Assembly: GCF_018873765.1 (NCBI RefSeq)
Contig: NC_057926.1
Coordinates: 38,548,946 to 38,612,945 of the forward strand
DNA length: 64,000 nucleotides
Source of the DNA: Telopea speciosissima
Lineage: Eukaryota; Streptophyta; Magnoliopsida; Proteales; Proteaceae
Reading direction: 5' to 3'
A program made the position numbers and the translations under genes. The notes under the pieces are model-generated. The model was not told the DNA's origin, searched no databases, and saw nothing but the letters and a program-made list of their open reading frames with translations. This document shows positions 1 through 64,000 of the stretch, in pieces. Each line of letters starts with the position of its first letter. Positions within the stretch are counted from its first letter, which is position 1.

Positions 1-462
1 TAATCAAAACCTGATTTTCCAAGTATGGATTCCACTAGAGTAGGTTGAAGCTAAAATTTGGAACCCAAAGCAAAAAATTTAGGACATGATGATGCTTTAC
101 AAGAAAAAAGACAGAAATGAAATCCAAAAAGTCCCATTGACTTAAGTGGTCAGTTACTTAGGGGACAACGTTCTCTAAACGTTTTCCAAAGGATAATAAG
201 ATTACCCTATTAGCATTAAAAAACACAATTGATTCTTCTTCCGGATCACAATCAAGTATGAGTCACCATTGGGAAATAGTGACAAAAGACAATTTGTTTT
301 GTTGCATTTGGTAAATAAACAAAAGCCCATTTGAAATCATCTATAAATTTAAGAAGAAGAAGAAGAAGATAATAGCTAACTGATCAAATCATTTAAGAGT
401 CTGGAGATAGGCCTTTATTGATTTGTTTCTGTTGGGAACTAATCAGAAGGACAATCATCAAA

Positions 463-1155
463 ATGCATGGACAAGTTTCAAACGATGTAGAGGTAGGAGT
501 GCCAGTTGATATGGTTTGGGATATCTATGGTACTCTCAAATTAGCCAAGGTTTCCGCTGAACTACTCCCCGGCATCGTCGAAAAGATCGAAATTCTTGAA
601 GGCGATGGAGGGGTTGGCACCATGATGAAGGCTACGTTTCCTCCAGGTATATATACATATATACTTTTTGTTCTAAATATATCTTTTTTATTAGGCTGCG
701 TTTGATATGCATTCTATGTCGATTTTTGCATTCTTGGACGATAAAAACAACTATTTTTATCATCTAGAATGCGAAATCAACTTAGAACGCATTCCAAGAA
801 TTTCTTTCTTCCTTGTCTATCTCTTTGGGAATTTAATTGTTTGATTATGTTATGTTTAGGAAGTGGTTTTGATTACACTATAGAGAAATACACAATACTT
901 GATCATGACAAACACTTGAAGGTAGCCGAGATCATTGAAGGAGGTCCATTAAAACTTGGGTTCAGCTTGTATCGAGTTCGGATTGAAACAATAGAGAAAG
1001 ATGACAATTCAACTATTATTAGATCAACCATTGAGTACGAAATCAAAGAAGAGTTTGCCTCCAATGCTTCTTTCGCCACTACCGCACTTTTAGATCTCCT
1101 TGCTAATGCAATTGGAAAGTATCTTGTTGTTGATCAAAAGAAAGCTGATGAGTAG
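463..1155 (+). CDS. Bet v 1 / PR-10 family protein, norcoclaurine-synthase-like
   Basis: Two exons, 463-646 and 860-1155, joined by a GT-AG intron in phase 1, give a protein of about 160 residues, the usual size for a cytosolic Bet v 1 protein. It shows the family's glycine-rich loop (GDGGVGT), the block IEKYTILDHDKHLKV, then EIIEGGPLKLGF and a C-terminal helix. Closest families I recognise are S-norcoclaurine synthase and norbelladine synthase, which catalyse Pictet-Spengler or imine-forming steps in alkaloid synthesis. By eye alignment to Thalictrum norcoclaurine synthase, the catalytic Glu110 and Lys122 are kept, but Tyr108 and Asp141 appear to be Thr and Val. Canonical norcoclaurine synthase activity is therefore doubtful; a ligand-binding or other role is equally possible. 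The start at 463 was chosen because the protein begins there like family members and lies after a short leader. No signal peptide is seen. Confidence 0.85.
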
Positions 1156-1339
1156 AATCTCTCACTTTTTTAATCTCTCTCTCTCTCTCTCTCTCATCAC
1201 AAACTATGTAGGTTTTGGCAAAGATCGTGAAATGATGTATTCAGAACTTAATTTGTATTATTTATAATAAGGATTGAATGGCTTCCACCTTAAAATTAAT
1301 TAGTGTGTGCTTTTGCAGTTTTACACTTGGGTTGATTTG

Positions 1340-1500
1340 TTGAATTTAGCTCGTCTCCGGGGAGCCCAGCATTCCCAACGTGCTGCCAGCCGTTGGGTTG
1401 TGCTGCACACATCCTTAGGCGTGCGCCGAAATATGTGCAGCACAGCTCAACCGCTGGATGCCCCCTGGGTGCCCTCTGGGCGGTGGGCTCCCTAGAGACT
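1340..1500. mobile_element. Hairpin (MITE-like) element
   Basis: An imperfect inverted repeat is centred near 1420. GTTGGGTTGTGCTGCACACAT on the left pairs with ATGTGCAGCACAGCTCAAC on the right, flanked by outer arms rich in GGAGCCC and GGGCTCC. It is GC-rich compared with its surroundings and carries no ORF of interest. The family is not identified. Confidence 0.5.
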
Positions 1501-1611
1501 ATCCTGATCCTGATTTGTTTTAGTTAGTTATTATTTTGTGCATAATTGATTATTGTTTTTTATCTCCAATAATTTACAAATTGGTCAGAAAAGGGTTGTT
1601 TTTCCAACACC

Positions 1612-1687
1612 GTTGTACTCTCTCTCTCTCTCTCTCTTTCTCTTCACAAACTGTGTAAGTTTTGGCAAAGATCATGAAAAAATGATG
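1612..1687 (+). repeat. Second copy of the 3'-flank of the Bet v 1 gene
   Basis: The sequence following the Bet v 1 stop (CT-repeat, then CACAAACTATGTAGGTTTTG and on to about 1285) is repeated here from the CT-run through GATCATGAAAAAATGATG. The remainder of the repeated segment (TTAATTTGTATTATTTATAA) resumes at about 2719-2760. The second copy was therefore split by the roughly 1-kb insertion at 1688-2718. Confidence 0.7.
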
Positions 1688-2718
1688 TGATGTGGGTGAA
1701 AACTGTCCGATGATGCTGGTCATCAGATGCAAAAAGACTTGCAAACACAAAGTATAAACACTAGAGCATCCTCTTGAGTGAGTTTTTCTGGTCATAAAGA
1801 GACGGAAACTAGGAATAAGTTAACATTTCATGACTTTTTGATTTTTTCGGAGACGAGAAAGAGAACAGATAAACGAACTGAATTGAAAGGGATTGGGGTA
1901 GATAGGTGGCATCGGCCTATCCAACTACTTCTCGATCGGCCCAACTACTAGTCGCTGTGGAGAGGCTCGACCAGTTGCTTCAATGATTATTTCCTAATAA
2001 TTGTTGTACCTCACAAATCACATTAATTTGCTGGCCGACAGTATCTCGACTCTTAACTACCAAAGCAGTGTAAATATTAGGCATCTTGCCCGGGGGAAAG
2101 GCTACATCCAGTACTGGACCAATGATTTGAGTGATATGCGCAATAAAAACTGCGAACAGTTCGTTGGAATTGCAGGGGAAAAGGGGGACCTTGGCAGTGG
2201 AGGTGCTCCCTAGACGTTTTCGGAACAGATTGGAGAGATTCCTTCATCGAATGGGTTGAACACCAAGTTCTCAAAGAGGACCCCTTGGGGTTAGTCTCTC
2301 TAACCAGAAAAGACTAGCTTTCCCTTTGGTTCGATCTCTCGGAGGCATCTCTGGTGGGCAGGTGTATGTGTATATAGCTAGACCTTCCCTTAAAACACTC
2401 CCCTTATGTGGTCGGCCTTCTTACTAGTTTGCCTCCTTTCTCTTTATGGAATATAACAATGCCTGAGCTCCAGCTTTGCTTGCGTTCTTCACCGGCGCTC
2501 GCCAGATGTATCTGAGACATGGACAATGTAAGTCCGTTCACCATTTTTCAATGATGAATGGTTGATGTCTGTGCCGCTCTGACACTTATGTCAGATGTAG
2601 GTTTTATGCCCTACAGGCTAATGAGCTACCAATCCATAGCTTCAGAGAACATCGAGAATCGTCCTCAAACCTCACCACGTGTCGAACATCCACAGACTGA
2701 ATTTTTAATGGTATATCA
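1688..2718. mobile_element. Probable solo LTR (1031 bp)
   Basis: The segment begins TGATGTGGG and ends GGTATATCA, and is bounded by the 5-bp duplication TGATG (1683-1687 and 2719-2723). It interrupts a duplicated stretch of 3'-flank, so its ends can be read from the uninterrupted copy. TG...CA ends, a 5-bp target duplication and no coding content fit a solo LTR. Superfamily is unknown. It is a fossil with no partner LTR or internal domain in the window. Confidence 0.6.
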
Positions 2719-2783
2719 TGATGTATTGAGAACTTAATTTGTATTATTTATAATAAAGAGAGGTCAGCTTCTTCTTTATATGT

Positions 2784-5700
2784 TCATGGGAAGGAGTTAA
2801 CTACACCAATTACAGTTACCTCTACTTCAACAATACAAGTATCTTTCACCAGAAAACCTGTATTTTGTTGATGAAGATGACCAAGTGAAATGAACCTTGA
2901 CCAACCATGTTCTTGACTTGAAACACTAAACCACTGGTTAGCTGCAAAATCAAATAAAACTACAACTTCTAAGCTATTATTCTTCAATGAATATAAATCA
3001 GGAAATTAACTTGTAGGTCTAGAATCTTATATATATCTATCTTTACCTTTGCCATGTATGTGTTTGCTATACATCTGGTCCATTAAGCGCAATCCAAATT
3101 CAACATAAATTTTTTGACTAGGAGGAAGTGTTGTAGGATCAGCCAAAGCCAAATACAGAGAAACACTGTTGCCCATCCCATTACCTTTTCCCTTTGGATA
3201 GAGTTGTACCTTCCTGTTGCATATAGATCATGGAACTGTTAGAAAAACATTGCAGTAGAATGATGATTTTGCAGAAGAAATGCAAAGGGAAAAGAAATCA
3301 ACATACACAAGGCAAGATTTACGTGGTTCACCCCCAAGAAGGAAGGCTCCATCCACGACCGAGTGATAGTATGAATCCAATATTTCTATGAAGCAAATAC
3401 AAACCCTCACTCTCTCATATCTCAAAGAAATAACTACAATATATAATAAAAACCTTAATCCAGAAAGTACAAAACTGCCCCTAGAGACCCACCCGGTCTG
3501 GTTCGGACCTGAAACAACATAGGGAGAAATACATATCAAATCGAAGATCTCGACGAGCTCTACAGGTGTTAGAGCTGTTGTATGCACTTTTTGGCCATAT
3601 TTTGGCACGTTTCGAAGGCAAAACGGCCTGCCAAAGAATCACTGCAACACTTTTTGGACTGAGATCATGTTTCACCAATAACAAGAACAAGGAAATTAAA
3701 TGAATTATGGTGTTATGTGTGATGGGGTTTCACGTGAAAATAGAAAGTAATAATCCCACAACAAATGTGAGTAGCCCGATGTGAAGACTTATAAGAACTT
3801 TAGACCATGAGATTAACATACCATTTATGATCTCCTGCATTGAATGTTTTCATTTCATAACATTCGTTATTTGACTTTGAGAAGTTCTCGACTCTCCAAT
3901 TATGCTTAGTAGCAATAGCATCCTTTGTCATTGTCAAGCATTCGCCTTTTCCGATACTTTTTCTTTAGAAACAAAGATCTCAGCTCCAAATACACAGGTA
4001 TCACCCACAAGAAATCCATTAGAAGTATCCATGAAAGACTTGAGAGTGATAAATTGATCGAAACCCCATTCGGTTTTCATCGCATGAAACCTCCTTCCAA
4101 TTCCTCTTGAATCTAAAGCAAACAGATGCAAATGTTAATTCAAAGAATTTTATTTTCATTAGCATTCAACAATGAGTTCAATTAGGTTGCAGGCCAAAGC
4201 TAGCTTGCCAAACTTCAATAGGGATGGATCAGCCCAAACTGATGAATTAAATTTATAATGACAGGCTTATGTATAATAGTGTACCAGTTCTAATCAATTA
4301 TAACTGGTTCGAAACCGTTTAGTAAACAATTTTACTTTTTAAAACCAAAACTGAACCGATTAGCGAATGGTTTATTGGTTCAAGTTTGAACAATTTGGTT
4401 CGATTTTGATAAATGGTTTCGATTTGCAATTCACACCCTTAGTCAAGGCAGGTCAAGTTATTATTTGATTTATCATACTAAAATGTGCTTTACAAGCCAA
4501 CTTTCAGGTTGAGACTTTTCAGCCCAATCCCAAGCCCAAGCCCAAGCCCATAATGGGTGATTGGGTTTGTGATTCAAGTTGGGACTTGGACAGTCTTATA
4601 GGTTGAGAAAATTGGGTAGTTTTTCATGTGTGTTTTTTAAACAATTTACATATGTGGGTCTCATCTCTAACTATTTTTGACAAAGGATTTAATAAAAAAG
4701 AGATAAAGTTCTCTGCACTCGGGCGCAGGGTGTGCCCAGACACAGCTACGCGCGAAATGATCGGTGCACCCCTTAAAAAGGCGGAAAGGACTAGGGCTGC
4801 ATCGATCATTTCACACATGATTGTGTCTAGGCATAGGTACACACTGCAGCGCGACCAGTTAACATTCCTTTTTCCCAAAAAAAAAATTCACTGTTTTAAG
4901 TTAAAACAAATGGCACTTTTATAATACCTTGAACCGCCAAATAGTTGTCACGGATCTGATCAAGCAAAAAGAACCGGAAAGTTACACTGACTACCCAACC
5001 AAGAGGGAGGGACTTTGTCTCCGCCATTGCCAAGTAGAGAGAGACATGATCTTTTTCATTCTTGTTCTTATTTCCATTTGGATAGAGTGACAATTTCCTG
5101 TAAAATAGTTAAGATCGGAAGAACTTTAAAATATTTATAGGTCACCACAGTGAGTTACAATTAGAATTGAAGTCAACTTCATGAGGCCACAATTTCTTTC
5201 CATTGTGATGGGACATGGATACATAGGTCCATGTGAGACTCTATACCCTAATTTTAAACTGCTCCATTTTCTGCCCGCTTCATTTCTCAAGTTCCTCTAA
5301 TAGAGGGGGTGGATTCCACTCAGGCAGTGTGTTTGGGCAGGGGTACGGTGGTTATTTCTGTCCCCCTCTATTAGAGGAACATGGGAAAACGAACCTGCCC
5401 AATGGAGCAGATAAAGGTCCTTCTATACCCATCTCACTAGTTCAAATTTCAATCCAGTATATTTATAATAGTAAGCAATAGAACCATAGATATGATTCAA
5501 ATTTACAAGTATACCATAATCTCTACTGTCTAATAATCAGGGTTTAAGTAATTGGTATTGATATTGGTTTCGATCGGTCAGATTTACCCCTTTTCTTTAA
5601 AAATTGAAACTTTTATATTTTTACTCTTGGTCCATACCGATCCACTGATATGGGATCGACAAGGAATCAGTCTCCATGATATGAATTGACTGATCCGATC

Positions 5701-6510
5701 GATTCGATAATGATTCCTCAAACCATTCTATTAATACGCATTGACATAAGTTGGTGGTATTTTCTTCAAGTTTTGAGAAATTTCAGCTCATGTACTATGC
5801 TTATTAAACTATTGAAAAAGGCTGGGTATGCTAGTGGTTGGTATGTCATTAGCTAGCACCCTGTATGTCTATCTCTCTCTTCCTCCCTTTGAGGGATAAG
5901 GAAGTCACTTCAAAGAGGGGGGGGGGGAAGAAATAGAGTGATAGACACATAGGGTGCTACCGTCCGGTATACCGCTAGCATATCAATCCCTCTCCCTAAA
6001 CTATTATATAAATTTTTGTAAAGAGAACGCTACTTGCTTGCGTGCGTGCGATGCACGGACCCTATGCCTAGATAAGGCCACACACTGCATGCAACCAAGT
6101 AGCGGTTTCTATCTCATAAATTTTAATTGAAATTTAATAAAAGTATATTAGTATCGAGTCTTCTATCACATGGACCCATCTGTATTTCGACTACAACCCA
6201 CATGAACCCATCTATGTTTGTTGATATATCATCTCTACAATGACCTCAATTTACTTGATGATCATAATACATACACACACACATACATTCATCACAAAAG
6301 AGGGGGAAAAAGAGGGGGAAAAAAAGCAATTGGGAATGTACCATTTGTAGCCTCCGGCTTGAAATTCACCGGTTTCATATCTCTCAATTGAAGCCTTGGA
6401 GAGCAGTGAAAACGCTTCAATTTTAACAGTGAAGTGAGTTGGGATTTCTTGTGTCATCGTTCTTGAAACTCCTACCAATCACCAATGCCAACATATACTC
6501 ATAAGTTTAC

Positions 6511-6550
<40 letters not shown>

Positions 6551-6600
6551 CTGTTACCATCTTGGTTGTCATGAGTGATAACCTCCGGTATTGCTGACAT
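2784..6600 (-). CDS. TRAF-like (MATH) protein with two MATH domains, one apparent frameshift
   Basis: Six coding exons on the minus strand: 6600-6558, 6471-6342, 5097-4928, 4112-3822, 3213-3047 and 2941-2784, all with GT-AG sites. They encode about 319 residues. MATH domain 1 runs from PTHFTVKIEAFSLLSK to NGFLVGDTCVFGAEIFV; domain 2 from HNWRVENFSK to TGFLVKDTCIVEVEV, ending shortly before the stop. Such plant MATH-only proteins are thought to bind partners through the TRAF-like fold; the substrate is unknown. Splice phases agree throughout except exon 4, which is one base short. At the run GAAAAAG (near 3966 on the plus strand), the frame must move by one to go from FVSKE to SIGKGECLTM. Either the gene has been disabled recently or the assembly lost one A. 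Introns 2, 3 and 4 carry hairpin elements, a hAT-like relic and a solo LTR. Confidence 0.8.
3237..3683. mobile_element. Probable solo LTR inside an intron of the MATH gene
   Basis: The segment starts TGTTAGAAAAACATTGCAG and ends CACCAATAACA, giving TGTTA/TAACA termini. It is flanked by near-identical 5-mers GGAAC and AGAAC. It contains the ATTTACGTGGTTCACC motif common in plant copia-type LTRs. It lies in the intron between exons 4 and 5 of the MATH gene, so it need not affect the protein. Confidence 0.5.
4265..4442. mobile_element. hAT-like relic rich in GGTTCGAAACC-type repeats
   Basis: Repeated inverted motifs of the type GGTTCGAAACCG, ACTGAACCGATT and GGTTTCGATTT, ending in ATTCACACCCTTA, resemble the non-autonomous hAT elements at 31596 and 33915. 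The ends are too decayed to fix a target duplication. Confidence 0.35.
4700..4866. mobile_element. Hairpin (MITE-like) element in an intron of the MATH gene
   Basis: An imperfect inverted repeat: TGTGCCCAGACACAGC...GAAATGATCG on the left against CGATCATTTCACACATGA...GTGTCTAGGCATA on the right. The core motif 'C-AGACACA...GAAATGA' recurs in hairpins near 8460, 14000, 47140 and 47600. Confidence 0.5.
5285..5390. mobile_element. Hairpin (MITE-like) element
   Basis: Arms GTTCCTCTAATAGAGGGGGT and CCCCCTCTATTAGAGGAAC are nearly perfect complements about 60 bases apart. The element lies in intron 2 of the MATH gene. Confidence 0.55.
5820..6115. mobile_element. Two adjacent hairpin (MITE-like) elements
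   Basis: The first (about 5822-5995) pairs GGTATGCTAGTGG...AGCACCCTGTATGTCTATC with GATAGACACATAGGGTGCTA...CGCTAGCATATC. It shares the 'TGTCTATCTCTCTC' arm style of the 169-bp MITE family but differs at the ends. The second (about 6020-6110) pairs GAACGCTACTTGCTTGCGTG with GCATGCAACCAAGTAGCGGTT. Both lie in intron 2 of the MATH gene. Confidence 0.5.
6511..6548. repeat. (AG)n microsatellite
   Basis: About 19 uninterrupted AG dinucleotides in the first intron of the MATH gene. Confidence 0.95.
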
Positions 6601-8454
6601 AGTGTATACTGGTGTCACCCAAATGCTAAAATCCTATAATCACATGAACAGCCGATCGAAGTGGGTTCGTTTTATAAAGAGAGAGAAGGGTTTCTTATTC
6701 TACGATTGCTTTAGTGTTGATATATTCCTTTCTTCACTTTGTGGTTTTGTTTCCATATGAAGCATCCACTGTTATTCGATACTTAGTTTGAGCGAATTCC
6801 TGGGGTAAGTTCTCTTCCCACGTTAGAGAGACCTCATAATATTTGTTATGTTATTTTTATATATGGGAAAAAGATCTCTATTTGGTGGTGTTTCCTATGC
6901 CCTCTCACAGGGCACCATGAAATGACATCTCTGCCCCATTGCTACATTAACTTGTTATACATAGCCCGATTGCCTTACCTCTCCTTGATGTTTTGGACAT
7001 AACTTATTATACATATCTTGGATTGATCTATATCTTTTCTTCTTGGTTTTTTTCAACATGAAATCATACTTAGAGGACTACAACTTTCATGTTTTGATCA
7101 ATGTACAATTCCAACTGCACGGCCACATAAAATCACCTTGAAGATGTGGGATGTGCAGAAACATAACGCAAGAAAGATTTGTCAAGGTGGTCAGCCGGTT
7201 GCATAAACCAATGAGTCTATACAAGTGACTTTTGCAGTCATATGGTCATTTTTTGACCATCGGCGGACAACAGCCGGTCAGTTATCGACTGACTGATGAT
7301 CAATTGGTGGATGAGCATAGACCGCCTGTTCAACCCCCTCTCGGAATTTATCAAGGGTAGGAATCTTTCGGTCGGTTGTGTCAATCAACAGGTTCTGAGG
7401 GCTCTCAGGATACACCGACCGGTGGGGAACCGGTCAACCGATTGCATCGACTAACAACCCTTAGGGGTTTTTCAAAGATGGGATTTTTTAGTCAAGGAAC
7501 TTTAACAAATATAAAGTATGTCTTCTATGTCAAAACAAAAAACCTCCTAATTAATCATGTTAAATTCTTTTCTGATGCACAATACCAAAATGTCTAGGTT
7601 AAGATATACCAATTTGGTGATATACAAGATACAAATAATCCTAAAGCTAAAAAACACGTCCATTTGATGAAGAGTTCTTCTTGAAGCAATTGACCCATTT
7701 TGTAATGCTTCGGAGAATCTTCCAATCTTCCACTTGTACATACTCATGCACCCATGATACCTAAGAGACAGTTTAGATAAACCGATAAGAAAAATATTTT
7801 TCGCTTGTGAACACAAGTAAGAAATCACCAAACATCCTTTTTTAAACTATTTGAGAAATCGATCAACTGGCTCACTAGGCGGTCGACTAGAAACGACTAG
7901 TTTCTTCAAATCTATATGCTATAATAATACATTGAGATGAGCCAAAAATTGGCAGGCTAATATAGTTGAGATGAACCAATAAATTGGCATGTGGGATTGG
8001 GTTGACCCAGTTAGGGTCGGACCGGGCATGAGTTGAACCTTGGGTGTCTTCAAATCTATATGCCAGAATAATACATTAAGAATTGTTTGGAGAAAAGGTA
8101 TCATTGGAAAAAAAAAAAACAGAGAATATTTGAAAAAATCTAATAATTGGCATGTGGGCTCCCTAGTTGATTCTTCATCTATCCAATGATTTAATTAATC
8201 ATTCCTCCACGTGGCACTAGTAACCGCAATAAAGATTGTAAGCCTGGCCCAGCGAACCCAAGCCCACCTGAAGCCTGCCCCGAATCTGACAAGGCCTGGG
8301 TTAGGCTTTTCAACTCTCAAGGCACGGCAAGGCTGAGAATTCTAGTGCTGAGCAAGGATCGGACTGGGCTTTGGGTTGAGCTTTGGTTTGGCCCAGCATG
8401 GCCAACCCCACCTCCTCCTCCCCCGTCACACACATAGAGATGTATTATATAGAT
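6601..8454. other. Intergenic stretch without a recognisable gene
   Basis: No coding exon was recognised. The part at about 7170-7470 is richer in GC, with repeated CGGTCA/GACCGG words, and may be an old LTR fragment, but no ends were found. The rest is AT-rich. Confidence 0.5.
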
Positions 8455-8459
8455 GGGAG

Positions 8460-8570
8460 AATGTTCTCTGTGTCAGCAGACACATGAAGGTGGGCACAAT
8501 GACCACCTTGCCCCCTTGAGTGGCAGGCTCATGTGTCTGGGCGTAGTCTGCGCTGCGACATAGAGAACAG
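8460..8570. mobile_element. Hairpin (MITE-like) element
   Basis: GTTCTCTGTGTCAGCAGACA at the left pairs imperfectly with TGTCTGGGCGTAG...ACATAGAGAAC at the right. The centre holds two copies of a GTGGGCACAATGACC-like block facing each other. Confidence 0.5.
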
Positions 8571-8789
8571 GAATCCTATATAGATTTATACCAAAAATGT
8601 ATAAGTGGGTTCGAAAATCTAGTTAATGGGTAACCCTTTTTCCCACTCTTGTGTTTAGCATTCAACCATAATCCTATCTCAACCTCTACACTTCTATATC
8701 ACATGTAACTCTTCTCTCTATCTTATTAACCTCTTCTGATGAAGACATCTAATAGGACTCTCACACTCTTGTAATTATATATTGGGGGA

Positions 8790-8932
8790 GGTTTTTGTAC
8801 ACGATCGTGTATGGTATATGATTGTGCTTTCAACCATTGGATGGACATGATCGTATAAAATATACGATTTCTAATCTCCATCCAACAATTGATGATACAA
8901 TCGTGCACCATACACGATCGTGCACGAAACCT
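8790..8932. mobile_element. Hairpin (MITE-like) element
   Basis: GGTTTTTGTACACGATCGTG at the left end matches the reverse complement of CACGATCGTGCACGAAACC at the right end. Inner arms (ATTGGATGGACATGATCGTA against TCCATCCAACAAT) continue the fold. Confidence 0.6.
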
Positions 8933-9529
8933 TTTGACTTGTATATGCTCAACAATTGTTGAGATCACATTAATGAATGTTTCATATTTTAATACATGAA
9001 AGGTCAAAGGTGGTGGCACTGGCCTCCACTAGATATTAGTAGTCATAATTAGTAGAATTTTCTTTTCCATTTGATCAATGATGAAACATTGAGAAATTGG
9101 CCCAACGAGAGAAGTGTGTAAGTACTGAGTTAGCCAAAGATTAGATTACATTCCTTCTTTCTTCTTTTTCTTGTTTAGACACTCTGCTCGCCCTAGCACA
9201 CTAGTTAGTAGTGCTAGCATAGTGGCACTCCTAGTTGTTGATAGTGAAGGAACAAAGATGAGGAAAGATTGCTATTGGTGAAGTCTGATCTCAGTCTTGA
9301 AAGAAGATACCACCTCCTGGTCTGGCCAAGGTTATCAGTCCATCCATACTCCACTGCACTAACAGGTTTTTTAAAGGGTTAAAACTATATTTCTTTGAAT
9401 CGATGAGAGAATTTGATAATTCCTACATGCTTTAATGTTCAACCAATTATACTCTTATATTTTAAGTAGAATGTTAAAAAAAAAAGAAGAAAGTTTCCAG
9501 GTAAAATCAAAATATTTTTTTTTAAAAAC

Positions 9530-9537
9530 AAAAAAAA
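9530..9537 (-). terminator. RNA polymerase III T-run terminator of tRNA-Ile
   Basis: A run of seven A on the plus strand (T on the transcript strand) lies 8-15 nt beyond the tRNA 3' end, the usual place for an RNA polymerase III stop signal. Confidence 0.7.
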
Positions 9538-9545
9538 GATAAACT

Positions 9546-9619
9546 TGGCCCATGCAGGTCTCGAACCTGCGACCTTCGCGTTATTAGCACGACGCTCTAA
9601 CCAACTGAGCTAATAGGCC
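9546..9619 (-). tRNA. tRNA-Ile (anticodon AAU)
   Basis: A 74-nt cloverleaf with no mismatch: acceptor GGCCTAT/ATGGGCC, D stem GCTC/GAGC, anticodon stem TCGTG/CGCGA around loop CTAATAA (anticodon AAT), T stem GCAGG/CCTGC with loop TTCGAGA, discriminator A. Box A and box B promoter elements are intact. It decodes isoleucine AUU/AUC codons after A34-to-inosine editing. A T-run follows the 3' end. It is the only intact member of the array that extends to about 13560. Confidence 0.95.
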
Positions 9620-9904
9620 AATGTAAAATAATTTAAGTTAAAATATATTTAAAACTATTTATTCTAAACATTACCACAAGAGAAAATTTCCATACATATA
9701 ATATAAGATTTGATTAAATAGTACTTCATTATTGTGAACAAAACTTTGACAACTTCTGAATTATGCTGTAATTCATTTTCTCTTTTGCCTTTATCTGTTT
9801 TTAGATAAGAGTCATGCAAATAAAGAAGAAAGTTTCCACGTAAAATCGATACAAAAGGTTAAAATTTTGCTTGAAATATTTTTTTTATAAAAACAAAATC
9901 AAAA

Positions 9905-9961
9905 CAAACTTGAGACCTTTGCGCTATTAGCACGATGCTCTAACCAACTAAGCTAATAGGT
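9905..9961 (-). pseudogene. Truncated tRNA-Ile pseudogene
   Basis: It keeps the anticodon region and D arm of the tRNA at 9546 (reading TATTAGCACGATGCTCTAAC on the plus strand) but lacks most of the T arm and the acceptor 3' side. Confidence 0.8.
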
Positions 9962-10022
9962 CAATATAAAGAATTAATAATATTGAAATATTTTTACAAT
10001 ATTTATTCTAAACAAAACACCT

Positions 10023-10191
10023 GGGAAGCACTTTTCTATCTAGAAGTGTGGCCTATGCCAGTAGTCCTATATGTCTATCTCTCTCCTTGTTAAAACAAGG
10101 TGGCAAAGCTATCTTTTCATATGGGGAGGAGAGAGATAGACTCATGGGACTGCTGGCATAGACCACACTCCCAAACAAAGTTCTTTTTCCT
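10023..10191. mobile_element. 169-bp Mutator-like MITE, type A copy 1
   Basis: Inverted arms run from GGGAAGCA...AGTGTGGCCTATGCCAGTAG to CTGGCATAGACCACACTCCC...TTTTTCCT. Family ends and the 9-bp target duplication are defined by the isolated copy at 29896-30064. Confidence 0.75.
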
Positions 10192-10301
10192 AAAACACCC
10201 CGAGAGAAAATTTGCTTAAATAAAGTCTTAAGATGGAAAAAAAAAATGTAATGACACTCTAATCAACTGAGCTAATAGGCAAACATAAAAAAAAAAAATA
10301 A

Positions 10302-10469
10302 GAGAGAAAGTTCACTGTACGGGAGTGTAGCCTATGCCAACAGTCTCATGAGTTTATCTCATTCCTCCCCATTTGAAAAGACACCTTTGCCCCTCGTTTT
10401 GAGGAGGAGAGAGATAGACACATGGGAGTGCTGGCGTAGGCCACACTCCCGGACAGAAAATTATTGCCC
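10302..10469. mobile_element. 169-bp Mutator-like MITE, type B copy 1
   Basis: Same family as the type A copies but with its own diagnostic arms (GAAAGTTCACTGTACGGGAG...CTCCCGGACAGAAAATTATT). It is flanked by A-rich 9-mers similar to AAAAAATAA. Confidence 0.75.
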
Positions 10470-10617
10470 AAAAAATAATGTTGGAATATTTTAACAATAT
10501 TTATTCTAAAAAAACACACCGAGAGAAAATTTGCTTAAATAAAGTCTTAAGATGGAAAAAAATTTCAATGACACTCTAATCAACTGAGCTAATAGGGAAA
10601 CATAAAAAAACAAATAA

Positions 10618-10786
10618 GGGAGAAAGTTCACTCTACGGGAGTGGGGCCTATGCCAATAGTCTCATGAGCTTATCTCTTTCCTCCCCCATTTGAAAAGACA
10701 TCTTTGCCCCTTGTTTTGAGGAGGAGAGAGATAGACACATGGGAGTGCTGGCTTAGGCCACACTCCCGGACAGAAAATTACTGCCC
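10618..10786. mobile_element. 169-bp Mutator-like MITE, type B copy 2
   Basis: 169 bp between GGGAGAAAGTTC and ATTACTGCCC, next to AAAAAATAA on the right. This is a second B copy without an intervening A copy, so the repeat order was rearranged here. Confidence 0.75.
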
Positions 10787-10903
10787 AAAAAATAATTTTA
10801 GAATATTTTTACAACATTTATTCTAAAAAAACACACCGAGAGAAAATTTGTTTAAATAAATTCTAAGATGGAAAAAAAAATCAAAACAAAAATAAAATAA
10901 ACT

Positions 10904-10977
10904 TGGCCCATGCAAGTCTTGAACTTGGGACCTTTGCATTATGAACACAATGCTCTAACCAACTTAGCTAATAGGCC
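10904..10977 (-). pseudogene. tRNA-Ile pseudogene, full length, decayed
   Basis: 74 positions align with the intact tRNA. The anticodon loop and T stem carry changes that break pairing, so a functional tRNA is unlikely. Confidence 0.85.
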
Positions 10978-11036
10978 AATATAAAAAATAATAATATTAG
11001 AATATTTTTACAATATTTATTCTAAACATAACACCC

Positions 11037-11205
11037 GGGAAGCAGTTTTCTATCTAGAAGTGTGGCCTACGCCAGTAGTCCTATGTGTCTATCTCTCTCC
11101 TCCTTAAAACTAGGGGGCAAAGCTATCTTTTCATATGGGGAGAAGAGAGATAGACTCATGGGACTACTAGCATAGACCACACTCCCAGACAAAGTTCTTT
11201 CTCCC
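11037..11205. mobile_element. 169-bp Mutator-like MITE, type A copy 2
   Basis: Exactly 169 bp from GGGAAGCAG to TTTCTCCC, flanked by ATAACACCC and AAAACACCC (8 of 9 identical), which fits a 9-bp Mutator-type target duplication. Confidence 0.8.
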
Positions 11206-11309
11206 AAAACACCCCGAGAGAAAATTTCCTTAAATAAAGTCTTAAGATGGAAAAAAAATTTCAAAGACACTCTAACTAACTGAGCTAATAGGCAAACATA
11301 AAAGAAAAA

Positions 11310-11477
11310 GGGAGAAAGTTCTCTGTACGGGAGTGTGGCCTATGCCAACACTCTCATGAGTTTATCTCTTTCCTCCCCCTTTGAAAAGACACCTTTGCCC
11401 CTTGTTTTGAGGAGGAGAGAGATAGACACATGGGAGTGCTGGCGTAGGCCACACTCCTAGACAGAAAATTACTGCTC
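11310..11477. mobile_element. 169-bp Mutator-like MITE, type B copy 3
   Basis: GGGAGAAAGTTCTCTGTACG...AAATTACTGCTC, followed by AAAAAATAA. Confidence 0.75.
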
Positions 11478-11595
11478 AAAAAATAATGTTGAAATATTTT
11501 ACAACATTTATTCTAAAAAAAAGTACTTACCGATAGAAAATTTGCTTAAATAAATTCTAAGATGAAAAAAATTCAAAACAAAAACAAAATAAACT

Positions 11596-11670
11596 TGGCC
11601 CATGCAAGTCTCGAACTGCGACCTTCAGCGTTATTAGCATGACTCTCTAACCAACTCGAGCTAATAGGTC
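11596..11670 (-). pseudogene. tRNA-Ile pseudogene, full length, with small indels
   Basis: Aligns to the whole tRNA, with small insertions and a loss that disturb the T arm, anticodon arm and D arm. Confidence 0.85.
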
Positions 11671-11730
11671 AATATAAAAAAATAATAATATTGGAATATT
11701 TTTACAATATTCATTCTAAACAAAACACTA

Positions 11731-11923
11731 GGGAAGTAGTGTAGTTTTTATCTAGAAGTGTGGCCTATGAAATAGTCACATGTCTGAATTTTTCTCTCCT
11801 CCTTAAAACAAGGGGCAAAACTATCTTTTCATTTTGGGAGAAGAAGTAGACAAAACAAATAGACTGGCCATCAAGTCGAACGGCATGTACCACATTCCTG
11901 AGCTATACAACATTCTTTTTCCC
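11731..11923. mobile_element. 169-bp-family MITE, type A copy 3 (heavily decayed)
   Basis: Ends GGGAAGTAG and TCTTTTTCCC are still recognisable and the right flank is AAAACACCA. The middle has expanded and lost much of its pairing. Confidence 0.65.
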
Positions 11924-12024
11924 AAAACACCACGAGAGAAAATTTTCTTAAATAAAGTCTTAAGATGGAATAAAATTTCAAAGAAACTCTAAAAAGAGCT
12001 AATAGGAAAACATAAAGGAAAATA

Positions 12025-12219
12025 AGGAGAAAGTTAATAAATCTAAATGAAAAATTCAAAACAAAACAAATAATGTGGCCTATGCCAACACTCTCATGAG
12101 TTTATCTCTTTCCTCCCCATTTGAAAAGACACCTTTGCCCATTGTTTTGAGAAGGAGAGGGAGAGAGACACATGAGAGTGCTGGCGTAGGCCACACTCCC
12201 GGACAAAAAATTACTGCTC
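12025..12219. mobile_element. 169-bp-family MITE, type B copy 4 (left end disturbed)
   Basis: The right arm is well preserved (GGCGTAGGCCACACTCCCGG). The left arm is interrupted by linker-like AT-rich sequence before GTGGCCTATGCCAACACTC. Confidence 0.65.
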
Positions 12220-12341
12220 AAAAAATAATGTTGAAATATTTATACAACATTTATTCTAAAAAAACGTACGTACCGATAGAAAATTTGCTTAAATAAATTC
12301 TAAGATGGAAAAAAAAATTCAAAACAAAAACAAAATAAACT

Positions 12342-12415
12342 TGGCCCATGCAGGTCTCAAACATGCGACCTTCGCGTTATTAGCACGACGTTCTAACCAA
12401 CTAAGCTAATAGGCC
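12342..12415 (-). pseudogene. tRNA-Ile pseudogene, best preserved of the array
   Basis: 74 nt with the same anticodon loop CTAATAA as the intact gene. The D stem and T stem each have a mismatch (GCTT/GAAC; GCATG/CCTGC), so folding should be weakened. Transcription cannot be excluded. Confidence 0.8.
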
Positions 12416-12475
12416 AATATAAAAAATTAATAATATTGGAATATTTTTACAATATTTATTCTAAACAAAACAGCC

Positions 12476-12644
12476 GGGAAGCAGTTTTCTATCTAGAAGT
12501 GTGGCCTACGCCAGTAGTCCTATGTGTCTATCTCTCTCCTCCTTAAAACAAGGGGGCAAAACTATCTTTTCATATTGGGAGAAGAGAGATAGACTCATGG
12601 GACTACTGGCATTGACCACATTCCCAGACAAAGTTCTTTTTCCC
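12476..12644. mobile_element. 169-bp Mutator-like MITE, type A copy 4
   Basis: Exactly 169 bp, flanked by AAAACAGCC and AAAACACCC (8 of 9 identical). Confidence 0.8.
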
Positions 12645-12749
12645 AAAACACCCCGAGAGAAAATTTCCTTAAATAAAGTCTTAAGATGGAAAAAAATTTC
12701 AAAGACACTCTAACCAACTGAGCTAATAGGCAAACATAAAAGAAAATAA

Positions 12750-12917
12750 GGGAGAAAGTTCTCTGTACGGGAGTGTGGCCTATGCCAACACTCTCATGAG
12801 TTTATCTCTTTCCTCCCCATTTGAAAAGACACCTTTGCCCCTTGTTTTGAGAAGGAGAGAGATAGACACATGAGAGTGTTGGCGTAGGCCACACTCCCGG
12901 ACAAAAAATTACTTCCC
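12750..12917. mobile_element. 169-bp Mutator-like MITE, type B copy 5
   Basis: GGGAGAAAGTTCTCTGTACG...ATTACTTCCC, flanked by AGAAAATAA and AAAAAATAA (8 of 9 identical). Confidence 0.8.
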
Positions 12918-13035
12918 AAAAAATAATGTTGGAATTTTTTTACAACATTTATTCTAAAAAAACACACCGAGAGAAAATTTGCTTAAATAAATTCTAAGAT
13001 GGAAAAAAAAATTCAAAACAAAAACAAAATACACT

Positions 13036-13109
13036 TGGCCCATGTAGGTCTTGAACGTACGACGTTCGAGTTATTAGCATGACACTCTAACCAACTAAGC
13101 TAATAAGCC
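13036..13109 (-). pseudogene. tRNA-Ile pseudogene, full length, decayed
   Basis: Whole tRNA outline is present with changes in the T arm and anticodon stem. Confidence 0.8.
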
Positions 13110-13219
13110 AATGTAAAAAAATAATAATGTTGAAATATTTTTGCAACATTTTTTATAAAAAAAAAAAAAAAAACACCCCAAGAGAACTCGCAAATTTCAA
13201 AACAAAATTAAAATAAACT

Positions 13220-13293
13220 TGGCCCATCCAAGTCTCAAACCTACAACCTCCGTGTTATTAGCATGAGACTCTAAGCAACTGAGCTAATAGGCC
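13220..13293 (-). pseudogene. tRNA-Ile pseudogene, full length, decayed
   Basis: Lies 184 bp from the previous copy with no MITE between, which probably shows the original spacing. Two yet more decayed copies follow at about 13360-13465 and 13500-13560. Confidence 0.8.
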
Positions 13294-13999
13294 AATATAA
13301 AATAATAATGCTTAACTATTTTGTTTGGAAAAAATTTTCAAAACAAAATTAAAATAAACCTTTGGCCTTTTTTAAACGCAGGTCTTGGGAGTCTCGGCCC
13401 TCGCACCATTCGCGTTATAATATGCTTGACATTCTAAATCTCAAAGTGATTCTAAAAATAGGCCAACATAAAATAAATAATCTTGGAATAATTTAAAACA
13501 CAAAAAATACACTTGGTTTATATAATCTGAACCAATCGAAAGCTAATAGGGACAATATAATAAATAATGTATTGAGCCAATATTAAAAAAATAATTAATA
13601 TTTTTAAACATTTCCAAAAAGAAAGTTCCTCAAAAGTATATGGCTACTTCAAAATCAAATTTATATAAATTATTTTTGTTGGGGGGGAGGAGGAGGACCG
13701 GGAGGGATAAGTGAGCTCTAACCAAGTTGAGTTGAACTCTATGACCTCAAAACATTAAAAAACTTGTGTTAATTGTTAGGTGATGGTTTTAACAAATTGA
13801 GTGACCCCTTGGGGTGTGTTAAGGTCATTGTTGCTTCATAGAACATCTATCTCTCACGCTCATGGCCATGGCAACCTCAACCTAGTGTTGAAAAATAAAT
13901 GAGATACTTTTAGGCTTTTGGTGAATGAACTCATTTATATTAATTTTCTAGGTTTTAATTATGTCTAGATGAAAAGTGGAAATTTATTTAAAGATCGAT

Positions 14000-14129
14000 G
14001 TTCTTTGTGCCGCAGTGCAAACTACACCCATACACATGGGGGTGACATTTCAACCATTCAAGGGGGTAGGGCAGTCATTTCACCCACCCCCATGTGTCTG
14101 GACGCAATCTGTATCCCAGCATAGAGAAC
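14000..14129. mobile_element. Hairpin (MITE-like) element
   Basis: GTTCTTTGTGCCGCAGTGCA...CACATGGGGGTGACATTTCA on the left folds against GTCATTTCACCCACCCCCATGTG...CAGCATAGAGAAC on the right (quoted in part). Confidence 0.55.
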
Positions 14130-14330
14130 ATTTTTCCTTTATTTAATACACAAGTCGATAGGCCTGTACAAGCACCCTCTTTTAAAACCATGAATATGCT
14201 ATTGTATGTCTACAACTCTAGATATGGGACATTACGAGGGTAATTAACATTTGAATTCCTTATAAGATGAGACTCAAAAGATACCCAAATGGTGAAGAGA
14301 AAGTTGCTAATATGACCAGATGAGCCAGAT

Positions 14331-14520
14331 GGATATCACAAATGTCTTTCTCTATGGTGATCTTTAAGAGGAGGTTTATATGGAGCAACCTCCAGGGTAT
14401 GTTGCTCAGAATGAGGATTCTACCAAAGTTTGCAAGCTTTGTAAAGCAATTTATGGGTTGAAACAATCCCCACCGGCGTGGTTTGATAAGTTCAGCTCCA
14501 TCGTCACTAAGGTTGGGTTC
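14331..14520 (+). mobile_element. Ty1/copia reverse transcriptase fragment (fossil)
   Basis: Translation shows the copia reverse transcriptase signature words FLYGDL, EQPPGY, CKAIYGLKQSP and AWFDKF in order. Only about 190 bp remain and no LTRs or other domains were found nearby, so this is a broken relic. Confidence 0.8.
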
Positions 14521-16538
14521 GGGTTCGGTTTGATTTGAGGAATCAATATCGAATTGGCTAGATTGGCGAATTCATATTAGTGTAGGTGGAGAGACTCATG
14601 CACTAGGTACGTTATTTTATAATTATAAAATAAAATCTTTTTGCAAACTCTTCATAAAACAATTATTGGGCCCTGGATTTTGACCAGTCATTATCAGACG
14701 ACTCATGCACTTGGATGCTTTCCTTAATAGGATAATGGAAACCTTATTGAGCGTCACCTTCATTCATATTCATACCCTAAACACTAAGTATACCGATATA
14801 GAGCCACTCTTGTCGGCATATATCAAGCATTGATACTTCATAGATGCACACCGCATAAATGCAACAGTAACTGTCTCTTAAGTAAAGGAAGAAAATAACT
14901 ATCAGAGATTCTTATTGTCAAACACAACTGGCGGTGAACCATTCGGGAATCTCAACAGATCAATATTCAACAAGCATAAGCGCCCACATCTATATTATCA
15001 TGCTAATCCATATTGGGGAAATATACAAAATGTGAAAACCCTAGAACAGGCTGCCTAAGTTAGTCCATAGTTGTAAACAAGTAAACAGTACATTTGGGCT
15101 ATTGAATATAAGATTATAATAACAAACATTATATTATACCTATAATTAATTAATTAACTTACTTAACTTGAATTAGTTTTGATGGACACACATCAAATAT
15201 CAGTTAAATATCCTACAGTTAATTTATTCAAAGACAAATTGCAATAATTGTTAATCTATGCAAGCCTAAACATAGGAACTACATAATGTTTGTGGACTGC
15301 CCTGAATCAACTAAATCTTAATAGATTCTTGTTGTTTAATTTCATTTAATCATTTATTGTTTATTTTCTTATGGACACTTTTAGCTTGATGTTGTTGTTG
15401 AAGCCGAGAAACAACCCGTAAGAGACTTGATTTGTGAAAAAAAGAAAGACAGGGCCTTTCTGGCAGTAAAGAAGAAGTCCCAAGAAGAAAAATCAATATT
15501 TAGCTTGCATTTTCTGGCTGAGGGATCTTTTGTTCTTGGATTTTCTTCTGTTTGGTGGGGTCGTCCTCCTCTTTTTTTGTATCTCATTCTTCTCTGGGAA
15601 GGAATTTTTCCTTCTCAGATTTCTTTTAATCAAATGTTTCTTTCGCTTCTGGTAAAAAAATCTTTGGCTTGCATCTTTGATGAAACTTATCAAAGCCTTG
15701 ATCAAGAACATTGATTTATATTCCTCTCTCTCTATCTATATGGTTTGATTCACAGTAGTCAAGGAAGAATCGCGGTTTGATGTAGATTTCCATATTTGCA
15801 GTAAAGAAAAAAGGACTATGTCTGGTCACTTTGACAAATTGATGGGGCCCTAAGTTGGTATTTTCTTCCATATTGTGTAGGCCAATTTGTTTATGGCTCT
15901 AAGGTTTTTGGTGTTTCTATCTGTTTTAAGTTGTTTTTTTGGTCCAATTCGTTTTTATAAAACAGAAAAACAGACCAGTTTTACCAAACAGTAGATTCTG
16001 TTTTTCAAAACATCAAAAAGGTTTTTTCAAAGTGTTGCCAAACGAGCTCTTGGTAGGTTTTTTTTTTTTTTGTTTTTTTCTCTCTTTCCCCTATATGGAT
16101 ACCCTTCACTGCGTTGTCATTGGTGTGACATGGGAGATTCCCCAACATTGGAGGATTGAGGAAACCTTTTCCAACAAGAAATATATTCAATTAAGTGAGA
16201 TAATTTTTTTTCCAAAATTGAACTATCAAATCTATTTCTATTTTATGAATTTATTTCAAATAATGCAATAAAAAATTTCAATTTCTTGACAAAAAACTTT
16301 ATTTGTTGATTTATTTCATGAAATCAATATGAAATTGTAATCGAAATCATGCCGAATAGAGCCTAAGTAGAGATCAGTTGACTTAAAAAAAAGAAATGTG
16401 TTGACTAAAAGACAAAATATTAAGGTTCAAAATTGTTTTTTTTTTTTTTTTAATAAATAGCAAGATTCAAATTATTTGACATATTCAATAGCATATTATA
16501 TACACCCAATAACATAGGAGGAATATTAGTCTCCATAA

Positions 16539-16574
<36 letters not shown>

Positions 16575-19510
16575 TAGTAAACGTGTACGTGCAAATGCAC
16601 GTGTGACCATACGTGGATTCCGATGTATCATGAATGTCTTGTGGCCCAAAAGGACATATCTTCCCTTTGTCATTAACTACTTCCCCTACATGGATATGAA
16701 TAGAAAGTCCTACAAAGACAAACATCTAATTGGGAAAAAAAATAAAGGGTTGAAAATGTTTACTTAATAAAACTTGGATTTGAAAGAAAAATAGTTATTG
16801 AAGCCCAATTTGAATTTAGTGAGAGGAAGCTGAACATAAATTCTGATTATGACATATAGAAGGAAAAACATGAGGATGATGAGCAAGGCCCACACCACAA
16901 TCTTTGTAATCCATCGACCATGGTGTAAATTTGAGAAATAAGAAATTTCCCTAGCTGACACGAAGGACAACATTTGTTTGAAACCAAATGACCACAGATA
17001 ACCACAGATAATGTTATGAAGAACATGTGAAGAGGCAAAGAAAACCACAGATCCATGCCAATCAGCCAAAGTGTGGATATACTGAAATGCACAATATTGC
17101 GCCTAACTTAAACAACAGTCAGAGAGACACTTGAGTGTGAAATTGTTAGCTACATGGAACAAGATACACCACAACACAGCATTCTAAAGGCCATGCTTCA
17201 GATCCGAAGCATTACCATTTTCGTTTTAAGTAACAACAAAGATTTATTAATGAGAATTAATAAGTACAATATCAGTCTAGGGAGGTTTTTGTAATTCTTA
17301 TTATTTTCTTTATTATAAATAATTTACTGTCCTGTCTGTTTGATTCAAGCATGCTCATGTGAGATTCAGCAGCAACACTTAGTGGGATTCTAAGGCTCAG
17401 TTGGTGGGATTCCTCCAAGTTCTCCGTGGGAAGCTGGGTTTATTATATCTTCTTCTTCATTCTTTCTTTTCCATTATTCCTCAAGCAAGTACAGTTCTTG
17501 TTCTGTTTACAGTCCCAATATATTGAAACTCTTCAGTTCTTGTGTCAATACATCTGAGATTCAATTCTAACCTCAGTTGCATCAACCGCAAGCCATTCTA
17601 AACCTACCTATGGTTTCAGTTTTTTTTTTATCAGAAGTCAATTGAGTAGTCCCATAAATGTAGAACTCTTCCCATCAATTTCTGTGACTATTTAATTCAT
17701 TAACTTTCTGATGTAATCACATATAAGTTGGTGTGAGCTATCAACAGATCTGTTACTGTTAATCATTGTTATTTGCACTTTGAAATCTGGTCTAAATAGT
17801 TGTTGAATAATTGTTCTTAACTCTTATGGACCTCAGGGTTTTGGGTATCCATCTCAAGTAGGACATTGCTATAACTCCTAATCAGCCGTTCGACTCCTAC
17901 CAAAATTTAAAGCGTTGTTACTGGACTCCTACCTTTGAACTATTAGTTGGTAGGTAGCAGTAACAGAGTTGTTTTAATGGAGGGGAGTGTATGGATTGCT
18001 TCTACTAACAGTTTGAATTGCCACATTCTTATGTATGCAGGGATTAAATTCAATACCCAAACTAAGCTTACTTGGCCCTTGCACAAAATTACAATAAGAA
18101 GAACCTAATAAGGGCTTCCAAGGATCAGAAGAGACACGAACAAAACAGTAGCAGAGAAATTCGGAGCAAATAAGAAGACAATTTGAGGTTACAAGAAAAA
18201 TTAACTCTCAAACACGAATTTAGATTAATGTCAAACTTGAATTGACTTGACTAATAGGTGGGCTGAACCTTGAAGTTGAGTTAGGCCCATTTTCTTCGCT
18301 TTCATATCAAGTCTAATTGGACCAAATTGTTGCTCTGGACAATGTTCAGATAGCAGAAATAACAGGTTTAGTAAAGAAACAAAAATAACTCAAATTGCAA
18401 AAGAATACAGTGAACCATATATCCATTGTTGGAAAAAAAAAATTGATATTTAAATGGATAACAGTGGTAGGAAAAGAAAGTATGAGAGAAGGGAGAACAA
18501 ATCATAAGAAGTTAATCAAAATGCTCCCTACATCCCAAAAAGACTTTCTTGTTTGAAAGAAGACCAAAAAAAACCATATATTAAGGAGGTTTTTTCTTTT
18601 TTTTCTTAGTTTGGGGGGGGGAGGATATGAAAGTAGTATAATAAATGTAAATACATGCAGACTTATATCAAGCATGATGAAGTTTAAGAACAAGAAGTAC
18701 CATAATAACTACTTCCGTCCCACGCCTCAGTTTCTCTTAGTTGATGTTTTTCTTTTTTTTTTTATTTTTTTCCTTTCTTACTCGTTTCTCCTCTTTCCTT
18801 TTTTGGAGACCAACCCCTTAATTTTCAGCTTTCTCATGTTCATATCCAATTCTACTAAAGTTCTTTTGCTAATTAGGCTCAAAAAAGAACTTTGACTCCC
18901 TGCTACATATTAGGGTTCCTTAAGAACTGGTACATTAGACATACCTGGAAGGTTCTTCTGAAGAGCAACTTAGTCTTGCTGAATCTTGTTGAGCCACTTC
19001 CTTCCATTGTTATTCTGCAAATTAGAACGGTCAGTATGCTCAGTTTTGTTATTTCTTAGGTGGATAATGTGCAATATATGCAGCAATTGTTGACTTTCTA
19101 CATATTCAGATCTACATTATTGACACAGGCATTTCTCAAATAGGATACAAATCCCAATTAATTCATAATAAGAACATCAAAAAACTTTGAAATATATACT
19201 GAACATTTATTATTATGGAAAAATGCTTCCTCCATCTAGAAGGCCAGCTGGCTGGCTAGAACTGGTCTTCTTGGCTGGCTCAAGCAAGACCAGTTTTGAT
19301 CCACTTTTGAGGCTCGGTTGATTATCCTTAGGTTTTCTTCTTTTTCTGGCCAGTTGGGCAATATACATCAGGTCCTCCATCACATAGACCAAATCATGTT
19401 TGCCAAATACACTAAATCAGTATGTAGAAGAAACACATATAAGTGAAACAATGAGCAAGCAGTTGATGAATCAGTATCACACAATTCATTCAAGTGAAAG
19501 AAGACACAGC
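14521..19510. other. Long stretch without a recognisable gene
   Basis: No supported gene. Contains an (AT)n run at about 16546-16573 and AT-rich low-complexity tracts. A segment at about 17230-17600, with a promoter-like TTATTATAT and a TGTCAATACATCTGAGATTC tail, resembles a plant LTR but has no definable ends. Short open frames at 15427-15714 and 16764-17069 show no family features and I do not treat them as genes. Confidence 0.5.
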
Positions 19511-22008
19511 TTATGGAATCAGAAGAGAGACTGAAGATTCATAAACAAAACGCTTAAAACAGAATAAAGGGGGATGGAAAAGAGAGACTGAAGATTCATC
19601 AACCATGTCATCATGTTGGCATTCTCGTTTGTAATCTAGTGTTACCTTTTGAAGTTCATGAGTGTCAATAATGTCTTTAGGCATGCTCTGTCATATAGAA
19701 GTTGGTGTTATTTAAGCATAAAAGAATACAACTAAGTGACTACTAACATCATCTCTACAGAGTACTGACCTCAAGAACCCATCCTATGTAAGTGACATTG
19801 TTCACATGCTGATTCATGTCTAGATCAGCTCTTCTAGGCTGCAGATTTACAAGGCAAACTGAGAACTTGAAGAAATAGGTTTCATAAGAGAAGCATGTGT
19901 GCCTAGTAAGCAGTTCAAACTTTAAATTAAGTTCAATGTTTAGAATAGTCACAAGACTTTTACCTTAAGCCCTAGTCTAGAATACTGTGCAGGCTCTTCA
20001 AGCTTGGGAATTTTCTTCATGCTACTGTTATCCTCTGGAAAAGCTAACCTGAATGCCACAAGCATAACATTTAGATCAAAGTACACTTTGTTTTTTTCAT
20101 TTCAAACTTAATTTTAACTGGGACAATAGGATCAATCATATCCAATAATTTTCATCTATGATCATCCACTATTAATTTGGACCTTCATGAATCTCAGAGA
20201 TATTGGTTTTCAGAATTTTCAAGGGTCCTATATATATATATATATATATAGCACATAAAATGCAGACACAGAAATGCACACATCATGTTATAAATCAGAG
20301 GTCCATTTCGAGTAACGAGGCAGTTAAGTACTGTCAGATTGGCAATGACAATATCATGGTCAGCCCAAAAGTTGGAGCAAAGACAAACCTGTATGACTCG
20401 GTTGATCAATTTCATGACACCAAATCATTAGTATCTGATATTGGTTGAAGCTTGCATTTGAGCACATATATAGACCTTTTGTTTATTCAGACAGATTCAC
20501 TCTCAAAAGTGTGAGGGGCAATGTATTCATCTCATCAAGTGTAAATTGTAAAATGAATCAATCAGCCATTTGCCAGATGTGTCAACTCATCAAGTAATTA
20601 CATATATCCATACAAGAAAAAGAGGAATTTCATCATAAGGTTTAAGTAGTAAAATTATAAAACTTCGGTTAGATGCGCCCCCTCATGAAAATAACAACAA
20701 TTTGAGATTAGAAAACCAAATACACCTACCGTGGTGTTTGTGGACAGTAATTTGGAAGATCATCAAGCATATCTTCGCTGACTTTTTGGAGTCGTCTTGT
20801 GTCTTGGTTCATCGTGGCCCATTTGCTGGAGCAAAATTATGTATCTAATCAAATTTGAGCTGGATATCATAACAGTAATAATTTCTTTGCATTACATAAT
20901 ATATCCATGTCATGGGACACACAAGTTGACAGACGAAGGTGTTTAGTCTAGAAAATGAAAATCTAATAACCAGAATACTAACATCTTTGTGATATTTATA
21001 TTATAAAAAAAAATTTGTGTGCAGTAAATAGGACAGACATGTAGAGGAATGGTATTGGATTTGATGTATATCTTCCAGTTACAAGGTCTTCAAGGACAAA
21101 TAAAAACTCAGATTGGACCATTCCCATATCTATTGCATTCCTATTAAGCAGTCAGAAATGAAAACTATCCCCAAATTGGCAGATTAAACTTGTTCAATCT
21201 GGATGAAATTTGTCCTTAACTGGTTTCTGACATAAGAACCAACAAATGATTAGTTCTTGAGTTGAATGTACACAATCAGCGTAGCATGACTGCAACCGTC
21301 CATCATATGACTTAAAATTTTCTTTTTTCCATTCAGGCTTTCATCATATGATTTAGATCATTTTACCAAACTTTGATTTGCAAAGAAAACAAAAATTTTT
21401 ACACATGATAAGTTCCATACTAATACGCATAAAACAAGATCGGAGAGTCACAGGTTTGGAGGTCAAACTAACACTATTTATTGTCGGACCTCCTTTCAAC
21501 ACTAATCTATACAGAACCCCACATTAATTTCTTACTGTGAAAGGAGGCAGAGTACACCAGAAAGGAAATGTCAATCAATTCTTCTAGATTTGATTCTCTG
21601 ATGGGTGGACAAGCTTCAAAAGTGCCTAATGCAACTGTGGCTTGTCATCTCCATAATGACCTCCCCTGTCTAATGGGTAAGAACCAGAATGGTTTTGGAC
21701 TAATATTAACAGTTAATATGCCTTATCTGCTTTACTATTAATAGATCAGTGAGAAAGATAGTGAGAAAGATAGCAAGAAAGACGCATTCGTAATACATGT
21801 TATTAACACTTCAGTTTGTTTGCGAATGTTTTCTACCTTTAAATTATATTTCATAATGCACTGTGAAGGAAGAAAGCAATAAGCATTAAAGCAAATACCT
21901 GGTGGCTCTCCCAATAAATGTACCAGTGGCATCTCTGATAATCCAATCACGTTTGCCCCCCCAACTCTTCCCAATTCTAACCATGTCTCAATCTCAACCA
22001 CGTCGCCC
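19511..22008 (-). pseudogene. FATA: Acyl-ACP thioesterase A copy, 5'-truncated and frameshifted
   Basis: Five exons of a FATA gene can be read on the minus strand: 22008-21899 (GDVVEIETW...KRDWIIRDATGTFIGRAT), 20825-20730 (SKWATMNQDTRRLQKVSED), 20048-19964 (LAFPEDNSS...YSRLGLK), 19838-19770 (PRRADLDMNQHVNNVTYIGW) and from 19687 (SMPKDIIDTHELQKVTLDYK, then RECQHDD). Introns have GT-AG ends. FATA hydrolyses oleoyl-ACP in plastids; the D-x-N-x-H catalytic motif and the later E-C pair are present. The exons for the transit peptide and N-terminal hot-dog half are not found upstream, where 22009-23026 is only about 1 kb before the next gene. The first exon needs a frame change at a run of seven G (near 21956-21962). 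The C-terminus diverges after CQHDDMVD. It is most likely a pseudogene. Confidence 0.8.
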
Positions 22009-22067
22009 CTATCATCCAGTATCACATTTACAAAATAAACATCAATTTCAAGCCCAAAAGGCAAAGC

Positions 22068-22340
22068 TCAGCTCAGTATAATGAAATAATAGTTAGGAAC
22101 CTGAACATGCTGTTTTAGTATAAGATCCACCACAGCATGCTTAACATGCTTCAATAGCAGATCACTGGTTTTTGAGATTTGTTCTATATAGCTTACTGCC
22201 ATACTACCAGGAGCATCAAGCCGTTTCGCATTGATCAAAGATTCAGAGCAAAGGAGTGAGTCAACAATTCTTCGGAATTCATCAGGTACATCTACCGCAA
22301 CTCGTGTTTCTTGGTCAAGAAGTGTATTAATCTTTGTCAA
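22068..22340 (-). other. Unrecognised 90-codon open frame
   Basis: An open frame whose translation is gene-like in composition (words VDVPDEFRRIVDSLL, AKRLDAPGSMAVSYIEQ and LLLKHVKHAVVDLIL). It predicts two amphipathic helices and has a possible donor after HVQ. I do not recognise a family. It sits where the missing FATA 5' exons would be, but does not resemble FATA. It could be a fragment of another gene brought in by rearrangement, or chance. Confidence 0.3.
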
Positions 22341-23026
22341 TGTAGAGGGTTGATAAAATTAGAAAAAAATACTCTCCTATCAGAGGGGATTTCTTTTTCT
22401 TTTTATAGTAAATTGGCAGATTTCTAACTAATTAAGGTTGAGAAGAGAGGAACGAGATAGATAAATGGAAAGAAGAGAAAACTTTAAGAGAGAGACGTGG
22501 AATGGGAAGAAAAAGTGTGGCTTATCACTAAATATTATGGTCTCCAAATTCCGATTTGCCACTATAAAGCTGACCATGAATCTAGACCTTGTCTATTTAT
22601 CTATTTATGTGTTCTTAAGAAATATATATAATTTCTATCCAAAAAAAAAATATATATATATATATATATACAATTACATATGCCTTTTTTTAGATAAATT
22701 TTAGAAATTCTAATGTGTTATATTTCTATCACCTTCCCGATCATAACTAAACGACCTGTGAATCATCAAACCCTTCTTCCACATGACCCTAATATCACTC
22801 TCCATTCTCCAATGAGGGTAGAGACCTAGGAACAATCAAAATACTATTTCCTCTCACTATCCCTAAGTTTGTTTTTGGGATTTCCTTTTAACCTAACTGC
22901 CTTTCATGTTTAAACGTTTTCGCCTACAAAACCCCCCAAAATCCCTCTTTCCCTCACCATCGAAAGCCCAAGGAGGGCCTCTGTTCCTCTTCTTCTTTTT
23001 GTCTGTTATCTGTTCGTTAAAGTTCC
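22341..23026. other. Upstream region and 5' leader of the amidophosphoribosyltransferase gene
   Basis: AT-rich to about 22900 with an (AT)n run at 22652-22670. From about 22880 it becomes C/T-rich, typical of a plant 5' leader. An ATG at 22906, out of frame with the gene, opens a frame that overlaps the real start; it matters only if transcription begins upstream of it. No clear TATA box was fixed. Confidence 0.4.
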
Positions 23027-24757
23027 ATGGCCTCAATCCATCTTTCTTCGTTCTCGTCTTCTGTAGAGAACACCCATCTTGTCTCTCCATTACCGTCTCA
23101 AAAGCACCGTTCTTTCTCTCCAAACACCTTCCAAAACCCCTTCTTTTCTCCCAAAACGTCATGTTCTCAATACATTTCGCATACCCAGAAACCTCCTTTT
23201 AAGCTCTCTTCCAAGAATCCTATCTCAGATTTAATCTCTTCTGAACAAAACCCAGATGGGCCTTTCATTGGTTCTGATGATGATGATGATGATAAGCCCC
23301 GAGAAGAATGCGGCGTTGTGGGTATCTACGGTGATCCTGAAGCCTCCAGGCTCTGCTATTTAGCCCTCCACGCCCTTCAACATCGTGGCCAAGAGGGCGC
23401 TGGGATCGTCTGTGTCAACAATGGTGTGCTCCAATCCATCACCGGCGTAGGCCTTGTATCCGATGTTTTTAACGAGTCTAAGCTGGATCAGCTTCCGGGC
23501 GAATCCGCAATTGGGCATGTTCGGTACTCCACCGCAGGCTCTTCCATGCTCAAGAACGTTCAACCCTTCGTTGCTGGTTACCGTTTCGGCTCTGTTGGAG
23601 TTGCTCATAATGGAAATTTGGTGAATTATCGCTCTCTCAGAGCGGGCCTTGAAGAGAATGGCTCCATCTTCAATACTACCTCCGATACAGAGGTTGTTCT
23701 CCACTTGATTGCAACATCAAAAACTCGTCCTTTCTTTCTTCGAATCGTCGAGGCCTGCGAGGTGCTCAAAGGAGCGTATTCGATGGTCTTCCTCACAGAA
23801 GACAAGCTGGTTGCAGTGCGTGACCCATATGGGTTTCGCCCTCTGGTGATGGGAAGGAGAAGCAATGGTTCTATTGTGTTTGCTTCTGAGACCTGTGCGC
23901 TTGACCTCATAGAAGCAACCTATGAGCGTGAGGTTAATCCTGGAGAGGTGTTGGTGGTTGACAAAAATGGGGTTAAATCGCTCTGCTTGATGCCTCATAA
24001 GGAGCGGAAGGCTTGTATCTTCGAGCATATCTACTTCTCTTTACCCAATTCTGTGGTATTTGGTCGATCAGTCTATGAATCTCGTCATGCTTTTGGGCAG
24101 ATACTAGCCACCGAAGCTCCTGTGGACTGTGATGTTGTGATAGCTGTGCCGGACTCCGGCGTGGTTGCGGCTCTTGGGTATGCAGAGAAGGCAGGGGTTC
24201 CCTTCCAGCAAGGACTGATAAGGTCACACTATGTGGGTAGAACGTTCATTGAGCCCTCTCAGAAGATTAGAGATTTTGGAGTAAAACTCAAGCTTGCACC
24301 AGTTCGTGCAGTATTAGAAGGGAAGAGGGTTGTGGTTGTGGATGATTCAATTGTGAGGGGGACTACTTCTTCCAAGATAGTTAGGTTGCTCAAAGAAGCA
24401 GGGGCCAAGGAAGTTCACATGAGAATTGCAAGCCCACCAATTATTGGGTCTTGCTATTATGGTGTTGACACACCCAGCTCAGAGGAGTTGATTTCTAATA
24501 GGATGACTGTAGAGGGGATTAGGGAGTTCATTGGGTCTGACTCACTGGCGTTCTTGCCTCTCAACAGCTTGAAAAAGTTGCTTGGCCGTGATTCTCCAAA
24601 CTTTTGTTATGCTTGCTTCTCTGGGGAGTACCCTGTTCCTCCTAATGAAGTCAAGGTGAAAAGGTTGGGTGACTTTGTGGATGATGGTTTGAATGGCAGT
24701 TTAGAATTGATAGATGGAGGTTGGATTAAAGGAACTAAAAATGGGCAGCTTAATTGA
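23027..24757 (+). CDS. ASE: Amidophosphoribosyltransferase, chloroplastic (glutamine PRPP amidotransferase)
   Basis: A single intact 576-codon exon, as is usual for plant genes of this family. The enzyme makes 5-phosphoribosylamine from PRPP and glutamine, the first committed step of purine synthesis, in plastids. Residues 1 to about 90 are Ser/Pro-rich with few acidic residues until a DDDDDD stretch, fitting a transit peptide plus propeptide. Cys95 in EECGVVGIYGD would be the N-terminal nucleophile after cleavage. The glutaminase domain follows (ALQHRGQEGAG, HNGNLVN). The PRPP-binding motif VVVVDDSIVRGT lies near residue 436. Cysteines in KACIFEHIYF, GSCYYGVD and NFCYACFSGEYP match Fe-S cluster ligands of the family. 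The start at 23027 gives the expected length. Strong call; the number of the paralogue cannot be told. Confidence 0.97.
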   Translation: MASIHLSSFSSSVENTHLVSPLPSQKHRSFSPNTFQNPFFSPKTSCSQYISHTQKPPFKLSSKNPISDLISSEQNPDGPFIGSDDDDDDKPREECGVVGIYGDPEASRLCYLALHALQHRGQEGAGIVCVNNGVLQSITGVGLVSDVFNESKLDQLPGESAIGHVRYSTAGSSMLKNVQPFVAGYRFGSVGVAHNGNLVNYRSLRAGLEENGSIFNTTSDTEVVLHLIATSKTRPFFLRIVEACEVLKGAYSMVFLTEDKLVAVRDPYGFRPLVMGRRSNGSIVFASETCALDLIEATYEREVNPGEVLVVDKNGVKSLCLMPHKERKACIFEHIYFSLPNSVVFGRSVYESRHAFGQILATEAPVDCDVVIAVPDSGVVAALGYAEKAGVPFQQGLIRSHYVGRTFIEPSQKIRDFGVKLKLAPVRAVLEGKRVVVVDDSIVRGTTSSKIVRLLKEAGAKEVHMRIASPPIIGSCYYGVDTPSSEELISNRMTVEGIREFIGSDSLAFLPLNSLKKLLGRDSPNFCYACFSGEYPVPPNEVKVKRLGDFVDDGLNGSLELIDGGWIKGTKNGQLN

Positions 24758-27015
24758 CCAAGTAGTGGTCGTTGGACGAAGATTTTGCTTGCAGACCTCT
24801 AATGTAATTTTAGTATGCTTTTGCCTTGGATGGGAACCCAAATTGTGTTTATTTGGCTAGTAAGTGAGTACAGGTATTTCAAAGGTCTGAATGGATCGTA
24901 TTTATTTTCTCTTTAGAAGATTTGGAGTTCTAACTGTGGACAGATCCAATCAGGTAGAGCCTTATTGTAACATCTATTCACAGATGACTTTTATGTTATA
25001 CCATAAGATTACATTGCAAATTTTTGTTTCAATTTGGTAATCTATAGTGGATTCCACATCGCAATTTATGTGGTTGGTCCCTGTCTATGATTGCAAAATA
25101 AAGTGAATAAGATGGTTAGAATAATCTGAAAAGTCTAGAGGATCTGTTCTGTTTTTCTGTTTGTGCAGACTGAAGCTTGGTTGTGTACTCTATGTCAAGT
25201 ATTATGCTATTTAAGTGCAACATAAAAACAGAAGGTGGAATCTGAGAGCCATGAAAGTTAGGTGTCAGAGTATGAACTGAATGCATAATTTGAAATTTTG
25301 TTCTATTCTTAGAGTTTTGCATTTTTTATAGGGAAAAAAATTTCTATATTTTGCACTCTTGCTATTTCATTTATTGTTTGATGCAGATTGTTGAGTTTAG
25401 TTTAAAAATTCAAACGGTTGTCGCACATGCACACAAAAGACAACAAAAAAATTAAAAAATATAGAAACTTTTTTAATCATTACAAACAATATTTTTGTAA
25501 CTAATGCAAAAAATTTGCTATCTCAGTTTTTAACCAAATAACTATAATTTTATTAAAAAATATCACGAAGGAGAAATTTTACTTCACTTTTCAACTGTTC
25601 TCTAAATAAAATGTAGCTATTTCCTGTCATGCTATTGGTCTTTTCTCATTAGATTTTTTTACATTTCTTTTTATCATTTTACACCCAATCCTGTGATGCT
25701 ATTTTTTTACATTTCTTTTTTCCCTTTTACATCCAATCAAGCACGGGTGTTCCAGCTTGAGGTGGGTGTCAAAGCTACTACCAATTTATGTTTGTAAGGG
25801 GTACATGACTCATATGTACCTCCACGGTATATATGGGTCATGTACACACATATGCGTGGTAGCTTGTGCGTGTGGATGTCTTCTAGTTAGTTTAATTGTC
25901 TCATAGTTAGATTGTGTTTCCTTTTCATGTCCAAGTTAGTTTCCTATTGTATCTAGGATAGGAAGCTTCTAGCTTGCCTTTGGTTTCTAACCTTCTATTT
26001 TATATTGGCAAGAGGTGAGATCCTGTTTCTCCTCTTTCCTAATAGCAGAGTTCTTCTTCTTCTTGCTTTGTGATTCTTCTGGTTTGTTAGGTTTGATATT
26101 GTCACAATAGTAATGAGTCATGTCTCTCCTTGATGTTCCAAAAATTGCATGGTTTACTATTACTTAAGAAAATCTGTGAGGGACAAGGGCAGTTCCAAAT
26201 ACCAAATAGCTGAACTCCGGCTTCGTTACTGGCATCTGGGGTGGGATTTTCAGGTCATTCAACACTTTTGATAGCCTCAAGTGGCATTTTTTGGAGAGTT
26301 AGCTCTATGTGGTGCTTTCATAAGCGCTTCTTAACTGTGACTGGGTTTGGCTTATTTGTTTTTGCCTTCGTTTTACTTGTCTCACAAACAAATTTTTATG
26401 CAGGGTTTGTGGTTGTGATGATCCTGTTAATTCCCATTTATCAAATTATCCGACTTGTGTGTGGTTCTTTGCTCTTTTTCATCCTTTGGATAAAGCATTA
26501 TGGTGTTCTTTTCCTAGTGGATGAGTTTATCAACCTCAGTTCTCCTTTTTGCCTTGGTGCTCAGTTCTGAACTGAAATGGGTTTTAATGGATATTACTGA
26601 ATTGTTGTTTTCATGAGCTCTCAGCATTGAAGATCCTGACAATTTTCTTTTGAAACTTTGAAGTTGTTTGGATTCTATAGATTCTAAAGTTGTGGTGGTG
26701 ACTGTGTTCCATAGGCTAGGTAAAATTTCCAAGTAGAGAACTCCTTGAAGTTGGAGTCAGATACTTCATATGAACTGGTAAAAACAAAGTTAAGAAATAA
26801 AATAACTCAACATAGTGAATTTGTGAACAGTCCAGAAACAACAAAGGGAGCATCACGTATCAGTGAAATATCTGGTAAGTTCCAATTTTTAAGTTAGTGT
26901 GATGGACATTTGAGTCAACTAGTATATACACATTTGACTGAAGAAATATGTCTTAGTCAATTCCAGCTTCGTATTAAGCTGTAACTGCCTAGAAGATTAT
27001 CAGTCTTCTCACCTG
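24758..27015. other. 3' flank and intergenic sequence, no gene recognised
   Basis: The amidophosphoribosyltransferase 3'UTR lies at the start. A segment at about 25750-26120 (promoter-like TTTTATATTGGCAAG, then CT-rich tail) looks like a plant LTR without clear ends. An open frame at 26241-26570 is hydrophobic but matches no family I know. Confidence 0.45.
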
Positions 27016-27267
27016 AGGATGGGAAGTGCATTTGATATCTTGTGTGGTCAATCCCATGGAGCAAAACTACCAAGTCTATATCATTTGCTTCAGATACATA
27101 AGCAGAGGGCCATGTTTGTGCCTTTACATTTTGGCATTTCCCTTTTTCTTCTCTGGGCCAATGCAGGTCCTATTTTTTTAGTTGTTGGACAAGATTCCGA
27201 TAAAGCAGAAGCTCTTACTTTGTGCTTTTCCATGATCCCAATCCTTTTTACATGTTGTGTTCTTTAA
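27016..27267 (+). pseudogene. MATE (DTX) efflux transporter fragment
   Basis: About 84 codons read GSAFDILCGQSHGAK, then HKQRAMFVPLHF and WANAGPIFLVVGQDSDK, the conserved block after the second membrane helix of plant MATE/DTX drug-proton antiporters. An in-frame stop lies immediately upstream of the ATG-like codon and another ends the frame. No other MATE exon was found before the gypsy element starting at 27354 or after it. This is a short relic of a host gene. Confidence 0.75.
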
Positions 27268-29655
27268 AGTCATGCTTGATTCCTACAAACACAAAAATAT
27301 TGTTTTTCCAATGCTGATAAAACATTGAACTACAGCTCTATTTTTTATTTCTGTGATGTAGCCTAGGTGGAATAAGTCCCACTAGGAACCAGGTTATGTG
27401 ATATGGTGGCCGAAAGGGACAGGTTTATGTAATTAGGGCAAAAACTAGGGTTAGGAATTAGGGTTTGAGCTAGGGTTTTATTTAGTAATGGTGTGCAGGT
27501 TTTTAGGAGTCTATTGGTATAGGTTTTAATTAGGTTTGAACAAGAAATAAAAATTCAGAAATACTAGGGTTAGGGTTTTGGGTTTTGGGAATGAATGGAT
27601 TTAGGGTTTCTAGGGGGAATCAGCTCAAGGGCTTCTGGCCGAGTGTCACAGAGGTAGGGGAGGTGATTCGGTTGAAGTTTGGTGAGGTTTGGCTGGCTGG
27701 TTAGGGCTAGACAGACTTTAGGAGCTTTAGGAAGTGTTTGGTTCGCTAAGTCTTAAGAATTTGAGTCTACGGACTCATGATTCTTACTAAAAAATAGCGT
27801 TTGGTTGAATGTGAACTGGATTCTACGAAAATCAGTGATTCTTCATTTCAACGTAAAATTGACTCAGACAAGAATTCACCTCATTAGGTGAATTCCAAAG
27901 AGAAATATACTGTTGAGGTACCTAGTATATAAATTAGAAATTTGGGTGATTCTCACCCTAAAATCTACTCTAATTCCAAAATCGTGATATTCCAACGAAG
28001 AGGAACCCTATCGTTTTCTATGTCCAGCACCCCATCGCGTTCAACCTCCAGCACGCAAGTTGAACGAAGAGGAACCCTACGGCTGAAGGAGGAAGGTACT
28101 TCTCACTGCTCTCTGCTCTCTGCTCTCTCTCTCGTTCTCTCTGCTCTCTGCTTTTTCTCTCTTTTTCGCTCTGTCCCTCTTTTCTCTCTCTGACTCTTCA
28201 TCGCTCTCTCTCTTCTCTCACTCTGTCCCTCTGTGGTGGAAGCAGTGGGTCCAGGAGTCCAGCCCTAATCTTCAGTTTGAGGGAGATACGGAGGGAAGAG
28301 AAGGGGTTGCATTGCCCTAACGTTTTTGTTGCTGTTGTGAGTTGTTCTTACTATTATTATTGTTTGCATTTGCAGAGATAGAGACAAAGTCTCCCGAGAA
28401 GCCCTAATCTTCAGTTTTCCATTCACCGATTGAAGCATGAGAAGCTCGATCCAAGTCTCCCGAGTGGCTGAGGTATGGTTCTCTCTGCTATCTGCTCTCT
28501 CTCTCTCTCTCCCTCTTTTGCTCTTGCTTTGGGTTTGTGGTTGGCATTAGTTTTAGTTTGATGTGTTAAAGAGTTAGCTGGATCCATTGATAAATAAGCC
28601 AGGGGTTCCCTCGCTCTTCTCTTTCTCTTAGTTTCTGAAGATTTAATGGCAAGAATTTCTAATTCGTTGTGTTCAAATGTGTTGGATTTACTAATCTGAA
28701 ATCTTCTAGAGTGGATATTCCGCGTTGTAGTAAACGTCGAGGAGTTCTTGGATATATATATTTTTTGGGTCTCACCTTTGTGTTTGCTTGAGATACTCAT
28801 ATTGATTTCTCTGTGTTTGAGAGAATACATCGGTATTGCGCAGAAAGATGTTAGTGCTCCTGAACTCATCTAAAGCTAACGTAGTATTTGAAGGCTGCAG
28901 TGTTTGACTCATTTTCTGGGTTCTATAATGATAGGCTTGTCTTTCTGGAACTTGTGCTTATTCTGTAATTCTGTAAGGATTTTCTAAGAATGTAGAAGGT
29001 GATAGTTATTAATAGTTATTCTCATTGGGCTTGATATCTCCAGTGAGAAAACATTGTTGCACATAATATTGAGTGAATTAGAAGTACTAAACAGCCCAAG
29101 TCATGCTTTGACATCTTTCCCTCATATGGAAAACATTGTATGCAAGCTCAAATTTTTCTGTTGCAGGATACAGAGTGAGATTCTGATGCTTGATTAAAGC
29201 AATTCTGTAGTTTTCATTAGGGGCACTTCATTTATATTTTTTAGGGTTCTTGGGACAAGCATTCTATATGGTGTCAATATATACCACAATGAATTTCATA
29301 TTCTAGTTTATTGTTAATCTGATTTTTCTTCATCCTATCTCTTGTAGCGCACTGGAATGCACTAGTATTGTCATTCATAGTTTCTGAAGTTTATTGATTT
29401 GAGTCTTATATTGATGGATCAACTTGGATGCTCCTTATGTGTCACTGATGCTGCTAAACATTTATCATACATTAAGTTTTGCCCTTTTATGATTTGACAT
29501 ATTATATGGTTGGAAGTTTAGTTTACCTTTGTAAGACATAATTTGTGCAAGGCTTGGCTTATTGATAGTAGAGGAATTGCAAGTAAAGTTAAAAATGCTA
29601 CTCAAATCACTACATGTTAATTTCAAGCTTCGGGTGGATTTCAAACAATAATGAC

Positions 29656-29873
29656 GTAGGGGCAGCAAGGGGTGGGTGAGTGTGAGTGTGTCAGTGTGTG
29701 TGGGGGAAGCAAGGGGTGGGTGAGTGTGAGTGTGTATAGGGGCAGCATGGGGTGGGGGTGAGCGTGAGTGTGTGTAGGGGCAGCAAGGGGTGGGTGAGTG
29801 TGAGAGTGTGAGTGTGTGAGTGTGTATAGGGGCAGCAAGGGGTGGGTGAGTGTGAGTGTGTGTAGGGGCATCC
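29656..29873 (+). repeat. G-rich minisatellite
   Basis: About five imperfect units of roughly 36-56 bp, each containing GGGGCAGCAAGGGGTGGGTG followed by GAGTGTGAGTGTGTG. The plus strand has many runs of three to five G. Confidence 0.9.
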
Positions 29874-29895
29874 TGACTTTTATATGTTGAATTAT

Positions 29896-30064
29896 GGGAA
29901 GCAGTTTTCTGTACGGGAGTGTGGCCTACACCAGTACTCCCTTGTGTCTATCTCTCTCCTCCTCAAAACAAGAGGGCAGAGGTGTCTTTTCACATGAGGA
30001 GGAGAGAGATAGACTCATGGGAGTGTTGGCGTAGGCCACACTCCCGGACACAGAACTTTTTCCC
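29896..30064. mobile_element. 169-bp Mutator-like MITE (type copy)
   Basis: GGGAAGCAGTTTTCTGTACG at the left end mirrors the reverse complement of the right end, CGGACACAGAACTTTTTCCC. The 9-bp target duplication TTGAATTAT lies at 29887-29895 and 30065-30073. The 9-bp duplication and long inverted repeats fit Mutator-like elements. It is the same family and length as nine copies in the tRNA array. Confidence 0.9.
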
Positions 30065-31595
30065 TTGAATTATATAGCGCTAGACACATATTAATGGAGC
30101 TTAAGTTATAAAGTAAGGATACGAGGAGAGTTATTAGATGAGGTTTTCATTTGAGGAATTTAGGTTATATCTCGATCTAAAAGTGTTGTGTTTTGAATTG
30201 TAGATCAACGTATAAATGGATTTCGATGATGAACACGATGAGGGTTATGCGAAGCGCAGGAAAGCAATTATACTAGGGCCTGCTGAGACCAAGTTTTGGA
30301 GCTGCTGAACATTCCTTGAAGTTCAAATAAGCCCCACTCTCATGCTGGCAATTTATTGCTGATCTGCAATTCAAATCAGTACCTGCGGCTGGGGTTTTTT
30401 ATTTTCTTCATTTTATACCGAATTATAACTAAATTCTCTAGTTCTGTCATTTTCTCTCTTTTTTTTTTTACTTATTTCAGTTTTTCTTGAACTGGGTTGT
30501 CAGTTTTTGGTTTTGTTTCCTTGGTTTAATAGCAGAATTTTTCTGTAGCTCCCTTAATTCTGTTTTTTGTTTAAAGATGAATTCTGCAAAAACAAGTGTT
30601 TGATCTTTCTTATATGTTTTATGATGTTCTCTAGTGGCCTTTTAGTTGGCTTTGATTCTTTTCATCTTTGCCCAAATCTGCATTAGATGTCTTAGTGTTC
30701 TGATTGTTTGTAAATTCTTTTTTCTGTGCATTTCTATAAATACAAAATAGCGGTTCTTCAACAGGCTTTTGGATCAGGGTAGCCGAGTGAGCTGGGTGTT
30801 AGCTGGTTCACCCAAAACCAAAAATCATGGGGCATACTTTGTAGTTTCTAATTTCTGTTTTAAAGAGATACTAATTAGATATTAGGACATCTTTCCTCTT
30901 ATTTATATTTCTTGCTTCACACATCCCCTACACTATGTATGGGACTCTTTTTAGTTTGTTTCCTTATTTTTTATTTATTGCTAACAGCACTCTGGAGCTC
31001 AACCCACAATTTTATGATTAATGGAGAACTGGTTTTATGCCATTGTGCTGTGAGATACAATTGATAGTGGTGAGAAGCTTAGGGTTAGTGAGAAACTTAG
31101 GTTGAGACTTGAGAAGCCTTCTTCATATCCCACTTCTTGTCCCTCTTTCTTCTTTACCTCTAAAGTTTCTATTTTATTAGTCAGAACCTCAATATGGTTT
31201 TGGCACAACTTCTTGGAGATGGTTGCTGTATGCCACCCACGAGTCTCAAATCTATAAATCTCAACCTCCGCTCCAACTCTTAAGTTCTTGTGTCTCCTTA
31301 TCCATATTTCTTTCTTTAATCAACACCTGCTGCTGCTGCTTCTGCTGCTGCTGCAAAGACCTCTCTCAATCAGTTAATTATAGAAATAAAACTAAAAAAA
31401 TAAGATGGATAGGTGTTGTGAATTCAATCGAAGAATCTCAACCTTTGTATTTAAATACTCATGTAATCGATTATTGAGATAGCAATATACATGAGACAAA
31501 CATTCTTCTTCAAACTTATTAAGATCAAAATGATTAATTCAGAGCATGGGATCAAAATAATTTGTAAAGCATTCAACGCACCAGTGCATTTAGGG

Positions 31596-32590
31596 TAGGG
31601 GTGTCAATACCCAACCCGAACCGATAAAACCGGCCCGAATGAACCCGGACCACACCGGACCGATCTCTTAATGGTTCGGGTTCGGTTTGTGGATTCAGGG
31701 AGCAGTCTGATTCAGTTCGGTTCAGGCTAGCCCGACGATGCACCGGTGACCCGAACCGTTAGGCCCGAACCCAAACCGAACCGCTAATGGCATACCAAAT
31801 GCACCCATGGATTAGGACTGTCTGAACTTTCATAAAAGACCCTTTTCGAATAATACCAAGCTCTGTCACATCACCCGCAAACCTGATCATTCAAACATGA
31901 TTTGATCCAAGATCCTGTTTTACTTTGATCCTCAGATAAATGACAGAAGTGAAAATAAAGAAGTATAATTGGAAACTATTTACAAATTTGAACCAGGAAC
32001 ATCCACAAAGTAGTTAAAGAGCAATCTTAATTTGAATTGACTCCAAGCATGCCAATATGCCTTGACATGTGGAGCACATTACAAAGGTGTAACTAGTGCT
32101 GCATAAAAAAATATATATATACTAGAAATTTGAGTGCATTATATGGTAATCCATATTGCACTGTTCACCATTTTATTCAGATTCAAAACAAATTTAATAA
32201 AATGGTTAACAAGATGAACGGATTGGTTTCTTTCCAGGTGAAGGCAGTTGCATATTCAGTCGGGCGTCCCTAGATGATGCCTAGCAGCCTAGGTAATGAC
32301 AAGTTTACCAAAAAGTTATTTGAGAAGCTTTAAAAAAAAGAGTGCGAAAAGAGAATAGCCAATGCCTTGACTACTCTAGCCCTAACCGGACCTTACTAGT
32401 TATACAAAACCGGTACCGAACCGAATTCAAACCGATATCAACCCGTTATCATAAACCGAAACCGACACGAAACCAAAATCGCACCGAAACCGAACATTTC
32501 TTAATGGTTTGGTTTCGATTTCTATAAAAGTCACACCAAAACCGAAAGCCCGAACTGAAACCTGACCGAACCTGCCCATTGACACCCCTA
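31596..32590. mobile_element. Non-autonomous hAT element (995 bp)
   Basis: Terminal inverted repeats are TAGGGGTGTCAAT and ATTGACACCCCTA. 8-bp flanks ATTTAGGG and ATTCAGGG differ at one base, as expected for an old hAT duplication. Arms are full of ACCGAACCGAAC-type words. No transposase is present. It is nested in the Harbinger element. Confidence 0.85.
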
Positions 32591-33108
32591 ATTCAGGGTA
32601 GGTAGACCATGGGATCTTTGACATTTGTAAGGTTTTTTATTTTTTTTTTCTCTAATTTTTGGGTAAAATCGAAGTTGCTTTGGTTTTGGAAAACAAAAAA
32701 ATGGAGAATTTATGGTACAAGAGGTGTAACTACTGATATTTCTTTTGTCCAGATGGATAATGTAGCTACTGATATTTCATGCAATGGATTGTATTATGTA
32801 ATTGAATTTAATTGTCATGTGAATGCTACTGACGAAGACATTAAAACCAATTAGTTAAATAGGGTATTTGGGGCGTTTGTAGTGATTTATAGGATCATTT
32901 TTTTTTTATATTTTAACTTTGAAGCTCTATTAGCTAGAAAGTGAGCAACAGAGATAGTTGAATTTTTGCATCTGGCCATCAATAACTGACACCACTAGGA
33001 GATGGAGATTTGTCTCTTTTTTTTTATTACTTCAGAATTAATAATGTGGCTAATATCCTTTTCACATGATCAACTATACACATGGTAGATTTAGGATGAA
33101 TCTAACTA

Positions 33109-33330
33109 AAAGACACAGGGTAACCAAATAGTTATTTAGATAGATTCAGGATAAATCCAAGTCACAGACTCAGGGTAACCAAACGGTTATTCATATAGAT
33201 TCAGAAGAATCCACTTGACAGACTCAGGGTAACCAAACAGTCTTTCAGAAAAAATCAAGACACAGAATCAGGGTAACCAAACAATTATTCATGAAGAATC
33301 ATGTTACAGAATCAGGGTAACCAAACAGTT
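33109..33330. repeat. Subterminal repeats of the Harbinger element
   Basis: Five copies of GGGTAACCAAAC(A/G)GTTATT-like units begin near 33118, 33173, 33227, 33271 and 33315. Each includes ACCAAAC, which also occurs in the terminal repeat (CGAACCAAACACTTCC). They lie about 100-300 bp inside the right end. Confidence 0.8.
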
Positions 33331-33914
33331 AAATTTCAAAATTACGAATCCACAAGAACATGATTTTAGAGAACTTGGTCCAGAATCAAAATCTACTTCT
33401 TCAAAACAACCGAACCAAACACTTCCTTAGGGTTTAAGGGAAAACTAGGGTTTATAGAAGAATGGCTTCAGATTAGGGTTAACAAAAGGAATTCAACAGA
33501 ACAGATGTAACTTACTATGTTGCAGGCTTAACTTGCAAAATTAGAGGCAGCAGCTAGAACCTCCTGACCTTCACAGTGCAAGGAGTCACAGGAATCACCC
33601 ACCCTTCACCATCTTGAGTCCACAACTATGCAAGCTCGCAGAGGAGCAGAGGCAGTAGCTCGATGGCAGCAATCTCAGTTCTGAAAACAGGAATTTTTTT
33701 ATGCTGAAAAGTAGTGGGGGAGCCTGCCCACGATCTTACTATTTATAATAAAAAAGAGAGGGCCATAGGCCTTACAAATTATTCAGACTTGAACTAGGAA
33801 TCCTAGTTCTAAATCCTAGACTCAATCCTAATCAGATTAGGACTAGTGATGCCTAATCTGATTCCTAATTACAATTAGCACACTTGTACTCTAACTAGGA
33901 GTACAAGTTCTAAC

Positions 33915-34670
33915 TAGGGGTGTCAATGGGTCGGGTTGGGCCGGGCCTGCCTTAAACCCTGACTTGACCCTAGAGGCCTTAACCCTGACCCTCAACCATG
34001 AACCGACCCTGTCAGGGTCAAGAAACTCTCAACCATGACCCGACCCTATCAGGGTCAAGAAACTCTCAACCATGACCCGACCCTGCCAGGGTCGGGTTGG
34101 TCCTGATTTATGGCACCGTCCACATGTCTCATTAGACCATGTTTTTGTAACATAGGATCTCAACCTGTGGGACAGCTAATAAATATGTTGAAAAAAATGG
34201 CGTGTGTATAGACTCTCTCTCTCTACAATTGTAACGGTGTCCCCTCAATAGGCCTGGAAGCTTATAGGGGCTACAACTAGATAATAATCATGTTAGTGGC
34301 TCTTTTTATGGTCCTGATCAAAATAGTAGATGATCAACTCTTTTTATGGGTTCCCACTTCATGATGATGACAAAACTAGTAGTTTTCTCTGTACAATTCT
34401 CTTCTGTTTTTTTTTTTGTTAAGAAAATACTTATATTAAGTATATATATATATATATGTAATATTATATACCTATAATTAATATAGGGTCGGGTCGGGCC
34501 GGGCCGGGCTAGGCCCAGGATCTAAACCCTGACCCGACCCGACCCTGCCAGGGTCAGACTATAACTAAACCCAAACCCGCCCTCAGGGTCGAAAAATCAG
34601 GGTCGGGCCCGGGCCGAGCTCAGGGGGGTTCGGGCGGGTTTGGGCCAGCCGGGCTTTATTGACACCCCTA
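33915..34670. mobile_element. Non-autonomous hAT element (756 bp)
   Basis: The same terminal repeats TAGGGGTGTCAAT/ATTGACACCCCTA as the element at 31596, with a perfect 8-bp target duplication GTTCTAAC (33907-33914, 34671-34678). The uninterrupted LTR confirms the empty site. Interior rich in GGGTCGGG and CCCGACCC words; no ORF. Confidence 0.95.
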
Positions 34671-34868
34671 GTTCTAACAAACAAATAAAACAACCTATCC
34701 CTCTAAAATCGTGGAGGGAATAACTAAGCAACACTTAAGTAAATAAAAAGACTGTTTAACCCCTAACATAAGAAAAAACTAAATATAGAAAATAAAGGCT
34801 CCAACGAAAATAAAAAACAGCCAAGTCATGGCTTCGGCTTCGTCTTCCTAGTGCTTGGATCTGCATCA

Positions 34869-37208
34869 GCTGGCAAACTCGACACCTCCTGATTACATGC
34901 TCTACATCCTTGGCCAAGTGAGACCAATAGTACCGATCAGTCACCTTCAAGATGATTTTATCCTTCCCCAAGTGTCCTCCTAAACCTCCTCCATGTAACT
35001 CCCTGATAATATGGTGTCGTAAGGACGAATCGGGAATGCACAGCCGGGTTCCTAAGAACAAATAACCATCATGTAATGAGTACTTAGGGTGTTGTCTACC
35101 CTGCTTCAAATCAGCATATAGGACTTGAAAGTCCTTGTCACTAGCATACTCTTCTCTGATCTGCTCGATACTAAGTGCATGGGCTGAAAAGTGTTTAAGG
35201 TCAGGACTTTTCTACGCAGTGCATCAGCCACTGTATTTTCCTTTCCTGACTTGTATTTAAGGGCAAAGTTGAAATCCAATAAATATGCAACCCATTTAGC
35301 ATGTCTGGTACTGCTGAACTTCTGTGAGTGGAGTTGCTTGAGTGCCTCATGATCAACGTACAGGATGAATTCTTTGCCAATAAGGTAGTGTCTCCAATGC
35401 CGCAAGACCTGAACAATAGCATAAAGCTCTATATCATAAGTAGAGTACCGAGTCTTGGCATCATTGAGTTTCTCACTGTAGAATGCAATAGAATGTCCAT
35501 TCTGTATAAGAACTCCGCCTAAACCAACATGGGAAGCGTCGGTAGCAACTTCGAAAATATGGTCAAAGTTGGGCTGGCGTAGTACTGGAGCTTCAGTCAT
35601 CTTCTTCTTAATCAGCTGGAAGGCTTTGTGAGTTGCTGCTGTCCATGCGAACTGACCTTTGTTCTGCTTGGTGCATTCAGTTATGGGTGCCATGATGGCA
35701 CTGAAATTGCAAATGAATCGCCTGTAAAAGGATGCCAAACCGTGGAAACTCCGTGCTTCAGTGAATAACGTCGGAATAGGCCATTCAATAATACTTCGGA
35801 CCTTTTCCAGATCAGCTTCAACACCCTTTGAAGAGATTATAAAGCCAAGGAAAATAACCTTGAGCAACATGAAGGAGCATTTCTTTAAATTGATAAACAG
35901 TTTCTCTTGCCGGAGCACTCTTAGAACTTGTTTCAGGTGGTCTATATGCTCATCTGGGTGCTTATTGTACATCAAAATATCATCAAAATAAACAACAAGA
36001 AATTTACCGATGAAAGGACGAAGTACCTGTGTCATGACTCTCATTAAGGTGCTAGGTGCATTCATCAGGCCAAAGAGCATAACCTTCCACTCAAACAATC
36101 CATCTTTGGTCTTGAAGGTTGTCTTCCATTCGTCTCCAGGCCGGATACGAATCTGATGGTATCCACTTCGAAGATCGATTTTGGAGAAGATCTTAGAACC
36201 GGACAGCATGTCTAGCATGTCTAGCATGTCATCAAGCCTAGGAATTCGGAACCTGTACTTGAAGGTAATCTTGTTGATAGCTCTGCTGTCCACACACATG
36301 CGCCACGAACCATCCTTCTTTGGTGTCAACAAGGCTGGAACAGCACAAAGGCTTATGCTTTCTTTAATAAACCCCTTCTTGAGAAGCTCTCCAACTTGTT
36401 TATTAAGCTCTTCATGCTCAGAGGGACTCATCCTGTAGGTGGGCAGATTTGGTAACATAGCACCAGGTACCAAATCGATGGCATGTTGAATGTCTCTGAG
36501 TGGAGGTAACTCGTTGGGCAGTTCTTCTGGCACTACATCCGAAAAATCCTGCAATAAATCTTTGATGGGCTATGTAAACTTCATCTCGAATTGGGCAGCA
36601 ACCTCTTGAGTCACCAAGGCAAGAACCAGGCCTGTATCATGGCTGGTTTGTTCAAATTCTCTCTGTGGAACAGCTAACAATTTATTTCCAGTTTCTGCCC
36701 CCTTCTGATTAGTGCGCATTACACGGCATTTTCGTACTTCTGCAGGCAAATTAAGTGGGTACCACTTGATCTCCTCTCCTTTGTGTTGAAATACACACAG
36801 ATTTTTTCATCCTAGGAGAGCAACATCATTGTCATATAGCCATGGTCTTCCTAGTAGAACATCAATCATTCTCATTGGAATGATATCACACCAAATTTCC
36901 TCTGAATACTTTTGGGCTTGTAAGGGAACACAACATCTCTTGTTCACGTCAAGTTTATTCCCATTTAATAAGGAGACTTTGTATGGCATCGGATGCTTTT
37001 CAAATTTCAGATTTGCTTTCTGCACAAGGTCTTCCGACACAAAATTAACGCAGCTACCACTGTCAACAATTATCTGGGCAGTGCGTTCACCTACTCGCAA
37101 GCGAGTACAGAAGATGCAACTACGTCGCCAATCTTCACTTTTAGATTCAGCACTCAATATACGTGCTACTACATGCACACCTCGGGTATCTTCAAGGTCA
37201 TCACCCAA
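34869..37208 (-). mobile_element. Gypsy pol region: protease, reverse transcriptase, RNase H, integrase finger (fossil)
   Basis: Protease is at 36807-37208, reverse transcriptase and RNase H at 35106-36554, and the HHCC finger of integrase at 34869-35109. The domain order is that of Ty3/gypsy. The region is broken. Confidence 0.9.
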
Positions 37209-37265
37209 GTCATCAAAATAAGTAGCCCCATCATCATCATCATCAAGGGGTAATGCATAAATACC

Positions 37266-38555
37266 CTATTCATCAAATTCATCAGGATTCTCTTCTTCCT
37301 TTTCAGCTACATGAATCTGTCTTTGTTTTACTGGACAGTCCTTAGCATAATGTCCCTTTTCATTGCAGTGATAGCATGTGTTTGAATCACTGATTTTCAT
37401 TGGGGCTTTACCCTTGTCCACACGAGAAGAGCTGCTAGTATAGGGGGCTGTCCGTGTAGAACCAGCAGTGGTGTTATTACCTATATTGTAACCATTAGTT
37501 GGCTTGGATGCTGGAAAAGATTTCCTGGTGTCAACAGCAGTGGAACCAAACCGTCTAGTGGTATTCAATAGGTCTTCAGCCTTCAATGCTTTCTCATAGC
37601 AGTCCATGATGTCTAGAACATCCGCAACTCCAATAGCTTTAATGATATCTGATCTCAATCCCAACCGAAATCAAGATAACATCTGAGTAGCACTCTCTCT
37701 GGTGTCAGTACGGGATGACAGAGAATCGAACTTCTGCATGTACTCGGATACAGTCATATTCCCTTGCCGAAGGGAATTGAGCTGATCTTGCAACTGAGCT
37801 TTGTAGTGTCTAGGCAAGTATTTCTCTGTTAGATCATACTTCATATCCTCCCAGTTGGTAGGTTCATTACCTTCACGTTCCAAGTCCCTCTCTGTTTTAC
37901 GCCACCATTCTCGAGCAGAGCCACTTAATTTGGTACGTGCTAATCTCATCTTTTGGTCTTCAGGCAAGTCATACCAGTCAAAATAGTCATCTAAGGCAGT
38001 AAGCCAATCATAGAATTTATGTGGATCACCATGGCCATCATACTCTTTCAACTCTAGTTTGACCTTCTGTGTATCAAACCTCCTGTTATTAGCTTCATCT
38101 CCAGTGAAGTAGGACCTCAAATATTCCTCAAAGTTAGGTCTTCGAGGTGCTTCAGTAGTTCTGTCCTTGTCTTCTTTGTGGTCATCTCTATCATACCTGC
38201 GTCGATCCCTGTAGTCTTTGTCATGTCCAGAATGGTCTCTGTGGTCCCTGTGACGTCTGGGATGACCTCTATGGTTTTCATCCCTTCCCAGAGTTCCATG
38301 TACTTCAGAATGTACTTGGAGTCTATCCTCCTCTACATATAGAGGGTTGCTTGCAAGAGGCACAGCTTGCCTTTGTTCCATGGCTGTCATTCGATCACCA
38401 AGAGCTTGTTGATCTGTGGAAATCTTCTGCAGCATAGTCATGATTGCAGCAAGGGAATTGGGTGGGGGTGGCTGTGTGGGGTACACAGTAGGATTGCCAT
38501 GTCCTTCCATGGCTCTGATACCAATTTGATTTAGCCTGGGTGGAACAAGTCCCAC
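37266..38555 (-). mobile_element. Gypsy gag region (fossil)
   Basis: Two adjacent open stretches encode a Gln/Pro-rich start, a charged Arg/Asp/His-rich section, the retrotransposon gag core (YDWLTALDDYFDWYDLPED) and the CCHC zinc knuckle. It belongs to the element at 27354-39577 and is not intact. Confidence 0.85.
38512..38523 (-). other. Primer-binding site, initiator tRNA-Met type
   Basis: The minus strand reads TGGTATCAGAGC, three bases inside the 5' LTR, complementary to the 3' end of plant initiator tRNA-Met. Confidence 0.9.
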
Positions 38556-39577
38556 TAGGAACCAGGTTGTGTAATAGGGTGGCCGAAAGGGACAGGTTTA
38601 TGTAATTAGGGCAAAAACTAGGGTTAGGAATTAGGGTTTGAGCTAGGGTTTTATTTAGTAATGGTGTGCAGGTTTTTAAGAGTCTATTGGTATAGGTTTT
38701 AATTAGGTTTGAACAAGAAATAAAAATTCAGAAATACTAGGGTTAGGGTTTTGGGTTTTGGGAATGAATGGATTTAGGGTTTCTAGGGGGAATCAGGTCA
38801 AGGGCTTCTGGCCGAGTGTCATAGAGGTAGGGGAGGTGATTCGGTTGAAGTTTGGTGAGGTTTGGCTAGCTGGCTAGAGCTAGACAGACTTTAGGAGCTT
38901 TAGGGTTTAAGGGAAAATTAGGGTTTATAGTAGAATGACTTCAGATTAGGGTTAACAAAAGGAATTCAACAGAACGGATGTAACTTACTGTGTTGTAGGC
39001 TTAACTTGCAGAATTAGAGGCAGCATCTAGAACCTCCTGACATTCACAATGCAAAGAGTCGCAGGAATCACCCACCCTTCACCACCTTGAGTCCACAAGG
39101 ATGCAAGCTCACAGAGGAGCAGAGGCAGCAGCTCGATGGCAGCAATCTCAGATCTGAAAACAAGAATTTTTTTATGCTGAAAAGTAGTGGGGGAGCCTGC
39201 CCACGATCTTACTATTTATAATAAAAAAGAGAGGGCTAAAGGCCTTATAAATTATTCAGACTTGAACTGGGAATCCTAGTTCTAAATCCTAGACTCAATC
39301 CTAATCAGATTAGGACTAGTGATGCCTAATCTGATTCCTAATTACAATTAGCACACTTGTACTCTAACTAGGAGTACAAGTTCCAACAAACAAATAAAAC
39401 AACCTATCCCTCTAAAATCGTGGAGGGAATAACTAAGCAACACTTCAGTAAATAAAAAGACTGTTTTACCCCTAACATAAGAAAAAATTAAGTATAGAAA
39501 ATAAAGGCTCCAACGAAAATAAAGAACAGCCAAGTCATGGCTTCGGCTTCTTCTTCCTAGTGCTTGGATCTGCATCA
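38527..39577 (-). repeat. 5' LTR of the gypsy element (1051 bp, uninterrupted)
   Basis: On the plus strand it runs from TGATTTAGCCTGGG to GGATCTGCATCA, next to the primer-binding site. It serves as the reference that fixes the insertion points in the other LTR. Confidence 0.95.
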
Positions 39578-39582
39578 TTCTG

Positions 39583-42500
39583 TTTGTTATTTTGGTGTTT
39601 GAATCTGGCATAGTAATATGGGGGCTGCATTGTTGAATTTCATCTCTGGATCAAAATACCATTGTTGGCATTTCAATTTCTCTTAAATCAACCTCTACGG
39701 CTAGTTTTTCAAAAGAATCAGTGGATTCTATCCTCAGTTTTTTAAAGCTTGCAATACCTTCAGCTGTTGTGATAGGGCAAGACATTCATTGTACATTTTT
39801 GCATGATTTGTATTCCAATCCCTAATTCCTTTGTCCATTGGTATGTATTGTAATTTTCATAACCTGATTGTACCATCATTTCTAACGGTCTTAACAGTTG
39901 GGGATGTGGTCATTTTAGCTATTGGTTCCCCAATTGGGTTTGCTTCATTGTCCAAAGCTAGAAACCTCAAATCTGCTGATTAGATGGACTCAGGTTCATG
40001 TCTACCCATTTCTTTAGATTTTCCTGACTATGTTGAAAATTGAACTAGCATTTCCTTTGCTTGTCCCCTAGATACTTCATGGTTCCATGATTCTTCATCT
40101 CCTTATTACCATTTTTGTTAGTATATCCTCTTCATCTTCTCCAATAAGATGAACCCAAAATGCAAAATGAGTTTCCTTAACAATATACCTTTTACCCATA
40201 CTTGCTGCATTAAATTCAAAGGAACATTCGTCATGGGAAATGGAACAGAATCAACATTATATTTGTAAAAATTTACAAGAAATTCAGTGTGAATTCTGTT
40301 CCCATATCATGCATTCTATTTATCAATGTTCTATGATAACAAAAACACTTGAAAAGATCCTCTCTGACTCCGAGAATGTGTATTGAGTACAAAATCTACA
40401 GTTGAATTTCTGCTTCACTGCTGCTTCATTGAATCCTTAGGTCATGAAGCAAAGAGCTAAGTTTAGAAACAGTTAATGAAGAAGCAAAAGGAAGTGAGTC
40501 TTGTTATTGGTAGTGAGGAATTTTGTCGTTGATCCACACAACTCACAACCTCAGCTTGGTACTCTATGCTCCCAATCTCCGTAGATAATTAGAGGGCAAT
40601 GAAAAACACTGTTTTTTTTTGGGGTTCAATTAAGTATATGTGAAGATGGTTTAAGCAGAATTGGGAACAGAATCGGCCTCCATGTATTCTAATTCAGCTG
40701 GAATTGGCCTGAACCCTAAAAAGCAAGTACCAATCGGCCGATCCAAAGTGGCCAAATCAGATTCGACCTGAATCAGCGATTCGATTCCAATTCCTCAAAC
40801 CATGTATGTGAAGAAACAGCATGCAAATAAAATTAGTGTAGCTGAGTTGAGGATCAAGATGGAGGACAGACAAAACTAGAAAAGATAGTTAAAGAATGAA
40901 TGCTTTAGAGGTGTTTAGGAGTAGCTCATATACATGATAAACTGAAAGGTCATTTCAGGTGGCAAGGACATGCTCATCAAAAACCTTTGAATGTAGCAAA
41001 TTGCAGGTCTAGAATGACTTTGCTAGAAGCATAAATAGTTCAGCTTCATGAAAGCATATGCATAGCAACAGGGATGATAGAATCATAGACTCTGCCAGTA
41101 ACATTTTTTTCCCATAAATCATTTGAGGAAAAAAGCCAATTAGATAAATAGAACTTGATGAACTGGGAATAACTAAGTCTTCCCTTCCTGCTCCCGTTAA
41201 AGCATTAATTAATGACCAACTAGATAAAAAGGGATCATATAACCCAACCAGAGTACTTATTGCTGTATCTTCAGGAGAAACATTCATATGAGAACCAGTT
41301 CTCTGTGCTCTATGAGAGTTCGACCCTAGAAATGAGCCAGATAAATGGAAAAGAAGAATTTAAGTAATCAATTGCCTCTAAGATAAGAAGTCAAAAGCTA
41401 ACTAAAATAGTAGAGATGAAGCCAACGAGGTAATAAGCTCCTAGATTGATGAAAGCGCTATCCTTCTGCCAAAAGCAACCTCTTGCCATGCCTGAATGTT
41501 AATGATGAAGTTCTTATTGATTAATATGACCATCTACTATAGAATCAATTGCTAAAGATGTTGATAGTAGTAGACTCTTTGAAATTAAGACAAAGCTGCT
41601 AGTACACATTTGATTCTAATCAGTAATTTGGATGCTGCAAGAACTTACACCATCTTTTGCTACTTCCTTTTCATTACTTCAAGTGTATCCCCTAGCTTGC
41701 AAAACAAAGCTCATGATCAAGCCTACAAATATGGCCTCAGTAATGGCCATGGAAACATAAAATGCACTGCTAGTGCAGCTTGAGGAGGTTGGGCACCACA
41801 TTTATTTGAAACTTGTGTGCTGAGAAGGAAATTGTACAATTTAAAGAAAGTCTTATGATATATATCCAGGGACATTGGAGGAGATAAGGGAGACTTAACC
41901 ACCCATCTTGCTCAATGATGTTGCAGCGCCCCCAAGTCCAAATCAGGTCGCCCTTATCATTGCTAATACTACATTTGTTTTTTTTTTAATTTCTGTGGGG
42001 GGTGGGATGGGGAAGGGGATGTTTTTCCCAAAAGGATCTTATTACTCATCTTCTGGATAGCTAGACTTTGGTGAATCACAAAAATTAGGAAAAGAAATTT
42101 GACTTTTAGATATTGTATAAGATTTCAAAAGTTGCTCAGCATGATGAAAGAGCCTTTGAGTAACATCATAGAAATTTTAATGTGCAGATGCTTATCATTG
42201 AGGTGGTATCGTGGATGTTGTTGCTGAACTGGTCCTGACCTTCCAAGTTTTGTTGAAGTTATTTGGGTTACTTTTTCCCAAGCATCATAATATTGTTGGA
42301 TTTTACCACAAAGGGTTAATTTTTTGTGAAGGCAATGTTCCTGTTGTGAGCTTGTACATAATGACTTAGGGTAAGGCTGGAAATTTTCTCGGATCAGGTA
42401 GATGTGAACCCTCAGAATATTTGGTCTCGTCTTTGCCAGGTAATTCGGCTAATCTATCCATAGTTGTCACGGCTTCTAGGAGACCCAAGGTGTTGGAGGG

Positions 42501-43600
42501 GGCTTGGACGTCTAGACGACTAAGTGACGATGCCTTGACATTTATTATCCATTTTTTGCATGAATGATTAGTTTTGGACTTCTCTTCTTTTTTGGTGGTT
42601 GCTGACAGTAGTAATTTTGTAGTTAGGTGCATACTTATGAGAGTCCAAACTGTTTCAGTATTTTAAACGCACACAAACATATGGATATTCTAATGAGATC
42701 TTGTACGATCTATCTCAGGATAAAAAAAAAAAAAGTGAATTTGTGTCATCTCAAACTGCATGAAACCAGCTAATTTCTTTTTAAACCCAGAATAAGTTCT
42801 CTTTAATGATCATTCACTTTAAGTTATCTAGTACTCGGTGCACCATGAGTATCGTTGCTTGGGGCTTTGCATGTTTGTACATCCACACTAAATTTTAATA
42901 TCAAGTTTCTATGTGGAATAACTTCTACATTCACTGATCTTTCCCACTTCTGTCGGCACTATAAACCATCTTAGTTTAGCCATGAGCAGGAGCTTTCGCT
43001 TCCTAGTCTACTCTGGACTTTACATTGTCCTGTGGCCACGCTTGATTTTCCATCAATAACAGTTGGAAAAATAAACTGCAAATTTACTAAGAGAAACAAT
43101 AGTTGCTCTTTGACCTGTCTCCTTACTCCTTAGGTGATCTTTGTGTTTAGAGTAGCATGCTAGGAAAGAGAGGAAAATGGTGGATTCTGAAAACTATGTA
43201 AATCAAGTGTCAGCTGTCAAAGTAGGGAGTGGGTGGGTGGGAGGCTTTCAAATCAGGTATCTAGTTTCGGTATTAATCAATTCAGTCCATCAATCTCAAG
43301 TTCTGTTGACAGTTCAATGCCTATATTTGAGTTCTGTTACAGCATACTTCTACCTTTGATTACTATTTCTGTCAGTTTCTAATTGCTGAACTTACTTGCA
43401 ATTTCCTGTTCACTTTAGTTTCTAAATCTGATCCTTGTTCTATTTGAGTTTGATCTGCTAATTCTTGATCCCTACTTTCTATTGTCTGATAGTCAGTAAA
43501 TCTCGTTACTATTTTAGTGACTTGCTATTTTTTTGTGGTTTCATGATAACTTAAGATCTGACCTTGGGATTGGAAAAGTTTATTGAAATGTTACCCATCC
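39583..43600. other. Intergenic stretch without a recognisable gene
   Basis: No supported coding exon. A short segment at about 42455-42540 (CATAGTTGTCACGGCTTCTA...) belongs to the same repeat family as 49260-49370 (GTTGCCTAATCGCTTAGG). The frame at 41009-41287 shows no family feature. Confidence 0.5.
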
Positions 43601-43622
43601 CTACTAGATCATTTGACAAGAG

Positions 43623-44466
43623 TTGAAGCCAGATCTGATCAATTTTGACCTGCTTGTTGTGGTTGACCGTTTTTCCAAAATGGCCCATTTGATTCCTTGT
43701 CCGAAAACTTTTGATGCTTACCAAATGGCCTCACTATTCTTCAAGGAGGTTGTGAGATTACACGGACTACCTGAGTCTATTATATTTGACAGGGACATCA
43801 AGTTTATGAGCTATTTCTAGAAAACATTTTGGATGAAGACCTAGACCAAGCTATAGTTTTCTACAGCTCATCATCCACAGACGTATGCACAGATAAAGGT
43901 TGTCAACTGCAGTCTAGGCAATTTGCTACCATGTCTAGTTCGTGATTATGAGAAGAGTTGGCCTTATATCCTAGACATCATAGAGTTTGCCTACAAAAGT
44001 TCTGTGAACTAGACAACTGGTCGCACCCCATTCGAGATTGTGCTTGGAATGCAACCCAAGCGACCGATTGACTTTGTTCCTCTTCCGTCTTATGCACACA
44101 CCAGTATCGAGGTGGATGAGTTCTTATGCCACATCACTGAGGTTCATGCAAATGTGAGACGACGGATAGCTGTTACCGCTGATGCCTACAAAGCCTCAGC
44201 TGACCGTCATCAATGTTAGGTGGAATTCAAACCTGGTGATATCGCTCATTGCTTCAGAAAGGGTCCCTCCAGATGCAAATACTAAGCTTCATCCTAGACA
44301 AATGGGTGCTTACAAAGTTCTTAAGCCTGACGGCATGGCAACCAGCAATGTGTTCAACGTGGCAGACTTAACTCTTTATTTAGGCCACCATTTAGACGAG
44401 GACGACACGGAGCATATATATGTTGAGGTTGCCACAATTGACACTGCCAGTCGAAGACGAGATTGA
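43623..44466 (+). mobile_element. Ty3/gypsy integrase fragment (fossil)
   Basis: The translation shows integrase-core words ([30 protein letters not shown]) and further on the C-terminal block KLHPRQMGAYKVL and NVFNVADLTLYL. It lies on the opposite strand to the element at 27354-39577 and has no LTRs nearby. It is broken in several places. Confidence 0.85.
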
Positions 44467-44499
44467 AGAGGTATTGGACTATCGGTACACTGTAACACG

Positions 44500-46840
44500 A
44501 AGTGGCGGTAGCTACTAAGAGGATATTTTCAGCAGTTATTGCTGCTCATTATTGCCAAGTGATGATGTCTTAGATGCCAAATCTGATGCAGTTCTCATGC
44601 ACAGCACTCCTAAACAATGGGTCATATGTAATGTCTTCCTGTGGTGGAAAAAGTTTTAGTGTTCCATATGACTTTTTTCAAAGGTAACCATGTATGTATT
44701 TGTGTGTATTGGTTGTAAACTTGCTATAAACTTAGTTAATATTGAAAATTTATTTTTTGTATGGTTGGGAATGAAATTACGTTGACCTTGCAGGTAATGA
44801 TAACGTTGATGCCTTGTCATCATGGTAAACCATCATAGCATTTCATCGTAACAAGATATCTTATTAGCAATTGGAATGGAGGATTCTCTTTTTGTAGTCA
44901 CAATTTTAGGGTTTAGCTATATACTTTCAAACTACTGGACAAGGCCTTTATTCAAATTATGTACTAAGTAGGAAGTGATGGTGGTTGCTATTCTCAAGTA
45001 AAAAACAAAATTGAAAGGTCACCAGAAGCATGTAATTGGCCTAGCTATTTCAACCAGCATTCACAAACTGGTTTCTTCAGGTCCTGATTCTTACATAAGT
45101 TTCCTCGTGGGCTGCCTGCTAAGGTCTTAAGGTATTATTATTCTCTCATATGAATATCATTCTGTGCTGTCATCTGAAAATGATTTTTTCTCTGCTGCTT
45201 GAAAATTCTATCATACATTTTCCCCCTTTTTCATTTTCTATGCTTTCCTTTTCTTCTTAATTTTCTCCCACTTGCTTACAAGCTAAACTGCCTTGTTATT
45301 GAGTGGTACCAAGCATTCATGTAAATGCTCAAATATATTTTCATTTAGTGATTCTAGGCTAAGAATCACCATGTATATCCTGCTTGATATGAAATTTGGA
45401 CACCCCTGCAGATAACATGAAAATCTAAAGTACAGTAAGCCCTCCCCCCTTGTTTAGTTCTGCCTGGGTTAATCTCTCGCAACATACGCTATACATTTAT
45501 AAGTACATTTTTATGTATGTAGAATATATTTATACAATATGAGCATTTGTCCAGTTCCTGAAGTAATATATGTTTGTAACAAAAAACAGAATGGTTACAA
45601 TAGAAAATAAAAAAAGAGAGAGGTGCAGGACAGACTTGAAACACCTCTCTAGAATATGGTTGACTACTTGTTCATGATTTTCACTTCTCTCCATGTGAGG
45701 ATCAACTTATCTTTCTTTGTGATGTTGTTTTTCATTCCCACTCCCTTTGCAATGGATGGGGCTTTATTGCTTTGTTTCAGTTACAATTTCATTTTGTTAT
45801 TGTGGGTTATAGTTTTATAGGGACTATGCTGGCACCAAAGGCCAGAGGCATCATATGCATGGTTTGTTCCATGCAGTGCCAATATGATTCAAACAAATAG
45901 AAGTTTGGATTGACAGTGATGTTTTAGTTTTATGTTCACGGAAGGAAATCAAGCTGCCAGATTGTGTGGCCCCTGCACCTTGATATAGGAGCACGTGAAA
46001 TTACTGCCCACCCTTTGTGAAATAAAATATCTCATCCATGTTGATGCCCTTATGCGCATTCTCATTGATGATCTTTTGCCCTAGTATCAAATGGAAAATT
46101 TACTTTATTTTTTTTAAACCTTGCTTCTTTCCTCTTCTAAATTCTTTTTCAATTGAATGTTTTGAACAGCATTGCTTAGGGAAGCTTTCCAAGGGAGATC
46201 CAAATCTGCCGCATTGCAGCTTACTCGAGAGTGGCACCTAAGTTCTGTGGATATGAAACCTAGTTCACACAACATAAGGATCCTCCCACATGGTAGATAA
46301 GTCGTATAAACGGAAAAGGATCCTGTCCAGCCGTGGCGGGGGAAAAACAGGGGTGGGGTGGTCATTTCACATTTGGGGCTCGACAGAAGCCAGATCCCAT
46401 ATAAACTCCTAAAAAGATGGGTCATTTTTTTTTTTTTTTTTCGGGTGAAAAAAGTTTAAATTGTCATTGTGCAAAGAATGTCTAATATGGTCTATAGTTG
46501 AATTGGACCACCAAAAGGGGATTAACATTGAATATGCATTTGGGGTTGAACACAAACTTGGCATGTAGCCATTCAGGTGATAACTTATACATCTCAAGTT
46601 CAAAACAATCAAAATCTAGGGCATCACAAGCCACTTTGGTAGTTAAATTAAAGATAACGAAAAAGGATAAATAGAAGGACATATTGCCTCTATTGTGAGA
46701 AAAGAGAGATAGATGCGGTTACTGTGGGATGAGAGAGATAGACACAGCAAGGCATTAGCATTCTTCTCTCAATAAATGGATGACTGAAAATGTAAGGGAA
46801 AGATGTAAACAAATACGGAGGTAAATGGAATCGTTATCGT
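44500..46840. other. Intergenic stretch without a recognisable gene
   Basis: AT-rich, with a weak hairpin-like segment near 46240-46400 and short low-complexity tracts. No gene feature seen. Confidence 0.5.
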
Positions 46841-46991
46841 CTACGGTTCCCTGACCAGTGCGGTTCCCTAGTGCCTCTCACAAGAGGGGGTGGGACCCAT
46901 TCGGGGCACCTAACCAAACACTTTTCCAAGGTGGGGTCCACCCTCCTCTTGTGAGAGGGACTAGGGAACCGCACCGGTCAGTGAACCGCAG
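46841..46991. mobile_element. Hairpin (MITE-like) element
   Basis: Long arms CGGTTCCCTGACCAGTGCGG and CCGCACCGGTCAGTGAACCG pair. Inner arms TAGTGCCTCTCACAAGAGGG and CCTCTTGTGAGAGGGACTA extend the fold to more than 50 bp per side. Confidence 0.7.
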
Positions 46992-47139
46992 AAGAAAAAA
47001 ATTTGAGGTAAATGGTTGAGTTCTATTGTGAAATTCAACAAGTAAATTTAGATTCTTGTCTTTCCTATTTAGCTTTTACCCGAAAAAAAAAAAAGTCTTT
47101 CTTATTTTCTATGGGGATCCAGATCTTCTATGGCGTGGG

Positions 47140-47212
47140 CCGCGTGTAATGACCGCCTTACCTTTGCCAGAGTTCCTTGCCCAAGTGGGGGTAAGGCGGT
47201 CATTATGCACGG
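47140..47212. mobile_element. Hairpin (MITE-like) element
   Basis: GTGTAATGACCGCCTTACC pairs with GGTAAGGCGGTCATTATGCAC with a loop of about 30 bases. Confidence 0.6.
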
Positions 47213-47589
47213 TCCTGTATCTACACAGCACAGGCAGGACAGGGCAGCGCGTCGTAGAGGATCTGTTTCGTTTCTATGGGGGGTGGACGTCTCCACATGT
47301 GGAGTGGGATTCAAACCCTCGTCTCCCTTTCATAATTTTCAAAGCATCACCTAGGCACCAAGTGGATTTTAGGGTCCAGGCAAGTCGTTGCCTTAGTGGA
47401 GAAAAGAACGCTATCGGTTTGTGTGGCTCCTGCACCTAGACATAGAAGTGCATAAAAGTACTGCGCCACCTCATTGAAAGGCAAAAATCCTGATCAAAGT
47501 GATGCTTAACATGTGCACTCCCATTGGAGAGCGTGTTTAGGCTTTTGAGGGAGGCAGTGATCTCTCGCTATTAATTTCGATCACACCAG

Positions 47590-47700
47590 ACACACAGCTC
47601 CTATGCCGTGACATAAGGGTGTGTGAAATGACCGCTGCACCTGGGGGTGTGGCAGTCATTTCATGTGCCCTTATGTCAGGGTACAGAGGTGGCGTGTCAG
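47590..47700. mobile_element. Hairpin (MITE-like) element just upstream of the THO7 gene
   Basis: TGACATAAGGGTGTGTGAAA...CCGCTGCACC pairs with GGTGTGGCAG...TTTCATGTGCCCTTATGTCA. Confidence 0.65.
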
Positions 47701-47879
47701 GCGCGACCGGATTTGTTCGTACGCTGTGTCACGTTGAATCACTTAAAATCAAAATAATAAAAAATAAATGTCGAGTTTTATTACATTCTTCCATATTCTA
47801 TGGGTTTGTGTATATAAATTTTGTATACCAAGATACATTGAATCACTTAAACCAAACAAAATTGAAAGACCAGACAATG

Positions 47880-48002
47880 AAACCTCGAAACCCTCGATAG
47901 TCTTCTGCTCCAGCAACTCCTGCTCAGCGACTTCTACTCAGCGAATCCGGAGTTCGTTCCCAGCGGCTCCGGTGACGGACTGCAACCTTGAATCTTCTCC
48001 TG
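47880..48002 (+). other. Likely 5'-leader exon of the THO7 gene
   Basis: A GC-richer stretch ending in TTCTCCTG followed by the donor GTAAGTTC, about 2.3 kb upstream of the acceptor TTCTATTGCAG near 50344. It contains a seven-codon upstream ORF (ATG at 47878). Assignment to THO7 is inferred from position and strand; the transcript start is not visible. Confidence 0.45.
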
Positions 48003-48384
48003 GTAAGTTCTTTCTCCTCTGTTGCATATTGTCTTCTATTCTTCTTTTTCTTCGCTGTGGCATTTGTTCTCTGTTCTGAAACCTTCAATCTTCATGCTAT
48101 GTTGCGTTTTTTCTCCTCCTTTTTCTTCTCATCTTCCTTCTTCTTCTTCTATGTCTGTGGCAGTAGTGGTGGCTGGTGGCTGTAATTCTACGGTATTTGA
48201 TTTTGTTATTCAAATCAAATTGTGCAACTGTTAGTATAAATCGGTAATTTTGTCTATTATATGATTATGTAACTGAGATTATTTGATTTTATGTTTCACT
48301 TATTTTGTAATGCTGTGATTATATGATAATGTAATTCCTTGATTATGCAATTCACTTTTGCAATATAATCTTAACAGCAGCATC

Positions 48385-49076
48385 TCTTGGGAAAAAATAA
48401 CCCACCTGTGTGCAAGTTAATAGAAATCCATAATGATAACCAAATATGTGTAAAGTAATAACATATTAAAACAAATCAACCAAACCACAAAAGCACTCAC
48501 CGATTTTAACGTGGAAAACCCTTCCAAAGAGAAACTGGAAAAACCACGGGACCTTGTCGAGATAAAACTTCCATTATGAAATAATAATGGGGTTACAATA
48601 TTCTTCTCTGGATAAACTAGAGGCTATCAATCATCAAGAGAAATAACCTGCTCTCTTGGATATCAAAATAACTCACCAAATAATAAGGTAGATTCAGAAG
48701 AATAATCACATTCTCACCTCAATACTGGTAATGACAATTATAGGAAGAACTACACCTTTCCTACTTTCGTGAACAAGAAGAACACCATCTTGCCGCCACC
48801 CTACAATCCATGTAAGAGAACCAGAGCACCCCAAGAAGCAATTTATTTTTTTCTCTTCTCGCGGATACTTTTCTCGTGGAATTGGCCTCGGCTTGCACTG
48901 GCTCGCACTGGAAAACACACAAAGAGAGACTGAGAAGGCGTTGTTAGTGAGGTCACCACCCCTTACTCCTTTATGTATCATTGAAAGGGAAAGAAAACCG
49001 CATGAAGGCGGTTTATGTTTCACCGCCTAAAGCCACATAGAGTGTGTCCCCCCTCCACGTGAGGAGGTACCCAACA
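48385..49076 (-). mobile_element. Solo LTR inside the THO7 leader intron
   Basis: On the minus strand it begins TGTTGGGTACCTCC. The 5-bp target duplication GCATC lies at 48380-48384 and 49077-49081. It contains GATTTTAACGTGGAAAACCC, a motif I associate with copia-type plant LTRs. About 690 bp, no internal domain: a fossil solo LTR. Confidence 0.7.
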
Positions 49077-49254
49077 GCATCTAGGTTCAACCACTCATAC
49101 ATGCCCAGGGCACCTAGGTTGTAAAGTGTAATAGGCTGTTAAATTAGCATATATTGATTGAGTTTGCTATAGCTATAAAGTGTAATGGGCTGTTTATTTA
49201 TTCAAGTATGTGTAGCTTACTGTTGACCAGCTTTAATGGGTTGTTATACATTAA

Positions 49255-49372
49255 AAAAAATACTAAAATGCCTAGGGCTCCTAGGCAATGCCTAGGCAGG
49301 CGCCTTGTTGCCTAATCGCTTAGGTGGCCCTCCAACGCCTTGGTCACCTAGCCGCCTTGACAACTTTGACCC
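49255..49372. mobile_element. Small dispersed repeat (hAT/MITE-like)
   Basis: The sequence is dominated by TGCCTAGG, GGCGCCTT and CTAGCCGCCTTGACAACTTT. A related piece is at 42455-42540. Its ends were not defined. Confidence 0.35.
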
Positions 49373-49517
49373 TTAGCGTTCATACCGTGGGCCATGTTTA
49401 TGACTAATGATTGATGAGATCATGTTAGTTAATTTTGTCAGTTTTGATTAAACATGCACTGCCCTCAAAGGTAGGTTAGCGCTTCAAAAAATAGATTAGT
49501 AGGTGAAGGGTTGAGGC

Positions 49518-49860
49518 ATGGAGAAGATCTGTGTAGTAGTTAGAGTTAGACCTGCGGTCAACCAACAAATATTGAATGAGTCGTATTGGAAGGTAGAAGA
49601 CAATCAGATCTCATTACACAAGCCTCTCGGTACCCCTGTGTCTGGTGCTTCATTAGCTTTCTGTATTCTTCCTCTCCTGCTTCTCTTTGTTGTTTTTCCC
49701 TTATCCTCTTCTTTTCTTTCTCCCTCTCAGAATAACACTTTGAGATTATCCATGATGACCCCATATCATGTCTTTGATGATTTATTTTACCAATGCCAAG
49801 GTCTACAATCTTCTTACCAGGGACATCATTCAAAGTGCAGTACATGTGATGGATCCCACA
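49518..49860 (+). pseudogene. Kinesin-7 (KIN-7) motor fragment
   Basis: MEKICVVVRVRP followed by YWKVEDNQISLHKPLGTPVS is the start of the motor domain of plant kinesin-7. About 110 bp on, after a non-matching stretch, HVFDD and, in a shifted frame, NAKVYNLLTRDIIQSAV continue the homology. The ATP-binding loop GQTSSGKT and everything after it are missing. It is a truncated, frameshifted relic of a host gene, lying in the same direction inside the inferred leader intron of THO7. Confidence 0.8.
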
Positions 49861-50371
49861 ATATTATAATTATAGCCATGTACATGTGATGGACCCAAAA
49901 CCTACCCATTAAAACATATGCAAACACAATCATAACTGCGTAGGCCCTGCAGAATATGACATAAACCCAACAAGTTCTTATTGCTCAGTCACACAACACA
50001 GCCCTGAGTCACGCACTCCTTCAATCTAGACTTTATAGACGAGATAGAATGAGAGATTAGAATTGGATAGCTCCTCTGCCTTTTTTTTCTCATGCAAAGC
50101 TGGTTTTTGTAATATAATTAATGTGCTAATATAACTCTAGGAGGCAGTTACTTACTGCCTTTGAGAATCTTTTGACATGAAATATTCTGAATTCTAGTCC
50201 TCAACCCTGAGGAAACTGAGGGACGTTACTCTCTTCTTACATTTTCAATCATTTATTTTAGCTCAAACTCTGTTTTTTTGCCCCTGAATGTTGATCTTCA
50301 GTTTAGAAAACTTGCTAACTTAATTGTACATGCTTCTATTGCAGAGGAGAAATTAATACCCTACTGATCAG

Positions 50372-51778
50372 ATGTTGATAAAAGGAAGGAAAGTCACCAG
50401 CAGAGGGGAAGAGATGACAGCACACTATGCTTTCAGTCCCCTTGAAGATGACACCATCATCAAACATAGGCTTCTCACCCGCACAACAACCACAAGGGGG
50501 GAGCCCCCCTTGAAGAAACTTCAGAAAAAGTTCATCTCTTTTGCACTGGAGGTCGATAAGGATTCGGATAACTATAGTGACTGTGAGAAGATGTATAAAT
50601 CCTTTTTGCAGGAAATGAACACCTTTGAACTTCCACTTCTCAAGAGCAAGGCTGTTATTGATGCAAACCTTAGGGAGAAGGAAAATTTCAATGAACTGCA
50701 AGAAGAGATACAACGACAGATTTTGCAGGCACAAGCTGACATAGAAGATCTGAAAAAGCAGCTTGAAGAGAGTAAGATTGAAAGGCAACACAAAGAGGAG
50801 TGTGAAGCAATCAGAAGATTAATTGCTATGCAGCCCCCAAGATCAGAAACCCAGAAGATAATATCAGAACTTGAGAAAGAGATTGCATCATTGGAAGCTG
50901 AAAATACTGCTGGTTCGAGGACTTTGGAGCTTCGCAAGAAACAGTTTGCTCTTCTGTTACATGTGGTAAGTTGGGTTGTATATATATATATATATAAGTT
51001 GAGACTTTAACTAAAAAAAAGGAAAGAAGTGCAGAGACATTGTGAGTTACTCTGATATGCATACATTTTGGTATGTCTGTGAGCACAGGCATGTCTTGGT
51101 TTGTTTGGCATGACAGTAAACTCATGGTCTTGCAATCCTTTTTCCGTATTTACCCGATACATTTCTAGTTTCTGTTAGTTTCACAGCTTTTATAGAGGTG
51201 GTTTTGCATTTATTTAACTAGACTTCCTCTATAATTATAGCCTTGCATATCTGTCATTTTGTTTTCTAGCTTGTGTTAGCCAAAATGTAGGATCCTGCAG
51301 AAGCTTTTACTTGCAAGGAGAAAAAAAAAAAAAAAAAAAAAACCCAATGTAATTGTTTTATTAACTTATTGAACCTGTCGTGGCAGAACAGAATTCATGT
51401 AGATGACCTGAAGCAATTTGAGTATTGGGATACTTCTACGAGTCAAACTGTGTTTCTGTGAACTATGAATGTTTTTTTGTAATCACTAGCATTGCTCTCT
51501 GAAGGTTGTAGTATTAGAACTATAACCTTTAAGTGTTGTCTTACGTTTGTTACCCTAATACTTATTCAAATCATCTGATACATACAGATGATCGAGGTAT
51601 ATTTTGCCTTGGCTTATATTTTATTTGATTTCATTTTTTTCGACAGGTGGATGAGTTGCAGAATACCATAGAGGAGGAGCAGAAAAATTTGGCCGAGGAA
51701 CTGAGGACTTCTATGGAAGAGCAGAAGATTAGCATGGAGGATGTTAGTGGTGGTTCGGAAGCCATGGCTGTAGATTAA
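50372..51778 (+). CDS. THO7: THO complex subunit 7
   Basis: Two coding exons, 50372-50965 and 51647-51778, with a phase-0 GT-AG intron, encode 241 residues. THO7 is a coiled-coil subunit of the nuclear THO complex, which with TREX couples transcription to mRNA packaging and export and in plants supports small-RNA production. The near-N-terminal block [20 protein letters not shown], then [16 protein letters not shown], is diagnostic. Residues about 95-215 form a long heptad-rich coiled coil ([20 protein letters not shown] and following). The tail ends AMAVD, as in other plant members. The start MLIKGRKV matches the family N-terminus. A splice acceptor lies 28 bases before the ATG, so a leader intron is likely. 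No defect is visible. Confidence 0.95.
50979..50996. repeat. (AT)n microsatellite in the THO7 intron
   Basis: A short TATATA run just after the first coding exon's donor site. Confidence 0.85.
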
Positions 51779-52099
51779 AGATACTGTCATATTACAGGGT
51801 TTTGTATGCTCAAACTGAGGATATTTTGCCCTTTTGATGCCTAGAAATGGGAGAAATGTTGAGGGAAATTTGGAGTTTGAAATGTATGAAACGTGAGATG
51901 TGTCCAGATTTTTGTGCTTAATGACTTGTGATATCTTTCAAACGTAGTATTCATACATAACACTTTGGATCTTAAATCACACTTATAGAGGAGTGGCAAC
52001 ATGAGAGCTTTCTTTGCCATACCTAATTAGCATATCAATGGGACTGCTTGACTTCATTTCTGAACTTTAATTTTTAATAAATAAGCTTGTTCATTAACG

Positions 52100-52175
52100 G
52101 TGGCAAGCCTTGGCGCAACGGTTAAGTTGCGTTATTGCAACCTGTTGGTTGCAGGTTCAAAAACTTGGAACAGCT
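52100..52175 (+). mobile_element. tRNA-derived SINE (Au-like), truncated
   Basis: TTGGCGCAACGGTTAAG (box A-like) and GTTGGTTGCAGGTTCAAAAA (box B-like) in the order and spacing of the plant Au SINE head. The body past CAGCTTCTCCTGC is not clearly preserved. Confidence 0.7.
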
Positions 52176-53327
52176 TCTCCTGCATTACGACCAAACGTAA
52201 AACTGACAAGGGTGCAGATTCATGTCATCTACCAGGATATCATGGAAAACCCTAGGAGTTCCTTTACGAAGATTGCTGTTAGATGGATCTTTTGAGAAGG
52301 AAAATGAATTTGAGATTAAAGAAGAAAAACAAATATCAAAGAGAGGCCTCTGAGTAGCTATGAAGGTATTGGAGCACTGTAAATGGAAAACGATTGCAGG
52401 ATTGAGTTTTGAAAAAGAAAGTACTGTAATGGAATCCCAAAAGGAACCCTGCAGCTAATGGCTTTAACTCGAGGGAAGTGCCTCATGCTCTGTAACTTGA
52501 ACGAAGGCCATTGTGGAACTGTGTTTTGAGGAAGAGAAGGGAAAACTTGTGTGTGAAAGGATAAAGGGAGGAAAAGATCATAACAATAGTGAGAGATTCT
52601 GAAAATCAAGTCTCTGGTTTCTTGCAACCACAGTGGACCCATTATCTCTCACGGGTGATCTAATCAAATACTCTCCCAGTTAAATAGTACTCCAGTTAAT
52701 AGTCCTCAAGAAAAACCATGTTTTTGAGTTCATTCCTGCAGTCCAACATTGGTTATTCTGTTTACGTGATCATCAAGTATTAGAACCTTTACTTGGTGTC
52801 TCTTTGTTCAATGGTTGAATCTCCTATTCAAAGAGAGCAAATTCCTGGCTCTTCAAGAAAATGAGCTTTATTGATGATCCAGACCGACCTATTCAAAGGC
52901 CAGATGAACACGCTTTAGCAATCCATTGTTGAAGAGCACAATGTTAATAACACTTTGTTAGTTCTAAATAGAACTTCTGAAACTAAATGAAGATTCTTTT
53001 TGATAAAAATTTAAAAAAAAAAAAAACTAACAATGAAGATTCAAAACACACTTTTTTTTTCAGTTTTCTTTAAGAACCTTAATGTCTACCCCATGAATGC
53101 TCTTAATCTCTCAGTTGCTAAACATTTATGTAGTATCTTTGTTTCCTTTAGTTTTTAAATTCTCCTCTTAATTCATCTCTTAAAGTCTCATTTTAACTCC
53201 TCCGCTCAAGGTGTCTTGCTACCTATATAAATAGGGGGGGAAGGCTTAGCCATTTAAATCAAGTCTCTTTCAAAAGTGCATGTGTGACTTGAGTGTGCAT
53301 GTGTTGTTATCCATGCTTCTCTTGTTT

Positions 53328-53846
53328 TCTTTTTGAGTAATACAAGTTTATTTTTGTGAGTTCTTCCTTTTAGTTTGAGGACAGACCTGCAGTACTCGAA
53401 GGGGTCTAGTAGTTAAGTGCACAATTATTAGAGGAGCCAATGGGCTGTTTTATTTTGGAGGACAATTCACAATATTCCTGGTTACACCATGGGCGTCGAC
53501 GGTCTTAAGGGCAATGTCAAGTGACACGATTAAGCCCGTTAATTTTTCTAACAGTTTCTATTATAGGTTTTCAGAAGAATTGGTGCTAACAGATTTTCTA
53601 AAAACTTGTAACATAAATTGTTAGAAATTTGACGAGCTAAGTCGTGCCACTTGACACTGTCCTTAAGACCGTAGACGCTCCCCTATGGCACAACTGGAAA
53701 TATTGTGAATCAACCTCCAAGATAAAACAACCCACTGGCTCCTCTAGTAATCATGCACTCAACTACTAGACCCCTTCGAGTACTACAAGGCAGTGTTCAA
53801 ACTAAAAAGAAGAACTCACAAAAATGGACTTGTAAAACTCAAAAAA
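53328..53846. mobile_element. Large foldback (long inverted repeat) element
   Basis: The left arm (about 53328-53535) and right arm (about 53632-53846) are inverted copies over roughly 200 bp with high identity, for example CTCGAAGGGGTCTAGTAGTT against AACTACTAGACCCCTTCGAG. The loop is about 100 bp. No ORF. The family is unknown. Confidence 0.8.
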
Positions 53847-54215
53847 GGGAAGTCAGTAATGTAAGTTAAGAAAGCAGAGAGATCAGCAAGTAAGAAATAA
53901 ACACGAGTCCAACCAAGCACATATACATGATCCAAGTCTCAAAGTGAAACATGAAAGAGAGTTGCATTAAAAACATTTTGATTATATCTTCAAGGAATAA
54001 GTACAACAGGGTGATATTGTTACAACAGTCACAGTAAATGGATAACAGAGGGGGGCCAAAGAGGAGGATTAACACAGCGTTAAACTTGAGCCAGTTCAAC
54101 CAAGATTATCCCAACTGAGTGCGGTTGGCTACATGAATAAAAGCCTTACCAAGGTTCAAACACCTGATATATGACCTTTTGAGTTTCAATAGAAGCAGCA
54201 AAGAGGATTTCAATA

Positions 54216-55643
54216 CTAGACACATTGACAACCAGCATTCTCAGTTATGAGTATTCCCTTGTTTTGGTCAATTAGAAGGCCACTGCTTTCTCTACATTTG
54301 GGCCATCTTAACTTTTTCTCTTCATTCTTCCATAGCCTAGCAGCCAGAGACTTGAAAAGGCTTCCCACATATGTTGCTACAGTGGTGACAATCTCTCTGC
54401 AGAATAAAAACGAAAAAAATCAAACCCCTGAATCATTGTAAACACTCACAAGCGACAGGGTAGGTCGATAGTCTCAACCACTTCAATTGAAACCATAGCA
54501 GGGAAAATTTGAACTCCTGAATAACTGACTAGGTAAGCAATATGAAATGATTAAGATACTGGACAACAATGACTTGAAAATTCATGCTCTGTTTTCATGA
54601 ATAAGGTGATGGTCAATAGCAATATATATAATTTTACAAATGATTCACTGAATTTACTAATATTTCCAAGTAAAATGGGTCCATGACATAGTTCAAAGTG
54701 ATGACTTTTACAACCCATTTTCCCTAGTAGAGAAGGTTTTCTGCAACTTTATCAATGAAAGAAATGGGTATTATACTTACAGTGGGGAGCAAGAAGAACG
54801 ACCGCCGTTTACATAGTATACAAACAAATATGAATCATAATGCTGGCCCCTAATGTAATAAAAATTTGGCAACCTCCGTACACACTTGAATGACATCTTC
54901 TTGTAGAAACGAATTGCCGGCTCATTGTAAGAAATTACATGCAAGTAAACTGCTCGACAAGTAGGAATGCTAGATGCATATTCGATAACCTTCCGAATAA
55001 GTGAGGTAGCTGAAAATCCAAGGCCAGAGACATCATTAAATAGGTGTAAAAGATTCATGGAAGCACAAGAGTACTCGGACATTACCTATTCCAAGATTTC
55101 GGTAAGCCTCCTCTACTCCTAGTGTCAAAATATAAACTAGCACTTGTTCTGTCCTTGAAGAATCATATCTGAGCATATCCCCTACCTGTGAGGCCAATAT
55201 TTGGTTTAATGAATTGGGAACCTCCAAATGGAATTCTGAATACATTATGCATTTGAATTATATCAATATAGTGGCTTACCTCACTTTCTCTTGCTGGGAT
55301 AATACGTGTCGTAACAAATCCAATAAGTTCGTCATCTTGACCGCCAGGCCGACTACGGTCAACAACTCCCCAAGCCACAATATCACGACCAAAGACAACA
55401 TTGCGGAAGAACTCAGATTCATATCTAGAAAATCATGTCCATCAATAAAGTTGCCAAACTTTCATGAAAAGAGAGATTAATATTCTCAAACTAAAGTTTG
55501 AGCCACATGGATAACAATCAGGTAAAACCATCTTACGTGATAGGAAATAAATCATGGTGGATCCGTACAAGAACTTCAAAATCAGACGGTTGTATACGCC
55601 TATAAACAATGTTTGGACAAGGTGGGGCTTTAGGGTCCACCAT
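54216..55643 (-). CDS. MCC1: N-alpha-acetyltransferase 60-type GNAT (MCC1-like histone acetyltransferase)
   Basis: Five coding exons on the minus strand (55643-55537, 55424-55280, 55185-55086, 55009-54781, 54396-54216) with consistent phases encode 253 residues. The GNAT fold covers about residues 13-180: IVYRRIQPSDFEVLVRIHHD, then VYILTLGVEEAYRNLGIATS (acetyl-CoA loop) and AVYLHVISYNEPAIRFYKKM. A long C-terminal tail with an amphipathic segment (TTVATYVGSLFKSLAARLWK) follows. Family members acetylate N-termini of membrane proteins; Arabidopsis MCC1 was described as a histone acetyltransferase affecting meiosis. The start matches the family (MVDPKAPP). All residues look intact. Confidence 0.93.
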
Positions 55644-55754
55644 TGGATGTTCTGTTATCAATCTCCCACAAAGGTTTGATGTATTTGGAGCACATATACA
55701 GGAATTTGTGATCCCATTTATGCCACATGAGCCACAACAGCCATGCAGTTGAAA
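55630..55754 (-). promoter_or_regulatory. MCC1 leader with two upstream ORFs
   Basis: The leader segment begins after an acceptor (GTTTACAG) at 55754. One uORF is nine codons including stop (55744-55718). A second (ATG at 55728, 33 codons including stop) runs out of frame past the main ATG and ends at 55630, 14 bases inside the coding region. Both upstream ATGs have weak contexts. Confidence 0.6.
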
Positions 55755-57615
55755 CTGTAAACAGCAGAAATGCTTTTATTTTTTATTAATCACCTGTGTC
55801 ACAAACGAATTATATGAGTACAATCTTAATCTCAGAAATAGGCCATCTCGAATAACTAAAGAAATAATATCATTGTACTGTTCCAAATCCCTCCATCATT
55901 CAACATATCTTCAGGAAGTATCAAATGATCAAAATTCTAGTACTTTTTTTTTTTTTTTTTTTTTTGGGATAGGCAAAATTCTAGTCTTTGGTACAAAGGA
56001 TTGTGCATTCCAAATGCTCCCATTTGCTTGGTGCCTAAATGGACTTAAGTGGAGTTCATTGTACATTTGTCAGAGAGATCAACTCAGTGGAATCTCAGTA
56101 AGACTTGCAACGACTACTAAACCCATCCTAGTCCCTTTTCTTACAATAATTTCTGACCAACTGCTTTGAAGTTTCGGAGATGCAATGGGCTTCATTTGAA
56201 TAACAGCACTTCTCCCTCGAGCATTCAAAATTTTGAATTGCCATGAATTTTGTGAACTTTGGAGGAAATGTTACCTATTGTTGTGCTCACGTTTTTTATT
56301 ACATGAGACATGTTATCAAATATATTGTTACCTTCAAATCTTTTAAGCAATTATATGGTGCCAAATTGTTAATGAAATTATTTGGGAGCATCAGACCGGC
56401 ATTCTTACTTTTCCTTTGAGCCTTATGCATACAAAAGAAGCGGGGAGGGGGGAAGGAAGACGAGTGATCTAGAATGCTTAGCTTGTTCGATCAGATGCAT
56501 GTGTTCAGCTGAAGGATTTTGAAAAATAAAGAGAACAGCTGCCCCAGGGTTAAAGAAGCAGCAAGAGAAGTTCTTGAAGTGGAGAAAAGGTTGGGGGTTC
56601 TCCTTCCCAGGGAAAGACAAGTATGCATTGTGGTTGTTGAAAAGAGCAGAATTATAAAACATTGGATGGGGGGAACTGAGCCATCAGTTTCTATGAAGAG
56701 AGTTTTGCATGTGGTGAAAGTGGGCAGAAACAATAACCATTATTGTGGAATGCAAAATCAATATCAGGACATTCTAATCCAACTGTTTGATCACTAGATG
56801 GCTATTGTCATGGTCTCCTGGAGTCCTGGCCTCAATGGTTCTTGTGGTTTGAAAGATTATCATTGACTTTGTTTGGGATATATGTGGAGCAGAGTCTGGA
56901 GTGATTTTTGGAGGTTCAGTAAATATCGTTATAATTTATATTTGAAAATTCATATTGATCATATCCATGCAATCCAAATTACAATTTCATGATTTAACTA
57001 AACCCAGAAAAGGACTAATCAGTAACCAGAGCCAACTGTAGAATAGTAGCTTAAACGAAAATCAATAGTATTTTATAAGACACAGAATCAAAATTTAAGT
57101 GATTATCAACTTAATTGTTGATGAGTATAAAGTATGTTCTCCCTCCCCTTAAAAAAAAAACCCCTTCCAAATCACCAAATTTAACTATTCCAGCTCAAGG
57201 TAGGTAACTAAAATCAAAAGAAGTGAGGTCTATCATACAGAAACTGAGACGAAGAAAACCCGTCAGCCACATGTTTAAAAGAGAAGAAATTTAAGTGGTC
57301 TCTCGTCTTAATCTTTCGATTGAAATTCAATCCACCATGCCACGCAATACAATCAGCCGAACCCAATAACTACAAAACCCAAATCCCCAAGAAGATATCA
57401 TCATTACAAGGAAAAGATCCATTAAATAAACTATAAATAAAGCTTCATGAAATTCAACCACTCAATAAACCAAAAATCAAAAAGATAACAGAACAAAAAA
57501 TGAAGAACCCAAGTCAAAAGCACCCAAAGCGATCTGAAATGAAAGAGATGGATCTCCATACCAAAGAAAACACAAAAACAATTCTCTGCTGTAAAAAGGA
57601 TTCGAAGTTCTTACA

Positions 57616-57700
57616 TGATTTCAAGCGGATGAAGCTGAGAGACAGGAGGAGAAATCGATGTGTCTGATTTATAAGTTCCGAAAAAGTGTAGTCATTGAAG
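57616..57700 (-). other. Likely first (non-coding) exon of the MCC1 gene
   Basis: The minus strand shows CTTGAAATCAT followed by the donor GTAAGAAC, preceded by a C/T-rich stretch, about 1.86 kb upstream of the leader acceptor. Inferred only from splice-site quality and position. Confidence 0.4.
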
Positions 57701-57809
57701 AGATGTTTTTCTTATGCTGCGGAGCAATTCTTGGAATAAAGTCATAAACCTAAGCTAAGCGTCTGGGCATTCCTAGATTCATTCAGAACGTAATTAGCAT
57801 GACCCACGG

Positions 57810-58095
57810 GAGGATGAAAGTCTTCATCCTTTTAAATCCCTCTGTGATTTAAATCCTCTGCAGTGATTAATCTTGCGGTATCTTTGCAGTTCGGGTCTGC
57901 AAGTTTGACACGTGGAAGATGTTTTATCCTATGGTGGAGCTCGAACAGAAAGAAAAATAAAAATAAAAATAACAATTAAGTCTATTCGAGTTCGCACCGT
58001 TGAATGAAGCATCTTCCATGTGTCGAATTTGTAATCCCAAACTGCAAAAGCACAACAAGATTAAGCACTACGGAGGATTTAAATCTCTTCATGTA
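57810..58095. mobile_element. Foldback (MITE-like) element near the MCC1 promoter
   Basis: GACACGTGGAAGATG pairs with CATCTTCCATGTGTC. Outer parts (TGATTTAAATCCTCTGCAGT against GGAGGATTTAAATC) and the AGATTAATCTTG-type words extend the arms. Confidence 0.65.
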
Positions 58096-58099
58096 TGAA

Positions 58100-60387
58100 A
58101 GGAATGGAAGTAAGGTTTAAAAAACTGGCCGATTTGGATCGGAATCGGACGGGACCGATGCCAATTCCTATTGTTCCAGAACAGCCTTACGTGGACGGCT
58201 GATCCAGATTGACCGATTCATCTGAGCCCAACACATGCATGATGGTCACGTGTCGGTGTCTCATGCTTAGAAAAATGGAACCTTTGGGAAGAACTATGAG
58301 AGAGGGAAAGAATAGATGGGAAACCAGGGAGGGAAGAACACCTGAAGCTGTGATAGTACGGATGTGGTCCTTGTAGTGTTGTTGTCATTCCAGGACCAAT
58401 TCTTCACTTACATGACCTATGATGTATGAGACGTGTGAGTTGTGACCATTAAATTCAATCTAATTTGATTAAATTAATTAATTACAGTTTATGATTATAT
58501 CATTGTTATGATTATCCTTTCATGTGCAACAACAAAAGTTATCTTTTATTGGTTCAGAAGTATGAACAAAATTTGGATTCTAGGGTTGTCACATTATATA
58601 TTTCTCCAATGAGGATTGACATGGAAATATAAATGTATGTATATTTGTGTGTTGAAAGTTGATCTGTTGAGATTACTGAATGGTTTATCACCAGTTGTAT
58701 TTGGCAATGGTAATCTCTGATAGTTGTTTTCTTCATTTACTTAAAAGGCACTTACTGTTGCATTTATGCATTGTGCATCTGTGGTAAGCCGGTGGTTGAT
58801 GCCTATCGATAGGATTGCCTATATCAATTTAGTTTACTCAATATTCAGGGTATGAATGTGAATGGATATGACGGTCAATATGGTTACCACTGTCCTATTA
58901 GGGGGAACATCCAAGTGAGTGAGTCGTCTAACAATAACTGGACAAAATCTTAGGTTTGATACATGTTTTGTATAGTGTTTACAAAATGATTTTATATTAT
59001 TATTATATTAAATAAAGATTATTTGAAAAATATTTCCGTATCTTTTTTTGGTCCAATCACTAGTCATGACACTTACTTATTAATATACAATGCATTGTGG
59101 TTTATAGTGGTGATTTAATTAAGAGTGTCAAACGAGATTGTTTTGGGTAATTGAGACAATTCTTTACCAGTTCTGGTCCCAAGGGGTCAATCCCATAATC
59201 GTTCCGTTTAATAAACAGTTTCAAAACTAGGATCCGGTCTCATTTAATAATGGGAGGGTTCAGTTCCGATTCCTTAACGGTTCTAAGCACTCAAAGTCTC
59301 GAACAACCAAATATATACAAAATTCTTAAGTATACAAATAATTGAATACATTCATAAGTATAAAATAATTAAATGTCAATTCTTAATAATATAAACACTC
59401 AACCAAGCCCAAAATAATTGATAACCCTTAGTTTTTCTTTGTAATTACTATATAACTCTTATGTAAGTTATAACTATATGTTAAGTAATAACTAAATTTA
59501 AATAAATAAACACGTCATAACGGTTCTAGTTCTAGTCGGTTCTTTACTGGGCTTTCATGTGAAATTAATTTCTATCCATAGCATCTGAAACATTAGAATT
59601 AAAGATTTTAAGAATTTCATAAGCCTCAACATTAGTTTATGATTTTAGTGTTCAATAAAACTTTACATGGACAGAAAAAAAAAAATATTTGATTAATAAA
59701 ATAAAAAGTGTGTTTCTTTATGTCTGAACATTGGAAAAATAAAATGAAGTGTCCCACATTGAACATTTTTTTTTTTTTGTCGCCTTGAATAGTTCATAGA
59801 AGGCCTATGTATTTGTAGTTACCATCTACTTATATGATTCATATAAGCATATAATATGAGTTGCTAATACAAAATTGTAATAATGGCATCTTATGTAATT
59901 ATTTTTTAAAATTTACCATGTAAAATAAATGGCAAATAAACATGAAAAAATTTTGCAATGACATTTTACTTCATAAAAACATTGGAAAAAATTTCAACAT
60001 GTAAAATTTTCACATGTATAATTTTTCGTATAAAATTTTACAGTAAAACAAATGGAGCATAATAAATAAATTTGAAACATGTTTTGACTTTAAACCTTTT
60101 GTTGTTGAGTGCAACTTGTTAATGATGTGTGCAAGATCCTTGATGATACGACCCTCTAATTATTACTTTTACTTTGTTTTTCCAGTAAAACCTTTACTAT
60201 ATAGAAACTTATGTATTGTACATGGTTCACCCCCCAACTTTTGTAAATGTTGTAATTGTAGTTACGCTTAAACATATACTCTCTTATTTTGGGGTGTGTA
60301 TGGTTTCCTCCTGTAGTTCAATATTTTCCAGTATTGCAACCAGATAGGCATAGTTCTGGTTTGATCAAGCCCATTTTCCTTATAACC

Positions 60388-60421
<34 letters not shown>

Positions 60422-60850
60422 GTTAGGCACTGAGTCATGAGTCGTGAATTGATTCAAAATAAGGAATTAAGAGTTTAAGCTACTGACCGGTATAGCTAAC
60501 TCATTTATGAGTTCTAAGGCTCCTTTGTTTTGACATAAAATGAATCAAAGTGAAGAACTTAAGAGAAAAAGAATGTTAACTGGTCATATGGTTCCTGCAT
60601 CTAGACACAAGATCTCACGACATTACTGCTCAGCCTCCAGTGAACTAAGAAATCTCATTTAGTCAAATGCTCCTGCACGCATTCTTATTAGCCCCTGCGT
60701 TGGTGCAAGCACTACATGACCAGACAGTGATCTCTTGCCCAATTTTTAAATATAGAGTTGTTTCTCTTGTGTTGGGAGTTTCTCTTGTGTTGGGAGTTAT
60801 AGAGCTCATGGAACTAAATCTCAGTCGAAAGTGCAGGTCTTGACCAAGAC
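58100..60850. other. AT-rich intergenic stretch without a recognisable gene
   Basis: A degraded hAT-like relic with GGTTCTAG and CCGATTCC words lies at about 59100-59560. A (TC)n microsatellite is at 60391-60418. A weak hairpin is near 60590-60730. No coding feature was supported. Confidence 0.5.
60391..60418. repeat. (TC)n microsatellite
   Basis: An uninterrupted run of about 14 TC units. Confidence 0.9.
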
Positions 60851-62205
60851 AACTCGATATCATAGCTAATCGAGTCGAAACCTTAGGGGAGTTTAAAAAA
60901 TACTAAGTTTTGGCTGGTATCGTAGCTAACCGAGACCGAAACATGGTTGAACCAAGTTGAACCAAGCCTATATAATCACGAGTCTCGATCAAAATTTGCT
61001 CATTTCAAGTAAATTTTGACCGAGAGCTGCTGGTTTTGACAGTTTTGACATAGGGAGAGAGTTTTGGGGCCAAAAAGTCCGATTTCTTCGCCAACTTCGA
61101 CATTTTGTGCATCTACAAGTTATATCAAACTCCTAGAAGAGATTTTGAGCCTTCAATCTCAAAGGTACCTTGAGAGGTTATAGTCGAGGTCCTCGCAAGC
61201 GGTTCTGATGAGGCATCTATGATAGATATGTCAAGTTTGTTTGACTCTATGGAAGCCATAAGTTTGAGGGAGACTCGAGGATTTAGGCATTGGCGTGCAC
61301 TATCCTTCATAGCAGAGACCCCTCCAGTCCAGCACAACATCATGATAGTGGCTTCGAGAGTGTCAGATTAGAATCACATGTTGTGCCTATATGGTGGATA
61401 TGATGATGGACCATCCTTCGAAAGCATCGGTTCATTTGGATATGGTGGATCTTCTACTTCATTTGGATATGGGAGTGGTCATGATGCATCTTCTACTGCA
61501 TATGGATATGGGGATGAGTCAGGTGTTGGGTGACCTTTTGTCGACAGTATCTTCGGGTATCCAGCCCAACCATGTGTGCCGGCTCCACCTTCTTACAGTC
61601 TCGGTGAGCCCTTCCCTAGATTGGGATATCTCAGTCAAGTTGATGATGGGGCCTATAGATGGAAAATTATGGACTATCAGAAAAATTGGGCCCAAAGCAT
61701 GTCATGGGATACATATGTGGTGCAGTCAGAGGAACGACTACGACATCTTCAATTGTACATAACTCGTGGATTGGATCCACCAAGAAACTCCTTATGGAAT
61801 TGAGTGGTGAGTGTTGTATAATTTATGTTTTGATGGTTAAAAGAATTTTTAGTTTTCTAGTAGTTTAACTATATGTGAACTTAGTATTTATAATAAGCCT
61901 AGTTTACACTATACAAGATCATTCAACGTACATTAGTAAAGTTGGGTAAAAATACAAGTACCATTTTGAGTTTTTTTTTTTTTTTTTTTTTCTTTTGTAA
62001 AAATAATTAATGTACTGTGTTTTGAATGTCAAAAATATGATGTATATAAAAAACCAAAGCAAAAAAATACATTTCTAGGCCTCAAAACCATCAACTCGAG
62101 CTGGCTGGAAAAAAATGTCAAGTTTTGATTAGTTTCAACCAAATTTCGGTTTCTAGCTGATCGAAACCTAGGGAAAGCACCGTGTTCTCAAACCTTGGTA
62201 GAATT
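60850..62205. mobile_element. hAT-like relic with transposase C-terminal remnant
   Basis: The outer parts carry facing words of the type CTAATCGAGTCGAAACC and GGTTTCTAGCTGATCGAAACC, as in plant hAT derivatives. On the plus strand between about 61130 and 61803, a Gly/Ser/Tyr-rich frame (FGYGGSSTSFGYGSGHDAS) leads to LGYLSQVDDGAYRWKI and SWDTYVVQSEERLRHLQL. This style resembles the tail of BED/DUF659/hAT-type plant transposases. The frame is interrupted. Family assignment is tentative. Confidence 0.4.
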
Positions 62206-62538
62206 ATTGCCCCACATTGGTTTATTCAAGATCTTGGTACCTTTATATGTTTGAGGAGCTCTCTCCACTAAAGGTTTTTAGTTGAACCCTCCAAAATATT
62301 GAAGTAAATGGGGGATAAAATTTTGCAGTAGGACTCCCATATTTTACCCAAGGACTATCAAAAAGTTCCAAAGAAATGAAATATTTTTCCAAGCATTTTA
62401 TGTCCAAAAAAATATATATATATATATAAAGAACTAAAGGGTCTCCACTTTGTTAACTATCAGATTTTTACGGTATAGAAAAAGGGAATTCTTATTAACC
62501 CAAAAAAAAAAACTATCGTATTCTACAATAGAGAATAC

Positions 62539-62636
62539 CTAGTTTTCCTCCACCCACAGTGAATGGGTATTTTGGGAAGATACTAAAACCCTAGGATGGT
62601 GGGTGACCCATTCTCTATGGGTGGATGAAAACTTTC
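62539..62636. mobile_element. Small hairpin element
   Basis: GTTTTCCTCCACCCACAGTG...AATGGGT pairs with ACCCATTCTCTATGGGTGGATGAAAAC (quoted in part), with a loop of about 40 bases. Confidence 0.55.
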
Positions 62637-63161
62637 TGCAAATTGATGCCAGCTCCTTCCATTGCCACATTCCCATTATAAACTTCATCAATTGGCTTAG
62701 TTTTAGGGTACTAAATCTGATGATGATGATGATTAGAGTTTAGCTGGCAAATTAAATTCTCATTAAAGAAACCAATTACCACCTCTCAATGAAAAATCAA
62801 ACTAATCTACATGTGAATGCCTATATATCTCCATGGAGGCAATTTGGGCTGTTGGACTGTCACAGAGTCCAAATTGAGCCTTCCAGACTCAGATTTAGCT
62901 ATATATATCAAAGCAAATTAGCCTATGAACTGCTTATTACACCAAAGAAACTCTAGCTTTAATTATAGAAGAGGCAAAGTAAACAGATAAATACAAGGTG
63001 AAGTACTGAAGTGTAGGGGACCAATCTGATTCCCTTACAGTAATGATTCAAAGCATTCATCCAACTGAAACAGGGAATTCAACCCTAAAAAACATCAAAT
63101 ACGGTAGAGAAGCTGTTTTTCTTTTTACCTGCTTTCAATCAATAATGACTCATAGGGAAGC

Positions 63162-64000
63162 TTAAGAAGCATTATTCCTTTCTGCCTGGTCTGAAGCTGT
63201 TGCAAGTCCTTGCAACATTCGGACGATCTCAGTCGTGTCTTCCAAATAATACTTTGCTTTACTAGGCTTCTGACCAACAGTGCAAGCAAACACTTCAGCT
63301 ACTGGTGAGAGAGCTGGGCCTTCCTTGGCACTAGTGATTACCTCAAACATGTCCTCATCTGATCGATCATCACCTATGCACAACACAAAATCTGGAAGCA
63401 TTCCCTTTTCTCTCATTGTTGCTAATAGATTCTCAGCCACAACACCCTTGCTGACACCCTATGTAGTAAGATTAAAAACATGAATAACTTGAGATTCATA
63501 AGATTCCTCACTCTTTCCTCTTTTTTGTATTTTACTTTGGGAGGTGGTGTTGAAATTAATGTCATGTAGATAACAGAGCTAGCAGATATATGACATAATA
63601 GCTAGTAATTGGTGATGAAAATCAAAGCCACATGATACCATGAAACAGATATTATATTTCTTTCTTTTCTTTTCTTTAACCATCAAGAACATACATGGGA
63701 AGGATAGAGGTTGGAAATGAAACCTTTGGTACTAACCTGAGGCTTAACTTCAACAATATGTTGTCCACTCTTCACAGAGACTGGCTCATTGGCAAGAACA
63801 CTTTCAAGGTGATCAAGAAGTTCTTTAGCTTGACATGACCCAAAATCTGGATCAGCATATTGGTAATGCCAAACAAGTGCACTCTCTTTGGTCTCTATGG
63901 ATGAACCATCAGTTGCTTCAGTGTACAGCTGCATCACAGGCTCAGCAATCTGTTTCCAATCAAAATCAACAACAGGCACGCAAGTTTCCCATTCCTCATC
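63162..64000 (-). CDS. Class II trehalose-6-phosphate synthase, C-terminal part (gene runs off the window)
   Basis: The last exon (63458-63162) and the 3' part of the preceding one (from 63737 to the window edge) are joined by a phase-0 GT-AG intron. The reading DEEWETCVPVVDFDWKQIAE then SALVWHYQYADPDFGSCQAK lies in the HAD-type trehalose-phosphate phosphatase-like domain. The last exon has the HAD motif CIGDDRSDEDMFE and the tail QKPSKAKYYLEDTTEIVRML. Class II proteins (TPS5-TPS11 of Arabidopsis) have both synthase-like and phosphatase-like domains but little or no known catalysis, and are linked to sugar signalling through SnRK1. The stop is at 63162-63164. The N-terminal synthase domain is outside the window. 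Confidence 0.93.

Follow-up and report, generated by a model that had tools for sequence, protein, structure and literature searches.

How did a cluster of tRNA-Ile copies in Telopea speciosissima come to carry two kinds of MITE in a recurring order? The array lies at positions 9545-13294 of the window (the whole 64,000-nt stretch of DNA that was analysed), with every tRNA copy on the minus strand. Besides one intact tRNA-Ile(AAU), it comprises six more copies, of which one is truncated, and five half-copies. The preliminary description was right to place an intact tRNA-Ile(AAU) at the start and to count at least a dozen whole or partial copies on the same strand (12 including b4, plus one doubtful piece). 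The tRNA features are as follows:

9545..9620, minus strand: T0, intact tRNA-Ile(AAU) (ARAGORN; Rfam 66.6 bits)
9907..9963, minus strand: T1, truncated tRNA-Ile copy (HMM 45.4 bits; alignment)
10251..10280, minus strand: b1, half tRNA carrying the shared deletion (HMM; alignment)
10566..10596, minus strand: b2, half tRNA (HMM; alignment)
10903..10978, minus strand: T2, full-length copy (ARAGORN; Rfam 49.6 bits)
11264..11294, minus strand: b3, half tRNA (HMM; alignment)
11595..11671, minus strand: T3, full-length copy with indels (HMM search; alignment)
11996..12010, minus strand: b4, half-tRNA remnant (position and alignment; HMM 1.3 bits)
12341..12416, minus strand: T4, full-length copy (ARAGORN; Rfam; HMM)
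12702..12731, minus strand: b5, half tRNA (HMM; alignment)
13035..13110, minus strand: T5, full-length copy (ARAGORN; Rfam)
13219..13294, minus strand: T6, full-length, decayed copy (Rfam 31.4 bits; HMM)
13391-13437: very weak, doubtful tRNA piece (HMM 5.2 bits)

T0 is probably the gene that functions at this locus; all 76 of its bases are matched at 100% at five other loci of the genome, and a T-run lies immediately downstream. The derived copies look like pseudogenes and have presumably lost tRNA function, although ARAGORN still calls T4 and T5 tRNA-Ile, and T2, with its anticodon mutated to CAT, is called tRNA-Met. Rfam scores were 44.4 bits for T4, 41.2 for T5 and 49.6 for T2, against 66.6 for T0. 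A steady decay of the copies with distance, as originally proposed, was not observed: HMM scores from T0 to T6 (87.3, 45.4, 60.6, 55.8, 76.6, 64.8 and 59.3 bits) are out of distance order, T4 exceeding T1 and being the best-preserved derived copy by this measure (4/76 changes relative to T0). The deletion that removed half a tRNA shows an identical junction throughout the five b units, once substitutions and the decayed state of b4 are taken into account. Located between A and B, it provides a third marker of the dimer beside the two MITEs.

MITEs occupy two fixed sites, type A in four copies and type B in five (strands are relative, with B set as plus):

10023..10191, minus strand: A1, 169 bp (MITE search; alignment)
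10302..10469, plus strand: B1, 168 bp (MITE search; alignment)
10618..10786, plus strand: B2, 169 bp (MITE search; alignment)
11037..11205, minus strand: A2, 169 bp (MITE search; alignment)
11310..11477, plus strand: B3, 168 bp (MITE search; alignment)
11731..11923, minus strand: A3, 193 bp, arms strongly rearranged (23-28% from A1, A2 and A4)
12024..12219, plus strand: B4, 196 bp, spacer-like sequence in place of the left end (alignment)
12476..12644, minus strand: A4, 169 bp (MITE search; alignment)
12750..12917, plus strand: B5, 168 bp (MITE search; alignment)

A and B belong to one Mutator-like MITE family and lie in opposite orientations. Copies are 168-169 bp long with terminal inverted repeats, 150-nt stretches of them fold as hairpins, and at least 76 dispersed loci are present in the genome (39 + 37 among the matches listed). 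A 9-bp duplication (at least 8/9 matches) was found at the exact MITE ends in 31 of 42 dispersed loci, compared with a mean of 0.69 and a maximum of 4 in 200 shuffles of mispaired flanks; 8- and 10-bp duplications (one mismatch allowed) occurred at 3 and 2 of the 42, and 11 had no clear 9-bp duplication. Length, terminal inverted repeats, 9-bp target duplications and high copy number are all features of plant Mutator-like MITEs, and nothing unusual was seen in the element at this locus. A MITE-derived microRNA was also considered and rejected; Rfam matches to several microRNA families were all below gathering scores and were read as generic hairpins.

Within the array, flanking 9-mers were compared by eye. 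The right 9-mer of A is AAAACACCC in three of four copies and AAAACACCA in A3, and the left 9-mer has one mismatch to the right one in each of the four. For type B, the right 9-mer is AAAAAATAA in 5/5 copies and the left carries 0, 1, 2, 4 and 1 mismatches from B1 to B5, although the B 9-mer, being low-complexity A/T, is weak evidence taken alone. The flanks that had been described as constant for each type are so on the right, A3 excepted, but differ slightly on the left. Flanks that vary between copies had been named beforehand as a sign of independent insertion; we read these small differences as later mutation.

Such small left-hand differences would also suit many independent insertions at two preferred sites, as would the high copy number of the family and the presence elsewhere of two members just 12 bp apart (C9:5474732 and 5474913). 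Each type, however, has a single orientation and a single position, and the A and B copies, whose interleaving in a tree had likewise been named as a sign of independent insertion, did not interleave. A tree of 52 rows, 43 of them dispersed copies, placed A (n=4) and B (n=5) in one clade each (support 100/97 and 99/95, respectively). The dispersed copies were picked by similarity to B5 or A4, from 41 of the at least 76 listed dispersed loci plus one in the window; as this sampling covers part of the family, there could be a more closely related copy that splits A or B. Among the sampled copies, A and B each have a single origin, so that independent insertion is refuted for these copies, and we assign it an almost negligible probability overall.

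Divergence within the array points to joint multiplication of the two types. Mean MITE divergence was 6.7% within A (A1, A2, A4), 6.7% within B (B1, B2, B3, B5) and 20.0% between A and B, with the scrambled A3 and B4 excluded; equal divergence of A and B is expected if they multiplied together. Spacers of four A and four B units behaved similarly (A-A 6.4%, B-B 7.7%, A-B 14.5%). In both MITEs and spacers, monomers are closer at the multimer period than to their neighbours, as in a higher-order repeat. The distances T2 to T3, T3 to T4 and T4 to T5 are 694, 745 and 694 bp, in agreement with the period of about 690-750 bp first noted. The spacers of B units 3 and 4 have a common extra insertion and pair at 99/98 in the spacer tree, which suggests a later block duplication. 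A3 and B4 differ from their sister copies by 23-28% and 13-17%, respectively, and this excess counts against our preferred reading, as block amplification followed by clock-like decay does not predict it.

Although A and B units generally alternate as reported, the alternation is not strict, since two B units adjoin each other at 10281-10978. The unit b1-B1-b2 appears to contain a spacer of mixed type:

10470..10597, minus strand: probable hybrid spacer, of B type on the left and A type on the right, together with b2 (diagnostic columns; alignment)

To the left of the switch, 4/5 diagnostic columns fitting either type are B; to the right, 4/4 are A, and the b deletion follows the same side. 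Column 40 contradicts this pattern, and column 7 matches neither A nor B. The hybrid groups with A spacers in the spacer tree, although the A/B split there is weak (bootstrap 72/98). The unit is probably an A/B recombinant and, as such, a candidate footprint of unequal crossing-over.

Three further segments lack MITEs and bear on the state of the array before insertion:

9147..9365, no strand: left flank common to six loci at C11:33.29-33.55 Mb (seven matches, 79-86% identity)
9621..9906, no strand: long T0-T1 spacer (343-bp unit), no MITE (alignment; also at C11:33.x loci, L014 and L017 aligned)
13111..13218, no strand: MITE-free T5-T6 spacer, both insertion sites empty (sequence, repeat analysis, alignment)

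The T5-T6 spacing is indeed 184 bp, as stated in the preliminary description, but it is not the ancestral unit: with the MITE removed, full B units (n=4) are 200-203 bp long (A units 137-139 bp), which puts the ancestral unit near 200 bp. The left flank, T0, T1 and the long spacer are part of an older duplicated segment that also occurs at the six places at C11:33.29-33.55 Mb, 5 Mb away on the same chromosome. No MITE match was found in 3.1 kb of each of these six loci, and they serve as an outgroup that helps to polarise the history of the array. Contig C4 carries another tRNA-Ile array, which was rejected as a relative (spacers differ by eye, and it has no MITE match); its existence without a MITE match indicates that MITEs are not needed for array formation.

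Tandem arrays often undergo gene conversion, which could also move MITEs between units, a possibility that counts against the preferred reading. In this alternative, the array was long before the MITEs arrived, A and B entered a single time each, and conversion then copied them into other units without any dimer block being amplified. The persistence of a MITE-free unit (T5-T6) fits such a history, and older units with converted middles would have tRNA bodies that diverge more than their spacers. This is the case for T2-T5 (tRNA bodies 9.3-22.4%, spacers of those units 2.6-7.8%), and in the four full B units realigned on T0, 20/75 tRNA columns vary compared with 11/112 spacer columns (P=0.004). 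The excess is nonetheless mostly at CpG columns, of which 11/15 vary in the tRNA bodies; outside CpG, 9/60 tRNA and 10/108 spacer columns vary, which is not a significant difference (P=0.31). Moreover, spacer differences outside the MITEs, MITE type and b deletion travel together in 4/4 A and 4/4 full B units, and conversion confined to the MITEs would not have spread the b deletion in step with them. We consider this scenario quite improbable. Extra mutation of tRNA bodies through transcription was rejected as well: the C4 array and the C11:33.x copies, which gave no MITE match, have this CpG excess too, so that neither transcription nor MITEs are needed as its cause. The derived tRNA copies have lost many CpG sites, presumably through methylation.

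The best explanation, to which we give a probability of roughly 85%, is a tRNA array that received two single MITE insertions and then underwent block amplification, a hybrid exchange and decay. This retains the core of the original proposal (two single insertions, then dimer amplification), in line with the clades, common sites, MITE-free relatives and equal A and B divergence. The history would have run as follows. A tRNA-Ile(AAU) gene and an adjoining degenerate copy expanded locally into a short tandem array of units of about 200 bp, each a tRNA plus an AT-rich spacer. A Mutator-like MITE would then have entered one spacer (A) and a second family member, in opposite orientation, the next (B), and the intervening tRNA copy would have been truncated by loss of its 3' half (b); these three events may have come in any order. 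The block T-A-b-B would then have grown to four or more copies, with unequal crossing-over of misaligned units as the simplest route. Subsequently, a B spacer and an A spacer probably recombined, which deleted one T-A pair and left the hybrid b1-B1-b2. The array is now decaying.

The amplification step might instead have run through an extrachromosomal circle, with rolling-circle copying and reinsertion. The block is local, its 690-bp direct repeats could yield circles, and the gain steps fit circle and unequal crossing-over equally; the probable hybrid, however, is what exchange between repeats leaves. Tandem repeats are also hard to assemble, and the oddly scrambled A3 and B4 in particular raise the question of whether dimer number or order is wrong. 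Against this, the other MITE copies are 4-8% apart within type and units have private indels, making them separable. The dimer occurred at no other locus of the genome among the matches listed, with at most 40 candidates scored, which argues against both ideas; we regard the circle as rather unlikely and an assembly artefact as highly improbable. Crossing-over is the favoured, if conjectural, mechanism within the block-amplification history.

Homogenisation usually wipes out the earliest stages in the formation of a higher-order repeat. Here, two insertions, one deletion and spacer differences survive in few units, the recombination order is partly readable, and the array is a readable record of composite repeat formation with a MITE-free outgroup on the same chromosome. 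It makes a good example for teaching and a small system open to testing, but reveals no new mechanism. The term "satellite birth" was an overstatement, as satellites are long, abundant tandem arrays and this locus, the only one among the matches listed, holds 4-5 decaying dimers in about 3.5 kb.

One published criterion for plant tDNA clusters, from the part of the report considered here, is a minimum of three tDNAs in 1 kb (PMC11700998). T4, T5 and T6 span 954 bp and all reach the Rfam cut-off, T6 in a permissive search only (31.4 bits versus 29). The same portion of that report describes a tRNA-Ile cluster of 28 tandem genes on maize chromosome 2, likewise tandem tRNA-Ile copies from local duplication, and mentions no MITE for it (PMC11700998); our array has fewer copies, most apparently decayed pseudogenes, and two MITEs within the repeat. 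It is doubtful, but conceivable, given the maize cluster and the two arrays with different spacers in the present genome, that tRNA-Ile(AAU) genes repeatedly seed tandem arrays in plants and that a hairpin-forming MITE pair can set the period of such an array, because misaligned exchange would then preferentially involve the heterologous dimer; if true, a transposon would fix the register of a nascent repeat.

A search of titles and abstract openings, covering few subscription journals, found no published case of a MITE-marked dimer in a tRNA array. The tRNA-Cys cluster on Arabidopsis chromosome 5, according to the extract of its report, has units of about 0.4 kb and an adjoining tRNA pseudogene, and overlaps annotated Helitrons (PMC10701932). 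It resembles our array in its tandem tRNAs, flanking pseudogene and transposon sequence within the unit, but has one tRNA gene per unit, with Helitron copying considered by the authors (PMC10701932), whereas the dimer here is marked by two Mutator-like MITE insertions and the transposon looks like a passenger. Satellite DNAs are known to arise from MITEs or tRNA-related SINE parts, as summarised in the relevant part of a review, and there too a mobile element joins the tandem unit (PMC9659126); in our case, the tRNA array came first, the MITEs are inserts, and 4-5 dimers were found at one locus. The ingredients are known, and their combination is unusual.

The array reads along the plus strand as follows, where T0–T6 are tRNA-Ile copies, b1–b5 half copies lacking the 3′ part of the tRNA, and A1–A4 and B1–B5 the MITEs:

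T0, T1, A1, b1, B1, b2, B2, T2, A2, b3, B3, T3, A3, b4, B4, T4, A4, b5, B5, T5, T6

Every tRNA copy lies on the minus strand. T0, at 66.6 bits in Rfam, is intact, and all 76 of its bases are matched at 100% by five other loci in the genome (822.9 Mb, 1287 contigs searched). Among the derived copies, ARAGORN called T2 (as tRNA-Met, anticodon CAT), T4, and T5. Scores against the HMM from T0 to T6 were 87.3, 45.4, 60.6, 55.8, 76.6, 64.8, and 59.3 bits, the low value of T1 being due to its truncation; the decay with distance claimed in the preliminary description is thus not borne out, as the scores do not fall steadily.

Since reverse-complemented A aligns with B over its whole length, the two MITEs belong to one family inserted in opposite orientations. 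Both are 168–169 bp long except where rearrangement has affected them (A3, 193 bp; B4, 196 bp), and 150-nt stretches are predicted to form long hairpins (B5, z = −13.0; A4, z = −8.9). Two genome searches located at least 76 dispersed loci (39 + 37), and 42 were analyzed (41 fetched, 23 + 18, and one inside the window). A 9-bp duplication at the exact ends (≥8/9 matches) was found at 31 of the 42, 27 of them exact, and was missing from 11; mispaired flanks averaged 0.69 such loci, with no more than 4 in any of 200 shuffles, and duplications of 8 and 10 bp (one mismatch allowed) occurred at three and two loci, respectively. Inverted ends and a 9-bp duplication are features of Mutator-like MITEs. 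The dispersed copy inside the window (29890–30066) is solitary and has the duplication, and at C9:5474732–5475081 two copies of the family are separated by only 12 bp, within AT repeats.

A tree of 52 rows (four A, five B, and 43 dispersed copies from the 42 loci, one of which has two) separated all A from the remaining rows by one branch (100/97) and all B by another (99/95), so that each type forms a single group against the dispersed copies, as the monophyly check proposed earlier had called for. An earlier tree with 24 dispersed copies grouped A and B in the same way. The closest of the 43 sampled copies was 11.2% from A4 and 6.5% from B5. The B site is empty in A spacers, the A site is empty in B spacers, and both are empty in the T5–T6 spacer and in the aligned spacers of two related loci (L014 and L017). 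Flanks had been described as the same in every copy, which holds nearly without exception within each type for the right 9-mers (AAAACACCC in three A copies and AAAACACCA in A3; AAAAAATAA in 5/5 B copies) and fails for the left ones, where one base is mutated in each A copy and 0, 1, 2, 4, and 1 bases in B1 to B5.

Mean MITE divergence was 6.7% within A and 6.7% within B versus 20.0% between them (A1, A2, and A4; B1, B2, B3, and B5), and spacers of all four A and four full B units followed suit (A-A 6.4%, B-B 7.7%, A-B 14.5%). The deletion junction is identical across every b copy once substitutions and the decay of b4 are taken into account, and this deletion is a third marker of the block (T-A-b-B) beyond the two insertions recognized initially. 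It is very likely that two single MITE insertions were followed by amplification as a block; the structure originally described is real and well preserved, and its order of main events was correct, whereas the word "satellite" is corrected here. The proposed original unit of 184 bp also requires revision. Without their MITEs, A units measure 137–139 bp, b1-b2 140 bp, full B units 200–203 bp, and T5–T6 184 bp; this puts the ancestral unit at close to 200 bp, with T5–T6 probably having been shortened. In units 3 and 4, the B spacers have an additional insertion in common and group together in the spacer tree (99/98), which points to a later duplication. At window 11731–12219, A3 and B4 are heavily rearranged and the spacers spared: A3 diverges from its sister copies by 23–28% beside an ordinary spacer of its own, and the left end of B4 is replaced by sequence resembling the end of a unit spacer. 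These neighbors may record one further rearrangement.

The b1-b2 unit is a probable A/B recombinant, judging from its diagnostic columns. The left side of its spacer is B-type at 4/5 (columns 15, 22, 54, and 66; column 40 is A-type), and the right side is A-type at 4/4 (93, 95, 96, and 292) and carries the b deletion; column 7 is of neither type. On the simplest reading, exchange between a B and an A spacer would have produced the hybrid with loss of one T-A pair, in which case the array would formerly have held five dimers or more. In the spacer tree the hybrid falls among A spacers (A/B split support, 72/98), which neither strongly supports nor opposes such an exchange. The ancestral state, as given by L014, is B-type at columns 22, 40, and 54 and A-type at 66.

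L014 is one of six loci at C11:33.29–33.55 Mb, on the same contig as the window (C11:38548946–38612945), that share with it the left flank (9147–9365), T0, the long spacer, and T1. Each pairs an intact or nearly intact tRNA-Ile with a 68–69-nt pseudogene, and no MITE match was found in the 3.1 kb around each. These pairs (C11:33286255–33552839) lie in duplicated segments 22–108 kb apart, four of them ~94–98% alike across 2.4–3.1 kb. Within the flank, a 76-bp stretch (9182–9257), perhaps organelle-derived, has matches of 82–91%, along its whole length or part of it, on several further contigs, with two of them on C12.

A tandem array of 17 tRNA-Ile pieces (same HMM) occupies the minus strand at C4:16049061–16051699, with four called tRNA-Ile by ARAGORN. 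Its spacers, compared by eye, are unlike those of the window array, and no MITE match was found in it; hence, tRNA-Ile arrays arose on at least two occasions in this genome, one of them without MITEs. An inverted tRNA-Ile gene pair, ~200 bp apart, lies at C1:68822297–68822573.

Changes relative to T0, a reference against which ancestral differences could be miscounted, affected 19/60 CpG versus 21/319 other bases in the full copies T2–T6, 40/142 versus 69/734 in 12 C4 copies, and 16/67 versus 17/345 in the six C11 pseudogenes (the tally excludes T1, the b copies, and five partial C4 pieces). Deamination-type changes made up 15/19, 36/40, and 14/16 of the CpG changes, respectively, a pattern that fits copies that would be methylated and silent. 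In Arabidopsis, tRNA genes lying in clusters have been reported to be methylated and repressed (Hummel et al. 2020, as cited in PMC11700998). Among the four full B units, tRNA bodies varied at 20/75 columns and spacers at 11/112 (P = 0.004); without CpG columns, the counts were 9/60 and 10/108 (P = 0.31).

Elsewhere in the window are Ty3-type retrotransposon pieces (34759–38597, minus strand; gag, protease, reverse transcriptase with RNase H, and integrase zinc finger) and coding frames resembling amidophosphoribosyltransferase (23021–24754; GATase_7 and Pribosyltran) and THOC7 (50357–51007). This gene content is consistent with a plant, as is the size of the genome.

A tRNA-Ile cluster of 28 copies is described for maize (PMC11700998). 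Every ingredient of the present array has precedents; their combination, though unusual and useful, does not amount to a new kind of system.
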